Positions 1-64,000 are shown, numbered from the stretch's first letter. The stretch: 64,000 bases of DNA from Thermococcus sp. 21S7 (GCF_012027615.1 NZ_SNUT01000003.1:124001-188000), one strand, 5' to 3'. The notes: a model not told the origin generated them from the letters alone. Made by a program: numbers and translations.

Positions 1-317
1 AACCGCCAGATTTTGTCAACCCGGGTGGCACCGTCGACCTTGAACAGACACAGCGCCCCATCTCCGGACTTCAAGATTCTGAAGCCCACATCGTCAGTGA
101 TGCACAGGGTCACTGGCTCGTCTGATTTAATGGAGAACCTCATAACGCTCCATTCGTGGCCCTCCACCCTGTACGCGTAGTACCCCCCCGCGGGTATCAC
201 GATGTTCTCCTGGAACTTGTACGAAACTCCCAACAGGGTTGCGGCCAGAAGGATAGCCCCAACGATTAGAACCGCGAATCCAAACGCCTCTATCCTCTTC
301 ACAGTGAGGGGCCCCAT
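1..317 (-). CDS. N-terminal part of an anchored secreted protein, truncated by window edge
   Basis: The reading frame begins at ATG 315-317 and runs off the left end of the window, so only about 105 residues are seen. Residues 7-30 form one hydrophobic helix after a short basic start (VKR), which fits a signal anchor. The rest is predicted extracytoplasmic and begins with VIPAGGYYAYRVEG, a beta-rich stretch loosely like GOLD/emp24-type beta-sandwiches. Two Cys (TLCITDD and ALCLFK) could form a disulfide. The family is not recognised. Upstream on this strand a TATA-like GGTTTAAATAG lies at about 364-374, and the 318-560 gap holds its promoter and that of the divergent transporter gene. Confidence 0.6.
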   Translation of the reverse strand, partial: MGPLTVKRIEAFGFAVLIVGAILLAATLLGVSYKFQENIVIPAGGYYAYRVEGHEWSVMRFSIKSDEPVTLCITDDVGFRILKSGDGALCLFKVDGATRVDKIWR

Positions 318-560
318 CGTTACTGCCGCCACCCGAATCCCTCATTGTAATCTTGTTATCGTACTATTTAAACCTTGTGACCTTAGGTTTTAATTTTGTT
401 CTTTTTTGTCACATATGTCCCCACAATCTGGAACCTACCCACCATTTTGGACAAAATCCAATATATGAGAATCCTTCCCCCCGCTCCTCGCCGCCGCAGG
501 ACTCCGAAGGGACCCGCGACTTTCCGAGGATTTTTTAAGATGAAGATATGAGAAGGAAGT

Positions 561-1403
561 ATGAGGCAGGAAACCCTCGGGACGCTCTTTGCCCTCATCG
601 GAGCCTTCATCTATGGCCTTGAGCCGGTCGTGATAAGGGCCAACCCGTCGAATCCCATAAGCTTCGCCGCCCTTTCGGCCCTCGTGGCCTCGGCCCTTCT
701 GTGGACCAGCGTTATCATCTCCAGAGGGCTGGAAGAAATCCGGAGGAATCCCGGGGATTTAAGGAGGACTTTCCTGGTGGGTCTCTTTGGCACGGCCCTC
801 GCCTACCTGGCGTATTCCTTTGGGGCGCGGATGAGCACGGCGATAAACGCGGCACTGATAACGCGGAGCGAGGTGCTCTTCTCGTTCATCCTTTCGTGGC
901 TCTTCCTCGGCGAGAGAATAACACAGAGGCTGGTTGGCTGCTCCACCGCCATACTGCTTGGATTGACCGTGGTCATACTTCAGGGACACTCGGTGGAGCT
1001 ACACATCGGCGATTTCCTTCTCCTCCTCGTTCCGCTCTTCTGGCAGCTGGGTCACGTGATAGCCAAGAGGCTGCGGTACAGCCCGCCCACGATAGCAGCC
1101 CTGAGAAACACCTTTGGGTTTCTCCTGCTCTTTCCCCTAGCCATCGTCACAGGCCTGGAGTTCTCCCGCTTTGTTATCGCCGAAGGTCTGGTGATAGCCG
1201 TTGGCCAGCTGGTCTGGTACCGTTCGATAAAGCTCATCAACCTCTCCAAGGCGACAGCAATAATAACGCCTGCACCAGCCGTTGCAATCGGGCTGGGCGT
1301 TCTGCTGGGCGAGAGCTTTACGGCCTACCATGCGGTGGGTTTTCTCCTCATAACCCTGGGAACCCTGGGCGCGGTGAGGGTAGAAAGCAGGCTCAGAACC
1401 TGA
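561..1403 (+). CDS. EamA/DMT-superfamily membrane transporter
   Basis: This 280-residue integral membrane protein has about ten hydrophobic segments in two repeats, the usual layout of drug/metabolite (EamA) transporters. The first repeat starts with GTLFALIGAFIYGLEPVVIRA and the second at about residue 145 (IGDFLLLLVPLFWQLGHVIAKR). The late segment ATAIITPAPAVAIGLGVLLGES matches the conserved helix of the family. It probably exports or imports a small metabolite; the substrate cannot be inferred. ATG 561 follows GAAGGAAG. The 3' end overlaps the convergent glycosyltransferase gene by 11 bp. Confidence 0.85.
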   Translation: MRQETLGTLFALIGAFIYGLEPVVIRANPSNPISFAALSALVASALLWTSVIISRGLEEIRRNPGDLRRTFLVGLFGTALAYLAYSFGARMSTAINAALITRSEVLFSFILSWLFLGERITQRLVGCSTAILLGLTVVILQGHSVELHIGDFLLLLVPLFWQLGHVIAKRLRYSPPTIAALRNTFGFLLLFPLAIVTGLEFSRFVIAEGLVIAVGQLVWYRSIKLINLSKATAIITPAPAVAIGLGVLLGESFTAYHAVGFLLITLGTLGAVRVESRLRT

Positions 1404-2061
1404 GCAGCACCCTGATGAAGCGAAAAACATCCCCCGGGCCGAAGCGTCCCTCCCGGGAGGGGTCGTATATCATGCTCACGGGTACCTCCCTTATCCTCGC
1501 CCCCATCCTCGCCGCCTTCAGGAGCATCTCTGTCTCGACCTCGTAGCGGTCGCTCTCTATTTCCGGCAGAAACTCCCTCCGGAAGGCCCGGAAACCGCTC
1601 TGGGTGTCGTAGACGTACTGCCGCAGTTTGAGGCGGATGAGGCGCGTCGTTATTATGTTGCTGAGCCTTCTGTGGAGCGGTCTCTTTCCGGCTTCCTCGA
1701 CCTTCCTCGCCCCTATCACAACGTCGGCATCTCCCCGGATTATGGGTTCAACGAGCTTTCCGATGTCCTCCGGTTTGTGCTGGCCATCGGCGTCGATGAA
1801 AACTATCACGTCCCCCGAAGCCCCCTCAACACCCTTTCTCATCGCACAGCCCTTGCCGCAGTTCTTCTCAAGCCTGATGGCCCTTATCCTGCCGTCCTTC
1901 TCGGAAAACGCCCTGGCCACCCCGTACGTCCCGTCGCTTGAGCCGTCGTCCACGACGATGACCTCATCAACAAAATCGGGAATCCTTTCGAGAACCTTCG
2001 GGAGCCTCTGGGCTTCGTTGTACGCAGGTATGATGACGCTGATTCTTTTGCCCCCCAGCAT
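1393..2061 (-). CDS. Family 2 glycosyltransferase (dolichyl-phosphate sugar synthase-like)
   Basis: A 222-residue GT-A fold enzyme. It shows the opening ISVIIPAYNEAQRL, the nucleotide-binding DDGSSDG (residues 38-44) and the DADGQ metal-binding motif (90-94), followed by IGARK. It lacks C-terminal membrane helices and so resembles short dolichol-phosphate mannose/glucose synthases that charge lipid carriers on the cytoplasmic face. The acceptor is inferred only from the family. The gene begins directly after the stop codon of panB on the same strand, so the two are probably co-transcribed. AglB at 19017 and a PMT-like transferase at 25264 use such lipid-linked sugars. Confidence 0.85.
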   Translation of the reverse strand: MLGGKRISVIIPAYNEAQRLPKVLERIPDFVDEVIVVDDGSSDGTYGVARAFSEKDGRIRAIRLEKNCGKGCAMRKGVEGASGDVIVFIDADGQHKPEDIGKLVEPIIRGDADVVIGARKVEEAGKRPLHRRLSNIITTRLIRLKLRQYVYDTQSGFRAFRREFLPEIESDRYEVETEMLLKAARMGARIREVPVSMIYDPSREGRFGPGDVFRFIRVLLRF

Positions 2062-2916
2062 TCACTCCTCCTCCAGCCTTTCGAGGGCCTTCTGGGCTTT
2101 TCTTCGGAAGTCGTCCTTGTCGAGAAACTCCCAGTAGTGCTCCCTCCCGGGAAACTCTCCGTTTTTTACTTCCTCCCGATAGTTTTCGAGGGCCAGGCGT
2201 ATCATCCCCGCAATGTCGGCGTATCTCTTTACGAAGGGAGGCGAATTCTCGTAGATTCCAAGGAGGTCGTGCCAGACAAGAACCTGTCCATCAACGTATG
2301 GCCCCGCACCGATTCCTATCGTCGGAATCGAGACCTCCTCGGTTACAAGCTTTGCAACGTCCGCCAGCGTAAATTCCAGGACTACGGCGAAGGCACCGGC
2401 CCTCTCAAGTGCCTTGGCATCGCGGAGGATTTCCTCGATTTCCTCCTCGGTCTCACCCATCAGCCGGTAACCGCCGAGTCTCAAATAGCGCTGCGGAGTT
2501 AGTCCAGTGTGCCCCATCACCGGAATCCCCATGCGAACCAGCTTCCTCACGAGCTTTCTGTGGTCGTAACCGCCCTCAATCTTAACCGCGTCCGCCCCGG
2601 CCTGAATGAGCCTGATAGCGTTTCTGACGCCGTCGTCGGTATCCACCTCATAGCTGCCGAAGGGCATGTCCGCCAGCACGAGCGCCCTCTGAACTGCCCT
2701 TGCGACCGCCCTGGTGTGGAAGACCATCTGTTCCATGGTGACGTTCAGCGTGTTTCCCTCACCGTAGACTACCATCCCCAGAGAATCTCCGATGAAGATT
2801 ATGTCCATCCCGGCCCTATCGGCTATGAGCGCCGAGGGGTAATCGTAAGCGGTTATCATGGCTATCTTTTCCCTACCTTTCATCTCGATTATCTTCCGAG
2901 GCGTTACTTCCCTCAT
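2062..2916 (-). CDS. panB: 3-methyl-2-oxobutanoate hydroxymethyltransferase (PanB)
   Basis: This 284-residue TIM-barrel enzyme transfers a hydroxymethyl group from methylene-folate or methanopterin to 2-oxoisovalerate, giving ketopantoate in coenzyme A synthesis. The metal ligands known from the bacterial enzyme are all in place: D44 (FIGDSLG), D83 (ADMPFG) and E114 (VKIEGG). The catalytic acid E181 (VVLEF) and the GHTGLTPQ and IGIGAG loops are also present. Length is typical. The start ATG at 2914-2916 follows GGTGG. It heads a two-gene minus-strand unit with the downstream glycosyltransferase. Confidence 0.96.
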
Positions 2917-2966
2917 GCCACCACCGGCTTCATTTCGACGGCGGTCTAATTAACGGTTTCGATAGG

Positions 2967-2992
2967 GTTATATACCAACGTCGGTAATTACC
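2967..2992 (+). promoter_or_regulatory. TATA box and palindromic operator of the vapBC-like pair
   Basis: A TATA element (gttatata, 2967-2974) lies 32 bp before the antitoxin start and is embedded in the near-palindrome GGTTATATACC. A perfect 10-bp palindrome GGTAATTACC follows at 2983-2992, just before the expected transcription start. This placement fits autorepression by the ribbon-helix-helix antitoxin; that role is inferred. Confidence 0.5.
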
Positions 2993-3005
2993 TACAGGTG
3001 GTGGC

Positions 3006-3266
3006 ATGGGCAAGGTAAAAACGAGCGTTTACGTCGATGAGGAGCTGTGGAAGGAATTTAAGGAACTGGCCGTCCGGGAAGGGAGTGAGGTTAGCAAACT
3101 GCTGGAGGAGGCACTGATGAACTACCTCATAAACGAAGTCCTGAGGGACGTTGACGACTCGGAGGTTCCCCTTTGGTTCGAGCCCCTCAATGTGGGGGGA
3201 GAGAGCAGCGAAAAGCTCCTGAGGGAGATGAGGGATGACCGCGAGAAGCGTTTACTTGGACAGTAG
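3006..3266 (+). CDS. Ribbon-helix-helix antitoxin, VapB-like
   Basis: This 86-residue protein opens with KVKTSVYVDEELWKEFKELA, a typical MetJ/Arc/CopG beta strand and helix, followed by a second helix (EVSKLLEEALMNYLI). The acidic C-terminal half is suited to binding the toxin. The start follows GGTGGTGGC. Its last 32 bp overlap the start of the PIN-domain toxin gene. It probably dimerises on the palindrome upstream to repress the pair and neutralises the nuclease. No other role is evident. Confidence 0.85.
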   Translation: MGKVKTSVYVDEELWKEFKELAVREGSEVSKLLEEALMNYLINEVLRDVDDSEVPLWFEPLNVGGESSEKLLREMRDDREKRLLGQ

Positions 3267-3693
3267 CGCAATCCTGAAGAGATACCTGAACGAAGAAGGC
3301 AGTAACGTCGTGAGGGAGGCCTTCAGGGACGCCTACAGGGGCGAGGTGAGGCTGGCCTTCAGCTTCTGGAACATCGGGGAGGTAATGGGGATACTCGACA
3401 AGAAGAGGAGAAGAGGCCAGCTCAGCGAGGAGGAATTTAACTTCCTGAAGAAGGGCTTCCTGGCCGAGGTAAAGCGGTTCACGAGGCTGGGTGTCCTGGA
3501 GGTCGTTCCCGTCCATTCCCTGCTCCTCGCCGATGCGTGGGAGCTGATTGAAAGGCATCACCTGTATCAGGCCGACGCCCTGCAGATAGTGTCCGCCAAG
3601 CACGTGGAGGCCGAGAGCTTCTACACCGCAGATAAGAGGCTTCACGAGGTAGCTCTTAAAGAGGGTTTAAACTCAATACTCCTCGTGAGGTGA
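3235..3693 (+). CDS. PIN-domain toxin ribonuclease, VapC-like
   Basis: A 152-residue PIN domain with the acidic active-site set visible: D9 (VYLDSS), E49 (NIGEV), D114 (YQADALQ) and D133 (TADKR). These coordinate metal for RNA cleavage in VapC toxins. All four are present, so the toxin looks intact. It overlaps the antitoxin by 32 bp. Its stop lies 5 bp before the archease start, so read-through into the RNA-repair operon is likely. The target RNA cannot be read from sequence. Confidence 0.88.
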
Positions 3694-3698
3694 GTGAA

Positions 3699-4124
3699 AT
3701 GAGAGCCTGGGAGCACTACGAGCATACGGCGGATGTGGGCATCCGCGGCTACGGTGAGAGCCTTGAGGAAGCCTTCGAGGCCGTTGCGCTCGCCCTCTTT
3801 GATGTGATGGTTGAGGTTAGAAAGGTCGAGAGCAAAGAATGCCGCGAGGTTGAGGTCGAGGAGGAAGATTTGGAGGCGCTCCTCTACTCGTTCCTTGAGG
3901 AGCTTCTCGTGCTCCACGACACGGAGGGACTCGTGTTCGGCGACGTGAAGGTTGAGATAGAGAAGACCAAGAACGGTTACAAACTAAGGGCGAAGGCCTG
4001 CGGCGAGGTTCTGAGCGAGAAGCACGAGCCGAAGGAAGAGGTGAAGGCGATAACCTACCACGACATGAAGATTGAGAAACTGCCGGACGGACGCTGGATG
4101 GCGCAGCTGGTGCCGGACATCTGA
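3699..4124 (+). CDS. Archease
   Basis: A 141-residue SHS2-fold protein starting [19 protein letters not shown], with the metal-binding H9/D12 region and C-terminal VPDI. Archease stimulates guanylylation and turnover of the RNA ligase RtcB. In Pyrococcus abyssi it also acts on a tRNA m5C methyltransferase. Both partners lie immediately downstream here, which strongly supports the call. ATG 3699 is preferred over GTG 3690 because GAGGTGA lies 6 nt upstream and homologues begin at this position. Confidence 0.95.
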
Positions 4125-4133
4125 GGTGGTTCC

Positions 4134-5069
4134 ATGAGCGCGAGGGACAGGATTAGGGAGACCAACCCCGGCTTTTACGAGCGCTATTCGATGCTTGAAG
4201 ATACCGACGAGTTCTGGGAGTTCATAATCCGGCCCCTGCGGCAGAGCATCAGGGTGAACACCCTCAAGGCTCCGCTTGATGTGGTCGTTGAAAGGCTTGA
4301 GGAGGAGTTTGAGCTGGAACCGGTTCCTTGGGTTCGCGAGGGCTTCTTCATCAACGTCGACAATCTCGCGAAGGTTCCGGAGCACGGCCTCGGCCTCATT
4401 TTTGGCCAGGAAGCGAGCTCCATGATTCCGCCCGTGGTGCTTGATCCGAAGCCCGGCGAGCTGGTTCTCGATGTTGCAGCAGCCCCGGGCTCGAAGACAG
4501 GTCAGATAGCCCAGTATATGGAAAACAAGGGTTGCATAATAGCCAACGACCCGAAGCTCAGCAGGGCCAACGTCCTCATAGCGAACCTCAACCGGATGGG
4601 TGTCCTCATAGCAAGGGTGACGACGAAGGACGGCGTTTATTTTGCCCGTTTTGAGAAGGCCTTCGACAGGGTCCTCCTCGACGCGCCGTGCTCTTCCGTG
4701 GGGATGATAAGGAAGAGCCCGAAGTTCCTGGAGAGCTGGCGCCTGAGGGGCGTCATCAAGTACATGAAGGTTCAGAAGAGGCTCATCCTGGCGGCATATC
4801 AGGCCCTCAGGCCCGGCGGAACGCTGGTTTATTCGACCTGCACGATAGACCCTCTGGAGAACGAGGAGGTCGTCGATTACCTGCTCCGGAAGACGGACGC
4901 GAGGCTGGAGAGGATAAACCTGCCGGTGAAGACCAGCGAGCCGGTCCTTGAGTGGGAGGGCAAAACCTACTCTGAGGAGCTGAGAAAGGCCCTGAGGATA
5001 CATCCCAGCGACAACGACACCGAGGCGTTTTTCATCGCGAAGATAGCCAAGCCGGGGGGAGGGGCATGA
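4134..5069 (+). CDS. tRNA/rRNA (cytosine-5) methyltransferase, NOL1/NOP2/Sun family
   Basis: A 311-residue Rossmann methyltransferase. Its SAM-binding loop is DVAAAPGSKTGQ (about 113-124). It has the two family cysteines, the catalytic TC motif C236 (STCT) and the release cysteine C186 (DAPCS). An N-terminal RNA-binding extension carries RVNTLKA. It places m5C in RNA. Adjacency to archease matches the P. abyssi arrangement, in which archease improves the specificity of this enzyme for tRNA. The start follows GAGGTGGTTCC, and its end overlaps the next gene by ATGA. Confidence 0.92.
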   Translation: MSARDRIRETNPGFYERYSMLEDTDEFWEFIIRPLRQSIRVNTLKAPLDVVVERLEEEFELEPVPWVREGFFINVDNLAKVPEHGLGLIFGQEASSMIPPVVLDPKPGELVLDVAAAPGSKTGQIAQYMENKGCIIANDPKLSRANVLIANLNRMGVLIARVTTKDGVYFARFEKAFDRVLLDAPCSSVGMIRKSPKFLESWRLRGVIKYMKVQKRLILAAYQALRPGGTLVYSTCTIDPLENEEVVDYLLRKTDARLERINLPVKTSEPVLEWEGKTYSEELRKALRIHPSDNDTEAFFIAKIAKPGGGA

Positions 5070-5530
5070 GCGACAACCCGAGGAACGAGATAGGAAAAAC
5101 GAGCGACGCCGAGCTCGTCAAAAGGCTCCTCATCGAGAACTACGGCTATGCTCCGGAGCTTGCCTATGAGATACGCGGGAGGTATCACAAGGTCTACGCG
5201 TGGAAGCCCTGCTCCCTTGAAATCAGGGGGCCCGACAGAAACGGTGTGTACTTCGGCAGGGTGGAGAGCGACGGGATAAGGCTGAGCATCGAAGGCTCCT
5301 TCCTCGTTGGGCCGAAGGCCACGAAGAACGTCGTCGAGCTGGACGACGAGAGGGCGAGGCGCTACTTGGCCGGGGAGAGCGTTGAGATTGGGGACGACTC
5401 CCTTCACGGATGGGTGATAGTCAAGTGGCGCTCCTACTACCTCGGCTCGGCCAAGGCCAAGGAGGGCAGGCTCATAAACTACGTGCCGAAGGAGAGGAGA
5501 CTGAAGCTCGGAGACCCCGCGAAAGCTTAA
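5066..5530 (+). CDS. PUA-like RNA-binding protein, partner of the m5C methyltransferase
   Basis: A 154-residue protein without enzyme motifs. The second half (from about residue 75, GSFLVGPKATKN, through GWVIVKWRSYYLGSAK to the end) resembles the PUA-like tail found fused at the C-terminus of bacterial RsmF-type Sun methyltransferases. The ATGA overlap with the methyltransferase gene suggests that the two act as separate chains of what is one polypeptide elsewhere. The family assignment is from memory and moderate; RNA binding is inferred. Confidence 0.65.
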   Translation: MSDNPRNEIGKTSDAELVKRLLIENYGYAPELAYEIRGRYHKVYAWKPCSLEIRGPDRNGVYFGRVESDGIRLSIEGSFLVGPKATKNVVELDDERARRYLAGESVEIGDDSLHGWVIVKWRSYYLGSAKAKEGRLINYVPKERRLKLGDPAKA

Positions 5531-5566
5531 AATAACGTTAGGGTAATCTAAACCGGAGGTGGGAGG

Positions 5567-7006
5567 ATGGTGCCGCTGAAGAGGATAGATAAAATACGCT
5601 GGGAGATTCCCAAGTTCGACAAGCGCATGAGGGTTCCGGGCAGGATTTACGCTGACGACCAGCTCATCGAGAAGATGCGCGGGGACAGAACGCTGGAGCA
5701 GGCCGCCAACGTTGCGATGCTCCCCGGCATCTACAAGTACTCCATAGTCATGCCAGACGGCCACCAGGGCTACGGCTTCCCTATTGGCGGAGTGGCGGCT
5801 TTTGACGTTAAGGAGGGCGTAATAAGCCCCGGAGGCGTGGGTTATGATGTGAATTGCGGCGTCAGGCTCATCAGAACGAACCTCACCGAGAAGGAAGTGA
5901 GGCCCAGGATAAAGGAGCTAGTTGACACGCTCTTCAAGAACGTCCCGAGCGGGCTTGGAAGCAAGGGAAGGGTGAGGCTCCACTGGACGCAGCTCGATGA
6001 CGTCTTAGCTGACGGCGCCAAGTGGGCGGTTGACAACGGCTACGGCTGGAAGGAGGACCTTGAGCACCTTGAGGAAGGCGGAAGGATGGAGGGTGCCGAC
6101 CCGAATGCCGTCAGCCAGAAGGCGAAGCAGAGGGGAGCGCCACAGCTTGGCTCCCTCGGCTCCGGGAACCACTTCCTTGAGGTCCAGGTCGTCGATAAGG
6201 TCTTCGACGAGAAGATAGCAGAAGCATACGGTCTCTTCGAGGGGCAGGTCGTTGTCATGGTTCACACTGGTTCGCGTGGCCTTGGCCACCAGGTGGCGAG
6301 CGACTACCTGCGCGTGATGGAGAAGGCTAACAGGAAGTACGGGATTCCCTGGCCCGACAGGGAGCTCGTCAGCGTCCCCTTCGGGAGCGAGGAGGGACGG
6401 AGGTATTTCTCTGCGATGAAGGCCGCCGCCAACTTCGCCTGGGCCAACAGGCAGATGATAACCCACTGGGTCAGGGAGAGCTTTGAGGAGGTATTCAAGA
6501 GAAAGGCTGAAGACATGGAGATGAGCATCGTCTACGATGTGGCCCACAACATAGCGAAGGTCGAGGAGCACGAGGTCGACGGAAAGAAGGTTACCGTCGT
6601 CGTCCACAGGAAGGGAGCGACGAGGGCATTCCCCGCCGGCCATCCGGACGTGCCGAAGGCCTACCGCGACGTCGGCCAGCCGGTTCTGATTCCTGGCTCG
6701 ATGGGAACCGCCAGCTACGTTCTCGCTGGAGCGGAGGGTTCGATGAGGGAAACCTTCGGTTCGAGCTGCCACGGTGCCGGCAGGCTGCTCAGCAGGAAAG
6801 CTGCCACCAGGCAGTACCGCGGCGACCGGCTCAGGAACGAGCTCCTACAGAGGGGAATCTACGTCCGTGCGGCATCGCTCCGCGTTGTGGCTGAGGAGGC
6901 TCCAGGGGCCTACAAGAGTGTTGACAACGTCGTCAACGTCGTCCATCAGGCAGGCGTGGCCAACCTCGTCGCGAGGATGCGTCCGATGGGTGTCGCCAAG
7001 GGGTGA
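5567..7006 (+). CDS. rtcB: tRNA-splicing ligase RtcB
   Basis: This 479-residue enzyme joins 2',3'-cyclic phosphate and 5'-OH RNA ends during tRNA splicing and repair, using GTP and Mn2+. Metal ligands are visible at D94/C97 (YDVNCGV), H202 (SGNHF), H233 (VHTGSRG) and H327 (VAHNI). The guanylylated histidine is H402 (SSCHGAGR). The frame is uninterrupted, with no intein at the CHGAG or NCGVR motifs, sites that could host one. GGAGGTGGGAGG precedes ATG 5567. It closes the archease, methyltransferase and PUA run. Confidence 0.97.
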
Positions 7007-7047
7007 TTTCGATTTTCCGATTCTTTTAGAAATAGAAGAATGAAAAG

Positions 7048-7974
7048 TCAGTTGATGTCGCTGGTCATGAACCGGACGTAGGCAAAGGCGAAGGGCAGGA
7101 AGAGCATGACAAGGAGCATTGCCAGGTTGTTGAAGCCGTAGGTGAAGGAATCGCCCAGCGGAAGGTAGTAGTTAAGGAATCTGTCGCCCCCGAAGATGTA
7201 CTGGACGAGCTGGACGTAGTGGTGTGCGGGGTTAATGAGGTGAAGCCTCGACATCCACGTGTTCACCGTTTCCTGCCAGACCTCGTGGGCACCCGTTCCC
7301 CACGGCGGCTCTGGCCCGGCGAGCTTGGGTGCAACTATCCCCACCACGATGCCGTAGAAGACGGTGAGGAATATCGCCAGGCCGATCGCAGCGAGCATCG
7401 AAGTCTCCGGCTTTTTAAAGAGTGTTGAGAAAAGGACGCCGATTGAAAGGAAAGTCAGCGTGTACAGGATGGTCACCAGAATCGCCAAGAACCCTCTGAA
7501 GAGTGAGTCGCCGTCCATAGGAATCCCCAGTATGAGCATCACGGCGATGATGGCAATGTAGACCACGAGGTTGGCCAGAACCACCAGAACTCCCATCCCG
7601 AGGAACTTGCCGTTGATGACCTCGTCCCTGTACACTGGGTGACCTAGGAGAACCTTCGCCGTTCCGGTTTCTACTTCCCGGTTTATGGCGTCCGACCCCA
7701 GGGCGGCCCCGAGGACGGCCCCGATGATGGTGATTATCATCATGTTTATCATGAAGAGCATCGAAAGGGGGGTCATGTACACCTCACCGCCGGCCCCCCA
7801 GAGGCTGAACTCGTTGGATTCAACGCCCGGGACGCCCATCCGAATCAGGTAGTCCTTTATGCCGTAGACCGCGAGGCCAAAAATGAGGAGGTAGAGGCCC
7901 ATGATGACGATGAACCTTTTGCTCTTCACTGCGGTGTAGAGTTCCTTGAGGGCTATGTTCCAGGCGGGGTTCAT
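7048..7974 (-). CDS. ABC-2 type transporter permease
   Basis: A 308-residue membrane protein with six hydrophobic segments and the ABC-2 signature region (TGTAKVLLGHPVYRDEVINGKF). It is last in a four-gene minus-strand operon. ATG 7974 is preferred because it makes an ATGA overlap with the upstream NEW3 gene; an upstream ATG at 8001 has no ribosome binding site. It is the second permease of the operon and probably pairs with the one at 11022. GC content is like the core genome, unlike the 11022 permease. Confidence 0.85.
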   Translation of the reverse strand: MNPAWNIALKELYTAVKSKRFIVIMGLYLLIFGLAVYGIKDYLIRMGVPGVESNEFSLWGAGGEVYMTPLSMLFMINMMIITIIGAVLGAALGSDAINREVETGTAKVLLGHPVYRDEVINGKFLGMGVLVVLANLVVYIAIIAVMLILGIPMDGDSLFRGFLAILVTILYTLTFLSIGVLFSTLFKKPETSMLAAIGLAIFLTVFYGIVVGIVAPKLAGPEPPWGTGAHEVWQETVNTWMSRLHLINPAHHYVQLVQYIFGGDRFLNYYLPLGDSFTYGFNNLAMLLVMLFLPFAFAYVRFMTSDIN

Positions 7975-10097
7975 CTCCTGCCGACCCTCCTCATCAGCCA
8001 TATCACGATTCCAAAGACGACTACCAGCAAAACGATGCCGATGTAAGCGCTGCTTGAGCCCTGCGTGACCCTGACCGTTATCACTGTTTCGGCCTTTGCC
8101 TGGTCGCCGGCGGCCTTCACGGTTACGGTGTAGGTTCCCGCGGGAGCGGACTTTGGAACCTTTATCCTAAGCTCAACGCTTTGGCCGTGGCTTATCCAGA
8201 CGTTGCCGCCCTGGGGAATCTCCCCCATCCGCGGGATGTTGTCAGGAACGACCTCAACGTCCCAGCCGTTCGGTGCCTGGGTCGAGAACTTAACGTTCGT
8301 GACGGTTCCAGTGGCGTCGACCCATATCGAGGTGGCCGTTGAGCCTCCAGCCCTAACGCTCAGTGTAGGATAGTCCGGGTTGAGGGAGAGGCTGGCGGGG
8401 TTCTCCACCCTTACCGTCAGCGGGATTTCAACCCGCGTCTCTTTCCCCTCGATGAGGATCCTGGCGTTTATCTCACCCGATGCTGCATTGAACGGCGCTA
8501 CGACCACGACGTAAGCGCTCACCCGTTTTCCGGGTTCAGCCTTCAGGATTCCAACCGGAACCGCACCGTTAGCATCCTGACTGACGACGTAGCTCCACCG
8601 ATTCTCAAGGCCCTCGACCCTTATCCTGTACTCATCCTCGTTGGAGCCGAGGTTTGTTATCTCCACCTCGGTGCTGGCGCTCCCCCCGGCCTGGAGGGTG
8701 AGGACATCGTGCTGGGCCTCTGCCTCAAAGTAGTACGGCGCCCTCATGAGGGTTACCTTGAGGGTCTTCTCCTCGCCGTCCCCCAGTTTCACCCTTTCCT
8801 CCTTTGGAACGGCTCCCGGGGCACCGGCGGCAAGCCTGTACTCACCCGCCGGGAGTTCAACCGTCATGCTGCCCACCGCCGACGTTGTAACGTTCTTTCC
8901 ACCGACGCTTACCCATCCCTTCACGGGGTTTCCACCCTCATCGGTCAGGATTACCGTCAGCTTCGCCGGCTGGCCGAGGTAGGTTTTGTATACATGAACC
9001 GTTAGCCCGTGCTCCCGCCCGTTGACCATGAAGCTCAACCGGTGGTCGCCGAGGGTAGCGTTCCTGGGTATCTCGATGAGCAGGGTGGCGCCGAAGGTTC
9101 CCGAAACTGTAAAGCTCCTGAGCCTGTACCGCCCGTCCGTCAGGTACATCGTCCATCCTGCGGGGACGTCCTTTGGCCGGAAGTCCACGGCGCCGCTTCC
9201 CGTGAATGTTACGGGAACCGCAAGTTTCTGCCCCGCCTCTGCGTCCAAGCTTAGGTACGGAACCGAGACATCAACGGCGGCGGCTTCTATCCGAACGCTC
9301 CCCTGGAAATCCCCTATGGAGAATCTGATGGTTCCACTGCCCGCAGGCTCAACGTGAAGGCTGACCGTTTCCGAGCCCTTTGGAGGAAGAGTTATCTCCT
9401 CGACCTCAACCCCCCCGTACAGAAAGTTCGCCCTCCACCCTTCCGGCATGGACGTAACTTTGAGGCTCAAGCGGAGCTCCGAATTCAAGGCGCTGGTTAT
9501 CGTTATCGGCACGTCAACGGGTCCGGAGGCCCTTATCCTTCCGTAGGGGCAGAACACCGAGTACTCCATGCTGACCGTCTCCGAGGCGGGTTCCGCGGCA
9601 TACACCTTTATCCTCTTCCCGTCGTACTCCACGGCTATCAGATCAACGACGGCACTTCCGTTAACCTCCAGGGTTCTTGAAACACCGTTCACCGAGACGT
9701 CAATGGTCTCGTCGCCCACCCCTGTAACGAGGACAACATTCCCGCCGAAAACAGCCTTGGCTCCGACTTCGGGCTTTAGAGACGTAATGAAATCGGGCTT
9801 CACAGAAACCACGATAAAACCGCCCCTTTCAGTGTAGCTCCCGATGAATATCCGGAGATCATCCCTCTTAACCTCAGTTCCAAAGGTAAAGGGTGCTATG
9901 TCCAGTACCGTATCTCCCCTCTTCACCACAAGGTAGGGGCTCCCATTGGCCGCCTGGGTCAGGGTTACGGTGTATCCGTCGACTCTAACGGTCTGCCCGG
10001 TTGAAATCCTCCCCTGAAACACTGTCACGTAGGGCTGAGCCGCAACGAGTGAAGACAGAAAAACCAGCGAAAGAAAAACCCCCAGAAGTTTTCTCAT
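7971..10097 (-). CDS. Secreted, C-terminally anchored NEW3/Ig-like domain protein of the ABC operon
   Basis: A 708-residue surface protein. A signal peptide (residues 1-20, ending VAAQ) is followed by several beta-sandwich segments. Two or more resemble the NEW3 (alpha-galactosidase-associated) domain, with repeated phrases such as LPPKGSETVSL, IPRNATLGDH and VPKSAPAGTYTV. One segment is a carboxypeptidase-regulatory-like beta domain (VILTDEGGNPVKGWVSVGG). One C-terminal membrane helix (about 683-702) ends in RRVGRR. It sits between ATPase and permease genes with overlaps on both sides, so it probably forms an extracellular module of the transporter. The ligand is unknown. Confidence 0.75.
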   Translation of the reverse strand: MRKLLGVFLSLVFLSSLVAAQPYVTVFQGRISTGQTVRVDGYTVTLTQAANGSPYLVVKRGDTVLDIAPFTFGTEVKRDDLRIFIGSYTERGGFIVVSVKPDFITSLKPEVGAKAVFGGNVVLVTGVGDETIDVSVNGVSRTLEVNGSAVVDLIAVEYDGKRIKVYAAEPASETVSMEYSVFCPYGRIRASGPVDVPITITSALNSELRLSLKVTSMPEGWRANFLYGGVEVEEITLPPKGSETVSLHVEPAGSGTIRFSIGDFQGSVRIEAAAVDVSVPYLSLDAEAGQKLAVPVTFTGSGAVDFRPKDVPAGWTMYLTDGRYRLRSFTVSGTFGATLLIEIPRNATLGDHRLSFMVNGREHGLTVHVYKTYLGQPAKLTVILTDEGGNPVKGWVSVGGKNVTTSAVGSMTVELPAGEYRLAAGAPGAVPKEERVKLGDGEEKTLKVTLMRAPYYFEAEAQHDVLTLQAGGSASTEVEITNLGSNEDEYRIRVEGLENRWSYVVSQDANGAVPVGILKAEPGKRVSAYVVVVAPFNAASGEINARILIEGKETRVEIPLTVRVENPASLSLNPDYPTLSVRAGGSTATSIWVDATGTVTNVKFSTQAPNGWDVEVVPDNIPRMGEIPQGGNVWISHGQSVELRIKVPKSAPAGTYTVTVKAAGDQAKAETVITVRVTQGSSSAYIGIVLLVVVFGIVIWLMRRVGRR

Positions 10098-11017
10098 TCC
10101 CCATCCCTCCCGTAAATGGTTCGGAGGAAAACGTCCTCCAGGCTGGGTTCTTCAACATCGAGCCTCAGGATTGTGAGGCCTTTTTCGGAGAGGTACCTGG
10201 AGAGGTCTTCCCTTATGTCGGTTCTAGCGAATATTATCGCCCTGTTAGGTTGAATCACCTCAACCCTCGTTACCTCGGGATGCTCTATCTCAGGAAGGGG
10301 CTCCTTGGTTTCAACCTTTATCTCGTAGCCCTCAAGCTCCATGAACTGCCTCTTTATCTCTTCAAGGGTTCCGACAGCCTTCAGCTTCCCTTTCACGATT
10401 ATCCCGACCCTGTCACTGAGCTCCTCGACCTCGCTGAGCACATGGGAAGAGAAGAAGACGGTCCTGCCCTCGGCCTTCGCCTCCCTGATGATCCTTTTGA
10501 CGAGGTGGGCTCCCTCAGGATCGAGACCGCTCGTCGGCTCGTCGAGGATTAGAAGTTCGGGGTCGTTTACGAGGGTCTGGGCTATCAGAAGCCTCTGCTT
10601 CATACCCTTGGAGAACGTCTTCGCCTTCCGGTAGCGGACCTCCCAGAGACCTACCATCTTCAGAAGTTCCGTTATCCGCTTCTCCCGCTCCGCGTTTGAC
10701 ATCCTGTAGAAGTTGGCGAAGAACTCAAGGTTTTTCCACGCGGTGAGCTCGCCGTACACTGTGGCGTTCTCGGGGAGAAAACCAATCCTCTCTTTAACGG
10801 TTATGGGTTCTTTAAAAACATCGCATCCCAAGAGCTTTACGGTGCCTTGATCAGGTATTACTATGCCCAGCATGCTGAGTATCGTTGTGGTCTTCCCGGC
10901 GCCGTTGGGGCCGAGAAAGCCGAAGACTTCCCTCCCACGCACTTTCAGGTTTAAATCGTCGACGGCTTTAAAGTTGCCGTACCTCTTGACGAGGTTCTCA
11001 ATCTCTATGGAGTACAT
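10094..11017 (-). CDS. ABC transporter ATP-binding protein
   Basis: A 307-residue ATPase with Walker A (GPNGAGKTT), a variant signature FSKGMKQR, Walker B and D-loop (LLILDEPTSGLDP) and an H-loop (SSHVLSEVE), followed by a C-terminal regulatory region of about 80 residues. This is the CcmA/NatA type that serves ABC-2 exporters. ATG 11017 with GGTGA upstream is chosen over TTG 11035. The gene starts 4 bp after the permease gene and overlaps the NEW3 gene by ATGA. It is the only ATPase in the operon, so it must serve both permeases. An ATPase of this class is also a regular member of circular bacteriocin clusters. Confidence 0.93.
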   Translation of the reverse strand: MYSIEIENLVKRYGNFKAVDDLNLKVRGREVFGFLGPNGAGKTTTILSMLGIVIPDQGTVKLLGCDVFKEPITVKERIGFLPENATVYGELTAWKNLEFFANFYRMSNAEREKRITELLKMVGLWEVRYRKAKTFSKGMKQRLLIAQTLVNDPELLILDEPTSGLDPEGAHLVKRIIREAKAEGRTVFFSSHVLSEVEELSDRVGIIVKGKLKAVGTLEEIKRQFMELEGYEIKVETKEPLPEIEHPEVTRVEVIQPNRAIIFARTDIREDLSRYLSEKGLTILRLDVEEPSLEDVFLRTIYGRDGE

Positions 11018-11021
11018 ACCA

Positions 11022-11999
11022 TCACCCCAAATCAACCCTTATGAACTTCGCGTACGCCACAACAAGGGACAGGAGGGACATGACAGATAGCATAACTATG
11101 TTCCCCCACACGAGGCCGAGGCTCTCTGCAATAGGCCTCTCCTCGACGATGCTGCCCTCATAAGCAAGAGCGGATATTATTTCGCTTATTTTTGGTTTTC
11201 CCCCGAAGATCATCCTGATTATCTCCTGATAATGATAGTTTGGAGAGATATAAAGGATTCTCTCCGCCGTTATTGTCAGCTTGGTCAGCCATGCCTGATA
11301 TGCTGGGTCTTTAAGTAGCATCTCCTGAAGTTGATCTTCAGTTAGATTTGCAGCATTCTCCGGGATATTGGGGACTGGAGGCAAGCCAGCCAGTGCAAAT
11401 GCCACGACTCCGGCGATTATTGAGAGCAGAAAGCCAAAGAAGACAAAGAGGAAAATCGACATGACTAATGCATTCCGTGATTTTCTGATAAAGGTTGAGA
11501 CCAAGAGTCCCAGGCTCAGGAAGACCAGTCCATAGAGCATACTGAAGGGCAGAGTCGCCAAAAACTTTATCAGATCCTCCTTGGCCACGGAAATCCCAAA
11601 AATTAGTGCAAAAGCCACCGTTAAAACGTAAAACAATGATAATGCAGTACCCAGTATCAACAGACTGCCCACGAGTTTGCCGAAGAGTATCTCATCCCGG
11701 TACACGGGTCTTGAGATCACAAGCTTTAAAGTTCCATTTTCTATCTCCTCCGCTATTGTGGTTCCTCCAAGAAGAACTCCAAGCAGGGCTATTGAGTAGT
11801 TGAACGCATTGGAGAAACCTGTGAGGAAAAGCATCTGAAAGGGCGTCCGGTATAACTCTCCATTCATCCCGAGTCTTTTTGAGTTGTAAACCATCACCAG
11901 TGAGAGTACGATGAAAAGCGCCATTGTTATGTGGAATTTTTTTGTTTTAATTCCTATCTCGAAATCCTTCATCGCTATGTTCATGACCGCCCTTCCCAT
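11022..11999 (-). CDS. ABC-2 type transporter permease, AT-rich
   Basis: A 325-residue membrane protein with about six helices and the ABC-2 region ENGTLKLVISRPVYRDEILFGK, homologous to the 7048 permease. It is first in the operon and begins 10 bp from the duplicated promoter element that also drives the peptide cassette on the other strand. ATG 11999 is preferred: GGTGA lies 6 nt upstream, while GTG 12008 lacks a site. It is visibly AT-richer than the rest of the operon and matches the peptide island, which suggests it arrived with the island or was replaced. Confidence 0.85.
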   Translation of the reverse strand: MGRAVMNIAMKDFEIGIKTKKFHITMALFIVLSLVMVYNSKRLGMNGELYRTPFQMLFLTGFSNAFNYSIALLGVLLGGTTIAEEIENGTLKLVISRPVYRDEILFGKLVGSLLILGTALSLFYVLTVAFALIFGISVAKEDLIKFLATLPFSMLYGLVFLSLGLLVSTFIRKSRNALVMSIFLFVFFGFLLSIIAGVVAFALAGLPPVPNIPENAANLTEDQLQEMLLKDPAYQAWLTKLTITAERILYISPNYHYQEIIRMIFGGKPKISEIISALAYEGSIVEERPIAESLGLVWGNIVMLSVMSLLSLVVAYAKFIRVDLG

Positions 12000-12009
12000 G
12001 TCCGTCACC

Positions 12010-12136
12010 CGTTGCTGGACACGCCGACAATGTTTAATAATATTACTCTGATGCCACTGTCATTTAACCTATAACAAATTTCAAAAACAAGAACAGGTGA
12101 CGGTAATATTGACGAAAACTTTAAATAGTACTCAGA
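12010..12136. repeat. 127-bp promoter repeat, copy 1 (divergent promoter)
   Basis: This segment matches 13413-13539 at 124 of 127 positions with no gaps; the three differences cluster at about 12047-12053. It holds a plus-strand BRE/TATA (gaaaact then ttaaata, TATA about 12120-12127) for the peptide cassette and an AT-rich block (about 12031-12045) able to act as a minus-strand TATA for the ABC operon that starts 10 bp away. It is therefore a bidirectional promoter shared by exporter and cassette A. Confidence 0.9.
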
Positions 12137-12191
12137 TCTCGGAGAAGCTCTTGGATGATAGGGGTGTGGAAGAAGGCTTTAGGTTATAGTA

Positions 12192-12497
12192 ATGGTATTG
12201 ATGGCAATTGGAATGGTAGTCGGAGGAGCAGTCTGGGGTAGCAATCTGACTTATCGCATAACCAAGAGGTATACGAACCCAGAAAAGGCTGAAATTGTGG
12301 GAGGTGCTGTAGGAACTGCCGCCGGATGGTTAGGAGGAAAGGCTATTGACCATGCAAGTAAGTGGGCAGGAGAAAGAGTGGGAGCATGGGCAGCGGCAAG
12401 AATTGGTGCAGAAGTAGGAGGGAGAGTAGGAACTATATTTGGAGGCCTTGTAGGCCTAGCGGTAGGGTTAGCTGTGGGTGCCGCGATTGGATACTAA
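12192..12497 (+). CDS. Glycine-rich hydrophobic peptide, candidate bacteriocin-like precursor (cassette A)
   Basis: The 101-residue product is dominated by Gly, Ala and Val with GxxxG patterns (AVGTAAGWLGG, IFGGLVGLAVGLAVG), has scattered Lys/Arg, and ends in an aromatic residue (AAIGY), as circularin A and AS-48 do. ATG 12192 lacks a good ribosome binding site. A better start, GTG 12164 (MWKKAL), matches the leader of the cassette B peptide (MWRKAL) but is one base out of frame with the body. The leader is therefore frameshifted, or ATG 12192 is used without it. A plain glycine-zipper membrane protein is the alternative. Confidence 0.6.
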   Translation: MVLMAIGMVVGGAVWGSNLTYRITKRYTNPEKAEIVGGAVGTAAGWLGGKAIDHASKWAGERVGAWAAARIGAEVGGRVGTIFGGLVGLAVGLAVGAAIGY

Positions 12498-12512
12498 TGA
12501 GGTGAGTCTAAA

Positions 12513-12734
12513 ATGGATGCTTTAAGGAGGCTTGCTTGGTCTCTTGTTCCTTTTTTTATGTTGATGCTAGTTGTGAGGTTAACGGAAGACGTTGTTTTTG
12601 GTATTGTGGCAGGCTTCACTCTTGGAGCCTTCTTGACAGCTATCAAACCTTCATGGAGGAACATTATAGTGGCTATGGGGCTCATATTGGGACTTTTTAT
12701 AGGTTACTCGCTCCTACCAAAGTTCTGGCCATGA
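12513..12734 (+). CDS. Small two- or three-helix membrane protein, candidate immunity protein
   Basis: A 73-residue hydrophobic protein with helices at about 8-24, 27-44 and 49-67, a basic N-terminus (MDALRRLAW) and the C-terminus LLPKFWP. GAGGTGA precedes ATG 12513 with good spacing, 15 bp after the peptide gene. Its size, charge and position between the peptide and SpoIIM genes mirror the small cationic immunity proteins of circular bacteriocin clusters. No sequence family is recognised, so the role is positional inference. Cassette B has a different two-helix protein at the same place. Confidence 0.65.
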   Translation: MDALRRLAWSLVPFFMLMLVVRLTEDVVFGIVAGFTLGAFLTAIKPSWRNIIVAMGLILGLFIGYSLLPKFWP

Positions 12735-12743
12735 GGGATAAAA

Positions 12744-13294
12744 ATGGTGAATCTTAAGTCTGCTTTTTCCTTTTGTCTGTCCACCCTTATGTTTACAACT
12801 GGTATCGTTCTTGGCTTTTTCTCAGCGCTCAGGCATGACTATTCCGCTTATTTTGGTTTTGATCCTTTTGATAATTCCAATCCGGGCTTTTTGTTCTTCT
12901 TCAAACACAACATTAAAGTTGCCCTCATGCTCTGGAGTGGAGCAATAACATTCGGAGCCACAACACTCTTGAACTTAACATTCAACGGTATGATTTTAGG
13001 TTCAGCCGTTAAAACTACTACAGAGCAGATAGGTTTAATAAAAACTCTACTCCTGCTTCTCCCTCATGGTGTTCTTGAGATCCCCGGAATGATAATAGCT
13101 GAGCCGCTGGTTTTAAAATCCCTTACGCACTGTTGAGGTTCGCTTTGGGCAGGAAGGAAGAGATTATTACGGAAGAGGATGCTAAAGAATTCTTTAAGCT
13201 CGTTTTTATCTCGATAGTTTTAATTTTCATTGCTGCTTTGATTGAGAGCACAATAACACTTAAAATAGCCAAAAGTGGGGTGATGGAGGTGTGA
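12744..13294 (+). pseudogene. SpoIIM/DUF95-family membrane protein gene with a single-base frameshift (cassette A)
   Basis: The frame from ATG 12744 carries the DUF95 hallmarks (FKHNIKVALML, FGATTLLNLTFNG, LLPHGVLEIPGMIIAE) but stops at 13136. The missing C-terminal 54 residues continue in the next frame to TGA 13292-13294 (LLRFALGRKEEII, KEFFKLVFIS, ALIESTITLKIA) and match the cassette B copy closely. Alignment places a one-base loss in the run gttttaaaatcc near 13100. It is either real decay or a sequencing error in a homopolymer. Family members in AS-48-type clusters are needed for bacteriocin production or immunity. Confidence 0.8.
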
Positions 13295-13412
13295 AGGAAG
13301 ACCCTCGTACTTCGGCCTGATGCTGATGGCTGTGGGGCGATAGCCGGGGAGATGAGGGCGCAGTAATTTGACTTACCCCCCGAAAAGAAATACACAGACC
13401 CGGAAAAGGCAG
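13289..13412 (+). pseudogene. Remnant of a third leader-peptide gene
   Basis: This stretch aligns with the 5' ends of the two peptide genes: GTGATGGAG is followed by GTG TGA AGG AAG, where the others read GTG TGG A-G AAG. Stops and shifts interrupt it, yet later it encodes KKYTDPEKAA, matching KRYTNPEKAE of the cassette A peptide. It overlaps the end of the SpoIIM gene and is cut off exactly where promoter repeat copy 2 begins. It is a dead, truncated peptide gene. Confidence 0.65.
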
Positions 13413-13539
13413 CGTTGCTGGACACGCCGACAATGTTTAATAATATTACTCCAATACCACTGTCATTTAACCTATAACAAATTTCAAAAACAAGAACAGG
13501 TGACGGTAATATTGACGAAAACTTTAAATAGTACTCAGA
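13413..13539. repeat. 127-bp promoter repeat, copy 2
   Basis: This is the second copy of the 12010-12136 element, with three substitutions and no indels. BRE/TATA is at about 13516-13530 (TATA ttaaata). It drives cassette B. Here the minus-strand side faces a dead peptide gene rather than the ABC operon. Near identity in non-coding sequence implies a recent duplication or gene conversion. Confidence 0.9.
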
Positions 13540-13541
13540 CC

Positions 13542-13558
13542 CCCGAGAAATTCTCGGG
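13542..13558 (+). promoter_or_regulatory. Inverted repeat over the 5' leader and ribosome binding site of the cassette B peptide
   Basis: Arms CCCGAGAA (13542-13549) and TTCTCGGG (13551-13558) form a perfect inverted repeat. As RNA, a 7-bp stem with loop AAT would pair part of the GGTGA site (13557-13561) of the peptide start GTG 13567. It lies at the predicted transcription start, so it could be an operator or a translational block. Cassette A lacks it. Confidence 0.5.
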
Positions 13559-13566
13559 TGATGGAG

Positions 13567-13929
13567 GTGTGGAGGAAGGCCCTCGCACTCAGTTTGGTGC
13601 TGATGGCCGTAGTAATGGCAGTTGAAGGGGCAGCAACGGAAAACAGGGTTGACTGGACCGTTGGCACGGCCTCTGCTACAGTGGCAATATACGGGGAAGG
13701 AAAGTACGATTTGATTCATGGGGCTTATTTGTGGTACAAGACGAAGGATTGGAAGCAGGCTTTTTATGGATCCATAACGGGCGGGGCAACGTTAAAGGTA
13801 TCTAAAGAGGCCGGAAAGACTTTGGCCAAATACGCCACGAAAAGAATAATACAGAGAGCCGGCATCCGGATGGCCGTAAAGTTTGCTGCAAGGGCAATCC
13901 CGGTTGTTGGTGTGGGTCTTGCAATGTAA
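13567..13929 (+). CDS. Secreted cationic peptide precursor, candidate bacteriocin (cassette B)
   Basis: A 120-residue product with a clear signal-like leader (MWRKALALSLVLMAVVMAVEG) and a body of about 97 residues. The body has an aromatic middle (HGAYLWYKTKDW) and an amphipathic, strongly cationic C-terminal half (KTLAKYATKRIIQ, IRMAVKFAARAIP) ending VVGVGLAM. GTG 13567 is chosen because GGTGA lies 5 nt upstream and it aligns with the leaders of the two related genes. Properties match pore-forming helical bacteriocins. Circularisation and activity are inference; no family hit is claimed. Confidence 0.65.
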   Translation: MWRKALALSLVLMAVVMAVEGAATENRVDWTVGTASATVAIYGEGKYDLIHGAYLWYKTKDWKQAFYGSITGGATLKVSKEAGKTLAKYATKRIIQRAGIRMAVKFAARAIPVVGVGLAM

Positions 13930-13942
13930 GGGGGTGTTCCAA

Positions 13943-14215
13943 ATGAATATCAGGGAAGATCTGCAGGATTTCCTCCTGGCAGTTGTGATGCCCCTGATAA
14001 TAATGGGCACATTGACCGCTGTGACAGTAGCATACACTCAAATAATCCCAGTCAGGTCAGTGACCGATTTCCTTGAGGCAACTTTCGTATTCAGCCTGAT
14101 GTATGGTATACTGCTTTATTCGTATACAGTAATAACAGAAGCCAAACGGGAAATTAAGAATATTGAAAGACACTTTGAAAAACTCGAAGAGAATTCAAAT
14201 TATGTTCAGTCATAA
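13943..14215 (+). CDS. Small two-helix membrane protein with charged tail (cassette B)
   Basis: A 90-residue protein starting MNIREDLQDF, with helices at about 10-32 and 44-64 and a charged coiled tail (EAKREIKNIERHFEKLEE). GGGGGTG precedes ATG 13943, 14 bp after the peptide gene. It holds the position of the 12513 protein of cassette A but shares no clear sequence with it, as expected of immunity proteins matched to their own peptide. An accessory secretion subunit is the alternative. Confidence 0.65.
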   Translation: MNIREDLQDFLLAVVMPLIIMGTLTAVTVAYTQIIPVRSVTDFLEATFVFSLMYGILLYSYTVITEAKREIKNIERHFEKLEENSNYVQS

Positions 14216-14234
14216 CCCTGCAGGGGCAAAGACC

Positions 14235-14789
14235 ATGAGGCACACTATGATTCTTTCATTTTTGTTGTTTACCATGGGGTTTGTTCTTGGAGTTTCTCTG
14301 TCATCCCATTACAGTACCACAGACTACGCAAATCCCGAATCAATTTTGGGGCTTTTAGACCAAGAATTCAATATGAACCGTGTTACGTTTGCCAATATCT
14401 TCGTTAACAATCTTAAAGTTGTCCTATTGCTTTCTTTTGGCGGTGCTCTGACTTTCGGTGGATTAACCCTCTTGAATTTAGTCGCCAATGGGGTGAATCT
14501 GGGAACACTATTTTACGATTTCCTTATCATCAGAGACATCAAAACATTCCTCATTTTGCTGCTCCCCCATGGTATTTTTGAAATACCTGCCATCGTCGTT
14601 GCAGGAGCGGCAGGCTTTAAGATTCCCTATGAACTGTTGAGGTTTGTCTTGGGCCGGAAGGGAGAGATTATCAGCGAAGAAGACGCCAAAGAGTTCTTTA
14701 AACTCGTCGCGATTTCAGTGATCATGATTCTCATCGCCGCCCTAATCGAGAGCACTGTAACGCTTAAAATCGCCGAAGGTTTGGGCTGA
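14235..14789 (+). CDS. SpoIIM/DUF95-family membrane protein (cassette B, intact)
   Basis: This 184-residue protein has about five membrane helices and the DUF95 core: NNLKVVLLLSFGGALTFG, LTLLNLVANGVNLG and LLPHGIFEIPAIVVAGAAGF. The C-terminal part nearly matches cassette A (KGEIISEEDAKEFFKLVAIS). ATG 14235 is used because AGGGG lies 9 nt upstream; an in-frame ATG at 14202 has no site. DUF95 proteins are regular members of circular bacteriocin operons, where they aid maturation, secretion or immunity. Outside such clusters archaeal homologues are of unknown function. Confidence 0.85.
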   Translation: MRHTMILSFLLFTMGFVLGVSLSSHYSTTDYANPESILGLLDQEFNMNRVTFANIFVNNLKVVLLLSFGGALTFGGLTLLNLVANGVNLGTLFYDFLIIRDIKTFLILLLPHGIFEIPAIVVAGAAGFKIPYELLRFVLGRKGEIISEEDAKEFFKLVAISVIMILIAALIESTVTLKIAEGLG

Positions 14790-14865
14790 GTTCGTGGTGC
14801 AGTCCACACCCTCATGGGAACGGCACCCTTTTAGGGTTCAATGAGAAGACGTGAGGGGTGATTCC

Positions 14866-15339
14866 ATGGAGCTAACACACGTGGATGAAAAGGGTGTTAA
14901 GATGGTGGAAGTCGGACACAAGGGGGAGGTATTCAGGAGGGCCGTGGCAAAGGGGCGCATCAGGCTCAGGTCGGAGACGATAGAACTGATAAAGGCGGGC
15001 AAGACAAAGAAGGGCAACGTCATCGCGGCGGCACAGATAGCGGGTATTCTGGCGGTGAAAAAGACGCCGGAGCTGATTCCCCTCTGTCACCCGATACCGC
15101 TGACGGGAGTTGATATAACATTCGAGTTTGGGGAGGACTACATAGAGGCCACCTGCGAGGTTCGCGCCCATTACAAGACCGGCGTCGAAATGGAGGCCTT
15201 AACCGGCGTCACCGTCGCCCTGCTGACGATATGGGACATGGTCAAGGCCGTGGAGAAGGACGAGAAGGGCCAGTATCCTTTCACCAGGATTGAAGACGTC
15301 CACGTCGTGGAGAAGGTGAAGGCTCACTCCCGGCAGTAG
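14866..15339 (+). CDS. moaC: Cyclic pyranopterin monophosphate synthase MoaC
   Basis: A 157-residue enzyme of molybdopterin (here probably tungstopterin) cofactor synthesis, acting after MoaA to form the cyclic pyranopterin. Motifs include [13 protein letters not shown], the PLCHPIPL substrate loop and [23 protein letters not shown] 14866 follows GGTGATTCC and fits the family N-terminus ([10 protein letters not shown]). Length is typical. A MoaD-like carrier lies at 17384. It marks the return to core-type GC content after the peptide island. Confidence 0.97.
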
Positions 15340-15830
15340 CCGATGACGAAGTACTCGACGGCGCTTGCCAGGTCATTGAGAACAAAGCCGAGGAAGAAGA
15401 GGAGAAACGTTCCGAGGGGGTATTCCTCGAAATACTTCCAAATCAGCCACCACACAAGCCCCCAAACGACAACGCGGGGCACCTCGATGAGAAGCATGGC
15501 CTTCTTCGATACCTCCCTGATGAGAAGGCGCTTCAGACCGTTATCGTCCCTGACGAGGTAGTCCGAGTCGGAGCTTTTCAGGCCCGGGACCTTCCCCTCA
15601 CCCCGTGCCAAGAAAACCCTGCCCCTCTTCAGGCGAATCACGTAGATCCAGTTCCCGTAGCTGGATGAAAGAAAAGACTCAACGGAAAGCTCGGGATCGA
15701 GGTCTTTTCCAACCTCCGAAACGTGAAAACCCGCCCGTCTGAACCCATCGAGAACTTTCCCCTCGTCGAGTTGATGAGCCTTGATCACCCTGACGCGGTA
15801 GCTGGGGTTCAGCAGTTTCCCAACCAGCAT
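15324..15830 (-). CDS. Conserved hypothetical protein with C-terminal membrane helices
   Basis: A 168-residue protein. The first 100 or so residues look like a small cytoplasmic alpha/beta domain ([36 protein letters not shown]). The last 55 form two hydrophobic helices ([15 protein letters not shown] and [16 protein letters not shown]). ATG 15830 is chosen because the longer open frame upstream overlaps the divergent adk leader. The family is not recognised. It overlaps moaC by 16 bp in convergent orientation. Confidence 0.6.
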
Positions 15831-15924
15831 GGTACTCAGGCCGTTAGTATTGGCGAATAGATTTAAACCTATCGGCCTCAAAAAATATTTCAGGGGAAAG
15901 GGAGAAACGTTATCGGTGATGCCC

Positions 15925-16599
15925 GTGAACATACTCCTGTTTGGACCCCCCGGAAGCGGAAAGAGCACCCACGCCAGAAGGATAGTCGAACGCTACGGTC
16001 TGAACTATATCTCCTCAGGCGATATAATCAGGGAGGAAATAAGAAGAAAAAGCACGATCGGCATTGAGATGGAGGGGTACCTATCAAGAGGTGAGCTGAT
16101 TCCCGACACCATCGTTAACACTCTGATAATCTCAAAGCTCAGGAGACAGAGAGAAAACTTCATTCTGGACGGGTATCCACGAACCCCCGAACAGGTGATA
16201 ACCTTGGAGAACTACCTGTACGACCACGGCATTAAACTCGACCTCGCAATGGAGATATTCATCGACCTCGAAACCAGCGTCGAAAGAATCTCTGGAAGGA
16301 GAATATGTCCCAACTGCGGTACGGTCTATCACATCAAATTCAATCCCCCCAAGCGGGGAGAGAGGTGCGATGTCTGCGGTGCTCTTCTAATTCAAAGAAA
16401 AGACGACATGCCGGACATTGTCGAGCGCAGATACAACATCTACATGAAGAACATGGAACCGATAATAAAGTTCTACAGGGGAAAGGGAATATACGTGAGA
16501 GTGGACGGAAGTGGCTTCATAGAGGAAGTGTGGAAGAGAATACAGCCGCTCCTGGATTACATCAGGAGCCGGGAGAGTCCTTTCCAAGGAGTTCCATGA
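15925..16599 (+). CDS. adk: Adenylate kinase, zinc-finger LID type
   Basis: A 224-residue nucleoside monophosphate kinase (AMP + ATP to 2 ADP). The P-loop is GPPGSGKST and the AMP-binding region is SSGDIIREE; DGYPRTPEQ follows. The LID carries a zinc-binding set, CPNCG with 20 residues to CDVCG. It is a long-form bacterial-type kinase rather than the short archaeal AdkA. GTG 15925 is preferred, with GGTGA 5 nt upstream and an N-terminus MNILLFG that fits homologues; ATG 15919 is possible. It overlaps the convergent gene at 16562 by 38 bp. Confidence 0.93.
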   Translation: MNILLFGPPGSGKSTHARRIVERYGLNYISSGDIIREEIRRKSTIGIEMEGYLSRGELIPDTIVNTLIISKLRRQRENFILDGYPRTPEQVITLENYLYDHGIKLDLAMEIFIDLETSVERISGRRICPNCGTVYHIKFNPPKRGERCDVCGALLIQRKDDMPDIVERRYNIYMKNMEPIIKFYRGKGIYVRVDGSGFIEEVWKRIQPLLDYIRSRESPFQGVP

Positions 16600-17320
16600 G
16601 TTCTCTTACCTCCTTTCTTTTAGCAAGCTCCTCAACGTCCTTTTCTATCTTCCCCATCCTCTTCATCACCATGGAAATGACTTTATCTTCGGGACCAATG
16701 ATTCTAACCTCGACGGGAAGGAGTTTCTTGGTCAATGTTTTCATGTAGAGCCTTGTTTTCCTGGATAGCTGCTCACAGAGGTTTTCTTTCTCATTTTCCG
16801 GAAGGATGTCCCCGGTTCTAAGGACAACCCGTATCCTGGGTATCCTCTCCCCCGTAACGTTGATGGCCATGAAAGAAAAATCAACGTTCCATTCCCTCAG
16901 GGTTATCATGAGCCCCTTCCCAAGGCGTTCAAGGACGTCCTTCATATCATCGGGGCCGCTGACTATGAGCTTGGCGGCCCTCTCAGGGTGTCCCTCCTGA
17001 GGATGCTCATCCACTACCCTAAAGCCGGATATTGCGAATTTGACTCCGTATACCTTTCCGAAGGTTTCCGTGGCGTCGGAGGCAAGTTTCTCAAGGAGAC
17101 CGTAGACGAAGGGGTCGGCATCCATAGAAAGGAACCTCTGGAGCCCCCTCACCTTTAGAAAGAATATGAGGTTCAGAACCCTGCCCTCTGGCTGGACGAA
17201 GACGATAAGCTCCTCCAGCGAGGCCCCGAAGGCCTCAACGGCCTCCTTAATTCTCCCCGCGAACAGTTTGTCAATGATTGGGTAGTACTCCGGCGGATTG
17301 ACGGTCAGCAATTCCAACAC
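16562..17320 (-). CDS. Conserved hypothetical cytoplasmic protein
   Basis: A 252-residue protein without signal, membrane helices or known motifs. The N-terminal region alternates helices and strands (SLEELIVFVQPEGRVLNLIFFLK), and the middle has VYGVKFAISGFRVVDEHP. The last 40 residues are a charged helix (KRMGKIEKDVEELAKRKEV). The start is GTG 17320 after GCGGA, and TTG 17317 cannot be excluded. The family is not recognised. Confidence 0.6.
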   Translation of the reverse strand: MLELLTVNPPEYYPIIDKLFAGRIKEAVEAFGASLEELIVFVQPEGRVLNLIFFLKVRGLQRFLSMDADPFVYGLLEKLASDATETFGKVYGVKFAISGFRVVDEHPQEGHPERAAKLIVSGPDDMKDVLERLGKGLMITLREWNVDFSFMAINVTGERIPRIRVVLRTGDILPENEKENLCEQLSRKTRLYMKTLTKKLLPVEVRIIGPEDKVISMVMKRMGKIEKDVEELAKRKEVRELMELLGKDSPGS

Positions 17321-17383
17321 TCCGCTACTAAATACGACGAAATCACTTTAAGGGTTTTCCATACAGAGGTACCCGGTGGTTCC

Positions 17384-17665
17384 ATGAGGATCAAATTCTA
17401 CGCCACGTTTAGAGAGCTGGTCGGAAGGAAGGAGGTGGAGGTTCACGGTGTAAAAACCGTGCGCGAGCTCATTGAGTATCTCTCGGAACACTACAGCCCG
17501 GAGATTAGAAAGCAACTCCTTGAAACGGGGCGCGTTGACGAGGGAAAGCCCGTTGACGGCATGATACTGGTCAACGGCCACAACGTTCTCCACCTGAACG
17601 GGCTGGACACGGAGCTCCGAGAGGACGACGAAGTGCACATATTCCCACCCGCGGGGGGAGGATGA
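17384..17665 (+). CDS. MoaD/SAMP-like ubiquitin-fold sulfur carrier
   Basis: A 93-residue beta-grasp protein ending PPAGGG, the diglycine tail needed for adenylation and thiocarboxylation. Typical MoaD features are MRIKFYATFRELVG at the start, VLVNG-like ILVNGHNV and the DDEVHIFPP strand before the tail. It could carry sulfur for tungstopterin or act as a SAMP-type protein modifier as in haloarchaea; sequence alone does not decide. GGTGG precedes ATG 17384. Confidence 0.85.
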   Translation: MRIKFYATFRELVGRKEVEVHGVKTVRELIEYLSEHYSPEIRKQLLETGRVDEGKPVDGMILVNGHNVLHLNGLDTELREDDEVHIFPPAGGG

Positions 17666-17946
17666 TGGCGGTTGCAGAGCTGTGCCTGTTCCCACTGGGG
17701 ACGGAAACGCCGAGCGTGGGGAGGTACCTGGAGCCCGTGCTGGAGGTCATCAGGGCGAGCGGCCTCAAGTACAAGCTCTGCCCGATGGGTACGGTCGTTG
17801 AGGGCTCGGTGGAGGAAATCCTCGACCTTGTGAAGGCCTGTCACGAGGCCATATTCAGAGCAGGAGCCGAGAGGGTCGTTATAAGTCTGAGGATAGACGA
17901 CAGAACCGACAAGCCCCTGACGATAGAGGGCAAGATGAGGGTTTGA
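17665..17946 (+). CDS. MTH1187/YkoF-like thiamine-binding family protein
   Basis: A 93-residue ferredoxin-like small protein starting MAVAELCLFPLGTETPSVG, with KYKLCPMGTVVEGSVEEIL and the C-terminal strand RVVISLRIDDRTDK. These match the MTH1187 (DUF77) family, thought to bind thiamine or related pyrimidines. ATG 17665 aligns with the family start; ATG 17662 would give one more residue and an ATGA overlap with the MoaD gene. Co-transcription with the sulfur carrier hints at thiamine or cofactor metabolism. Confidence 0.8.
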   Translation: MAVAELCLFPLGTETPSVGRYLEPVLEVIRASGLKYKLCPMGTVVEGSVEEILDLVKACHEAIFRAGAERVVISLRIDDRTDKPLTIEGKMRV

Positions 17947-17947
17947 G

Positions 17948-18619
17948 ATGGCCGAGTACTTCGACAGGATAGCCTGCAGGTACGACGAGTGGTACAGAAC
18001 GAAGACGGGTAGCTACGTTGACAGAATCGAGAAGTGGCTCGTCTTCTCAATGCTGCGGTCAAAGTCTGGAAGGGCGCTCGACCTGGGCTGTGGAACGGGC
18101 GACTACACCCTTGAGCTGAAGAGGAGAGGCTTCGACGTGATTGGACTGGACGCCAGCGAGGGCATGCTCAAAGTGGCACGGAAGAAGGGCGTGGAATGTA
18201 TAAAAGGGGACGCCTACAGCCTGCCGTTTCCGGACGGGAGCTTTGATCTGGTTTTGAGCGTCACGATGTTCGAGTTCATCCACGAGCCTGAGAGGGTAGT
18301 GGCCGAGATAAACCGCGTCCTGAAACCGGGCGGCGAGGTTCTCATAGCCACTATGAACGGACGGAGCGCGTGGTTCCTCTTCAAAAGGCTGAAGAGCCTG
18401 TTCGTGGAGACCGCTTACAGATACGCCCGCTTTTACACTCCCGCCGAGCTTGAGAGCCTGCTCAGGAACGCGGGATTCGTTGACGTGGAGAGCGCCGGGG
18501 TGATATACTTCCCGTCCTTCTGGCCCTTCCTCGGTCTGGCCGAGGGGCTTGACCGGAAGTTCCACAGGCACTGCAGGAGCCTGGCCGCCTTCATAGCCGT
18601 CCGGGGAGTGAAGCCTTGA
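17948..18619 (+). CDS. Class I SAM-dependent methyltransferase
   Basis: A 223-residue Rossmann methyltransferase of the UbiE/Methyltransf_11 type. The SAM loop is LDLGCGTGDYTLEL (about 41-54), the ribose-binding acid is in VIGLDASEGML, and the post-II region is DGSFDLVLSVTMFEFI. The substrate cannot be inferred. It begins right after the MTH1187-family gene stop, and its own TGA overlaps the TTG start of the next gene, so it sits within a four-gene run from 17384. Confidence 0.85.
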   Translation: MAEYFDRIACRYDEWYRTKTGSYVDRIEKWLVFSMLRSKSGRALDLGCGTGDYTLELKRRGFDVIGLDASEGMLKVARKKGVECIKGDAYSLPFPDGSFDLVLSVTMFEFIHEPERVVAEINRVLKPGGEVLIATMNGRSAWFLFKRLKSLFVETAYRYARFYTPAELESLLRNAGFVDVESAGVIYFPSFWPFLGLAEGLDRKFHRHCRSLAAFIAVRGVKP

Positions 18620-19020
18620 AGAGGATAAGGCTGATAACCCGGGAGGAGGCGTGGAAGCGGGCCGGGAGGATAAAACGGGAGTACGAGGCCATATACGGCA
18701 TTGAATTTGAACTTGAGTCGGCGTTTATCCCCCTGGATGACATCGTACCGACCCAGGCTGCACTGAGCGAGGTTAAGCTCCTTGTGGTTCTCCAGGAGAT
18801 AAAGCACGGCTACGACGCGCCGGTCATAGCCGTACCCTACGGAAATAAGTACTACCTCATAGACGGCCACCACAGGGCATTTGCTCTGAAAAAACTTGGC
18901 TTTGAGAGCGTTGAGGCGATTCTAATCCGGCCCAGGGAGAGGCTCGTGCCGGGCGTCATCAAAACGGCAGAAAAAGAGGGATTAAAAAGGCTTGAAAATC
19001 TGAAAATAGTGAGGGATTAA
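18616..19020 (+). CDS. ParB/Srx-like domain protein
   Basis: A 134-residue protein. The N-terminal 45 residues are charged and helical. The rest fits a ParB/sulfiredoxin-like fold with IPLDDIVPTQ, a buried strand VIAVPYGNKYYLI and the hallmark DGHHRAFALKKLG. In this superfamily that loop binds phosphate or nucleotide; archaeal relatives include the ADP-dependent serine kinase, but this protein is much shorter and aligns only around the loop. The start is TTG 18616 after GGAGTGA. It converges on aglB with a 4-bp overlap. Confidence 0.65.
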   Translation: MKRIRLITREEAWKRAGRIKREYEAIYGIEFELESAFIPLDDIVPTQAALSEVKLLVVLQEIKHGYDAPVIAVPYGNKYYLIDGHHRAFALKKLGFESVEAILIRPRERLVPGVIKTAEKEGLKRLENLKIVRD

Positions 19021-21881
19021 CCCTCCCACACCACGTACTCCTTCTTTGTGATGAAGATTGGCTCCACCCTCTTCTTGACCACGACAACCTTGTCCTTACC
19101 GTACTTCTGGTAGAGCTTCTGGATGTAGCCCTCAAAGACTCCCTCGGGCATTGATGCCTGGGCGGTTATCTCGTTGTCCCCCGCGGCAACGTGTATTCCA
19201 CTCTTGACCGGCACGTACGTTATGATGTCCTGGTGCGGGTCGAGGTAGAACTTCTCCTGGTAGATGTCCTTACCGTTGGGTGCGACGTAGTAGACGATGC
19301 TCGCCCTGAGGTACAGGTCGACCGTACGCTCCTCCCTGAACGCGGCGGTGAGCTTCAGCTCCCCGTTTCGTCCTTCGCCGAGGACGTAGATTGGGTTGAC
19401 ATCATTTCCGTTGACGTAGACCGGGCCGTTGAGCACACCCACCGGGCCGTCCTGAACCAGCACGAAGCGATACCTGGTGGCGTTGGGTACCGTCAGGTTT
19501 ACATCGAGCGGGGTCTCGTTGAGGTGGTTCATGTTGATGCCCTCGGCCAGTATCTCCCTCTTTACAAGCACGCTGCCGTTGTACGCCTCGAAGATGAGAG
19601 TGGCGTTCTTGACGTCCCTTCCGAAGGCGGATATCCACAGCCTCAGCTTCTGATCTCCGAGCGGGAGCTTTCCACCGCCAAGTGTACTGTACACCGGTGC
19701 CCACGTTCCGTTATTGAATCTCTCTATCCTGTAAACCGCGAAGGGTCTGAATTCATAGGTCGAAACGCCGCCCTTGTTGTGAACCAGTTTAAAGTTTGCA
19801 AAGAGTTTCTGGGCTCCATCTGTTTCAAATGAGAACGGTATCTGGAACGCCAGCCTCACAAAGTTGCTAAAGGCTATCTTCTGATAGGCAAGGATACCAT
19901 AGCCCTGGAAGACATATAGAACGTAGGGTATATCCCCCTTCCCACGCACAATCATTCCCCTGGCCAGGTCTATTGTGAAAACCGGCTGGTAGGCGTACTT
20001 TCCAGTGTTTATGTACACCACGGTCTTTCCACTCTCGTTGGCATACTGTATGTACTGGGCCGGAATGACCTGGAACATCGGGTTCTTCCGGTATTCACCA
20101 TAGGTTATTGCACCACCGAGGTAGCTTATGGCGTTGAACTTGTAGATGTCCTGCTGCCAGACTATGAGGTAGTTCAGCTCCCAGGCCTCAAAATCCTGCT
20201 CGCTCTCACCACCGTAGTGGGAGAAGAAGTCAGCCACGATGTAGCGTCTGTCGTAGGCGTGACCACCGTCCGTCGCGGAACGCCTGTGGCTGAGCAGGCT
20301 GGACTCAATCCAGTAGCCGTAGTCCCACCAGCTAGTGGCACTGTCGAGGGGATTGCTGTTCTCCCCGAGCCATTTAAGAGTGTCCATCCAGTCCGCGGGA
20401 ACGGAGCCCTTAGCTCTGGCGGTGTTCTTGGCGATGTCCTCCATATGCTGGGCACCGATGAGGGGCAGCGGCAGGAAGAGAAGCACCAAGAGAACGGCGT
20501 AGAGCGCCTTGGTCGTCACGCTCTCCTTCATGTTTTCAACAAAGAGGAAGGCCTCACCTATGGCAACTCCCGCCAGCAGGAGTATTGCTCCCGAAGCCTG
20601 GAACATGAAGCGAACCGCAAGCAGGAGCAGGTAGAGGGAGCCGGCGTAGTAGGCCACGAGGAATATCTCCTTGTGACCGGTCAGGTCGTTTTTGGCGAGC
20701 TTCCTCACGAACCTCGCGGCGACTATGATGAACCCCACTATGGAGAGGATGAAGATTATGGCGTCATTGGTCTTGATGCTGTAGTAGGCCTTTATGGTGT
20801 TCCAGTCGGTTTTTGCAAGCTCTGCGACCGTCTGGTAGAGCGGGTTTGACTGGGTGGCACCGCCGAGGAACTTTAGGAGGTCTCTTCCGAAGTAGCCGTA
20901 GAATGCCAGAACTCCCAGGACTGCGATAACCGCAACAGTGCCAAATCTGTGCTTCTTATCCGAATAGTTGAGACCGGCCCGTTCCCCGTAGAGCATTATG
21001 CCCGCGAGGACACCGAGAGCGACGAGCCCCTCGATGGAGAAGATTATGAAGCTTCTTATCCCTATAAGGCCCGTGCGGGAAAATGCAAGCCCAATGAGGA
21101 GTGAGAGGCCGTAGATTGGATAGAAGTCCCTCACAAATCTCTTCAGGGCGTCCATCATACCGAAAATAAAGAACACCACTGTCGTGACACCCGCGAAGAG
21201 CAGCATAATCCCAAGACCAAACTGGCTTCCAGTCCACGCCGCCATGTACAGGACGCTCAGCAGCAGGAACAGGACTCCGGAGAGTATCTTCTTCAGGTTC
21301 CACTCCCTCTCATCGAGGTAGACCATGAGGATGAACACCGCGTAGAGGAAGAACATCATGAACGGCCCTTCACCACGGTTGTTGCCGGAGTATGTCTTGC
21401 TGAAGTTGGCGTAGGAAAACATCATGAACGCTGCCGCCCAGAGGCCCGCCCAGTTGGAGTGAAGCTTTCGTCCGAGGAGATACACCCCTATGATGGTCAT
21501 CGCTCCGACGAAGGGCGGCCAGAGCTTGAACGCTCCCAGCTGATCGTAGCCGAATACCGAGACGATTTTGTAGAACATAGCCTGGATTGTGTACAGACCA
21601 AGATAGCCGCCCGTTTTTATTCCCGTTGGGGGCTCTGCGTAGGCGAAGTACTTGGGAATCCACTCGTGAATGGCTATCTTATACATCTCGTAGTGGAAGA
21701 AGGTATCCGGGTCGAGGAAGGTCTTGTAGTTGGACGTGACGTTCCTTATCCTGAAGCCCACGTAGGCCAGTATGAGGACTATCAGCGGGAGACCGTAGGC
21801 CTTGAACTTCTGGTAGTACTCCGGAAGGGAAGTTTTTTCCCCCTTCTTCTTTCGTTTCTCCTTAACTTTCGTTTTTACCAT
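19017..21881 (-). CDS. aglB: Oligosaccharyltransferase AglB (STT3 family)
   Basis: A 954-residue membrane enzyme that transfers lipid-linked glycans to Asn in extracellular proteins. After a basic cytoplasmic start there are about 13 helices, with the first external-loop acidic motif in LDPDTFFHYEMY. The C-terminal globular domain begins near the sequon-binding SWWDYGYW motif. Several beta-sandwich segments follow to the end, as in Pyrococcus AglB-L. ATG 21881 follows GAGGTGG, 10 bp after glmS. GlmS supplies glucosamine-6-phosphate for amino-sugar glycans, so the pairing makes sense. Confidence 0.95.
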   Translation of the reverse strand: MVKTKVKEKRKKKGEKTSLPEYYQKFKAYGLPLIVLILAYVGFRIRNVTSNYKTFLDPDTFFHYEMYKIAIHEWIPKYFAYAEPPTGIKTGGYLGLYTIQAMFYKIVSVFGYDQLGAFKLWPPFVGAMTIIGVYLLGRKLHSNWAGLWAAAFMMFSYANFSKTYSGNNRGEGPFMMFFLYAVFILMVYLDEREWNLKKILSGVLFLLLSVLYMAAWTGSQFGLGIMLLFAGVTTVVFFIFGMMDALKRFVRDFYPIYGLSLLIGLAFSRTGLIGIRSFIIFSIEGLVALGVLAGIMLYGERAGLNYSDKKHRFGTVAVIAVLGVLAFYGYFGRDLLKFLGGATQSNPLYQTVAELAKTDWNTIKAYYSIKTNDAIIFILSIVGFIIVAARFVRKLAKNDLTGHKEIFLVAYYAGSLYLLLLAVRFMFQASGAILLLAGVAIGEAFLFVENMKESVTTKALYAVLLVLLFLPLPLIGAQHMEDIAKNTARAKGSVPADWMDTLKWLGENSNPLDSATSWWDYGYWIESSLLSHRRSATDGGHAYDRRYIVADFFSHYGGESEQDFEAWELNYLIVWQQDIYKFNAISYLGGAITYGEYRKNPMFQVIPAQYIQYANESGKTVVYINTGKYAYQPVFTIDLARGMIVRGKGDIPYVLYVFQGYGILAYQKIAFSNFVRLAFQIPFSFETDGAQKLFANFKLVHNKGGVSTYEFRPFAVYRIERFNNGTWAPVYSTLGGGKLPLGDQKLRLWISAFGRDVKNATLIFEAYNGSVLVKREILAEGINMNHLNETPLDVNLTVPNATRYRFVLVQDGPVGVLNGPVYVNGNDVNPIYVLGEGRNGELKLTAAFREERTVDLYLRASIVYYVAPNGKDIYQEKFYLDPHQDIITYVPVKSGIHVAAGDNEITAQASMPEGVFEGYIQKLYQKYGKDKVVVVKKRVEPIFITKKEYVVWEG

Positions 21882-21891
21882 CCAAACCACC

Positions 21892-23700
21892 TCATTCAAC
21901 GGTAACTGACTTGGCCAGATTCCTCGGCTTGTCGGGGTCGTTGCCCCGTAAGACCGCAAGGTGATACGCAAGTATCTGGAGGGGAACAACGTAAACTATC
22001 GGCGTGAGGAGTTCATCCATCCCGGGCATTTCAATGAAAACGTCCGAGACCCTCATCAACGCTGTTTGATCCCCAACGCTTATTATGTACGCCCCCCTGG
22101 CTCTGGACTCCTCGATGTTCGAGAGGACCTTGTCGAATGTCTTTCCGCTCGGGGCTATGGCCACCACCGGGACTCCATCCTCAAGAAGTGCCAGGGGCCC
22201 GTGCTTCAGTTCTCCGGCGCTCAGACCCTCAGCGTGTATGTAACTTATTTCCTTGAGCTTGAGCGCCCCCTCAAGGGCGGTTGGGACGCTTATCCCCCTG
22301 CCGATGTAGAAGAAGTCCCTCTTGTTTTTAAGCCCCTCGGCCAGCTCTCTCAGCGATGTCTCATGCTTAAGAACGCTCTCCACGAGTTCAGGAACGGCTT
22401 TGAGTCCCATCTCCAGTTCCTCAAGGTATCCCTGATCGGCGGTTCCAAGAACCCTCGCTAGCTCGATGGCGAGCATGGTGAGAACAGTGAGCTGGGTTGT
22501 GTACGTCTTGGTCGCGGCGACGCCGATCTCCGGGCCGGCGTGGGTGTATAGGGTGAGGTCAGCTATTCTGGTCGCCATGCTCCCAACAACGTTGACTATC
22601 GCGAGAACCTTTGCCCCCCGCTTCTTGGCCAGCTTCATGGCCGCGAGGGTATCGGCGGTTTCTCCGCTCTGGGTTATGGCTATAACCAGGGTGTTCTCGT
22701 CTATAAGATCCTCAAGCTCGTAGCGGAACTCGCTCGCATCCTCAACTATGGGAACCCTCCTGGCCAGTCTCTGGAAGAGGTACTTGCCCACCAAACCAGC
22801 GTGATACGAGGTTCCCATCGCCACAATGAATATCCTGTCGTATTTGGCTATCTCCTCCGCCACCGAGCGTATAGTTCCGGCGTTGCCGTGTATGGCGTCC
22901 CTTATGGCCCCGGGCTGTTCGTGTATCTCCTTGAGCATGAAGTGAGGGTAACCTCCCTTCTCAGCCATCTCAAGGGTCCATCCTATCTCATGGACGGGTT
23001 TTTCGACGGCCTCTCCCGTGTCAAGGTTCTTGACGATCCACGAGTCCCTCGTGAGGACCGCGTACTCCCTGTCGTCCAGAAACACGACGCGGTTCGTGTA
23101 CTCAAGGAAGGCCGGGACGTCGCTGGCGGCGAAGTTCTCCCCGTCCCCAACTCCAAGGACGAGGGGGCTCTCGTTTCTCACGAAGTACAACCTGTCCGGC
23201 TCTTCGGCGTATATTATGCCGAGCGCAAAGGAACCTTTGAGCCGGAGGAGTGCCCTCCTCATGGCATCCTCAAAGCTCCCCCCGGATTTAAGCTCCTCTT
23301 CGATGAGATGTGCTATAACTTCGGTGTCCGTGTCGCTGTCAAAGCGATGGCCCCGTTTGAGGAGTTCCTCCCGAAGCTCGCGGTAGTTCTCGATTATACC
23401 GTTGTGAACGAGGGCAATCTTACCTGTGCAGTCCCTTTGGGGATGAGCGTTAACGTCGTTCGGAATCCCGTGGGTGGCCCAGCGGGTGTGTCCGATTCCC
23501 CTTTTGCCGGGCATTTTGAGAAAGCCGAGCTTTTCAGCGAGTTCGTCTATCCTTCCGGCACCCTTCCTTATGTGAAGCCGTCCGCTCTCAGCGGTGACGA
23601 TTCCGGCCGAATCGTACCCCCTATATTCGAGCCTTTTCAGGCCTTTAACGATAACCTCGCAGGCCGGCCTGTCCCCGATGTATCCGATTATACCGCACAT
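21892..23700 (-). CDS. glmS: Glutamine-fructose-6-phosphate aminotransferase
   Basis: A 602-residue enzyme making glucosamine-6-phosphate. The N-terminal glutaminase domain begins [10 protein letters not shown] with the nucleophile Cys2 and has RWATHG and [11 protein letters not shown]. Two SIS domains follow ([27 protein letters not shown]). The C-terminus ends in KSVTVE, as the family requires. TATA-like ATTTATTTAG lies upstream at about 23729-23738. It is followed by aglB in the same direction and provides precursor for UDP-GlcNAc and protein glycosylation. Confidence 0.96.
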
Positions 23701-23861
23701 TACCTTCCACCCGCCTCGCTTACTCTTTCCCTAAATAAATGCCGGAAGTTAAAAGCGTTTCTCAATTCCGGTTTTTGGGTGGGTTCATATAGCCTCTGGT
23801 TCAACCCTCTATGGGAGGAAAAGCCTTTATACCCTGCAGTCTATCTAATCTGGGTGTGCTG

Positions 23862-24065
23862 ATGAACAGAAAGCTCGACGAGTTCCTTGAGGCGGCCTCA
23901 CAGAAGACCCCAGGGGACACGGAGGACGGCGGGGAGAGAGGAAAAAGGAAACGCCTGAAATCAACCAGCCTGGAGTCTTTTCTCCCGGAGGAGCACGTGA
24001 ATTACTTCAAGCGGCTCCGCATAGGGTCAAAGAAGATAAGGAACGCCAAAATAGAGGAGCTATAG
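23862..24065 (+). CDS. Small conserved charged protein
   Basis: A 67-residue hydrophilic protein ([16 protein letters not shown]) with a Gly/Asp/Glu-rich linker, a basic patch (RGKRKRLKS) and the C-terminal segment [17 protein letters not shown]. There are no membrane segments. ATG 23862 follows GGTGTGCTG, and TATA ctttatac lies at 23825-23832, so this start is favoured over a longer frame from 23811. It could bind nucleic acid, but no family is recognised. Confidence 0.65.
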
Positions 24066-25205
24066 GCCCTCCGCTATTATCGCCTTCGTTCCGAACTGAA
24101 AGACGAATGCCCTTCTATCGCCCCGCAGATTCGCTTCTATCCTCTTCCGAACCTTCCAGTACTCTCCCTCCGGCACGCTTATCCTGAGAGTCGCCCTTCC
24201 AAAGCCCTCCTTTCTGAGAAAGTCGTTTATCCTGACCGGATGGAAGGGCAGGACGCCTACAACGGCATAGGTTCTCTTGAGGTAGGGACTTCTGATTTCC
24301 TCGTTGCCGGTCGCCAGAACGCGCCGCTTCTCCCGGAGGAGCATCTTTGCATCCGCATCCAATACATGGAACAGCTCGTTTATCAAATCGGCATAATCAA
24401 CGCTCTGGGGAATCTCGTAGAGGTACCGGCCCGGCTTTTCCGCCCACTCAACTATCCTCTCCAGATTCGGGTCGCTCTCAAGCCTCACCCCCGCCGGCAG
24501 GATAACGGCGCTCCTCTCGGCCTTCACTAGGGGTTCAGTGTAGAAGGTCAGCCTGTTGAGTGCGCCGAAGAGGTCGATGTACTCGAACTCCCCCCTCCAG
24601 GGAACCCTCTCGCGCCTCATCTGGGGCGGCAGGTCAAAGATGAACGCATCCGTTTTGGATTTGTACGCCCGGTACACCTCCAGCGGGCTTGGCAGGAGGT
24701 CTTCCAGCCTTCTCTCGGGCATCTCAGGAGGTCTCGCGGGGTCGGAGAATACCACCTCGGCGTCTACCCTCTCGATTGTATCCCCGTCGAGTGAATCGGC
24801 GTTTATGAACTCGATGTTGTGGGCACCGTAGCGCTCGGCGTTCCTCCGTGCGAACTCCACCTTCAGGGGGTCGATGTCGATTCCATAAGCTTTCTCGACC
24901 TTCATCGCGTAGAAGATCAGCTGAATTCCGATTCCGCAGGAGACGTCGGCTATGCTCGTGACTCCGAATTCTCCCAGGCGCTCGGCGCGATACCTGGCCA
25001 CGACCTCGTGGGTGGCGTAGCGGAGGCCTTCCAGATCCATCCAGAGGTCGCTCCGGGAGAACTTGTCCTTTGCCCTTATCCTGGCCCTCGCTATCTCCGC
25101 TATCAGCTTCCAGTCATCACCGAGCTTGGCGCGGAGCTTCCTCTCGTCGAGGCCCCTCCGTATCATGTCCACCGCGAGTTGAACCTGCTCCTCGGTTATC
25201 ATCAT
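24060..25205 (-). CDS. SAM-dependent methyltransferase with THUMP-like C-terminal domain
   Basis: A 381-residue protein. The N-terminal helical region (1-75) has [17 protein letters not shown]. The Rossmann domain has the SAM motif [14 protein letters not shown], then [20 protein letters not shown] and the acid motif [14 protein letters not shown]. The C-terminal 90 residues resemble THUMP-like domains of a bacterial and archaeal RNA methyltransferase-related family. The DPARP motif hints at nucleic acid base methylation. It overlaps the small gene at 23862 by 6 bp, convergently. Confidence 0.75.
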
Positions 25206-25263
25206 GTTCCAACCTTGGGGAGAGGCTTAAAAACGTTGCCGCGCTAATCTACCCGGTGATAAA

Positions 25264-26649
25264 ATGGACCGGATAAAGGTTCTCTTCATCTTGGTTTCGG
25301 CGGTTATATTAATCGGTTCATTCTGGTATCTCTACGATTTCGCCTCCCGCTCCGACCTCAGGGACTACATCGGAGACGAAGTCTGGTACGTGCCCGCGAG
25401 CAGGAACGTTCTCCACAGGCTGGATGTTACTCTTCACTACGTGAACGAAACGACTAACGCGGCCGGAATAAACGTCATCTTCTCAAACACGAGCGTTCGG
25501 GTAAAATACCAGTACGATGTCGAAAGGATAGCCCTCCGTTACAATGCAACCCATGAGATGGAGTACCTCAAGTTTCCGGGAGTTTACTTTGAGATACCGG
25601 TGGACAACGTGGAGGGCTTCCTCAACGCCCTGTCCGGAGAAATACCGGCGGATGCCTACTACGTCGTTCCGGGCTACAGGTATCCCGATAAGGAGAACAT
25701 CCAGAACTACCTCAACACCGAGCACCCCTTCCTTGGGAAGGACCTTATAATGCTCGGCATGCTTGCTGAAGATAAACCGATAAACTGGCGCCTGCCCGGG
25801 ATAGTTGCCTTCGTCCTGATAGGCATCCTCGTGGTCATTGCCACGTACAGAGTAAGCGGCAGCTACCTCGCGGCGTTCATAGCCCTCCTCTTCGCCGTTG
25901 CTGACCCAACCCTTGAGGCAACCGCCGTAACGGCCATGCTGGACATACACGTGGCCCTCTTCGTGGCACTGTTCACGGCGCTGATGATCTACGAGAAAAG
26001 GGAAGCCGCGGGATTCGCCGTTGGCCTGGCGGCCGCCGCCAAGCTCAGCGGCGCCTTCGCTTATCCAATCTTATTGACACAAGCCCTGAGAAAGGAACAG
26101 AAATTCGGGAGATTCCTCCTCTCGACCGTTATCCTGCCGGGAATTGGATTTCTCATCTCCAACGTGCCCGGCATAATGGTGGTGGGTTTCAGGACGTGGT
26201 TAAACGACTTTTTGAGCAGCTTCCGCTGGCACCTCTCGAACAAGGGGGGCCATCCCGCGGCATCGCCTGTTTGGGAGTGGTTCGTAAACCACAAGGCCTT
26301 CCCATTCCACTACCGGCCCGATATCTACGCCCAGACAGACCCGTTCCTGCTCCTCAGCATGGTTCTGTTCATACTGGCCCTTCCCTGGCTCCACAGGCGG
26401 AGAGGAAAGCTGGTGGTCCCCTTCGGCATCTTCTGGATCACGGTTGGCTTCTTCGTCCTTCAGTACGCCCTGGGGGGAACGACCCAGTTCAGCTTCTACG
26501 CGACGGTTCTCGTCCCGCCGGCCGCCATCGTCATGGGGGCTGCGCTGAGGGAACTCCTGCGCTGGGAGGCCTTCACCGAATCCCTCTGGCTGTACCTGGA
26601 GTGGCTGTTTGAGATAAAAGACAGGATAAGGCTGAGGCTGGGGAGATGA
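25264..26649 (+). CDS. PMT/ArnT-like membrane glycosyltransferase
   Basis: A 461-residue protein with one N-terminal helix, an acidic external loop containing YIGDEVWYVPASRN (the D-E pair typical of GT-C enzymes) and about nine more helices from residue 175 (PGIVAFVLIGILVVIATY). Such enzymes move a sugar from dolichyl phosphate to a protein or lipid outside the cell. The large extracellular insert (about 40-165) is unusual in its length. GGTGATAAA precedes ATG 25264. The acceptor is unknown. Confidence 0.8.
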   Translation: MDRIKVLFILVSAVILIGSFWYLYDFASRSDLRDYIGDEVWYVPASRNVLHRLDVTLHYVNETTNAAGINVIFSNTSVRVKYQYDVERIALRYNATHEMEYLKFPGVYFEIPVDNVEGFLNALSGEIPADAYYVVPGYRYPDKENIQNYLNTEHPFLGKDLIMLGMLAEDKPINWRLPGIVAFVLIGILVVIATYRVSGSYLAAFIALLFAVADPTLEATAVTAMLDIHVALFVALFTALMIYEKREAAGFAVGLAAAAKLSGAFAYPILLTQALRKEQKFGRFLLSTVILPGIGFLISNVPGIMVVGFRTWLNDFLSSFRWHLSNKGGHPAASPVWEWFVNHKAFPFHYRPDIYAQTDPFLLLSMVLFILALPWLHRRRGKLVVPFGIFWITVGFFVLQYALGGTTQFSFYATVLVPPAAIVMGAALRELLRWEAFTESLWLYLEWLFEIKDRIRLRLGR

Positions 26650-26661
26650 TGACTCAAAAAA

Positions 26662-26700
26662 CTTAAATACTAAGGCTGTTTAGTACTAATCATGATTAGT
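26662..26700 (+). promoter_or_regulatory. Promoter and overlapping palindromes of the 26692 ATPase gene
   Basis: TATA cttaaata (26662-26669) is 23 bp before ATG, so the mRNA is probably leaderless. The unit TACTAA/TTAGTA recurs: TACTAA at 26668-26673, the perfect palindrome TTAGTACTAA at 26680-26689, and the perfect 16-bp palindrome ACTAATCATGATTAGT at 26685-26700 that contains the start codon. This fits an operator for autoregulation. Confidence 0.6.
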
Positions 26701-28071
26701 CCATTTGTTGACCGGGAGAGGGAGATGGGAATACTCGAAAGAGAATGGGAGAGAGCTCCCTCCTTCGTCGTGATTTATGGCAGAAGAAGGGTTGGGAAGA
26801 CGAGACTGCTGGTGGAATTCTCACGTGGAAGAAAGGCTTTCTTCCATACTTTTACTGAAGGCACAAAAGAGAGTCAAATACGGGTTATCAGGGAAGAACT
26901 CGCCAAGTTTTATGGGGACGATATCTTCCTGAGCTTCAACGATTGGTATCCCCTATTCAAGTACCTTGCATCCAAAATCAAGGAAAAAACCCTCGTAGTG
27001 CTCGACGAGTTTACGTATGCCATTAAAAGCGACAAGAGTATCTTGGGTGCCCTCCAGAGGGCATGGGACCACGAACTCAGCAGGAGACCCGTTATGCTCG
27101 TTCTCTCCGGTTCGCTGATGGGAATGATGGTTGATGACGTGCTCAGCTACTCTTCACCCCTCTACGGCAGGCGAACCGCTGGATTCATGCTCAGACCTCT
27201 GAACCTGTTCAACTCCATGGGGTTCTTTGATAACTTCCAGCGCGGTCTCCTGAGCTACATGCTCATTGGTGGTGTCCCGGCATACCTTTCAATAGCAGCC
27301 CGCTATTCTGACGTCAACCAGCTCGTTGAGAACGAATTTTTATCCCCCGACGGCTTTTTCTACGATGAGCCGTACATCATTCTTTCCCAGGAGCTAAGGG
27401 AGCTGAAGTTCTACTCCTCAATACTTGCCGCTATAGCTGAAGGTCGAGAGAGACCGAGTGAGATAGCCACCTACGTAGGCGTCGAAGGGCGGAGGATATA
27501 CCCATATCTTGAAACGCTGATACGCCTCGGCTTCGTTGAACGCCAGCTCCCCGTTGCGAGAAAAGAAAAACGGGGGCTTTACAGGATTAAAGACCCAATG
27601 CTCCTCACGTGGTTTTCCATAGTCCGCCCCAACAGAACGGAGATAGAGCTTGGAATTCTTAGCCCGAAGAACGTCAAGGAGAGCCTCCAGAGGGTCTTTT
27701 CAAGGCGGTTTGAAGAAGTCTCAAAGGAGTTTCTCATAGAACTGAATCAGGCTGACTGGCTTCCATTCCGCTTCACCAAGATCGGAAGGTGGTGGCACAA
27801 GAATGAGGAGATTGACTTACTCGCTCTTAACGAGCAGGAGAAAAAGGCTCTGTTCGTTGAGGTTAAGTGGAAGAAGCTCAGAGAAAGGGAAGCACGGGGA
27901 ATTCTGAAGGACTTGAAGAGGAAGGCCGAGTTAGTTGATCTGGATGGTTGGGAGAAGAGTTACGGGTTGATAGCGAGGAAAATTAAAGGGATTGAAGGGT
28001 TAAGGGCTGAAGGCTATCCCGCCTGGGACTTGGTGGACTTTGGGGTTATCTCAAAAACTCGTCAAGCCTAA
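26692..28071 (+). CDS. Archaeal AAA ATPase with winged helix and DUF234 nuclease-like domain
   Basis: A 459-residue STAND-like archaeal ATPase. It shows Walker A YGRRRVGKT (about 30-38), Walker B TLVVLDEF (about 101-108) and a sensor in LVLSGSL. A winged helix lies near 250-310 (ERPSEIATYVGVEGRRI). The C-terminal DUF234 region has a PD-(D/E)xK-like set, EEIDLLALN then LFVEVKW. The family is greatly expanded in Thermococcales and its role is unknown. The gene is apparently leaderless, with palindromes over its start. It overlaps rnhB convergently by 26 bp. It is very similar to the 41173 gene at its C-terminus. Confidence 0.88.
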   Translation: MISPFVDREREMGILEREWERAPSFVVIYGRRRVGKTRLLVEFSRGRKAFFHTFTEGTKESQIRVIREELAKFYGDDIFLSFNDWYPLFKYLASKIKEKTLVVLDEFTYAIKSDKSILGALQRAWDHELSRRPVMLVLSGSLMGMMVDDVLSYSSPLYGRRTAGFMLRPLNLFNSMGFFDNFQRGLLSYMLIGGVPAYLSIAARYSDVNQLVENEFLSPDGFFYDEPYIILSQELRELKFYSSILAAIAEGRERPSEIATYVGVEGRRIYPYLETLIRLGFVERQLPVARKEKRGLYRIKDPMLLTWFSIVRPNRTEIELGILSPKNVKESLQRVFSRRFEEVSKEFLIELNQADWLPFRFTKIGRWWHKNEEIDLLALNEQEKKALFVEVKWKKLREREARGILKDLKRKAELVDLDGWEKSYGLIARKIKGIEGLRAEGYPAWDLVDFGVISKTRQA

Positions 28072-28738
28072 CCTGCCCTTTCTTCTTTGATTTCCTAGCC
28101 TCTATCTCTGCCCTCAGCTTCTCCTCTATCTTCTTCAGCGTCTTCCAGCTCCGTCGGACTATCGGCGGAAAGCGACCGTGTTCGCGGTAGTAGTTCTCCA
28201 AGAACACCCTTGTCCTCGGGTCGCTGGGATAGCCGCTCCCAATCTCGCCGTACTCCTCCTTCAGCTTTTCTATCGCCCTGTCGCGGGTCACCTTCGCTAT
28301 TATCGAGGCCGCCGAGACCGGCACGAACTTGTCGTCGGCCCTGTGCTCCGCCACTATCTCGGCCTCGAACTTCAGCCCCTTCCGGATGTCTTCGCCGAAG
28401 CGGGCCTCCTTCACGTCGGCGGCGTCGATGTATATCACGTCGGGCTTCACCCTGAGCGAGTTGAGGGCCTTAACGAAGTTCTCCACCTCGAACTCGTTTA
28501 GGGTTCCCACGCGGGAGTCTATCTCCTCCGGCCATAATTCAAGAATTACATAATCATCTAAAAGTGCAATTATCTCATCGAAGAGCTTCTCACGTTTCTT
28601 AGGCGTCAGCTTTTTTGAATCTCTAACTCCAAGCTCTTCCAGCTTGGGGACGTTTTTTTCATCCACCACAACGGCCGCTATTGCCATGGGCCCTATCACC
28701 GGCCCCCTTCCAGCCTCGTCAATTCCAGCGAGCTTCAA
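28046..28738 (-). CDS. rnhB: Ribonuclease HII
   Basis: This 230-residue enzyme cleaves RNA in RNA-DNA hybrids and at ribonucleotides in DNA. The GRG motif with the first acid is at the start (AGIDEAGRGPVIGP); the further acids are in RDSKKL and VIYIDAADV, and the family motif ASIIAKVTRD is present. A basic tail (ARKSKKKGQVRLDEFLR) ends in a PIP-box-like segment, which would bind PCNA. The start is TTG 28738 with GGAGGTGAAAGA. It follows the ABC permease by 4 bp, so it is probably transcribed with the metal transporter. Confidence 0.95.
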   Translation of the reverse strand: MKLAGIDEAGRGPVIGPMAIAAVVVDEKNVPKLEELGVRDSKKLTPKKREKLFDEIIALLDDYVILELWPEEIDSRVGTLNEFEVENFVKALNSLRVKPDVIYIDAADVKEARFGEDIRKGLKFEAEIVAEHRADDKFVPVSAASIIAKVTRDRAIEKLKEEYGEIGSGYPSDPRTRVFLENYYREHGRFPPIVRRSWKTLKKIEEKLRAEIEARKSKKKGQVRLDEFLR

Positions 28739-28742
28739 TCTT

Positions 28743-29564
28743 TCACCTCCTGAAGAGAAGGGCGCCGTAGATGACGCCCAGCATTATCGTTGCCAGACCG
28801 CTCGGAGGTATGTCCGTGAAGTACGCGAGGATTACCGAGGAGAGCTGTATCCCCAGGGTCAGAAAGAGACTGACCCCTATGACCTTCCGGAGGTTGCTCC
28901 TCACCATAAGGGCTATCGCCCCGGGGAGGACTGCGACCACCTGGAGCGTTATCAGACCAACGGTCTGGACTATCAGCGCTCCAATCGCGCCGACGAGGAC
29001 GTAGAGAATCATCAGGTACGCACGGGCGTTGCCGCCGTAGCTCTCCAGCCCCTCGGGGTCAAAGCTCAGGTAGAGGAAGTCGCGGTAGAGAAAGAGCATG
29101 ACGAAGAAGAGGAGCGCTCCCCCGAACACGAGGACGGTGAGGTCGTTGAGGGTTATCAGAAATATCTCGCCAGTGAGGTACGAGATTATGCTCTCGCTGA
29201 GCGGAAAGTAGGGCTTTCCCGCCATGACCTTGTACAGAACGCCGAATCCCAGAACGGTGAGTCCCGCCACGAAGCTCGCCACTATCCCAACGGCGGAATC
29301 CGGAGAGAAGCCGCGCTTCTCAAGGTGGGCTATGATGAGCACAACGGCGACCGTGACGATGAGGGCGACGAGCATCACCAGTGAGAGGTTGTCGAGCAGG
29401 AGGCCGAATATCATCCCCAGAACCGCACCGAGAAGAAGGGCGTGGAAAATGGCATGCGTCAGGAACGCCAGCCCCTTGGTGTTGATGAGCGGACTGAGCA
29501 TTCCGAGGAGGACGCTGACCATAACGCTGGCCAGGAGTGCCCGTATCAGATACTCCGGAATCAT
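28743..29564 (-). CDS. Zinc/manganese-type ABC transporter permease (ABC-3 family)
   Basis: A 273-residue protein with eight or nine membrane helices, the ZnuB/TroC pattern. It has the conserved start region YLIRALLASVMVSVLLGMLSP, the FLTHAIFHALLLGAVLG segment and RAYLMILYVLVGAIGALIV. It overlaps the ATPase gene by ATGA. No substrate-binding lipoprotein (ZnuA) gene is next to it, so the partner must be elsewhere or absent. The metal is inferred from the family and the histidine-rich ATPase tail. Confidence 0.88.
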   Translation of the reverse strand: MIPEYLIRALLASVMVSVLLGMLSPLINTKGLAFLTHAIFHALLLGAVLGMIFGLLLDNLSLVMLVALIVTVAVVLIIAHLEKRGFSPDSAVGIVASFVAGLTVLGFGVLYKVMAGKPYFPLSESIISYLTGEIFLITLNDLTVLVFGGALLFFVMLFLYRDFLYLSFDPEGLESYGGNARAYLMILYVLVGAIGALIVQTVGLITLQVVAVLPGAIALMVRSNLRKVIGVSLFLTLGIQLSSVILAYFTDIPPSGLATIMLGVIYGALLFRR

Positions 29565-30361
29565 CTGCCCCCACCCCCGTGCCCGTGGAGGTGAGTGTCT
29601 CCGGTGATGCAGAACAGCTTGTCCTCAACCGGCACGACCCTCGCCAGGGGGCCGTAGACGGACTTGATTACGCTGTCCCTAAGGACCTCCTCGGGTTTGC
29701 CGAAGGCGATCAGGCGCTTGTTGAGGAGCATCACCCTGTCCCCGACCTCCAGCAGGGGGTTTATGTCGTGGGTGGTTATCACCATGGTTATGCCCCTCTC
29801 CTTTTTTATCTTGCCGAGAACCGCGGCCACCTCGGCCCTGGCACTGGGATCGAGGGCGGACAGCGGCTCGTCCAGAATGAGAATCTCCGGGTCGCTGATG
29901 AGTGCCCGGGCGAGCAGAACGCGCTGCTTCTGGCCGCCGCTGAGTTCGCGGAATAGTCTGCCTGCGGAATCGGCGAGACCCACGAAGTTGAGAACCTCCT
30001 CGGCTTTCCCAAGGATATCCTGGGATATTTTGAAGTGAACGAAGCCCCTCCTGTAGAGGCCGCCCATGGCGACGACCTCAAGGGCGGTGAGCGGGACCCT
30101 TTCGTTCAGGTTGTGGCTCTGGGGCACGTAGCCTATAAGCTCCCTCGCCTCGCAGGGCGGCCTGTCAAAAACCCTGAGCTCACCGGAGTACTCCCTGTGG
30201 AAGCAGGCTATCGTCTTGATGAGGGTCGTCTTTCCCGCACCGTTGGGGCCGAGCAGGAGTAGAGTCTCACCACTCTCTATCTCGAACGTGACGCCCTCCA
30301 CCGCTGGCACTCCGTCGTAGGTTATGGTTAGGTTCTCTGCGGTTATCGCGGACATGGGCAT
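29561..30361 (-). CDS. Metal ABC transporter ATP-binding protein with His-rich tail
   Basis: A 266-residue ATPase with Walker A (GPNGAGKTT), signature LSGGQKQR, Walker B LILDEPLSALDP and an H-loop (TTHDINPLL). The C-terminal extension CITGDTHLHGHGGGGR has four potential metal ligands (Cys and three His), as in some zinc transporters. Start candidates are ATG 30361 and ATG 30355. TATA tttaaaaa lies about 25 bp upstream, so the leader is very short or absent. It is followed by the permease and rnhB. Confidence 0.9.
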   Translation of the reverse strand: MPMSAITAENLTITYDGVPAVEGVTFEIESGETLLLLGPNGAGKTTLIKTIACFHREYSGELRVFDRPPCEARELIGYVPQSHNLNERVPLTALEVVAMGGLYRRGFVHFKISQDILGKAEEVLNFVGLADSAGRLFRELSGGQKQRVLLARALISDPEILILDEPLSALDPSARAEVAAVLGKIKKERGITMVITTHDINPLLEVGDRVMLLNKRLIAFGKPEEVLRDSVIKSVYGPLARVVPVEDKLFCITGDTHLHGHGGGGR

Positions 30362-30440
30362 CCCAGTTCAATTTAAGCGGTGCGTTTTTAAACTTTCATG
30401 TGCACATAATGGACAGAGATGTGTAGTCACCCCGGGGTGG

Positions 30441-30491
30441 TGCAAAAATTTTAAAAGTACAGACCTGTACTCTCATTAGAAAATTTTTGCA
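30441..30491. promoter_or_regulatory. Nested inverted repeats upstream of eIF1A
   Basis: Outer arms TGCAAAAATTTT (30441-30452) and AAAATTTTTGCA (30480-30491) are a perfect 12-bp inverted repeat. Inside it AGTACA (30456-30461) and TGTACT (30466-30471) form a second one. The eIF1A TATA (tttataag, about 30501-30508) lies 10 bp downstream, and the metal ABC genes diverge upstream. It could be an operator for either gene or an upstream activator site. Confidence 0.55.
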
Positions 30492-30539
30492 AGGCTCAGG
30501 TTTATAAGGGCCGGAGCCTACTCGCTGGAGGTGATTATC

Positions 30540-30905
30540 ATGGCGTACCACAGAGGTGGAAGAAGCGGAAAGAAAAAGAACCGTCAGGTTCAGGGTGATG
30601 AGGTCATCAGGGTTCCCCTTCCAAGGAACGGGCAGCTCTTCGGAGTGATAGAACAGGCCCTAGGCTCGGGATGGATGGACGTCCGCTGCGAGGACGGCAA
30701 GCTTAGGAGATGCAGAATCCCGGGCAAGCTGAAGAGGCGCATGTGGATGCGCGTTGGCGATGTGGTCATCGTTCAGCCCTGGCCGGTTCAGACCGACGAG
30801 AGGGGCGACATCGTCTACCGCTACACCAGAACCCAGGTTGACTGGCTCCTCAGGAAGGGCAAGATAAGCCAGGACTTCCTTACCGGCGGAGATATGCTCT
30901 TCTGA
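30540..30905 (+). CDS. eif1A: Translation initiation factor 1A
   Basis: A 121-residue OB-fold factor that binds the 30S A site and promotes scanning and Met-tRNAi delivery. It begins [16 protein letters not shown] (basic tail). The OB core includes [39 protein letters not shown] and the C-terminal [13 protein letters not shown] 30540 follows GGAGGTGATTATC. It heads a run with RIO1 kinase and the KH protein, all acting on the small ribosomal subunit. Confidence 0.97.
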
Positions 30906-30926
30906 GCGTAATCCCGAGTGATGGCG

Positions 30927-31703
30927 ATGCGCGAGGAGCTCATCGAGCGGGAGATCGAGGGGATGCTCGGCCTCCGGGAGAGGCGCGAGAAGGACAGCGA
31001 GCTCTACAAGATAGCCAACGAAGTCTTTGACAGGACGACGAAGGAAACCCTCGCCTATCTGCACAGGAGGGGTAAAATAGAAGCCCTCCACGGTGTAATA
31101 AGCACGGGGAAGGAGGCCAACGTCTTCGCCGGCGTGGACGCCGAGGGTGAAAGGGTGGCCGTTAAGATATACCGCACCTACACTACAGAATTCCGCAGGA
31201 TATGGGAGTACCTCGCCGCCGATCCCAGAATCGGCTACCTGCCGAAGGATATGCGCAAGCTTGTCTTCGTGTGGACGAGGAGAGAATTTAAAAACCTCCA
31301 GCGGGCGATTAAATACGCGGTTCGGGTTCCCGAGCCGGTAATCTTCCGCAACAACGTCCTGGTGATGGAGTTCGTGGGCGATGAAATGCCCGCCCCAAGG
31401 CTCAAGGATGTGGAGCGCGAGCTTGAGAAGAGGGACTTCGAGGAGCTCTACGACTTCACGATGCGGGTCATCGAGAGGCTCTGGAAGCGCGGCGACATGG
31501 TTCACGGCGACCTCAGCGAGTACAACATCCTGCTCCACGACGGGCCGGTGGTTATAGACTGGTCCCAGGCGACCGTGAGGAGAAACCGCATGAGCCTGGA
31601 ACTGCTCAAGCGTGACCTGCGCAACGTTATCAATTACTTCGGTAGGAAAGGCGTCGATGTTGATGATTTCGATGACAAGTTCCGTGAGCTGGTTGGGGTT
31701 TAG
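30927..31703 (+). CDS. rio1: RIO1-family serine/threonine protein kinase
   Basis: A 258-residue atypical kinase for maturation of the small ribosomal subunit. It has the RIO-specific ATP loop STGKEANVF, the lysine in VAVKIYRT, the hinge MEFVGDEM, the catalytic loop HGDLSEYN and the metal-binding IDWSQ. An N-terminal helical extension (ERREKDSELYK, TTKETLAYLHRRGKIE) is usual for RIO1. ATG 30927 is favoured by GAGTGA 5 nt upstream; ATG 30921 is possible. It is downstream of eIF1A and upstream of the Dim2-like gene. Confidence 0.94.
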   Translation: MREELIEREIEGMLGLRERREKDSELYKIANEVFDRTTKETLAYLHRRGKIEALHGVISTGKEANVFAGVDAEGERVAVKIYRTYTTEFRRIWEYLAADPRIGYLPKDMRKLVFVWTRREFKNLQRAIKYAVRVPEPVIFRNNVLVMEFVGDEMPAPRLKDVERELEKRDFEELYDFTMRVIERLWKRGDMVHGDLSEYNILLHDGPVVIDWSQATVRRNRMSLELLKRDLRNVINYFGRKGVDVDDFDDKFRELVGV

Positions 31704-31714
31704 AGGGTGAGACT

Positions 31715-32413
31715 ATGGACGAGTTCGAGAGGCTCCTTAAGAAGTACGAGCGCCTTGACAAGGACGGTCGGCCGCTGAGGGAGGAGCACGAGGAGGAAAT
31801 AACCTACACGGCCGAGGGTGAGCAGGAGGAGTTCGTAAGGATTCCAAAGGACAGGGTGGCGGTCGTTATAGGGAAGAAGGGGCAGACCAAGAGGGAAATA
31901 GAGAGGAGAACCAAGACCAAGATAGAGATAGACAGCGAAACCGGGGAAGTTTTCATAACCGCAACCAAGGAGACCGACGACCCGCTTGCCGTCTGGAAGG
32001 CGAGGGACGTTGTGATGGCAATCGGGAGAGGATTCTCCCCGGAGAGGGCCTTCCGGCTCTTCAACGAGGGCGAGGTCCTTGAGGTCGTCAACCTCACCGA
32101 TGTCCTCATCGGCAACGACAAGAACGCCCTTCCACGCGTTAGGGGAAGGATAATCGGCAGGAAGGGCAGAACCCGTGAGATAATTGAGGAAATGAGCGGG
32201 GCAGACGTGAGCGTCTACGGCAAGACCGTCGCGATAATCGGCAATCCGATTCAGGTTGAGGTCGCCAAGACCGCCATAGAGAAGCTCGCCAAGGGCTCCC
32301 CGCACGGTGTTGTCTACAAGTACCTTGAGCGCAGGAAGAAGGACCTTGAAATGGAGAGTATGAGCTATTACGAGGCCCTTGGCGAAGAAGTTGAGAAGAA
32401 CGAGGAGGAATGA
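31715..32413 (+). CDS. KH-domain RNA-processing protein, Dim2/Pno1-like
   Basis: A 232-residue protein with two KH domains. The first has IPKDRVAVVIGKKGQTKREIE (GxxG loop GKKG) and the second GRIIGRKGRTREIIEEMSGADV. The N-terminal 35 residues and C-terminal tail are acidic. It matches archaeal Dim2, which binds the 3' end of 16S rRNA and partners with eIF2alpha or Nob1. Its place after eIF1A and RIO1 supports a role in 30S biogenesis. The gene ends against the top6B start. Confidence 0.92.
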   Translation: MDEFERLLKKYERLDKDGRPLREEHEEEITYTAEGEQEEFVRIPKDRVAVVIGKKGQTKREIERRTKTKIEIDSETGEVFITATKETDDPLAVWKARDVVMAIGRGFSPERAFRLFNEGEVLEVVNLTDVLIGNDKNALPRVRGRIIGRKGRTREIIEEMSGADVSVYGKTVAIIGNPIQVEVAKTAIEKLAKGSPHGVVYKYLERRKKDLEMESMSYYEALGEEVEKNEEE

Positions 32414-32415
32414 AG

Positions 32416-34110
32416 ATGGCCGAAGCAAGTCAGCTGTTTAAGGAATTCAAAATTCAGAGCGTCAGTGAGTTCTTCAGACGAAACGCGGCCATGCTTGGCT
32501 ACACGGGCAAGATACGCTCCCTCACAACAGTTGTTCACGAAGCCGTTACTAACTCCCTCGATGCCTGCGAGGAAGCTGGGATAGCCCCATACATCCGCGT
32601 TGAGATAGAGGAGCTCGGAAGGGAGCACTACAAGGTAATCGTCGAGGACAACGGTCCGGGAATACCCGAGAAGTACATAACCCACGTTTTTGGTAAGATG
32701 CTCGCCGGTACCAAGGCCCACAGGAACATACAGAGCCGCGGTCAGCAGGGTATAGGTATAAGCGGTGCCGTCATGTTCGCCCAGATAACGAGCGGAAAGG
32801 CAACGCGCGTCATCACTTCAACCGGCGGCGATAAAACCATCGAGGCCTGGGTTAAGATCGACGTTGACAAGAACGAGGGTAAAATCGTCAAGAAGGAGAA
32901 GCACCCAAATCCCAAGGGCTGGCGCGGGACGAGGATAGAGCTTGAGGTGAAAAACGTCCGCTACATACGCTCAAAGCAGGGCGTCTACTGGTACCTCAAG
33001 CTCACCGCCATAGCCAATCCACATGCCCACATCGAGCTCATAGAGCCGGACGGGAAGCTCATAGTCTTCCCGAGGTCGAGCGAAGAGGTGCCGAAGCCGC
33101 CGGTCGAGATGAAGCCCCACCCGAGGGGAGTCCTCACAGATGACGTTTACAGGATGGCCAAGAAGACCCGGAGAAACACGGTGAAGCGCTTTCTCGTCGG
33201 CGAGTTCTCAAGGATAAGCGACAAGAAGATAGACGAACTGATAGAGTACATCGCGGCGCTGAGGCTGATAAAGACCGAGGGGGACAAGAACGTCCAGGAG
33301 CAGCTCTACGAGAGGCTCATGAAGGGTGAGGTTAAAGCCGTTCTCCGCTCCTTCAGGGGATACACGAAAGTCGTCAAGCAGGTTGCCAAGATTATGGAGA
33401 AGCCGCCCGAGAAGCTCACCTGGCACGAGGCGGAGGAGATAGTCGAGGCCTTCAAATACATGAAGTTCTTAGCCCCGCCAACCCACGGGCTGAGGCCAAT
33501 CGGCGAGGAGAACATCGAGAAGGGTCTCAGGGGAATCCTCAAGCCGGAGTTTGTGACGGCAGTGACGAGGCCGCCGAAGGTTTACTCAGGCGGTATCCCC
33601 TTCCAGGTTGAGGTCGGCCTCGCCTACGGCGGTGAGATTCCAGCGGGCTTTGAGCTTCTCCGCTACGCCAACAGGGTTCCACTCCTCTTTGATGCAGGCT
33701 CCTGTGTGACGACCCTCGCCGCGCGCTCCATCGACTGGAAGCGCTACAAGGTTGACGACCTCGACCGTGCGCCGGTGGTGCTCATGATAAACGTCATCAG
33801 CGTCCACGTGCCCTACACCGGCACCGGAAAGCAGAGCATCGCCAACGTCGAAGAGATTCAGAACGAGATAAGGCTGGCCATAATGGACGCGGCAAGAAAG
33901 CTCCAAACCTACCTGAGCGGCAAGCACAGGAAGCTCTATCAGGTTAAGAGGAAGAAGACCTTCGAGAAGTACGTACCGGAGATAGCGAGAGCCCTGAGCA
34001 TTCTGACCGGAGAGGAGGAGGACGCGGTCAAGACCTACTTCCTGACCTTCATAGAGGGCCACTTTAAGGCCAAAGAGAGTGAGCTTGGCGAGGTGAGCGA
34101 GAATGCCTAA
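32416..34110 (+). CDS. top6B: Type II DNA topoisomerase VI subunit B
   Basis: A 564-residue GHKL ATPase subunit. Bergerat motifs include [24 protein letters not shown] and [11 protein letters not shown] transducer domain follows with the switch lysine in [16 protein letters not shown]. With subunit A it relaxes and decatenates DNA using a two-strand break. ATG 32416 ([11 protein letters not shown]) fits homologues and has GAGGA upstream; ATG 32410 would make an ATGA overlap. It overlaps top6A by 8 bp. Confidence 0.97.
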
Positions 34111-35263
34111 ATCCAAGGTCGTCAGGCGGGAGAAGCCCAGGGAGCGCTTTTCCTATGACCCGACCAAAGTGCTCTCCAAGCTGGAGGAGTACGGAAGGAG
34201 AATCCTGGAGGACATAAAGAGCGGAAAGAACCCCTACTTCGACATCCCCATGCGCGGTCTCAACAACGTCTACTTCGATGAGAAGAGGCGCGTCATCAGG
34301 ATGGGCGATAAACTCTCTAGGAGATACTTCCTCAACGTTGCCCACGCGAGAAAGTTCATGCAGACTCTCCTTATCATGGCCTATGTGAAGCGCCTCGTCA
34401 GCGAGGGCAAGCACGCGAGCCTTCGTGAGGCATACTACGCCAACAAGCACACCATTCCCGGAACGAAGGAGAACACCTTTGAAGACCAGCGCGAGAGCGA
34501 CCCAATCATCGAAGACCTTGAGAGGATGCTCGGCGTTCTGCGTGAGGAGATGCACCTGACGGCCGACAGGCGCGGCTACATCTACGGCGACATAGTCATC
34601 CGCGACGGCGAGGACGAGTTCAACACGAGCAAGCTCGGTATGGGCGGCTGGGCCGTCCCTGGAACCGTCGAGCACCTCCAGTTCCCGGAGATAAACGTTG
34701 ACTACGCCCTCGTAGTCGAGACCGCCGCTATGGCCGACAGGCTGATTGAGGAAAAGTTCCCGAAGAAGGAGAAGGCCCTCATCATAGCGACGCAGGGTCA
34801 GGCGTCCCGTGGAGTTAGAAGGCTCATCCACAGGCTCCACTACGAGGAGGGACTGCCGATTATAGTCTTCACCGATGGAGACCCCTACGGTTGGTACATC
34901 TACTCCACCATAAAGCAGGGCTCCATCAACCTCGCCTACCTCAGCGACAAGCTGGCGACGCCGGAGGCGCGCTTCGTCGGCATGACGATGGACGACATAG
35001 AGCGCTATGGGCTGAAGAACGTTACCGAAAAGCTCAAGGGAATCCCGCCCAACAAGAAGGGCGGCCCAACCGGCGACTACAAGAGAATCCTGGAGGAAAT
35101 GGAGTACCCCTGGTTCCAGAACAAGGAGTGGCAGAGGCAGCTCAAGATGGCCGTTAAGATGGGGGTCAGGATAGAGCAGCAGGCCCTCGCCAACAAGAGC
35201 CTTGAGTTCGTGGCCAAGAGGTACCTCCCGGAAAAGATAAACAGCGGTGATCTGTTGCCATGA
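34103..35263 (+). CDS. top6A: DNA topoisomerase VI subunit A
   Basis: A 386-residue Spo11-like cleavage subunit. The CAP domain carries the catalytic tyrosine in [14 protein letters not shown] or the adjacent conserved region. The Toprim domain has the acidic residues in [12 protein letters not shown] and VVETAAM. Length is typical of archaeal enzymes. GAGGTGA precedes ATG 34103. It overlaps top6B by 8 bp and the next gene by ATGA. Confidence 0.96.
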
Positions 35264-36507
35264 CGACCACCGAGGAGCTGGTGGCCCAGGTAAACAAGAT
35301 ACTGGACGATATTGGAATAGACATGGACGGGTTATTCGAGACTTTCGACGTCCCGTCCATCTCTTACCGCCTCAGAGAAAACCTTTCCATCCTCCAGGAG
35401 CTTGAGGAAGACCTCTCAAGGCGCGTGGGCGAGGCCACACCGTCCGTCAGGGGGGTAGGCAAGCGCGAGCGCGACCCGCACATCCAGTGGATTTACAAGA
35501 AGAAGCGCAACAGGGTTCTCGCCCTCGAAAGGCTCCGCGCGGCGATAACCGCCCACAAAATGGCCCTGGCCCTCATATCGGCCAACTACACTTTCTTCCT
35601 CGGACGGAAGCCGGTAACCATCAAGGAGCTCACGAGGGAGAACGTCGAGGACGTTGAGGCCGTTCCGAGGAACGTTCAGATAGGCAGGATAGAGGTGCTG
35701 CCCCACCTCGCCTACTCCGGCGACGTTCTGAGGCTCCTCGCCAGGGAGAACATAGCCGTCAGGGAGTCCTTCAAGTTCATAAAGGGAAAGCTCCGCGAGA
35801 AAGGAACCGTAAGAACGCGCGGCCTGCGCATAGAGGTCGAATACTGGGAGAACAACCGCCTGAAAAAGGCCCGCCTTGACCTTCCCGCAGATGCGGACAT
35901 AGAGGGCGAGCTGAGAAAGCGCTACGGAAGGCGCTTCCGCTGGCGCGTGCTGAGCTTCGTCAAGACCAAGGGGGTGCTCATAAACAACCACTACACCGTT
36001 GACAACCTCTCGCTGGCATACTCCGTTCTCGATCCAGAAAAGGGCGCCGAAAAGCTTGGCCTCGACCTCTTCCGCTACTACTTCCTCACCTCCGAGAACG
36101 AGAGGGAAACACTCGGCCTCTACCCCAACATAAAGCTCTGCATAGACTGCCACTACTCGATATTCGACCTCCCATTCCGGGGCGATCCGAACTTTAGGAC
36201 AGGCCATGGGAGCATGTTCATCATAAGGAAGTGCGAGATGGAGAGCGCCCTCGTTGGGAAGAGGAAGGACATAACGACCATTCCCAACTACCTGCTCGGT
36301 GCGGTTCTCCTCTACGGGATGAGCGAGTACAGCGAGGATAAAGTCGCCGAACTCCTCGGCGTTCCAAGGAACGAGCTTGAGGAGGCCATCCGGAAGTTCG
36401 TGATCTCCGGTCTCCACAAGACCCTTTTCGCCGAGGCGAAGAAGTTTGAGAAGTTTATGCCCAAGAGCGATAAGGCCAAGCAGTTTTTGGCCCTCCTCCA
36501 GGGGTGA
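35260..36507 (+). CDS. Conserved archaeal protein, DUF530-like
   Basis: A 415-residue protein. The N-terminal helices ([16 protein letters not shown]) are followed by a basic region ([29 protein letters not shown]) and a central beta-rich part. A single CIDCHYSIF motif (about residue 290) may bind metal with another Cys (IIRKCEM). The C-terminal part has a helix-turn-helix-like segment ([20 protein letters not shown]). The DUF530 label is from memory. Its ATGA overlap with top6A suggests a link with DNA metabolism. Function is unknown. Confidence 0.7.
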
Positions 36508-36511
36508 GTTT

Positions 36512-36922
36512 ATGAGGGTGGAGGTTAAGGCGCGGAACAATTCCGAGCTTATACGGAAGCTCGGCGAGGTTCTGAACGAGGAGGTTACCGAGGTCTACAT
36601 AAACCTCCGCCCGACTAAGGAGATACTCGTGAGAATCCTTGAGCGCGCCCCCAACGTCAGGCGCATAAGCTGTCCCCCGAGCCTCTACCCCAAGGTCTCC
36701 AAAAAGGCCATCAACGCCCTCGCCCAGATGGGCATAGAACTCGTTCCCGAGGGCTACCCCCGCGGAAGGCCCCGGAAATACGATGAGAACACCATTCGGG
36801 AGGTTCAAGGCCTCCTGATGAACGGCGTCCCTCCCAAGGAGATAAGCGCCAGGATGGGCATCCCGCTCCGAACGGTTTACTACATGATAGAGCAACTGGG
36901 TGTCAGGTCATGGAGAAAATAA
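36512..36922 (+). CDS. DUF1699-like protein with C-terminal helix-turn-helix
   Basis: A 136-residue protein. The first 85 residues (MRVEVKARNNSELIRKLGE, VYINLRPTKEILVRIL) resemble the DUF1699 family. Residues 90-136 form a resolvase-like HTH (GRPRKYDENTIREVQGLL then PPKEISARMGIPLRTVYYMI), so it probably binds DNA. ATG 36512 follows GGGGTGAGTTT; the gene is 4 bp after the DUF530-like gene and overlaps the next by 13 bp. Confidence 0.7.
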   Translation: MRVEVKARNNSELIRKLGEVLNEEVTEVYINLRPTKEILVRILERAPNVRRISCPPSLYPKVSKKAINALAQMGIELVPEGYPRGRPRKYDENTIREVQGLLMNGVPPKEISARMGIPLRTVYYMIEQLGVRSWRK

Positions 36923-37680
36923 AGGGCCTGTACCTGGCTCTCTTCTCCGCTTTCCTCGCCGTTTCCATGCTCCTGGGCGGGACGGTTGTCCATGGCGGGA
37001 CGACGGTCTTCAACTTTGAGTGGGTGTTCTTCTTCGCGAACCTTTTCCTCTTCGCGGCCGCCGGCTACGTTCTGAAGATGCTCCTCGAAGGAAAGTTTGA
37101 GATGGGAACCCAAAGAACCAAGAGGGGCAACGTTCTCACGGGCACAATAACGCTCCTGGCGATTTTAGTTGCCATTAAACTGCTCTTCGAGAGGAGGCAG
37201 GAGAGCCTCGTGAACGGGGGAAAGGTGGGGGAAACCCTCTCCGGGGTCTGGTACAACGTCACCTCCGGCGACTTCGTCGTTACCCTCCGCGAGCTTCCTG
37301 GGATATTCTACGTCATCCCCCTCCTCGTCTTCGTTCTGCTCCTTCTCACCGTGAGGAGGCGGAAGAGGCACGTCACACCGTTCGAGGTCAGGTTCGAGCC
37401 GGAGATGACCTACGACTCCATAGAGGGCACCTCCGCCGAGAGGGTCATAAAGATGTACAAGAACGTTGTCGCAGGCCTCGTGATGAAGGGCTATCCATAT
37501 CAGAAGAGCTGGACCCACTGGGAGCACGAGGCGAAGCTGCGGGAAATCTTCCCCGACCTGGAAGACCTCGACGTCCTCACGAGGATGTTCGAGAAGGCCA
37601 AGTACGCGGAGAGGCTCGGAGAGGATGACGTTAAACTTGCACGAGAGAGCTACGAGAGGCTTATGACGTTTCTGAGGTAG
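36910..37680 (+). CDS. Membrane protein with C-terminal DUF4129-like domain
   Basis: A 256-residue protein with four membrane helices (about 7-26, 38-60, 76-92 and 131-150), a basic stop (RRRKRH), then a cytoplasmic domain of about 100 residues. That domain (SAERVIKMYKNVVAGLVMKG, THWEHEAKL, DVLTRMFEKAKYAERL) fits DUF4129, often found at the end of transglutaminase-like membrane proteins, though no transglutaminase domain is present here. Function is unknown. It is the last gene of the topoisomerase VI run. Confidence 0.7.
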   Translation: MEKIKGLYLALFSAFLAVSMLLGGTVVHGGTTVFNFEWVFFFANLFLFAAAGYVLKMLLEGKFEMGTQRTKRGNVLTGTITLLAILVAIKLLFERRQESLVNGGKVGETLSGVWYNVTSGDFVVTLRELPGIFYVIPLLVFVLLLLTVRRRKRHVTPFEVRFEPEMTYDSIEGTSAERVIKMYKNVVAGLVMKGYPYQKSWTHWEHEAKLREIFPDLEDLDVLTRMFEKAKYAERLGEDDVKLARESYERLMTFLR

Positions 37681-37735
37681 GTTTAAAAAGCGGTCGAATT
37701 AGAAGCCCCTAAACACAAGATGAAAGGTGATGCTC

Positions 37736-38539
37736 ATGCTCGTTGAGACCCAGGAAGAGACCCCGGAGATAAGGGAGCGCCTTCACCGCGTCGGAATCAC
37801 CAACCTGCGCACCGTGGCGAGAATAAACTGGAAGGGAAGGGTGTACACCTTCCTGCCCGTCTTCGAGATAACCATCGATGTCCCCGAGGAGAAGAAGGGA
37901 ATACACATGAGCAGGCTCGTGGAGAGCATAACCGAGGCCATGAGCGAGGCGGTCGAGGAAGAGGTCATGCAGGCCCACGCCTCCCTTGAGGAGCTTGGAA
38001 GGTGCGTTATACGCCGCCTTGAGGGCAAGCATCCGCACAGGCGCGCCGAGGTCTGGATAAGGACCCACCTCATAATACCCCGCCAGACCCCCGCGAGCGG
38101 AAAGACCACCTACGAGCCCTACGACGTCGAGGTGGGAGTGATAAAAAACGAGGACGGCTCCTTTGGAAAGGTCCTCCGCGTCAAGGTGATTGGGAACACG
38201 GCCTGCCCGCACGCGATGGCGAACAACGATGGGAAGACCCACATCCAGAGGGCGATAGGTGAGCTTGAGGTAAGGACGGCCTTCGACGAGGAGATAGCCC
38301 TTGAGGATATGATAGACGTCGTCGAAAGCTCCTTCAGCCACCCAACGTACACGCTGCTCAAGACGATAGATGAGAACGCCGTCGTCCGGGGAATGCACGG
38401 CAACCCAAAGTTCGTCGAGGACGTCGCAAGGGAGATATTCGCCAAGGCCAAGGAGCGCTTTAAGGGAAAAATCCACGTGAGGGTCATAAGCAACGAAAGC
38501 ATCCACAAGCACGACGTTATCGCGGAGACGTGGAGCTGA
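37736..38539 (+). CDS. mptA: GTP cyclohydrolase MptA/FolE2 family
   Basis: A 267-residue enzyme opening the GTP ring. In archaea MptA gives 7,8-dihydroneopterin cyclic phosphate for pterin cofactors, and the family can also feed preQ0 and archaeosine synthesis. Motifs include [18 protein letters not shown], the metal Cys in [20 protein letters not shown] and [10 protein letters not shown] near the end. ATG 37736 has GGTGA 5 nt upstream; upstream GTG and ATG codons are too close to it. A TATA-like tttaaaaag lies at about 37682-37690. Confidence 0.93.
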
Positions 38540-38839
<300 letters not shown>

Positions 38840-41038
38840 ATGGGAAGAAGGGAAGAGATGGTTGCGAAGATTAAAGAGCTCATGACCCAGCCCGAGAGGA
38901 TTAGGAACATGGGTATCGCCGCTCACATTGACCACGGTAAGACGACGCTGAGCGACAACCTGCTCGCCGGTGCGGGAATGATAAGCGAGGAGCTGGCCGG
39001 AAAGCAGCTCGTCCTCGACTTCGACGAGCAGGAGCAGGCGAGGGGAATCACCATCAACGCGGCCAACGTTTCGATGGTTCACAACTACGAGGGCCAGGAC
39101 TACCTCATCAACCTCATCGACACCCCGGGTCACGTCGACTTCGGTGGTGACGTTACGAGAGCCATGCGCGCCATCGACGGTGCGATTATAGTTGTGGACG
39201 CCGTTGAGGGAGTCATGCCCCAGACCGAGACCGTTCTCAGGCAGGCCCTGAGGGAGTACGTTAAGCCAGTTCTCTTCATCAACAAGGTTGACCGTCTCAT
39301 CAAGGAGCTCAAGCTCGGCCCGAACGAGATACTCAACCGCTTCGCCAAGATCATCACCGACGTGAACAGGCTCATCAAGAAGTACGCCCCGGACGAGTTC
39401 AAGGGCCAGTGGATGGTCAAGGTCGAGGACGGTAGCGTCGCCTTCGGTTCAGCCTACTACAACTGGGCCCTCAGCGTCCCGTACATGAAGAAGACCGGCG
39501 TTTCCTTCAAGGACATCGTTGAGCTCACCAACGCCGGCGACCTCAAGACCCTCAGGAAGAAGGCCCCGCTCCACGTTGTCGTTCTCGATATGGTCGTCAA
39601 GCACCTGCCTAACCCGCTTGAGGCCCAGAAGTACAGGATTCCGCACCTCTGGAGGGGCGAGGTCGAGAGCGAGGTCGGCCAGGCCATGGTCAAGTGCGAC
39701 CCGAAGGGCAAGATGGTCATGGTCGTCACCAAAATCATCCTCGACAAGCACGCCGGTGAGGTTTCAACCGGCCGTGTCTGGAGCGGTACCGTGAAGACCG
39801 GCCAGGAGGTCTACCTCATCAACGCCAAGAGGAAGGCCAGGATCCAGCAGGTCGGTATCTACATGGGTCCCGAGAGGGTCAACATGGAGGCCGTTCCGGC
39901 AGGCAACATCGTCGCCGTCACCGGACTGCGCGATGCAATGGCTGGTGAGACTGTCGCTCAGGAGCAGATAGAGCCGTTCGAGGCCCTCCACTACACCAGC
40001 GAGCCGGTCGTTACCGTCGCCATTGAAGCCAAGAACGTTAAGGACCTTCCGAAGCTCATCGAGGCGCTCAGGCAGCTCGCCAAGGAGGACCCGACGCTCC
40101 ACGTCAAGATCGACGAGGAGACCGGCCAGCACCTCCTCAGCGGTATGGGTGAGCTCCACCTTGAGGTCAAGCTCGTCAAGCTCAAGGAGGACTGGAAGCT
40201 CGACGTTGACGTCAGCCCGCCGATCGTCGTTTACCGCGAGAGCGTCAGCAAGATGAGCCCGATAGTCGAAGGAAAGAGCCCGAACAAGCACAACAGGTTC
40301 TACATCACCGTGGAGCCGCTTCCGGACGAGATATACCAGGCCATCCGCGAGGGCCTCATCCCCGAGGGCAGGCCCAAGAACCCGAAGGAGGTCGCCAAGA
40401 AGCTCGCCGAGCTCGGCATGGACTACGAGGTCGCCAAAGGCATCGTCGACATCTACCAGGGCAACCTGTTCCTCGACAACACCAAGGGTATCCAGTACCT
40501 CAACGAGGTTATGGACCTCCTCGTCGATGGATTCCACCAGGCCATGGATGAGGGCCCGCTCGCCAGGGAGCCCGTCATGAAGGTCATGGTTCGCCTGCAC
40601 GACGCCAAGATCCATGAGGACAACGTCCACCGCGGTCCGGCCCAGATATACCCGGCCATCAGGGGCGCCATCCAGTGCGCCATGATGAAGGCCCAGCCGA
40701 TCCTCTACGAGCCGTACCAGAAGGTCATCATCAACGTGCCCTACGAGTACATGGGTGCCGTCAGCAGGGAGATCAACCAGAGGCGCGGTCAGCTCATCGA
40801 CATGCGCCAGGAGGGCGAGGTCATGATCATCATCGCCGAGGCCCCGGTCGCGGAGATGTTCGGATTCGCCGGAGCCATCCGTGGCGCCACCAGCGGAAGG
40901 GCCCTCTGGAGCACCGAGCACGCCGGATTCAAGAGGGTTCCAGGAGAGCTCGCTGTGAACATCATCAGGCAGATACGCCAGAGGAAGGGTCTCGACCCGA
41001 ACCCGCCGAAGGAGCAGGACGTCTGCCCGCAGCAGTGA
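38840..41038 (+). CDS. fusA: Translation elongation factor 2
   Basis: A 732-residue GTPase that drives ribosomal translocation. G motifs are [23 protein letters not shown] and NKVDR, with the switch I region [14 protein letters not shown]. The tip of domain IV near the C-terminus holds the diphthamide histidine in a segment like [17 protein letters not shown] precedes ATG 38840. It is a monocistronic gene with a terminator hairpin at its stop codon. Confidence 0.98.
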
Positions 41039-41065
41039 GGGCTTTCTGCCCTCTAAGTTTTCTCT
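41037..41065 (+). terminator. Hairpin plus T-rich terminator after EF-2
   Basis: GAGGGC (41037-41042), loop TTTCT and GCCCTC (41048-41053) form a perfect stem beginning inside the stop codon, followed by the T-rich run ttttctcttctctt. Archaeal termination relies on the T tract; the hairpin may protect the 3' end. Confidence 0.6.
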
Positions 41066-41141
41066 TCTCTTGGACTTTTGGAAGGCTGATTGGTCTTTTC
41101 CAACATGAGGCACATCACTTTCGGCGTTCTTTCGCGAAACT

Positions 41142-41182
41142 CTTAAATAGTTGAAGCACGAGTATTATACTCATGAGTAGAC
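41142..41182 (+). promoter_or_regulatory. Promoter and palindromes of the 41173 ATPase gene
   Basis: TATA cttaaata (41142-41149) is 24 bp before ATG, so the mRNA is probably leaderless. GAGTATTATACTC (41160-41172) is a perfect palindrome abutting the ATG, and TACTCATGAGTA (41168-41179) is another centred on it. The unit GAGTA therefore occurs three times in alternating orientation over the transcription start, as expected of an autoregulatory operator. Confidence 0.6.
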
Positions 41183-42567
41183 AAACTTTCGTGGACCGGA
41201 AGAGGGAACTTGAGTTTCTGGAGAGGAGGTACCGCAGTGACAAAGCCGAACTGCTCATTATATACGGCCGCAGGAGAATTGGAAAGACCGAGCTGCTCCT
41301 CCAGTTCGCCCGGGACAAACCCCACGTTTATTTTCTCGCAACGGAAAAGCCGTACCATGAGAATCTCCGAGAGCTTCAAAAGCTCCTCGCGGAATTCCTC
41401 GGCGATGAATTATTCAGCAGAGTCTCTTTCCATGATATTGACGAGCTTTTGATGGCCTTCGCCGAGAGGGTACGTGATGAACGCGTTGTCCTGGTGATTG
41501 ACGAGTTCCCCCTGCTTATAGAACGCTACCGGCCGGTTCTCTCGCTCCTTCAGAGGGCATGGGACTTGAAGCTCTCGAAGGGCAGAATAATGCTGATTCT
41601 CTGCGGTTCGAGTGTTTCGGCAATGGAAACGGAGGTTTTGGGCTACAAAAGCCCGCTCTACGGAAGGCGGACCGGGCAATGGCGCTTAACGGAGATTCCC
41701 TTCTTCTACATCGGTGAGTTCCTTCCCGGCTATTCGATCGAAGACCTCGTGAAGGTCTGGGGTGTGGTGGGGGGCATTCCGGCCTACCTCCTTAAGTTTG
41801 AGCCCGGGAAGGACTTTAACGAAAACGTCGTTGACAACGTCCTCTCAAAGGGTGCCTTCCTCTACGAGGAGGCTGAAATACTACTGCGGGAAGAGCTCAG
41901 GGAGCCGGCCAACTACTTCGCGATACTCGAAGCGATAGCGGGTGGGAGGAATAGATTTGGAGAGATTGTGAACGCAACCGGGCTCGACAAGAGCCTCGTT
42001 TCCAAGTACCTGAGCGTTCTTCAGAGGCTTGGAATAGTCCGGAGGGAAGTTTCCGTTACTGCAACGGCCAAAGAAGCCAGCAAAAGAGGACTCTATTCCA
42101 TAGACGACAATTACTTCTCCTTCTGGTTCAGGTATGTCCTCCCGAACAGGAGCTACCTTGAGGCTGGACTGGCGGAGGACGTCTGGGAGCGTTCGCAGAG
42201 GAATTTCAACGCTTATATGGGTTCGGCCTTCGAACGACTTGTTGGAAGTCCGGAGGTTTTCATCAAGCTCACCGGCTTCCACTTCACAAAACTCGGTCGC
42301 TGGTGGCACAGGGGGGAAGAGATTGATTTGGTGGCGTTAAACGAGCACGAGAAAAATGCTCTGTTCGTCGAGGTGAAGTGGAAAAGTCTTAGCGAGAGGG
42401 AAGCGCGGGGGATTTTGAAGGACTTGGAAAGGAAGGGTGAGTTGGTTGGCCTCGAAGACTGGAAAAAGCACTGGGGACTGGTTGCCAGGAAAGTCGAAGG
42501 AAAGGAACGGTTGAACGCCGAGGGCTGGCGGGTGTGGGATTTGGGCGATTTTGAAGTGCCGTCCTGA
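41173..42567 (+). CDS. Archaeal AAA ATPase with DUF234 nuclease-like domain
   Basis: A 464-residue paralogue of the 26692 protein. It has Walker A YGRRRIGKTE, Walker B VLVIDEFP, sensor LILCGSS and a winged helix near 255-300 (NRFGEIVNATGLDKSLVSKYL). The C-terminal DUF234 set is EEIDLVALN then LFVEVKW. The last 80 residues nearly match the 26692 protein, which suggests a recent paralogue or gene conversion. It sits between EF-2 and EF-1A and is apparently leaderless. Function of the family is unknown. Confidence 0.88.
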   Translation: MSRQTFVDRKRELEFLERRYRSDKAELLIIYGRRRIGKTELLLQFARDKPHVYFLATEKPYHENLRELQKLLAEFLGDELFSRVSFHDIDELLMAFAERVRDERVVLVIDEFPLLIERYRPVLSLLQRAWDLKLSKGRIMLILCGSSVSAMETEVLGYKSPLYGRRTGQWRLTEIPFFYIGEFLPGYSIEDLVKVWGVVGGIPAYLLKFEPGKDFNENVVDNVLSKGAFLYEEAEILLREELREPANYFAILEAIAGGRNRFGEIVNATGLDKSLVSKYLSVLQRLGIVRREVSVTATAKEASKRGLYSIDDNYFSFWFRYVLPNRSYLEAGLAEDVWERSQRNFNAYMGSAFERLVGSPEVFIKLTGFHFTKLGRWWHRGEEIDLVALNEHEKNALFVEVKWKSLSEREARGILKDLERKGELVGLEDWKKHWGLVARKVEGKERLNAEGWRVWDLGDFEVPS

Positions 42568-42633
42568 AAATTAACAAATTCCCGTCCAACATTCATTAGT
42601 TAACTTTTTAAACCCGCTTCGTAACTTAGGGAC

Positions 42634-42690
42634 GGAACTCATGAGGCCTCCCCGAGAAAAGGCGGGTTTCCCGCCCGAGGGGGCCGAGGT
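42634..42690 (+). ncRNA. Possible structured small RNA upstream of EF-1A
   Basis: Between the ATPase stop and EF-1A lies GC-rich foldable sequence. The core is a perfect stem GGCGGG (42661-42666), loop TTT and CCCGCC (42670-42675). Outside it CCCCGAG and CGAGGGG flank an A-rich internal loop, a layout loosely like a kink-turn. It has its own TATA candidate (tttttaaa, about 42604-42611) 25 bp before 42634, while the EF-1A TATA (atttaaaaa) lies downstream. No C/D or ACA boxes are clear. A plain secondary structure is equally possible. Confidence 0.3.
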
Positions 42691-42753
42691 TCGAAAGATT
42701 TAAAAAGCCATCCTAGTCAACGAGACTAGACCAAAATATGGAGGTGTATGAAA

Positions 42754-44040
42754 ATGGCTAAGGAGAAGCCGCACGTTAACATCGTCTTTATAGGCCACGT
42801 CGACCACGGAAAGAGCACCACCATCGGAAGGCTGCTCTTCGACACCGCCAACATACCGGAGAACATCATCAAGAAGTTCGAGGAGATGGGTGAGAAGGGT
42901 AAGTCCTTCAAGTTCGCTTGGGTCATGGACAGGCTCAAGGAGGAGCGCGAGAGGGGTATCACCATCGACGTCGCTCACACCAAGTTCGAGACCCCGCACA
43001 AGTACATCACCATCATCGACGCTCCGGGCCACAGAGACTTCGTTAAGAACATGATCACCGGTGCCAGCCAGGCCGACGCCGCCGTTCTCGTCGTCGCCGC
43101 CACCGACGGTGTCATGCCGCAGACCAAGGAGCACGCCTTCCTTGCCAGGACCCTCGGTATCGGCCACATCATCGTTGCCATCAACAAGATGGACATGGTC
43201 AACTACGACGAGAAGAAGTTCAAGCAGGTCGCCGAGCAGGTTAAGAAGCTCCTCATGATGCTCGGCTACAAGGACTTCCCGATCATCCCGATCAGCGCTT
43301 GGGAGGGCGACAACGTCGTCAAGAAGAGCGACAACATGCCCTGGTACAACGGCCCGACCCTCATCGACGCCCTCGACCAGATCCCGGAGCCGCCGAAGCC
43401 GACCGACAAGCCGCTCCGCATCCCGATCCAGGACGTCTACTCCATTAAGGGTGTCGGTACCGTCCCGGTCGGCCGTGTCGAGACCGGTGTCCTCCGCGTC
43501 GGTGACGTCGTCATCTTCGAGCCGGCCAGCACCATCTTCCACAAGCCGATCCAGGGTGAGGTTAAGTCCATCGAGATGCACCACGAGGCCATGCAGGAGG
43601 CCCTTCCGGGTGACAACATCGGATTCAACGTCCGTGGCGTTGGTAAGAACGACATAAAGCGCGGTGACGTTGCCGGACACAGCAACAACCCGCCGACCGT
43701 CGTCAGGCCGAAGGACACCTTCAAGGCCCAGATCATCGTCCTCAACCACCCGACCGCCATCACCGTCGGCTACACCCCGGTCCTCCACGCGCACACCCTC
43801 CAGGTCGCCGTCAGGTTCGAGCAGCTCCTCGCCAAGCTCGACCCGAGGACCGGCAACATCGTCGAGGAGAACCCGCAGTTCATCAAGACCGGTGACTCCG
43901 CCATCGTCGTCCTCAGGCCGACCAAGCCGATGGTCATCGAGCCGGTCAAGGAGATACCGCAGATGGGCAGGTTCGCCATCCGTGACATGGGCCAGACCGT
44001 CGCTGCCGGTATGGTTATCTCCATCCAGAAGGCCGAGTGA
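42754..44040 (+). CDS. tuf: Translation elongation factor 1-alpha
   Basis: A 428-residue GTPase that brings aminoacyl-tRNA to the ribosome. G motifs are [17 protein letters not shown] and NKMDM, and domain II and III signatures follow ([24 protein letters not shown]). Length is the usual archaeal one. ATG 42754 is 7 nt from GGAGGTG; ATG 42748 is too close. Codon use is extremely biased towards C-ending codons, typical of a highly expressed gene. It is followed by S10 and a tRNA. Confidence 0.98.
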
Positions 44041-44091
44041 AGGCCTTCTCTGACCTTTCCTTTACTCCCTTAAGCCTTAGGAGGGACTGAA

Positions 44092-44400
44092 ATGCAGAAG
44101 GCAAGGATTAAGCTCGCGAGCACGGACATTAAGGCCCTCAACGAGGTCACCGACCAGATCAAACAGATCGCCGAGAGGACCGGCGTCAGGATGAGCGGCC
44201 CGATACCGCTTCCGACCAAGAGGATAAGGATCACCACCAGGAAGAGCCCGGACGGCGAGGGCACCGCAACCTTCGACAAGTTTGAGCTCCGCGTTCACAA
44301 GAGGCTCGTCGACATTGAGGCCGACGAAAGGGCCATGCGCCAGATCATGCGCATCCGCGTTCCCGAGGACGTCACCATCGAGATCGAGCTCATCTCCTGA
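44092..44400 (+). CDS. rpsJ: Small ribosomal subunit protein S10
   Basis: A 102-residue ribosomal protein (archaeal S10/uS10). It starts [19 protein letters not shown] and has the conserved [20 protein letters not shown] loop and the [12 protein letters not shown] strand. It lies 52 bp after EF-1A, a conserved order in archaea, and is probably co-transcribed. AGGAGGGACTGAA precedes the start. Confidence 0.97.
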
Positions 44401-44416
44401 TTCCTCTCCTTTATGC

Positions 44417-44503
44417 GCCGGGGTAGCCTAGCCTGGGAAGGCGCGGGCCTGGAGAGTCCGTGGGCGTTAGCCCGCCAGGGTTCAAATCCCTGCCCCGGCG
44501 CCA
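44417..44503 (+). tRNA. tRNA-Ser (anticodon GGA)
   Basis: A class II tRNA of 87 nt. The acceptor stem GCCGGGG pairs with CCCCGGC and the discriminator is G; CCA is encoded. The D stem is GCC/GGC. The anticodon stem CGGGC/GTCCG holds loop CTGGAGA with GGA, reading UCC and UCU. The long variable arm GGGC-GTTA-GCCC is diagnostic for Ser or Leu. The T arm is CAGGG TTCAAAT CCCTG. No intron is seen. It follows rpsJ by 16 bp. Confidence 0.97.
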
Positions 44504-44570
44504 AAACCTTCGCGGCTTCTTTTCCGTAAAGTTTATTACTCGTGGTAACGATTAACTTAACGATGCGACC

Positions 44571-44930
44571 ATGAGGATAGTCAAGGTTCCCACGGGGGAC
44601 AGGGTGGGCATCATCCCGGGTGGAATCCCACCGGAGGTGAACCTGGAGATAACGGTGACTTTCAAAAACGGAGTCCTGAGCCTGTGGATCTCCAACCCCA
44701 ACCCGCATAAAGTTGAGGTCAGCAACGTCATAGAGCTCTACCAGCACGCCGGCGCCTGGAAGAAGCTAGACCTCGGACTGGTCTTTATAGAGCGCCCCAT
44801 AGTTTTAATCCCCGGCGAGACCATCGAACAGAAGGTACAAGTAAACTTGTTCCCCGGCAGGTATAAAGTCGTTAAATTCGCCTACGTCAACGGCGCGAGA
44901 GTAAAGGTCGAAAAGGAGTTCACCGTGTAG
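44571..44930 (+). CDS. Hypothetical beta-sandwich protein
   Basis: A 119-residue protein of alternating beta strands (NLEITVTFKNGVLSLWISNP, PHKVEVSNVIELY, TIEQKVQVNLFPGRYKVVKF), like an Ig or NEW3-type fold. There is no signal peptide or membrane helix, so it is probably cytoplasmic. The promoter candidate gtttatta is at about 44529-44536. It overlaps the convergent helicase gene by 11 bp. The family is not recognised. Confidence 0.6.
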   Translation: MRIVKVPTGDRVGIIPGGIPPEVNLEITVTFKNGVLSLWISNPNPHKVEVSNVIELYQHAGAWKKLDLGLVFIERPIVLIPGETIEQKVQVNLFPGRYKVVKFAYVNGARVKVEKEFTV

Positions 44931-46848
44931 TCCAGAATCTTCTCAGGTACAGCCTCATCCTCGCACGATCTACGGGTCTTATACTCTCGCGCATCCAGTC
45001 AGGTAAATCCTTCTTTATCGAGTTCCAGAGAAGGCGATAGTCGAGGACTATTATCGAGCCCTTCTCCTCGGCGGAGCGGTGAACCCTGCCGGCGGCCTGA
45101 ACCAGTTTCCTGTGGGCGGGGAGGAAGTAGCCGTAGTACCTGCCCTTTCCAGGGAACTTCCTCTCGAAGTACCTTATCCGGGCCTGAACCCTGGGAGTGG
45201 GCCTCGCATAAGGGATTCCTACTAGCACAACTCCGTTCATCTCGTCGCCGCTGTAGTCCTGCCCCTCGCTGTTCCTGCCCCCCATAACCCCAAGGAGCAC
45301 CGCCCCTCTGCCCTTCGCATGCGCCTTAAAGCTCGCCACCATCGCGTCGTTCTCGGCGGAGCTGACCCCCTGCTTCTCAATGAATATCGCCTTCCCGGTC
45401 TCCTCAAGACGAACCTGGAGATTCGCCGAGAGGAGTCCCTGAAGAACCTCATAGGAGGCCGTGAAAACTCCGACGTTCTTCGGTATAAATCTGGCTGCCT
45501 CAACGATGTATTCCACCATGCGGCTGTAAACCTGGAGTGAACGCTCATCACCCCTCGTTGAGACGTCTTTCGCGACAAGAACCTGGGCATTTTCGCGCTT
45601 TACCATCCGCGGGAACTTCTTCAGGCGGGTGTTTTCCACGCCCATGACGTCGCGGAATGCCTCAAGCGGGGTGAGCGTTCCGGACATGAATATCGCACTC
45701 TGGACGTTTTTGACGAAGCCCAGAGCCTTCGAAGGATCCAGGGCAACCAGTTCAAGGCTCAGCCCCCTTTCCCTGCTCATGAGGAAGAGGTAGTCCTCCC
45801 TTCCGGTAAGGGAAAGCCAGAGGAGAAGGAACTCACCTATTCTGCCTATGTAGGAGCGGGGCGGCTTGCCCTTCTCTATCCTGTCCTCTCTTATGGCATC
45901 GCCAACCGCCACCATGTCATTGAGTATTCTGACGAGCCTTCTGGTGTCGAGGCTCAGAATGTCAATGACGTGTGCAAAAACGAGCTCCGGCTGAATGGGG
46001 GTTTCGTGAACGTCCCGGCCCTTGAGCTTTTCGTCGTGGAGCATCTCCAGCCCCCTGCCCAGGATGCTGAGGAAGTTGGCTATCTCGTGCTCGTTGTACT
46101 CGTCGGCCTCTTTTATTGCTCTGTTTACCGTGTGTATGCTTATCCTATCGCTTAAAGCCGAAATCGCCTGGTCGGGCAGGTTGTGCGCCTCGTCGAAGAT
46201 GACTATCAGGTCGGAGTAGTCGATGTCAAGGGAGCTTATGAAGTTCTCCCGGATGGTGGGGCTGAGGAGGTAGAGATAGCTGGCCACTATAACGTCAGCC
46301 TTCTCCGCTATCCTCTTGGTTAAATCGTAGGGACACAGCTCCAGGGTTTCGGCGTAGCTCAGAATCTCGGCCGGATGGCTCGGCTCGCTCAAGAAGAACT
46401 TCACCAGCTCGTCGAACTCGGTCTTTTTCTTCTTTTCATTCTCATAGAACTCGCACTTCTTGAGCTTCTTGAGGTTCCTGCAGACCACCATGGCGGTATA
46501 GGCGTCGCTCGTGAACTGGGTGAGATACGTATGAAGGCAGAGATCCTTTCTGCTCCTGAGCTCAACGCCGGAGACCGGATTCTTCCCGTTTATCGCCTTC
46601 AGCTCCTCTATAACCCTGTCCATCTGCCTGTGGGTTCTCGCGAGGTAAAGAACCTTGTAGCCCATCTCCCTGGCGTAGGGCAGGATTCCAGCTAAAACGC
46701 TCACCGTCTTTCCAAAGCCTGTGGGGGCCTCTATTATGGCGTTCTCACCGTTTCTAACCGCCTCCGAAACGAGGTCTATGAATTCCCGCTGATGTGGCCT
46801 GAGTTCCCTGTAGGGAAAGTACTCGAATCTTTCGCCCGTTTCGTTCAT
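44920..46848 (-). CDS. XPD/DinG-type superfamily 2 DNA helicase with Fe-S cluster
   Basis: A 642-residue helicase. Motif I is EAPTGFGKT, motif II FDEAHNLP, motif III SGTLTP and motif VI QAAGRVHR. Four cysteines in the N-terminal lobe (RKDLCLH, VVCRNL, KKCEFY, LCPYDL) match the Fe-S cluster of XPD-family 5'-3' helicases. It likely acts in DNA repair or R-loop removal. ATG 46848 gives the family-like start MNETGERFEYFPYRELRP; a longer frame would overlap the divergent gene. It could be annotated as either XPD or DinG. Confidence 0.88.
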   Translation of the reverse strand: MNETGERFEYFPYRELRPHQREFIDLVSEAVRNGENAIIEAPTGFGKTVSVLAGILPYAREMGYKVLYLARTHRQMDRVIEELKAINGKNPVSGVELRSRKDLCLHTYLTQFTSDAYTAMVVCRNLKKLKKCEFYENEKKKKTEFDELVKFFLSEPSHPAEILSYAETLELCPYDLTKRIAEKADVIVASYLYLLSPTIRENFISSLDIDYSDLIVIFDEAHNLPDQAISALSDRISIHTVNRAIKEADEYNEHEIANFLSILGRGLEMLHDEKLKGRDVHETPIQPELVFAHVIDILSLDTRRLVRILNDMVAVGDAIREDRIEKGKPPRSYIGRIGEFLLLWLSLTGREDYLFLMSRERGLSLELVALDPSKALGFVKNVQSAIFMSGTLTPLEAFRDVMGVENTRLKKFPRMVKRENAQVLVAKDVSTRGDERSLQVYSRMVEYIVEAARFIPKNVGVFTASYEVLQGLLSANLQVRLEETGKAIFIEKQGVSSAENDAMVASFKAHAKGRGAVLLGVMGGRNSEGQDYSGDEMNGVVLVGIPYARPTPRVQARIRYFERKFPGKGRYYGYFLPAHRKLVQAAGRVHRSAEEKGSIIVLDYRLLWNSIKKDLPDWMRESIRPVDRARMRLYLRRFWTTR

Positions 46849-46897
46849 GGGAAAGAGTTTTAACGGCTCGCTTTTAACTTTTCCCCAGGTGAAGGGC

Positions 46898-48349
<1,452 letters not shown>

Positions 48350-48354
<5 letters not shown>

Positions 48355-49705
48355 GTTTTAGGTGCTCCAGAACTCCATCAATAGTAATACAGTCGGCACA
48401 CTCCCTGCGAAAGCCCCTTGCTATGAGGAGGTAGCGCTTTTCCCCCTTCCATGGGGCGTTTTGGGCCTTGGCGATGAGCCTGCCGATCTCCCTCGGGCCA
48501 TCAACGTTGGTTTTCCATTTCGTCTCTATGAACGTGGCGATGTTCTCTTCCCTGTTGATGGCAACGAGGTCTATCTCGTAGTTTCTCCCCCAATGAGGGC
48601 CGATACTGTCAAAGGTAATTAGCTCCCCGTTCAGGTCGTGCAGGAGGTCTAGAACGACCCTCTCAAAGACCCTCCCAAAGAACTCCTGGAACTTCCCTTC
48701 GATGTTTCTTCTGAAGGCATTAAAGTCCCCTGCCTCAACCTGCCTGCGGTTCGGTTCTATCAAACTGAACCAGAAGTTCAGGAAGTAATCGCTGATTACG
48801 TACCTCGAACGTCTACCGCCGAGGATGGGCCTTTCACGGGTTATTATTCCATAGTAGTCTTCCAGGGCCTCAAGGTACTTCGTTATGCTGCCCGGCTTCA
48901 TCCCCACGGCATTGGCAATCTCAACGAGCCTGTTCTTTCCACTCGCTATTGCATCGAGGATTGAGAAATAAGTCCTGTACGCCTTACCGAACTCGTCCAT
49001 AAGGAGGCCTTCTCCTTCAGCCGTTAGCAGTGTGGAGTACCGGACCGCATCAACAACGAGATTCAGTGGGTTGTCCGCTTCGAACACCTCCAAGAGTTCG
49101 TAGTACTTTGGGATTCCACCGAAAATACCATAGAACTCAACCTGCTGGACGGGCTCCGTGATTCCAAAATCTTTGAGCATCTCGAAAACCCATCTTGGAC
49201 GCAGGGGTTGCAGTTCCACGAAGAGGGTGCTCCTGCCGTAGAGGGGGGCTTTCCTGGAGGTCAGCAGTTTCCTCATCATTCCAAGGTACGAACCAGATAG
49301 AATCATGAGGAGCGGCTTATCCCGGTTTCTGTCTATGAAGCGCTGGAGGTCAAAGGCTATGGCCGGGTTTACCCGGAGAACGTTCTGAAACTCGTCAAAG
49401 AAAACTGCCCCGATGTCGGCCACTTCAAGGTATTCAAACATCTCGGAGAATGTCTCAAACCGTGGAGAATACCCCAACTTTGCCCTGAGCTCCCTGGAGA
49501 AGTCCTCAAGGATGAGCTTTTCGCTTTTGACTGGAATGAAGAAGTCGAGATAATCAACGCCTTCCCTTTTGAAAAACTCCCTAACAAGTCTTGTCTTTCC
49601 AACTCGCCGGCGTCCTGTTATGGTCACAACCACGAGCCGGGAGCGGGATAGTTTGAGCGCCTTCCTAAGGGATTCCATCTCGCGCTCCCTGTTGTAGAAC
49701 CTCAT
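48350..49705 (-). CDS. Archaeal AAA ATPase with DUF234 nuclease-like domain
   Basis: A 451-residue member of the same ATPase family as 26692 and 41173 but clearly more distant. It has Walker A TGRRRVGKTR, Walker B AVFFDEFQN, sensor LILSGSY and a winged helix near 245-285 (LVEIANAVGMKPGSITKYLE). The nuclease-like set is NYEIDLVAIN then TFIETKW. The role is unknown. Its promoter carries a unique tandem palindrome. The coding end contains the peptidase promoter. Confidence 0.87.
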
Positions 49706-49716
49706 TTATAACCACC

Positions 49717-49750
49717 AACAGGATTATCCTGTAACAGGATATAAAATTTT
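49717..49750 (-). promoter_or_regulatory. Promoter and palindrome of the 49705 ATPase gene
   Basis: TATA (minus strand attttat, about 49741-49749) is followed at once by the palindrome ATCCTGT-T-ACAGGAT (49726-49740) and a third half-unit ATCCTGTT (49717-49724), all before the ATG. Alternating half-sites downstream of TATA fit a repressor operator; autoregulation is inferred. Confidence 0.6.
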
Positions 49751-49802
49751 CGAAGTTTTGCATGTTCCAAAAACTTATATTCTCACCCTCCGAGACCGGA
49801 CT

Positions 49803-50510
49803 ATGCACGTCCTGCTCGAACTCAACATCGTCCCCTGCACCTTCCTCAAAAGGCTCAACCGCTTCGTGGCGCTGGTCGAGGTTGATGGTGAGGAAAGGAA
49901 AGCCCTGGTGACCAACACAGGTCGCTTGGAGGAGTTCATGGTTCCGGGTAGGAAGGCCTTCTGCACGCCCAAGACCGGCGGAAAGACAGACTTCGTCCTG
50001 GTCGCCTTCGAGGACCTGGGCGGGAAGGGAGCGATAATTGACACGAGGACTCAGGCGAGGGCCTTCGAGAGAGCTTTGGAGCTTGGTCTGGTGCCCTGGC
50101 TGAGGGACTGCAGGATAAAGCGGAAGGAGGTCACGGTCGGCAAATCGCGCCTTGATTACCTCTTCGAATGTCCCGAGGGCGAGGTCTACGCCGAGATGAA
50201 GAGCGCCGTCCTGCGCGGCGGGAATAAGGGTGAGTACGCCATGTATCCGGACTGTCCGAGCGTCAGGGGGCAGAAGCACATCGGGGAACTTATAGAGCTG
50301 TCAAGGGCAGGAAAGAGGGCCATGATCTTCTTCATTGGCGCGATGCCGGGCGTTGAGAGGTTCCGGCCCTATGATGTGGGCGACCCGAAGATAGTGAGGC
50401 TCCTTAGGGAGGCGGACAAGGTGGGCGTTGAAATCCACGCGCTGGGCATATCCCTCCTGCCAGATGGAAGGATCATCCTTGAGAGGCCGAGCCTTGAAAT
50501 CGAGCTCTAA
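49803..50510 (+). CDS. sfsA: SfsA-family nuclease-like protein
   Basis: A 235-residue protein with an N-terminal OB-like part (FVALVEVDGEERKALVTNTGR) and a C-terminal PD-(D/E)xK-like nuclease core (RLDYLFECPEGEVYAEMKSAVLR, with the D and ExK residues), as in DNA-binding SfsA. The family start MHVLLELNIVPCTFLKRLNRFV fits ATG 49803. TATA acttatat lies about 25 bp upstream, so the message is probably leaderless. It overlaps the convergent glycosyltransferase by 4 bp. Confidence 0.9.
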   Translation: MHVLLELNIVPCTFLKRLNRFVALVEVDGEERKALVTNTGRLEEFMVPGRKAFCTPKTGGKTDFVLVAFEDLGGKGAIIDTRTQARAFERALELGLVPWLRDCRIKRKEVTVGKSRLDYLFECPEGEVYAEMKSAVLRGGNKGEYAMYPDCPSVRGQKHIGELIELSRAGKRAMIFFIGAMPGVERFRPYDVGDPKIVRLLREADKVGVEIHALGISLLPDGRIILERPSLEIEL

Positions 50511-51745
50511 ACCGCCGTCCGCGGGGTTTTGTACCACACCTTCTTGGCTTTTCCCGCCTCCCACAGGCCGGCCAGCGAAATGAATATCCATATCTGGGAG
50601 TAGGTGTAGTACATGAGCGGCGCGAGGAGCCAGCAATCAACGCTCCTTATCTTTCCGTCGTAGAGGCCGGCGAATATCTCCAGCAGGAATGATACGTAAA
50701 CGAAGCTCAGGATGAATCCTGTGAACCACGTGACGTTTCCGAAGGTTACCAGGAGCGCTACGAAGGCCACGTCCGCCACTATGACCGCTATCGCCAGGAG
50801 ATAGTACACCATCAGCGTGAGGAGCAGGTCAAAGCGCAGGCCCCAGCCGGGAATCTCGCGGAACCTCTTTATGTGCTCCCTCACGGTGTAGACGTTTCCC
50901 GCCGCCCAGCGCGTCCGCTGCCTGAACCACACGCGCCAGCTCTCGGGCTCCTGCTCCCAGGTAACGGCGAGTGGATTGTAGGCTATCCTCTTGCCCGTTG
51001 AGAGTATCCTGAAGGACATCTCCAGGTCCTCGGCCAGAGCCTCTTCATCCCAGCCTCCGAGCTTTTCGAGCAGGCCCTTTCTGATTACAAAGTTCGTTCC
51101 CGGGAGCACAGCGGTTTTGTAGAGTTTGCTCTTTCCGCCCTGGCCGGCCAGCTGGAAGTAGAGGTACTCCATGCATATGAACCTCGTGAGGATGTTCCCC
51201 TTCCAGTTTATCGTCCTGACCTTTCCAGTCACCGCCGGCGTCTCATCGCTCAGCATCGCTACCAGGGCCTTGAGCGCCCCTGGCTCGGGTCTGTTGTCCG
51301 CGTCGTAGACCGCTATGACCTCTCCCTTCGCCAGCTTTAGGCCGTAGTTCAGGACGTAGCTCTTTCCCCTGCCGCCGCCCTCAACGCGGATTACTTTGAT
51401 GAACGGGTACTCCCTAGCGACCTCCTCAGCTATCCTCACGGTATCATCCGTGGAGCCGTCGTCCAGGAGGAGAACCTCCAGTTTATCCCCAGGATAGTCG
51501 AGGTTCGCCATCGCCAGGAGAGTGTCCCTTATAACTACAGCCTCGTTCCTCGCTGGGATGAGGATGGTGACGGAGGGAAGCTCGTCAGGAATCTCGGGTT
51601 CCTTAAACTTTGAGTTGTAGCTCAACCCCGCCACAGTCAGGGCTATGTAGTAAAAGAACACGGGGTAGATAATCGCAGCTGAGAACAGCCAGATGAAGTG
51701 GAGGACGGACACGGCAATGTCCACGGCACCGGTTAACGGCTCCAT
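50507..51745 (-). CDS. Membrane family 2 glycosyltransferase, processive type
   Basis: A 412-residue protein with two N-terminal helices (about 15-45), a cytoplasmic GT-A domain and three or four C-terminal helices. Catalytic motifs are LLLDDGSTDDT, YDADNRPEP, a base in EEALAEDLEMS and the product-binding RQRTRWAAGN. This is the layout of hyaluronan, cellulose and poly-GlcNAc synthases, so it may make a surface polysaccharide; single-transfer activity is also possible. The sugar is unknown. Confidence 0.87.
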   Translation of the reverse strand: MEPLTGAVDIAVSVLHFIWLFSAAIIYPVFFYYIALTVAGLSYNSKFKEPEIPDELPSVTILIPARNEAVVIRDTLLAMANLDYPGDKLEVLLLDDGSTDDTVRIAEEVAREYPFIKVIRVEGGGRGKSYVLNYGLKLAKGEVIAVYDADNRPEPGALKALVAMLSDETPAVTGKVRTINWKGNILTRFICMEYLYFQLAGQGGKSKLYKTAVLPGTNFVIRKGLLEKLGGWDEEALAEDLEMSFRILSTGKRIAYNPLAVTWEQEPESWRVWFRQRTRWAAGNVYTVREHIKRFREIPGWGLRFDLLLTLMVYYLLAIAVIVADVAFVALLVTFGNVTWFTGFILSFVYVSFLLEIFAGLYDGKIRSVDCWLLAPLMYYTYSQIWIFISLAGLWEAGKAKKVWYKTPRTAV

Positions 51746-51841
51746 ACTCCCCTCCAGTTGTTATGTCCGTTTTCCTTATAAGTCTCTCCCAACGCGGAAG
51801 CGTTTTAAACCCGAAGGGGGAGAGAAAGTCAGGTGATGCGT

Positions 51842-52738
51842 ATGGCCATAGTCGATGTTAGAATCCTCGTGGAAGGTGCGAGCGACGTCGAGGTTGTAAG
51901 TAAGGCCCTTCAGGGCTTGGCTTTGGGAAGCGAGTACAACATCACGATTTCCGCGATAATCCCGACAACCAACGTGGAGATAGCGAAGAGCGCCGCCGCG
52001 GGCGCCGACCTCCTCATCATAGCGACCGACGCCGACCGGGTCGGGCGAGACCTGGCCGAGAGGCTCTTCAGTGAGCTGGGGGAGATGGTCGGGCACGTTG
52101 AAAGGATGAAGCTCCCCCTCGGCCACGATTTGGAGCACGTTGACGTTGAACTCGTCAGGAAGGAGCTCAAGAACACCCTCGTCCGCGCCGGTCTCAAGAC
52201 CCTCCAGCTTCTCCCCGGATACATGGAGCTGAGGAAGCAGCTGCTGGATGTGAAGGGACAGTACGACCTTTTAGCTCAGGAATACGAGAACCTTGAGAAG
52301 GAGCACGGGGAGCTTCGGGAAAAGTACGAGGAACTCCGCGCCGAATACGTCAGGGTTAGAAACGAGAACGATGGCCTGAGGGAACTGCTTGAGAAAAAGA
52401 GCAAGCCCCTCAGAATAGACGATGCCTGGAAGTCCCTCTTCCCCGCGGAGCCTGTTCCGGAAGAGAGGGTCATAGCTCTGGCCGTGGAGAAGCTCGGCTT
52501 GGCCGGTAAGGTGATAGTCGGGCAGGGCTACATCTTCGCCGAGGAGAAGGAGCTCGTGGAGGAACTCCTGAAGACGGTCTACCTGAGCCTGAGCATAAAG
52601 GAGGAGCTTCCCAAGCCGCCCAGGCCGCCGGCTGAAGAGCCGCCGAAAGCCCCAGAGCCCAAGCTAAGCGAACCGGGGGTCGTTGAGGACGCTGAAGTAA
52701 AGCCAGAGGACATCGAGGGACTTCTGAAGGGGCTGTGA
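51842..52738 (+). CDS. Toprim-domain protein with coiled coil
   Basis: A 298-residue protein. The N-terminal Toprim fold has the catalytic Glu in [13 protein letters not shown] and the DxD motif in [13 protein letters not shown] coiled coil runs from about 130 to 190 ([31 protein letters not shown]), and the tail is Pro/Glu-rich. Toprim domains cut or join nucleic acids. ATG 51842 has GGTGA 5 nt upstream. It lies 1 bp before xerA, so a shared role in DNA recombination or segregation is plausible but inferred. Confidence 0.8.
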
Positions 52739-52739
52739 G

Positions 52740-53582
52740 ATGGAAGTCCCCGAGCTTATAGAGGAGTACGAAACCTACCTCGACCTTGAGGGGAAGAGCC
52801 CGAACACGATTAGGATGTACTCCTACTACGTGCGCCGGTATCTGGAGTGGGGCGGCTCCCCAAACGCCCGCTCCGCCCTCCGTTTTCTCGCGAGGCTTAG
52901 GAAGGAAGGCTACTCCAACAGGAGCCTCAACCTCGTGGTTCAGGCCCTGCGCTCCTACTTCCGTTTCGAGGGCTACGATGAGGAAGCCGAGAAGCTCAAG
53001 CCCCCAAAGGTCCCCCGGAGTCTCCCGAAAGCCCTAACGCGCGAGGAGGTTAAGAGACTCCTCTCGGTTATTCCGCCGACGAGAAAGCGCGATAGGCTCA
53101 TAGTTCTCCTCCTCTATGGCGCCGGTCTGCGCGTAAGCGAGCTGTGCAACCTCAAGCGGCGCGACGTTGACCTGGAGCGCTCCATCATCGTGGTTCGGGG
53201 CGGCAAGGGTGCCAAGGACCGCGTCGTACCCATTCCAGAGTTCCTTACAAAGGAGATACGGGCATACCTCGAAACGCGCTCCGACGACAGCGAGTACCTC
53301 CTCGTCGAGGAGAGAAGGAGGGAGAAGGACAGGCTCTCCACCAAAACCGTGTGGTACCTCTTGAAGCGCTACGGCGTCAGGGCCGGCGTTGAGGTCACGC
53401 CCCACAAGCTCCGCCACAGCTTCGCGACCCACATGCTCGAAAACGGCGTCGACATAAGGGCCATCCAGGAGCTCCTCGGCCACTCGAACCTCTCAACGAC
53501 GCAGATTTACACCAAGGTTACCGTCGAGCACCTCAGAAAGGCGCAGGAGAAGGCGAGGCTGATAGAGGGGCTGATGGAGTGA
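52740..53582 (+). CDS. xerA: Tyrosine recombinase XerA
   Basis: A 280-residue archaeal Xer recombinase that resolves chromosome dimers at dif. The N-terminal SAM-like domain runs to about residue 85. The catalytic set is complete: R131 (GAGLRVSEL), K156 (GGKGAK), H222/R225 (HKLRHSF), H248 (LLGHSN) and the nucleophile Y257 (QIYTK). No dif-like site was seen nearby. It is co-transcribed with the Toprim gene and overlaps the convergent ATPase by 50 bp. Confidence 0.94.
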
Positions 53583-54849
53583 GCCCGAGCAGGAACTTCC
53601 AGAGCGGAACAACGTTTAGTCTGCGGCCGTCCATTTCAATGGTTTCCTCTTCATCGAGTGTCACAACCGTGAGATTCTCGCAGCCGAGATTTTTGCCGGC
53701 TCTAACGATGGCAGACAACTCCCGCTCCCGTGCATCCTTGAGGCTTAAGGTCACCTGAATCAGTTCCACAGTCTTTCCCGACTCCGAGACGACGAAATCA
53801 ACCTCCTTCTCGCCGGAACCACCGTAGTAGTAAATGTTGAGAAGCGGGTTCAGATAGTGCTTCCTTCTGAGAAGCTCAAGGAACACGGCGTTTTCAATAT
53901 CCCTTGCGGGGTCCTTCTTTGAGAAGAGGGCCAGGCCGGTATCGACGAGATAAACCTTCTTGGGGGCTCTGAGGGACTCTTTTTCGGAGCGGGCAAACTT
54001 CGGAAGGAAGAAGACGAAGAAGGAGTCTTCAAGTGCTCTGAGGTATTCGAGGACCGTCGTTTTTGATGTTCCAAACTCGGACTTGAGGAAGCGGTGGATT
54101 GAGCTGTACGAGGTGTATCTTGCGTAGTTCAAAAGCAGAAGCTTGACAATGGCCTCAATCAGGGCCACGTTCCTTATCCCGTGCCTCTCTACGACGTCCT
54201 TCGTTATCATCACGGAGAGGTACTCTTCAAGTATTCTGACCTTATCGCCGAGCAGGGCCACCTCGGGGAAGGCGCCGTATCTTAAGTACTCATCCAGAAG
54301 ATTTTTTATCACGTGCACCTTTCTGCCGTAGAGGTCGCGCTTTTTAAAGTCCACCCCCCTGAATCGGAGGAACTCCCGAAACGAGAGGGGGAGGAGTGTG
54401 TATGAAATCCCGCGTCCCCTCAGCTGGGTCGCAACCTCCCTTGAGAGCAGCCGTGAGGACGAACCCGTAACCGCAACCATGAAACCCTCGTCAAGCAGAT
54501 ACCTTACGCCGATTTCCCAGTTGGGAACGTTCTGAATCTCGTCGAGAAGGAAGAAAACCTCGCCCCCAACGTTCTCGGGATATAGGTCAAAGTACGCATC
54601 AACAACTCCAGGAAAGTCCCGTCCAGTTATCCCGAACAGGAGCGGGTTCTCAAAGTTCAGGTAAACGTAGCGTTCCCTCTCATCGCCAACCAGGGAATAG
54701 AGGAGATACGTCTTCCCGGAGCGCCTTGGACCGATTATCACCGTTGCCTTTCCCGGGTTTAGGGAAAGCTTTAGCTCTCTCTCCACAACCTGCGGCAAAT
54801 CCCTCTCGTGGAAGAGGCGGATATAGCGTTTGATGTCGTCCGGCTTCAT
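53533..54849 (-). CDS. AAA ATPase with DUF4143-like C-terminal domain
   Basis: A 438-residue protein of the AAA_14/DUF4143 group. It has Walker [11 protein letters not shown], Walker [11 protein letters not shown], sensor [10 protein letters not shown] and an RGR segment ([19 protein letters not shown]). A winged-helix part lies near 250-300. The C-terminal nuclease-like region has [10 protein letters not shown], but the expected ExK reads IQVT, so catalysis is doubtful. ATG 54849 is chosen because the TATA lies 22-30 bp upstream. The role is unknown. Confidence 0.85.
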
Positions 54850-54904
54850 GGTACAGTATACAGTACCAATCTTTAAAAGCATTTGGTACGCCATACCGTA
54901 CCAA
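54849..54904 (-). promoter_or_regulatory. Two palindromes flanking the TATA box of the 54849 ATPase gene
   Basis: The TATA-like tttaaaag (about 54872-54879) lies between two inverted repeats. TTGGTACG-N6-CGTACCAA (54883-54904) is upstream, and TGGTAC-N8-GTACCA (54849-54868) reaches the start codon. The half-site GGTAC occurs four times. This would let a dimeric repressor block TBP and the transcription start together. Confidence 0.65.
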
Positions 54905-54917
54905 AAATATTGAACGT

Positions 54918-56297
54918 TCAAAGCTCCCCCTTCTTCTTCAACATCGCAAGGTAGCTCGTGAATGCTCCGGCGGAGATTGTGTCGCCCAGGCCCACCGTTG
55001 AGACAGGGTTCCTGACGAGCCTCGTCGGGATTATGACGACCTTGTACTCCCTGGTTCTCAGGCGCCTCTTGGCCTCCTCGAAGCGGAGCTTCACGAACTC
55101 GCCGTACTCGTTGTATGGAACCCTCGTGCCGACTTTCACGTCCCCCGGGCTTTTTATGTCCCCCAGCGATGCCCTCGCTGCCGCGAGGGTTGTTGCGAGC
55201 TCAAGGCTGCTCCTCAGCTCGTCCTCGCTCAGCGGGTTGTCAGCGTGGGTAATGTACATGATGTAGTAAATCGTGTGTATCTGAAGAACCTCAAGGTTCA
55301 TCTCATCAACGAGGATTTTGCCGCCCAGGACGGTGTCCTCTATGCGGTTGTAGGTAAATATTCTCTCCGCGAGCCTGGAGTAGCCGAGGGCGTTGAGGAC
55401 GTGGGCTATCTCCGCCTCGTCCATTCCCACGCTGTCAACGAGCGGGAAGAGGTTGTAGATGACCTTCTTCCTGAGTTCTCTGCTCTGTATCGAGGCAAAC
55501 TCCAGGTGAACCTTAACGTCCTTCTCACGCTTGAGCAGGAGTATGTCCTTTTTGGCCTCCCTGAGGTAGTGGTTCGCGTCCTTCCCATCAGAATAGCGGA
55601 GCTTTATCCCCTGGTAACCGGAGAGGATTGCCCCGTCAACCTGGAGGCCAATCTCAGGTAAGAACCGCTTCAGCTCCGGCTCGGTGTAAATCCTTATGCT
55701 TTCGAAGCGGGCCGAGACGATGAACCTGCCCGAGAAGGGAACCCGTATAGTCTCGTTTCCCAGCCTGAACCTTGTCCCAGCGCGGAACTCGAAGATGCGG
55801 TTCACCTTTATCGGGTCGCCTTCCCTGTATGCCTCGCGGGGGTGTTTGAAGGCCAATTTCCCGTCCTCGATGACAGGATAGAGAAGGTTGGGTTTATTAA
55901 CGAACATCTCGGCCTGCTTTCTCGCGAGGTGGGGGGTGTAGACTATCACCCGCCCGAAGTCCAGGTTCGCCAGGAGGTTGGCTATGATTCCGGCCTGACC
56001 GCCCATCCTCTCAACGTCGTATTTGAAGTGGGAGTCGAACCACGTGTGAAGTTCCTCGTTGACGAGGGGGACCGCCATAGGTTTGCCCGTCTTGAGGGCA
56101 TGAACCAGTCTCGCGACGAAGTCCAGGGGCTCGTTTATCTCCCTCGGATAGTCGTCCATCCTTTTTCGAACCGCTTCGGCACCGAACTCATCTATGAGCC
56201 CCTCCACTATCTCCCCGTTCAGGAAGGTTATCGCATCGACGTTCGTGTTGTACGCGGTGTAGATTGAGAGCTTCCTCGCCTCATCCAAGAGCCCCAT
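54918..56297 (-). CDS. pfkC: ADP-dependent 6-phosphofructokinase
   Basis: A 459-residue ribokinase-fold enzyme of the modified Embden-Meyerhof pathway, phosphorylating fructose-6-phosphate with ADP. It has the family substrate region AYNTNVDAITFLNGEIVEG, GGQAGIIANLLA and the catalytic Asp in STVGLGDTISAG. The N-terminus and NEELHTWFD fit PfkC rather than ADP-glucokinase. ATG 56297 has GGTGA 6 nt upstream; GTG 56306 is less likely. It is monocistronic. Confidence 0.94.
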   Translation of the reverse strand: MGLLDEARKLSIYTAYNTNVDAITFLNGEIVEGLIDEFGAEAVRKRMDDYPREINEPLDFVARLVHALKTGKPMAVPLVNEELHTWFDSHFKYDVERMGGQAGIIANLLANLDFGRVIVYTPHLARKQAEMFVNKPNLLYPVIEDGKLAFKHPREAYREGDPIKVNRIFEFRAGTRFRLGNETIRVPFSGRFIVSARFESIRIYTEPELKRFLPEIGLQVDGAILSGYQGIKLRYSDGKDANHYLREAKKDILLLKREKDVKVHLEFASIQSRELRKKVIYNLFPLVDSVGMDEAEIAHVLNALGYSRLAERIFTYNRIEDTVLGGKILVDEMNLEVLQIHTIYYIMYITHADNPLSEDELRSSLELATTLAAARASLGDIKSPGDVKVGTRVPYNEYGEFVKLRFEEAKRRLRTREYKVVIIPTRLVRNPVSTVGLGDTISAGAFTSYLAMLKKKGEL

Positions 56298-56385
56298 TTG
56301 TATCACCCTCAGTGACTAACCTTTAGAAAATGCGGATGAATTCTTAAAAGGGTTTCGGAGGGATGGACAGAAAAATGTTGAAGGC

Positions 56386-57099
56386 TCAGAACTCCGTGAG
56401 GAGCTTTCCAAGCCAGGGAATTCGTTCCATGACGTCCATCTCTCTCAGAGCAAGCCACAGTGAGGCCTGGTTGCTCGTAACGACCGGAATCCCAAAGTCT
56501 TCCTCAAGGGGCTCGATTATCTCAAAGGTTCTGAGGTTGGTGCAGCTGATGAAAATCGCATCTGCCTCGTCCATGAAGCTCGCCTTGGCTAGGCGGTAGG
56601 CCTCGTGGGGTTCGAGCTTTCCAATCTGGGTGTTGTCCTCTATTCCAAGCCCCCTTATGTCGAGCACTGTGAACTCGTTCGCCTCCAGGAACTCTTTTTC
56701 ACGTTCATTTATCTCGTCGGTGTAGGGGGTTATCACGAGGACGTCCCTCGCGTCAAGCATCTTGAGGGCCTCGACAACGGCCGTGCTGGTGCTGACCACT
56801 GGGACGTTTACCTCCTCCTCGATCTTCGCCTCAATCTCCTTTTCGTAGTCCTTCCCCCCGATGAAGGAGCCGCTCGTGCAGCCGTAGAGGATAAGCTCAA
56901 CGCCCGCGTCGCGCAGAAGTCTGGCGCTCTCAACGGCCATGGCGTTCATCTTGACCAGTTCTTCCTCGGTGACGTTCTTCAATGGAACCCTCGCAGTATG
57001 AAGGGAGACCCCCTCCGGGAGCGCCGAGTGAAGCTCCATCTCCATGGTAGTGTTCGATGATGGAACGATAAGACCGAGCCTGCCTCTCCATCCGTACAT
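56386..57099 (-). CDS. Asp/Glu racemase-superfamily protein, maleate isomerase-like
   Basis: A 237-residue protein with two conserved cysteines at the expected positions, YGCTSGSFIGG and ISCTNLRTF, as in maleate cis-trans isomerase and arylmalonate decarboxylase. The substrate-binding start LIVPSSNTTMEMEL is present. It could isomerise or racemise a small dicarboxylate or amino acid. No pathway neighbours are present. GAGGTGAAAGC precedes the start. Confidence 0.82.
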   Translation of the reverse strand: MYGWRGRLGLIVPSSNTTMEMELHSALPEGVSLHTARVPLKNVTEEELVKMNAMAVESARLLRDAGVELILYGCTSGSFIGGKDYEKEIEAKIEEEVNVPVVSTSTAVVEALKMLDARDVLVITPYTDEINEREKEFLEANEFTVLDIRGLGIEDNTQIGKLEPHEAYRLAKASFMDEADAIFISCTNLRTFEIIEPLEEDFGIPVVTSNQASLWLALREMDVMERIPWLGKLLTEF

Positions 57100-57194
57100 G
57101 CTTTCACCTCTTGGGGATTACTCCGGAGTTCTCTTAAACCTTTGGTTTCGGAAAGGCTGATTAATGCTGGCGAGGAATCCCTAGGGGTGATAGC

Positions 57195-57803
57195 GTGGAG
57201 CTCGACGACGCGATATTGAACAGGACTTCCGTGAGGTATTTTGAGGAGAAGAACGTCCCTGAGGAGCACGTTAGAGCGCTTGTGGAGGCCGCGGTGAGGG
57301 CACCGACCGCGAGTGGCCTGGAGAACTGGAAGTTCGTGGTCTTCATGAGTGAAAACGTGAGGGAGAGGCTCTACAACCTCATAGCTGAGGGCATGATTCG
57401 ATACTACCGCGCCGTGAACCTGCCCGATGAGAAGATAGAGAAGCTCAAGAAACGCATGTACGAAAGCGGGATGTACCGTGCACCGGTATACGTGGCGGTC
57501 TTCATCGACAGGCGCGTTCGATTCCTCCCAGGTGAGGAATTCGATGAGCCCGAGTTCATCTGGAGCATCGAGAGCGCGGCGATGGCGATTCAGAACCTCA
57601 TGCTCAAGGCCGTTGAGCTCGGTCTCGGAACTGTCTACATCGGCGTTACGAATTTTCCTGGGATAGAGGAGGAAGTTCGGGAGCTCGCGGGCCTCGACGG
57701 GAACCACTACCTCGTTGGAGTCATCCCGGTTGGCTATCCCAAGGGGGAAGTTAAACCAAGGAAGAGGAGAAAGACCCTCGATGAGGTACTGGTCTTCATC
57801 TAA
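57195..57803 (+). CDS. Nitroreductase-family FMN oxidoreductase
   Basis: A 202-residue flavoprotein. The FMN-binding start is AILNRTSVRYFEEKNVPEE and the second part is AVRAPTASGLENWKFVV; the conserved helix SAAMAIQNLMLKAVELGLGT and VGVIPVGYPKGE follow. It reduces quinones or nitro compounds with NAD(P)H in family members; the physiological substrate is unknown. GTG 57195 follows GGGGTGATAGC. Confidence 0.88.
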   Translation: MELDDAILNRTSVRYFEEKNVPEEHVRALVEAAVRAPTASGLENWKFVVFMSENVRERLYNLIAEGMIRYYRAVNLPDEKIEKLKKRMYESGMYRAPVYVAVFIDRRVRFLPGEEFDEPEFIWSIESAAMAIQNLMLKAVELGLGTVYIGVTNFPGIEEEVRELAGLDGNHYLVGVIPVGYPKGEVKPRKRRKTLDEVLVFI

Positions 57804-57844
57804 ACGTTTTTATTCCCTCCCCCTCAACTCCACCTGGTGGAAGG

Positions 57845-58171
57845 ATGATAGAGTTCGTGATACTCCTCGGCGTCATCGGCGGCTGGATAATAGTGGCCTC
57901 GACGCTCTTCCTCATGCTGGCCCTGGGCAAGATGTGGGGCCTAGTGGGGGTTCTGCTCCTCGTTGTGGCGATTCAGACAAACCACTGGCTCAAGGGAAAG
58001 TACATGCAGGCCATAGTCGATGCCACGCCGAGGGCCAAGGCCATAGCCGCGCACATATTCGAGATGAACGAACTCATCCTTCTCTCCTCCTACCTAATAT
58101 CCGTGGTTCTCTACGTCGTCATCCAGAAGTACGTGGAGATAGTCATCAAGTTCCCGCACGCACTGGGGTGA
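57845..58171 (+). CDS. Small three-helix membrane protein
   Basis: A 108-residue protein with hydrophobic segments at about 2-26, 30-45 and 76-98 (ELILLSSYLISVVLYVVIQ) and a loop containing NHWLKGKYMQAIVDATPRAK. GGTGGAAGG precedes ATG 57845. It lies 4 bp before thiI and is likely co-transcribed, but the link is unclear. The family is not recognised. Confidence 0.65.
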   Translation: MIEFVILLGVIGGWIIVASTLFLMLALGKMWGLVGVLLLVVAIQTNHWLKGKYMQAIVDATPRAKAIAAHIFEMNELILLSSYLISVVLYVVIQKYVEIVIKFPHALG

Positions 58172-58175
58172 GAGC

Positions 58176-59318
58176 ATGAACGTCGTCATAGTCCGATACG
58201 GGGAGATAGGAACGAAATCCCGGCAGACGAGGAGGTGGTTCGAGAGCATACTCATGAACAACATCCGCGAGGCCCTGGTGAGCGAGGGAATCGAGTTCAA
58301 AAAGGTCGAGGCGAAGCACGGAAGGATTCTCGTGAAGACGAATAAAGCGAAAGATGCTGTTGACGTTCTCAGACGGGTTTTCGGCATAGTCTCGCTCTCC
58401 CCGGCGATGGAAATCGACGCCGAGCTGGATAAAATTAACAGAACTGCTCTAAAGCTCTTCAGGAGGAAGAAGCGCGAGCTTGGCCTTGAGAGGCCGCGCT
58501 TTAGGGTCACCGCGAGGAGAATCACCAAGGAGTTCCCCCTCAAGAGCCCCGAGGTTCAGGCGAAGGTCGGCGAGTACATCCTTGAGAACGAGGAGAGCGA
58601 GGTAAACCTTCACGACTACGAGGTTGAGGTCGGCGTCGAGCTGATGGAGGGCAGAGCCTACGTCTTCATCGACAAAATCTACGCCTGGGGCGGTCTTCCC
58701 ATCGGCACCCAGGGCAAGGTGGTGGCGCTCCTCAGCGGCGGCATAGATTCGCCGGTTGCCGCTTTCCTCATGATGAAGCGCGGCGTTGAAGTCATTCCCG
58801 TCCACATCCACACCGGCGAGAAGACCCTTGAGAAGGTGCGCAGGATATGGAACCAGCTCAGGAAGTACGGCTACGGCGGAAAGGGCGAACTGATAGTCAT
58901 CAAGCCGAAAGAGCGCGAGAAAATCCTTGAGAAGCTGCGCGAGATGAAGAAGGAGAAGTACACCTGCGTCTTCTGCAAGTACATGATGGTTAGGCACGCC
59001 GACAGAATAGCCAGGGAGTTCGGGGCGAAGGGCATCGTCATGGGCGATTCCCTCGGGCAGGTCGCCTCGCAGACCCTTGAAAACATGTACATAGTCAGCC
59101 AGGCGACTGACCTGCCGATATACCGTCCGCTCGTGGGGCTCGACAAGGAGGAAATCGTCAGGATAGCGAAGGAGATAGGAACCTTCGAGCTCTCAACGCT
59201 GCCGGAGGATGAGATTCCATTTATCCCAAAGCATCCGGTCATAAGGGGCTCCTGGGAGGAGTTCAGGAAGCTCTACAGGGCGGTCTTTGGGGAGGAACCC
59301 CGGAAAAGGCAGTGCTGA
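58176..59318 (+). CDS. thiI: tRNA 4-thiouridine synthetase ThiI
   Basis: A 380-residue enzyme that adenylates and thiolates U8 of tRNA. An N-terminal ferredoxin-like domain (1-60) and THUMP domain (about 60-165) precede the PP-loop ATPase (LLSGGIDSP, 186-193). There is no rhodanese domain, as in archaea generally. The CxxC motif is C264/C267 (CVFC). The position aligned with Cys167 of the short paralogue is I347. The last residue is Cys (RKRQC). It is co-transcribed with the small membrane protein upstream. Confidence 0.93.
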   Translation: MNVVIVRYGEIGTKSRQTRRWFESILMNNIREALVSEGIEFKKVEAKHGRILVKTNKAKDAVDVLRRVFGIVSLSPAMEIDAELDKINRTALKLFRRKKRELGLERPRFRVTARRITKEFPLKSPEVQAKVGEYILENEESEVNLHDYEVEVGVELMEGRAYVFIDKIYAWGGLPIGTQGKVVALLSGGIDSPVAAFLMMKRGVEVIPVHIHTGEKTLEKVRRIWNQLRKYGYGGKGELIVIKPKEREKILEKLREMKKEKYTCVFCKYMMVRHADRIAREFGAKGIVMGDSLGQVASQTLENMYIVSQATDLPIYRPLVGLDKEEIVRIAKEIGTFELSTLPEDEIPFIPKHPVIRGSWEEFRKLYRAVFGEEPRKRQC

Positions 59319-59327
59319 GGTGCTCCC

Positions 59328-59882
59328 ATGGACTTTGAAAGGGCCAGCGTGTACTTTAGCCTCTCCCTTCCCATCATCTTCATCGCGGGACTGCTCATCG
59401 TCCTGAGCCAGAATCCCTGGTTCTCCTTTACGAAAAACGCCCTGAGCGACATGGGCTCCATACAGAATCCGGTGAACTACTACTTCAACGGTTTCTTAAA
59501 GGTCTTCGCGACCATTAGCTTCGTCGCCTCCATCGGGGCCCTCAGGCGTGGTCTCTCTTATCTGATGCCCCTCGCAATGGTTCTCCTGTTCCTCGTGGGA
59601 GTTTTTCCCGAGGAGTACGCCCCTCACGCCCCGGCGGCGGTCTTCTTCTACGTCCTTGCCCTGGCGGATATAGCGATTATCGGCCTGAAGCTCGGGAGAA
59701 GCGGGCTTTCGGCCGGCTACGCCTGGAGCGTCCTGGCGGTTCTCACCTTCGCCCTGATGCTCTACCTCGTGAAGGCGGGGATTTTTAAGGGGATTGCGAT
59801 TCCTGAACTGATTGGCGCCGCCACGATACTCGCGTGGTTCACCTACATCGGCCTGCTCCAGCTCAAGGGTTTCAAACTCTGA
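59328..59882 (+). CDS. DUF998-like membrane protein
   Basis: A 184-residue protein with six hydrophobic segments and the conserved early loop LSQNPWFSFTKNALSDMGS, a hallmark of DUF998 proteins. Further motifs are FPEEYAPHAPAA and LPIIFIAGLLIVLS. Function is unknown. It follows thiI by 9 bp with its own GAGGTG site. Confidence 0.78.
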   Translation: MDFERASVYFSLSLPIIFIAGLLIVLSQNPWFSFTKNALSDMGSIQNPVNYYFNGFLKVFATISFVASIGALRRGLSYLMPLAMVLLFLVGVFPEEYAPHAPAAVFFYVLALADIAIIGLKLGRSGLSAGYAWSVLAVLTFALMLYLVKAGIFKGIAIPELIGAATILAWFTYIGLLQLKGFKL

Positions 59883-59925
59883 GTTGAGGAAAGCTTCATA
59901 TATCCTTCCCCGCCTCCCTTCAATT

Positions 59926-60516
59926 ATGAAGGCAGTGGCGCTCTTAAGTTCGGGCATTGACTCGCCGGTGGCGATCTACCTCATGCTTAGAAAGGGCTTT
60001 GAAGTGACCCCCGTTCACTTCAGACAGAGCGGTACGAAGGAGTCCAAGGTTTTTGAGCTCTGCGAGGTTCTCGGAAGGTACGGAAAGCTGAACGAGCCGG
60101 TTATAGTGGATGCCTACGATGAACAGGCACCGATTTTTTCGAAGCTGGCCGAGATTGGAAAAGCGAAGTGGACGTGCCTTTTCTGCAAGTGGACGATGCT
60201 GAGGAAGGCCTGCAGGGTGGGGCACCGGATTGGGGCAAAGGCGATAATCACCGGGGACAGCCTCGGGCAGGTCGCCTCGCAGACCCTCGACAACCTGCTC
60301 ATCATAAGCACCGCGAGCGACCTTCCGATTCTGCGGCCGCTCATAGGCCTTGACAAGGAGGAGATAGTTAGAATCGCCAAGGAGATAGGGACGTTTGAGA
60401 TAAGCATCGAACGGGAGGAGCCGTGCCCCTTCGTGCCGAGGTATCCTGTTGTCAGGGGCTCGCCCGGTGAGTTCGAGAGGATAAAGGAGAGGCTCGTGAG
60501 GGAAGGGCTTCTTTAA
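59926..60516 (+). CDS. Short ThiI-like PP-loop ATPase
   Basis: A 196-residue protein homologous only to the catalytic half of ThiI. The PP-loop is LLSSGIDSPVA, CxxC is C84/C87 (CLFCKW), the shared block is GDSLGQVASQTLDN, and Cys167 (EEPCPFVPRYP) fits a third ligand. It lacks ferredoxin-like and THUMP domains, so it needs another way to bind RNA or uses a small substrate. TATA catatat is 24 bp upstream of ATG 59926, so the message is probably leaderless. It is a separate sulfur-transfer enzyme or a partner of ThiI. Confidence 0.85.
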   Translation: MKAVALLSSGIDSPVAIYLMLRKGFEVTPVHFRQSGTKESKVFELCEVLGRYGKLNEPVIVDAYDEQAPIFSKLAEIGKAKWTCLFCKWTMLRKACRVGHRIGAKAIITGDSLGQVASQTLDNLLIISTASDLPILRPLIGLDKEEIVRIAKEIGTFEISIEREEPCPFVPRYPVVRGSPGEFERIKERLVREGLL

Positions 60517-60558
60517 ACATCCCGTCCAGTTCACGAGGGCATATCGAAACGTCACTGG

Positions 60559-61458
60559 TCACCACAGGCTGAGTATTTTGTAGGCTCTCACCCCTTCAGT
60601 GGTTTGAACGTAAACGATGTTTCCTTCGAGTTTGACGTTTAGAGGTCTATCACCATCTTTAAATTCTCTGCAGGCAAGTTTTCTTAAGCTCCCTGCTGTA
60701 AACACACAAACTCCGTTCTTCTCCTCTTCGCGTTCGTTTGCCAAAAAGTAAGCAACAACCGCGTACTTCTCATTAGCGTCTATTAAGAGTCTGATGCCAA
60801 CTCCCTCTCCCGGGATGCTGGTAATCCCCGCTTTCCTAATCTTTCCGTCTTCCTTCATGTAAATCAACGCGTGAGTCTCCAGTGGGGGCCTTCTCGGCTC
60901 TCCAATGGTGGCGTATATTCTTCCATCAGTGATTTTAACGTCCGAGACGTGGCCGCCAAGCACATCCGGGCAGAGCCAGTTTAGGAGCCGTCCCGTGGTG
61001 ATGTTCATAAGGTAAACGCATGAGCTCCCAACGGAGCCAAAGATTGGATTGCTCACGAGAATTAGCCCATCCTTCGTGTACTTAAGCGGATACGCCGGAA
61101 AGTCCCGTCTCCACCTTTCGCTGAGGTTGTAGTCAAGGAAGACCAACGAAGATCGACTATCCGCGGTGAAGTACGCATACAAGAGTACCCCTTCAGGAGT
61201 GCAGACATACCCTTTACTTATTCCGGGCAAGGTGTAGTTGATGGTCATTGTTTTACCTGCTGAAACTGTGAAGGTGCAGGAAAAATTTTCAAGGGTAGAA
61301 TATGTCTGAATCTTCAATGAGTCACACTTTGTTGCGGGCGAGGTATTATCAAAAGATACATCTTTCGGATTCGTGGAGATAAGCAGACCCTTGGGTAGGA
61401 GATACAGCAGGATTAAGAGGACGAGTCCCAAGGTTGCTAATTTTTTCTTTTTGTTCAT
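60559..61458 (-). CDS. Anchored secreted protein with WD/PQQ-like repeats, paralogue of 61501
   Basis: A 299-residue protein. One N-terminal helix (about 7-27, after MNKKKK) anchors or directs export. The rest is beta-rich with propeller-like strands (GVLLYAYFTADSRSSLVFLDYN, SSCVYLMNITTGRLLNW, GRIYATIGEPRR) and ends VRAYKILSLW. Cys pairs suggest disulfides. The gene is AT-richer than core genes. The adjacent 61501 protein is a paralogue sharing the whole C-terminal half. Function is unknown. Confidence 0.65.
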   Translation of the reverse strand: MNKKKKLATLGLVLLILLYLLPKGLLISTNPKDVSFDNTSPATKCDSLKIQTYSTLENFSCTFTVSAGKTMTINYTLPGISKGYVCTPEGVLLYAYFTADSRSSLVFLDYNLSERWRRDFPAYPLKYTKDGLILVSNPIFGSVGSSCVYLMNITTGRLLNWLCPDVLGGHVSDVKITDGRIYATIGEPRRPPLETHALIYMKEDGKIRKAGITSIPGEGVGIRLLIDANEKYAVVAYFLANEREEEKNGVCVFTAGSLRKLACREFKDGDRPLNVKLEGNIVYVQTTEGVRAYKILSLW

Positions 61459-61500
61459 AACACTCTCACCCTGCTGTCCTTTCCCCTGTTTATAATCTAC

Positions 61501-62502
61501 TCATTCCAAACTAAGTATCTTGTATGCCTTTACCCCCTTTGTAGTTTTGATGTAAACGATGTTTCCTTCAAGTTTCACATTTTCCGGCCGTTCCCACTCC
61601 TCAAACTCCCTGCAGGCGATTTTTCTCAAGTCATCCGCCGTGAACACGCAAACGCCGTTCCTCTCCGTTCCGTCCGTTGGGTACAGGAAGTAGGCTACTG
61701 CAACGTACCTCTCATTCACGTCGAGGAGCATTCTCATCCCAACAAGTTCGAAGGTTGGAATATTTATCACTTCAACCTCCCTCCTGCCATTGTTATCAAA
61801 GACGTAAAGGTGGGCCATGCCTTTGGGATGTGCCGCCGCTATGTACAGCCTCTCGCCCATGAACTTAAACGCAGATATGGGTTCTCCGACGCATTTCCTG
61901 TCGTGAAGACTGCCGGTTTTCGCGTTTAGCATATAAAGGCACTTCTCTCCGAGGAGGAGTATGCTCCCGTTTTTGTATGCAACTGGCGAGCCTTCATATT
62001 CGGTCCTCCACAGTGGGGTTAGGTTGTAGGTGAAGAAGGCAATAGTACTGTGCTCTCGTGTGTAGTACCCGTAAACGGCAACTCCCTCGGGAGTACAGAA
62101 GTAAGAGCCGGAAAACTCCTCCAGGATCATGTTGAGATAGGAGGTGTTATTGATAAAGACGGTGAAGTTAATGAAAACGGTGTTATTTGGAGAAGCCTCT
62201 CGTTTCCATCTGATGTCCAACCACTGTGGACACGTGATAAAACCTCCATATTCCTCCGAGAAATCCACTTCTTTAAACTTTCCATCGATTTCGATTAGAG
62301 GGTTGGGTGAGTATGGTAGAGTGGAGTTATCCGTTATTGCTGTTGGAGTCCGCTCCAATGCTTCCTCCCTAGTGGACGTTTCCCAGCGGGTTGTTTTATT
62401 GTTGTTGCTAAGCTTTGGATATTCCTCGTAAACAACCGAGGCCGCTGAAATTAGAATGAGCAAAAATAAAAACAATGCTGGGTACTTTCCCATTGAATTC
62501 AT
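61501..62502 (-). CDS. Anchored secreted protein, paralogue of 60559
   Basis: A 333-residue protein with an N-terminal helix (about 7-24), a Ser/Thr/Asn-rich linker with several N-glycosylation sequons, then a beta-rich region (CTPEGVAVYGYYTREHSTIAF, KCLYMLNAKTGSLHD, NVKLEGNIVYIKTTKGVKAY). The ending AYKILSLE matches its neighbour. The start follows GGGGGC. It probably arose by tandem duplication; the longer linker is the main difference. Function is unknown. Confidence 0.65.
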   Translation of the reverse strand: MNSMGKYPALFLFLLILISAASVVYEEYPKLSNNNKTTRWETSTREEALERTPTAITDNSTLPYSPNPLIEIDGKFKEVDFSEEYGGFITCPQWLDIRWKREASPNNTVFINFTVFINNTSYLNMILEEFSGSYFCTPEGVAVYGYYTREHSTIAFFTYNLTPLWRTEYEGSPVAYKNGSILLLGEKCLYMLNAKTGSLHDRKCVGEPISAFKFMGERLYIAAAHPKGMAHLYVFDNNGRREVEVINIPTFELVGMRMLLDVNERYVAVAYFLYPTDGTERNGVCVFTADDLRKIACREFEEWERPENVKLEGNIVYIKTTKGVKAYKILSLE

Positions 62503-62525
62503 AGACTATGCCCCCTGCTAGTCAT

Positions 62526-63983
62526 CTACCATCTCACTATGTATTGCCACGTGTTTCGGTCAACAATCGGGAAGTTCTGCGAGGCTGATTCATCGGGAGC
62601 GAAACATCCTCCGCAGTGTCCGTTAGCCCATTTACACATATTGCCAACATCTCCACCTTTACAGCATCTGTCTCTTAGCCACTGGAAATTTATGTACAGC
62701 CTTACGTATATATCCGAATGGGAAGTACCTGGATTGGAAAGTGGAAGTTGGTAATACGAAACTACCCAGCATCCGTTTTTGTTGCACTCTACCTGCCAGA
62801 TTAAATTACTTTCCTGAAATCTGCCATTTGAGGAGCCTGTGGACATGCCGGCAGTAGAGTGTGGGACAGGGTTGGAATTTGTATTATATGCCCAACCCCG
62901 ATAGAATAGCTTAATTTCCATCGAGCCGCCAATATCTGGAAGAGCTGGGTATAGCTGTACTGCACGATCCCAGTATTTTTTAAAGTCTGTGCTGCTCTTA
63001 GGAAAATCATATGTGCAATACTGACCCCAGTAGTAGTCCTTGTTTGGAATACTGCTTTCGTATATTCCTACCCACACTGCAACTGGAGAAATGTATGTAT
63101 AATGCACCACTGGGGCTGAGCTTGCATATGCTTTGTTAAACACTCCTGGAAGAGGTGGAGCTAGTCCATAAGCATCCATACAGATAGACTCAGAACAACT
63201 GTCTCCTTGTGCAATTCCACCAAAGTTTATTGCCAACGGCTCTACCCCTGTAGCACTTGCTATCAGTATCTGCTTTCGTCCGGTTTCTCTGAGTGTTTGT
63301 ATGGTTTGTAGTTTTTCTTTCTCTTCGGTGAATCTGTAGATTTCATTCCAGAGTTTTTCCCTTTTGTCCAGCAGAGTGAAAATTTCACTGATTGTGTCGT
63401 CAGTATAGTTTCCGGCTTCAACTTTCTTAAGCAGTTCTCTCATCCGCATGTCCGTTTGAACGACCTCCGTAAACGTCAGCTCCGCCGCCTGCCTGTAGTA
63501 GGCTATGAACCACTCCAAGTCAACATCGGTCCTTACCGGATGGACCTTTTTAATGTGCTCTTGGACGATGGTGCTCTCTGAAGGCAGTTTATAATAGAGA
63601 ATCTTTTTACCATAAGGTGTTTGCACGGTGTAGTTCTGGGCAAGTTGGAGGCTGAGCTTTTGGCGTTCGAGGTACTTCAGCTCGTTGGTGAGGAGTCTAA
63701 TCTCATCTTTTAGCTTCACGATTTCAAAGAGAACGCTTGTGTTTTTGGTGACGCTCCATTCCCCATAAAGAGTTTTGAGTTTCAATCTCTTCTGTCCAAT
63801 GGTGTTAGTCAGGTTTGTGATGTTCGCTGTGAGATTACTTAGAAGGACGTTAACATCGATGCAGGAGCAGTCCTGACAGCTTGTCTGGACTTGGCTGGTG
63901 GTTTGTGTTGCTTCCGCTTTGACGGTATGAAAACCGCTCAGGAAGAGAAGCCCAAGGAGGAGCATCGTTACCCACTTTCGCAT
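62526..63983 (-). CDS. Secreted protein with coiled coil and Cys-rich C-terminus
   Basis: A 485-residue protein. The signal peptide covers residues 1-24 (ending TVKAEA), then come a CQDCSC cluster, a coiled coil at about 45-115 (RLLTNELKYLERQKL) and another helical part to about 250. The C-terminal domain is aromatic and cysteine-rich (DRCCKGG, NMCKWANGHCGGCFAPDES). No transmembrane tail is seen. GGGGGGGC precedes ATG 63983. It is first in a minus-strand run with two anchored paralogues, so they may act together at the cell surface. The family is not recognised. Confidence 0.65.
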   Translation of the reverse strand: MRKWVTMLLLGLLFLSGFHTVKAEATQTTSQVQTSCQDCSCIDVNVLLSNLTANITNLTNTIGQKRLKLKTLYGEWSVTKNTSVLFEIVKLKDEIRLLTNELKYLERQKLSLQLAQNYTVQTPYGKKILYYKLPSESTIVQEHIKKVHPVRTDVDLEWFIAYYRQAAELTFTEVVQTDMRMRELLKKVEAGNYTDDTISEIFTLLDKREKLWNEIYRFTEEKEKLQTIQTLRETGRKQILIASATGVEPLAINFGGIAQGDSCSESICMDAYGLAPPLPGVFNKAYASSAPVVHYTYISPVAVWVGIYESSIPNKDYYWGQYCTYDFPKSSTDFKKYWDRAVQLYPALPDIGGSMEIKLFYRGWAYNTNSNPVPHSTAGMSTGSSNGRFQESNLIWQVECNKNGCWVVSYYQLPLSNPGTSHSDIYVRLYINFQWLRDRCCKGGDVGNMCKWANGHCGGCFAPDESASQNFPIVDRNTWQYIVRW

Positions 63984-64000
63984 TTGCCCCCCCCAAAGAG

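Follow-up and report, generated by a model that had tools for sequence, protein, structure and literature searches.

Leader-peptide cassettes with DUF95 partners in an AT-rich island of Thermococcus sp. 21S7: a candidate bacteriocin-like system

What is the function of the small membrane-protein genes that lie with DUF95 (SpoIIM) genes and an ABC-2 permease next to moaC in Thermococcus sp. 21S7, and could they encode an antimicrobial peptide? We considered positions 11022-14789 of contig 3 of this genome (G000), within a window of 64,000 nucleotides, the whole stretch of DNA that was analysed. A preliminary description, made from the window alone, had taken this region for an archaeal counterpart of the circular bacteriocin clusters.

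Insertion site and content of the island

AT-rich DNA has been inserted here, with moaC on one side and a resident ABC operon, which encodes an ATPase, a surface protein and a permease, on the other. In the close relatives G031 and G070 the gap between moaC and the ATPase gene is about 97 bp, permease 1 (perm1) and the cassettes are absent, and behind the ATPase come the same two genes, for the surface protein and permease 2; the ATPase and permease 2 are 84-90% identical to those of 21S7. Since these genomes retain the ATPase beside moaC without perm1 and the cassettes, perm1 belongs to the island and the ATPase lies outside it. In other relatives the same slot holds different permeases, without cassettes. 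GC3 values of 0.35-0.56 within the island contrast with 0.69-0.80 in the genes on either side, in agreement with the AT-rich island of the preliminary description; at the border it is 0.54 in perm1 and 0.69 in the adjacent ATPase gene. The island seems to have been acquired. A plasmid search yielded only distant DUF95 matches on archaeal plasmids.

Besides its own ABC-2 permease, the island contains one intact cassette (B), one decayed cassette (A) and one relic (Table 1). Thus two tandem units of a peptide, a small TM protein and DUF95 are indeed present at 12010-14789, as had been claimed, but one of them is decayed, and a third peptide gene, now a relic, had been missed. The divergent permease and ATPase of the earlier claim fared similarly: the permease does face the cassettes across a promoter element, but the ATPase belongs to the resident operon and is found in island-free relatives. 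A dedicated four-gene exporter was rejected, as the ATPase, the surface protein and permease 2 adjoin moaC in these relatives. The resident ATPase has possibly been recruited by perm1.

Table 1. Features of the island and of the adjacent resident operon (positions in the window)
Feature	Position	Strand	Comment
Resident ABC-2 permease 2	7048-8001	-	same operon as ATPase
Resident NEW3-domain surface protein	7971-10097	-	same operon as ATPase
Resident ABC ATPase (DrrA-like)	10094-11035	-	an ATPase of 84-89% identity directly adjoins moaC in island-free relatives
ABC-2 permease 1 (perm1), cassette-associated allele	11022-12008	-	PF12679, E 1.5e-34; likely start ATG near 11993-11999
Promoter/leader repeat, copy 1	12010-12177		between perm1 and peptide A; contains promoter motif CGAAAACTTTAAATAGTA
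Peptide A precursor gene, decayed	12158-12497	+	open part 12192-12497 (101 aa); leader and core frames compared
Small 2-3 TM membrane protein A, 73 aa	12513-12734	+	candidate cognate immunity protein of peptide A
DUF95/SpoIIM gene 1, broken	12744-13294	+	PF01944, E 7.5e-19 for 12744-13133; frameshift near 13116-13136
Relic of a third, peptide-A-type precursor gene	13278-13411	+	leader with stop, then KYTDPEKAALL
Promoter/leader repeat, copy 2	13413-13580		TATA-like TTTAAATA at 13523-13530; palindrome CCCGAGAAATTCTCGGG at 13542-13558
Peptide B precursor	13558-13929	+	start at 13558, 13561 or 13567; leader VWRKALALSLVLMAVVMAVEGA and cationic core of about 98 aa
Small 2-TM membrane protein B, 90 aa	13943-14215	+	candidate cognate immunity protein of peptide B
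DUF95/SpoIIM gene 2, intact	14235-14789	+	PF01944, E 2.9e-32; variable N-half, constant C-half

In cassette A the leader is shifted by +1 relative to the core, with VWKKAL at 12164 followed by MVLMAIGMVVGGA from 12192. Peptide A is 72% identical to peptides of two other genomes, one of which (L063) has the leader MWRKALALGLVLMAFGVVVGG in frame. The reading frame of DUF95 gene 1 ends at 13136 and resumes in another frame at 13133-13294, so that the profile match is split in two, with one TGA. Both frameshifts may be sequencing errors, the genome being a draft. Repeat D3 ties the third-peptide relic to the leaders at 12153 and 13556. The intact cassette B spans 13558-14789; its peptide matches the leader-peptide profile with E 6e-22 and has core homologues in other cassettes.

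The promoter and the start of the leader of both cassettes lie in a direct repeat of 168 bp. The two copies are 92% identical and are followed by unrelated cores, a mark of cassette exchange. The motif CGAAAACTTTAAATAGTA is common to cassettes of other genomes, and ribosome-binding motifs also recur before the leader.

Leaders, cores and their partners in Thermococcaceae

We searched 94 Thermococcaceae genomes with a profile built from 23 cassette peptides (alignment A2). Cassette-type peptides occur sporadically, in 17 of the 94; the remaining weak matches are stretches of much larger proteins. The layout of the island is far beyond chance: leader, gene order and promoter recur in these 17 genomes. 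Small TM proteins are present in most cassettes, and decay is frequent.

The DUF95 domain was matched in 90 genomes of the same set, including all 74 good ones, mostly as a single stand-alone paralogue. The island DUF95 is not this gene, as the stand-alone copy of the genome sits elsewhere and is a different paralogue. The preliminary description had regarded DUF95 genes regularly lacking a peptide gene as an argument against its reading. In the neighbourhood survey, 30 of the 35 cassette-type DUF95 matches had a leader-peptide match at most 2 kb upstream; among the other five, decayed loci account for three and contig ends for two. The earlier reading thus withstands this check.

The leader of 22 residues, MWRKALVLGLVLMAIGMVVGGA, is near-invariant, with mean pairwise identity of 77% over 20 cassettes. 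The Gly/Ala-rich cores are hypervariable (29% over 20 cassettes, compared with 23% for shuffled sequences). Comparison of leader codons gave pN 0.14, pS 0.63 and pN/pS 0.22, and thus the leader is selected as a protein and not merely copied as DNA. Pure gene conversion was ruled out as the source of its constancy, since the synonymous sites differ widely.

DUF95 is divided too, but with the variable part first: its mean pairwise identity in 20 cassettes is 41% in the N-half and 80% in the C-half, and the latter follows the pattern PHGIFEIP...GFKIPYELLRF...EEDAKEFFK in an alignment of 25 cassette proteins. Core similarity rises with similarity of the N-half (rho 0.32, p 0.0006 by permutation), whereas the C-half shows no such relation (rho -0.09, p 0.80); these p values are optimistic because neither the pairs nor the genomes are independent. 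The small proteins also covary with the cores. A similar small protein accompanies 9 of 24 core-similar pairs and 3 of 301 other pairs, a count lowered by a mis-picked small ORF of G005a. Homologues of small protein A adjoin peptide-A-type cores in G078 and G082 (E 5e-16 and 7e-18), and those of small protein B adjoin peptide-B-type cores in G079 and G093 (E 3e-8). A family search with small protein A had no match. For small protein B, PADLOC and NCBIfam suggested Csx27 (E 0.002), a match that we attributed to TM composition.

Cassettes of this kind are known from two surveys. In the available parts of these papers, DUF95 islands are classed as a putative membrane-associated defence whose components vary greatly (PMC4158269, 2014), and three- or four-gene cassettes of arCOG01996 (COG1300/DUF95) are described in Archaeoglobi, Methanococci and Thermococci, with membrane remodelling or vesicle formation as the proposed function (PMC5898192, 2015). 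The island resembles the latter in the kind of gene, the lineages, the layout and the small fast-evolving membrane proteins; DUF95 with small diverged membrane proteins is found in all three lineages. It is very probably a member of the arCOG01996 cassettes, assigned by description rather than by arCOG number. The preliminary description had left it open whether archaeal surveys covered the family: the cassettes themselves had been described, but the available text of PMC4158269 and PMC5898192 reports no leader/core precursor and takes the products of the small genes for membrane components of a complex for remodelling or defence. Relative to the available text of these two papers, to which the comparison is limited, the leader, the variable core, the covariation of cores with candidate immunity proteins and the linked permease allele are new.

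One possibility is that the cassettes encode the variable parts of a DUF95-centred complex for membrane remodelling or vesicle formation, as proposed for arCOG01996. The available part of PMC5898192 refers to the SpoIIM protein of Bacillus, which organises a membrane engulfment complex, and to Yip1-like proteins beside DUF95 in some methanogen loci, and both agree with such a role. However, it leaves unexplained the constant leader on hypervariable cores, the covariation of cores and small proteins and the sporadic presence in 17 of 94 genomes, and we consider it unlikely.

The permease follows the peptides. Orthologues of perm1 (59-73% identity) are confined to genomes with leader peptides: with a cut-off of at least 59% identity they occur in 15 of the 17 peptide genomes and in none of the other 77 (Fisher p 1.5e-15, a test weakened by the shared ancestry of the genomes). 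The peptide genomes without an intact perm1 are G004 and G009, the latter with a remnant; G004 and G077, both without perm1, contain broken cassettes only. This co-occurrence is not wholly a matter of simple linkage, as several genomes of one genus have cassettes far from perm1. Still, perm1 and the cassettes may in part be transferred jointly, as a single island.

Another possibility is intracellular defence of the toxin-antitoxin type, the hydrophobic peptide harming the membrane of its own cell upon infection and the small membrane protein restraining it. The islands were classed as putative defence in the available part of PMC4158269, several cassettes adjoin what by appearance are candidate PIN-domain or HicAB toxin-antitoxin pairs, and the cassettes show fast turnover and decay. 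However, PADLOC gave only weak TM-driven matches, the strongly conserved leader and the associated exporter permease fit export better, and such a mechanism has no need of DUF95. This explanation is unlikely. An exported bacteriocin-like peptide with cognate immunity seems, from the gene content and covariation, to fit better than either the published membrane remodelling or generic defence.

Comparison with bacteriocins and a possible mode of action

A precursor, a small cationic immunity protein, an ABC transporter and DUF95 are common to the clusters of circular bacteriocins, and mature leucocyclicin Q stays trapped in the cell when its DUF95 gene is knocked out (PMC6131525). By analogy, the island would work most like these clusters (AS-48, circularin A, uberolysin, carnocyclin A, leucocyclicin Q), having a precursor, a small hydrophobic membrane protein as candidate immunity protein, DUF95 and an ABC permease with a possible ATPase partner in the resident operon. 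PF01944, present in both cassettes, is a feature of all of them (PMC6131525). The cores are also similar in being Gly/Ala-rich and hydrophobic, in length and in the hydrophobic C-terminal end. AlphaFold models of peptides A and B are all-helical, with five helices for core A, but at pLDDT 48-49 and pTM 0.25 they are uninformative as to a saposin-like fold or a bundle of four or five helices.

Thus the functional parallel drawn in the preliminary description is supported, in that the precursor with its conserved leader, the covarying small membrane protein, DUF95 and the ABC permease correspond to the four features shared by the clusters, but membership of the circular class is not supported. 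Profile searches for circular bacteriocin families with the peptides gave no Pfam, NCBIfam or PDB match, and PF12173 had no match in the 94 genomes, nor in the control genomes. Unlike the known circular bacteriocins, whose leaders have no distinct motif (PMC6131525), the archaeal cassettes put one constant leader on unrelated cores, occur several per genome and depart from the known arrangement in that the ATPase is encoded outside the island. The leaderless/saposin-like aureocin A53 and lacticin Q are likewise helical, membrane-active and made without large enzymes (PMC6131525), but they lack a leader, whereas the cassettes have a near-invariant one and a DUF95 member. No dedicated peptidase or cyclase for the cassette peptides was identified, and a literature search for bacteriocins of Thermococcales found no paper. 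Because the peptides match no circular family in sequence, we describe the cassettes as a bacteriocin-like leader-peptide system with a DUF95 partner and not as members of the circular class.

Self-recognition or signalling, in which kin would detect the exported variable peptides by means of the small membrane protein and no cell would be killed, would produce the same leader/core architecture and the same cognate membrane partners. The cassettes have no visible linked regulator or kinase, however, and the composition of the cores (mean GRAVY 0.65, Gly+Ala 34%) is, as judged from sequence, that of membrane-active peptides. Signalling thus appears unlikely.

The interpretation that we favour, and consider somewhat probable, is that of a bacteriocin-like module spread by horizontal exchange. 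A precursor peptide would be produced from each cassette and directed by the constant hydrophobic leader to shared machinery. The variable helical core of 50-100 residues would be the active, presumably toxic part, and the adjacent small protein with two or three TM segments would shield the producer from its own core. DUF95 would handle the peptide, its variable N-half tracking the core and its constant C-half probably contacting a shared partner. Perm1, probably together with the resident ATPase, would secrete the product or supply a part of the immunity. New specificities would arise when cores and their partners are swapped between constant flanks.

Cassettes in other archaeal orders and implications

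Cassettes of the same layout were found in Archaeoglobales and Methanococcales, with other conserved leaders, W..VIKWLAVAMCLAMVxxxVMP and YKIFxxxVLVSMIGALVAEP. A cassette of Archaeoglobus (L112) is similar to that of G008 both in the core (E 5e-10) and in the small protein (E 6e-7), and the core of a Methanocaldococcus cassette (L110) is similar to that of G078 (E 1e-5). Since related cores stand on unrelated leaders, and the partner in one case accompanies its core, modular exchange of the peptide and its candidate immunity protein is the best explanation. The matching cassettes of the three orders seem to form an undescribed family of candidate antimicrobial peptides. A more extended proposal, which we offer only tentatively, is that these are pan-euryarchaeal modular bacteriocins with order-specific leaders, whose cores and immunity proteins are exchanged among Thermococcales, Archaeoglobales and Methanococcales, and whose peptides are matured by DUF95, possibly circular and stable near 100 C.

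We know of few antimicrobial peptide systems from archaea. To our knowledge, no circular-bacteriocin-type system has been described in archaea, and the pan-euryarchaeal family, if real, would be the first. If the bacteriocin-like interpretation is right, the cassettes would provide dozens of peptide/immunity pairs and hyperthermostable peptides, and would point to the part of DUF95 that recognises the peptide. A gene family described in terms of membrane remodelling would then become a testable competition system.

Permease types in the moaC-ATPase gap

The permease in the slot between moaC and the resident ABC ATPase, where the island of the window is situated, differs from genome to genome in Thermococcaceae (loci L205-L210 and L083), being either absent or of differing type. 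The types are characterised by about 30%, 40% or 60-73% identity. At L083, two of them are adjacent in the slot.

Candidate regulatory palindrome

The region upstream of the precursor gene of the intact cassette, peptide B, contains a palindrome that could possibly serve as an operator or form a 5' hairpin.

Positions of the palindrome and of an unusual SpoIIM-like frame
Feature	Position	Details
17-bp palindrome CCCGAGAAATTCTCGGG	13542-13558	between TATA-like box and peptide B start
SpoIIM-like domain match (L084)	G020 C1:1276725-1277222	within 540-aa open frame

Unusual cassettes and their neighbours

The frame at L084, from another genome of the same genus, exceeds the usual forms of about 200 aa. 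A tandem array of five cassettes is found in one genome (L067); two genes situated between these cassettes are ATPase-like, with products of 423 and 429 aa. An Archaeoglobi-type cassette occurs on a metagenome-assembled contig labelled Arcobacter sp. (L113), probably mis-binned archaeal DNA.

Candidate toxin-antitoxin pairs, which judging from their sequence resemble PIN-domain/antitoxin or HicAB systems, directly adjoin DUF95 cassettes at L054 and L051 (genomes G008 and G004), and likewise in Archaeoglobi and Methanococci (L106, L110, L111, L139). Such pairs may perhaps stabilise the cassette islands.
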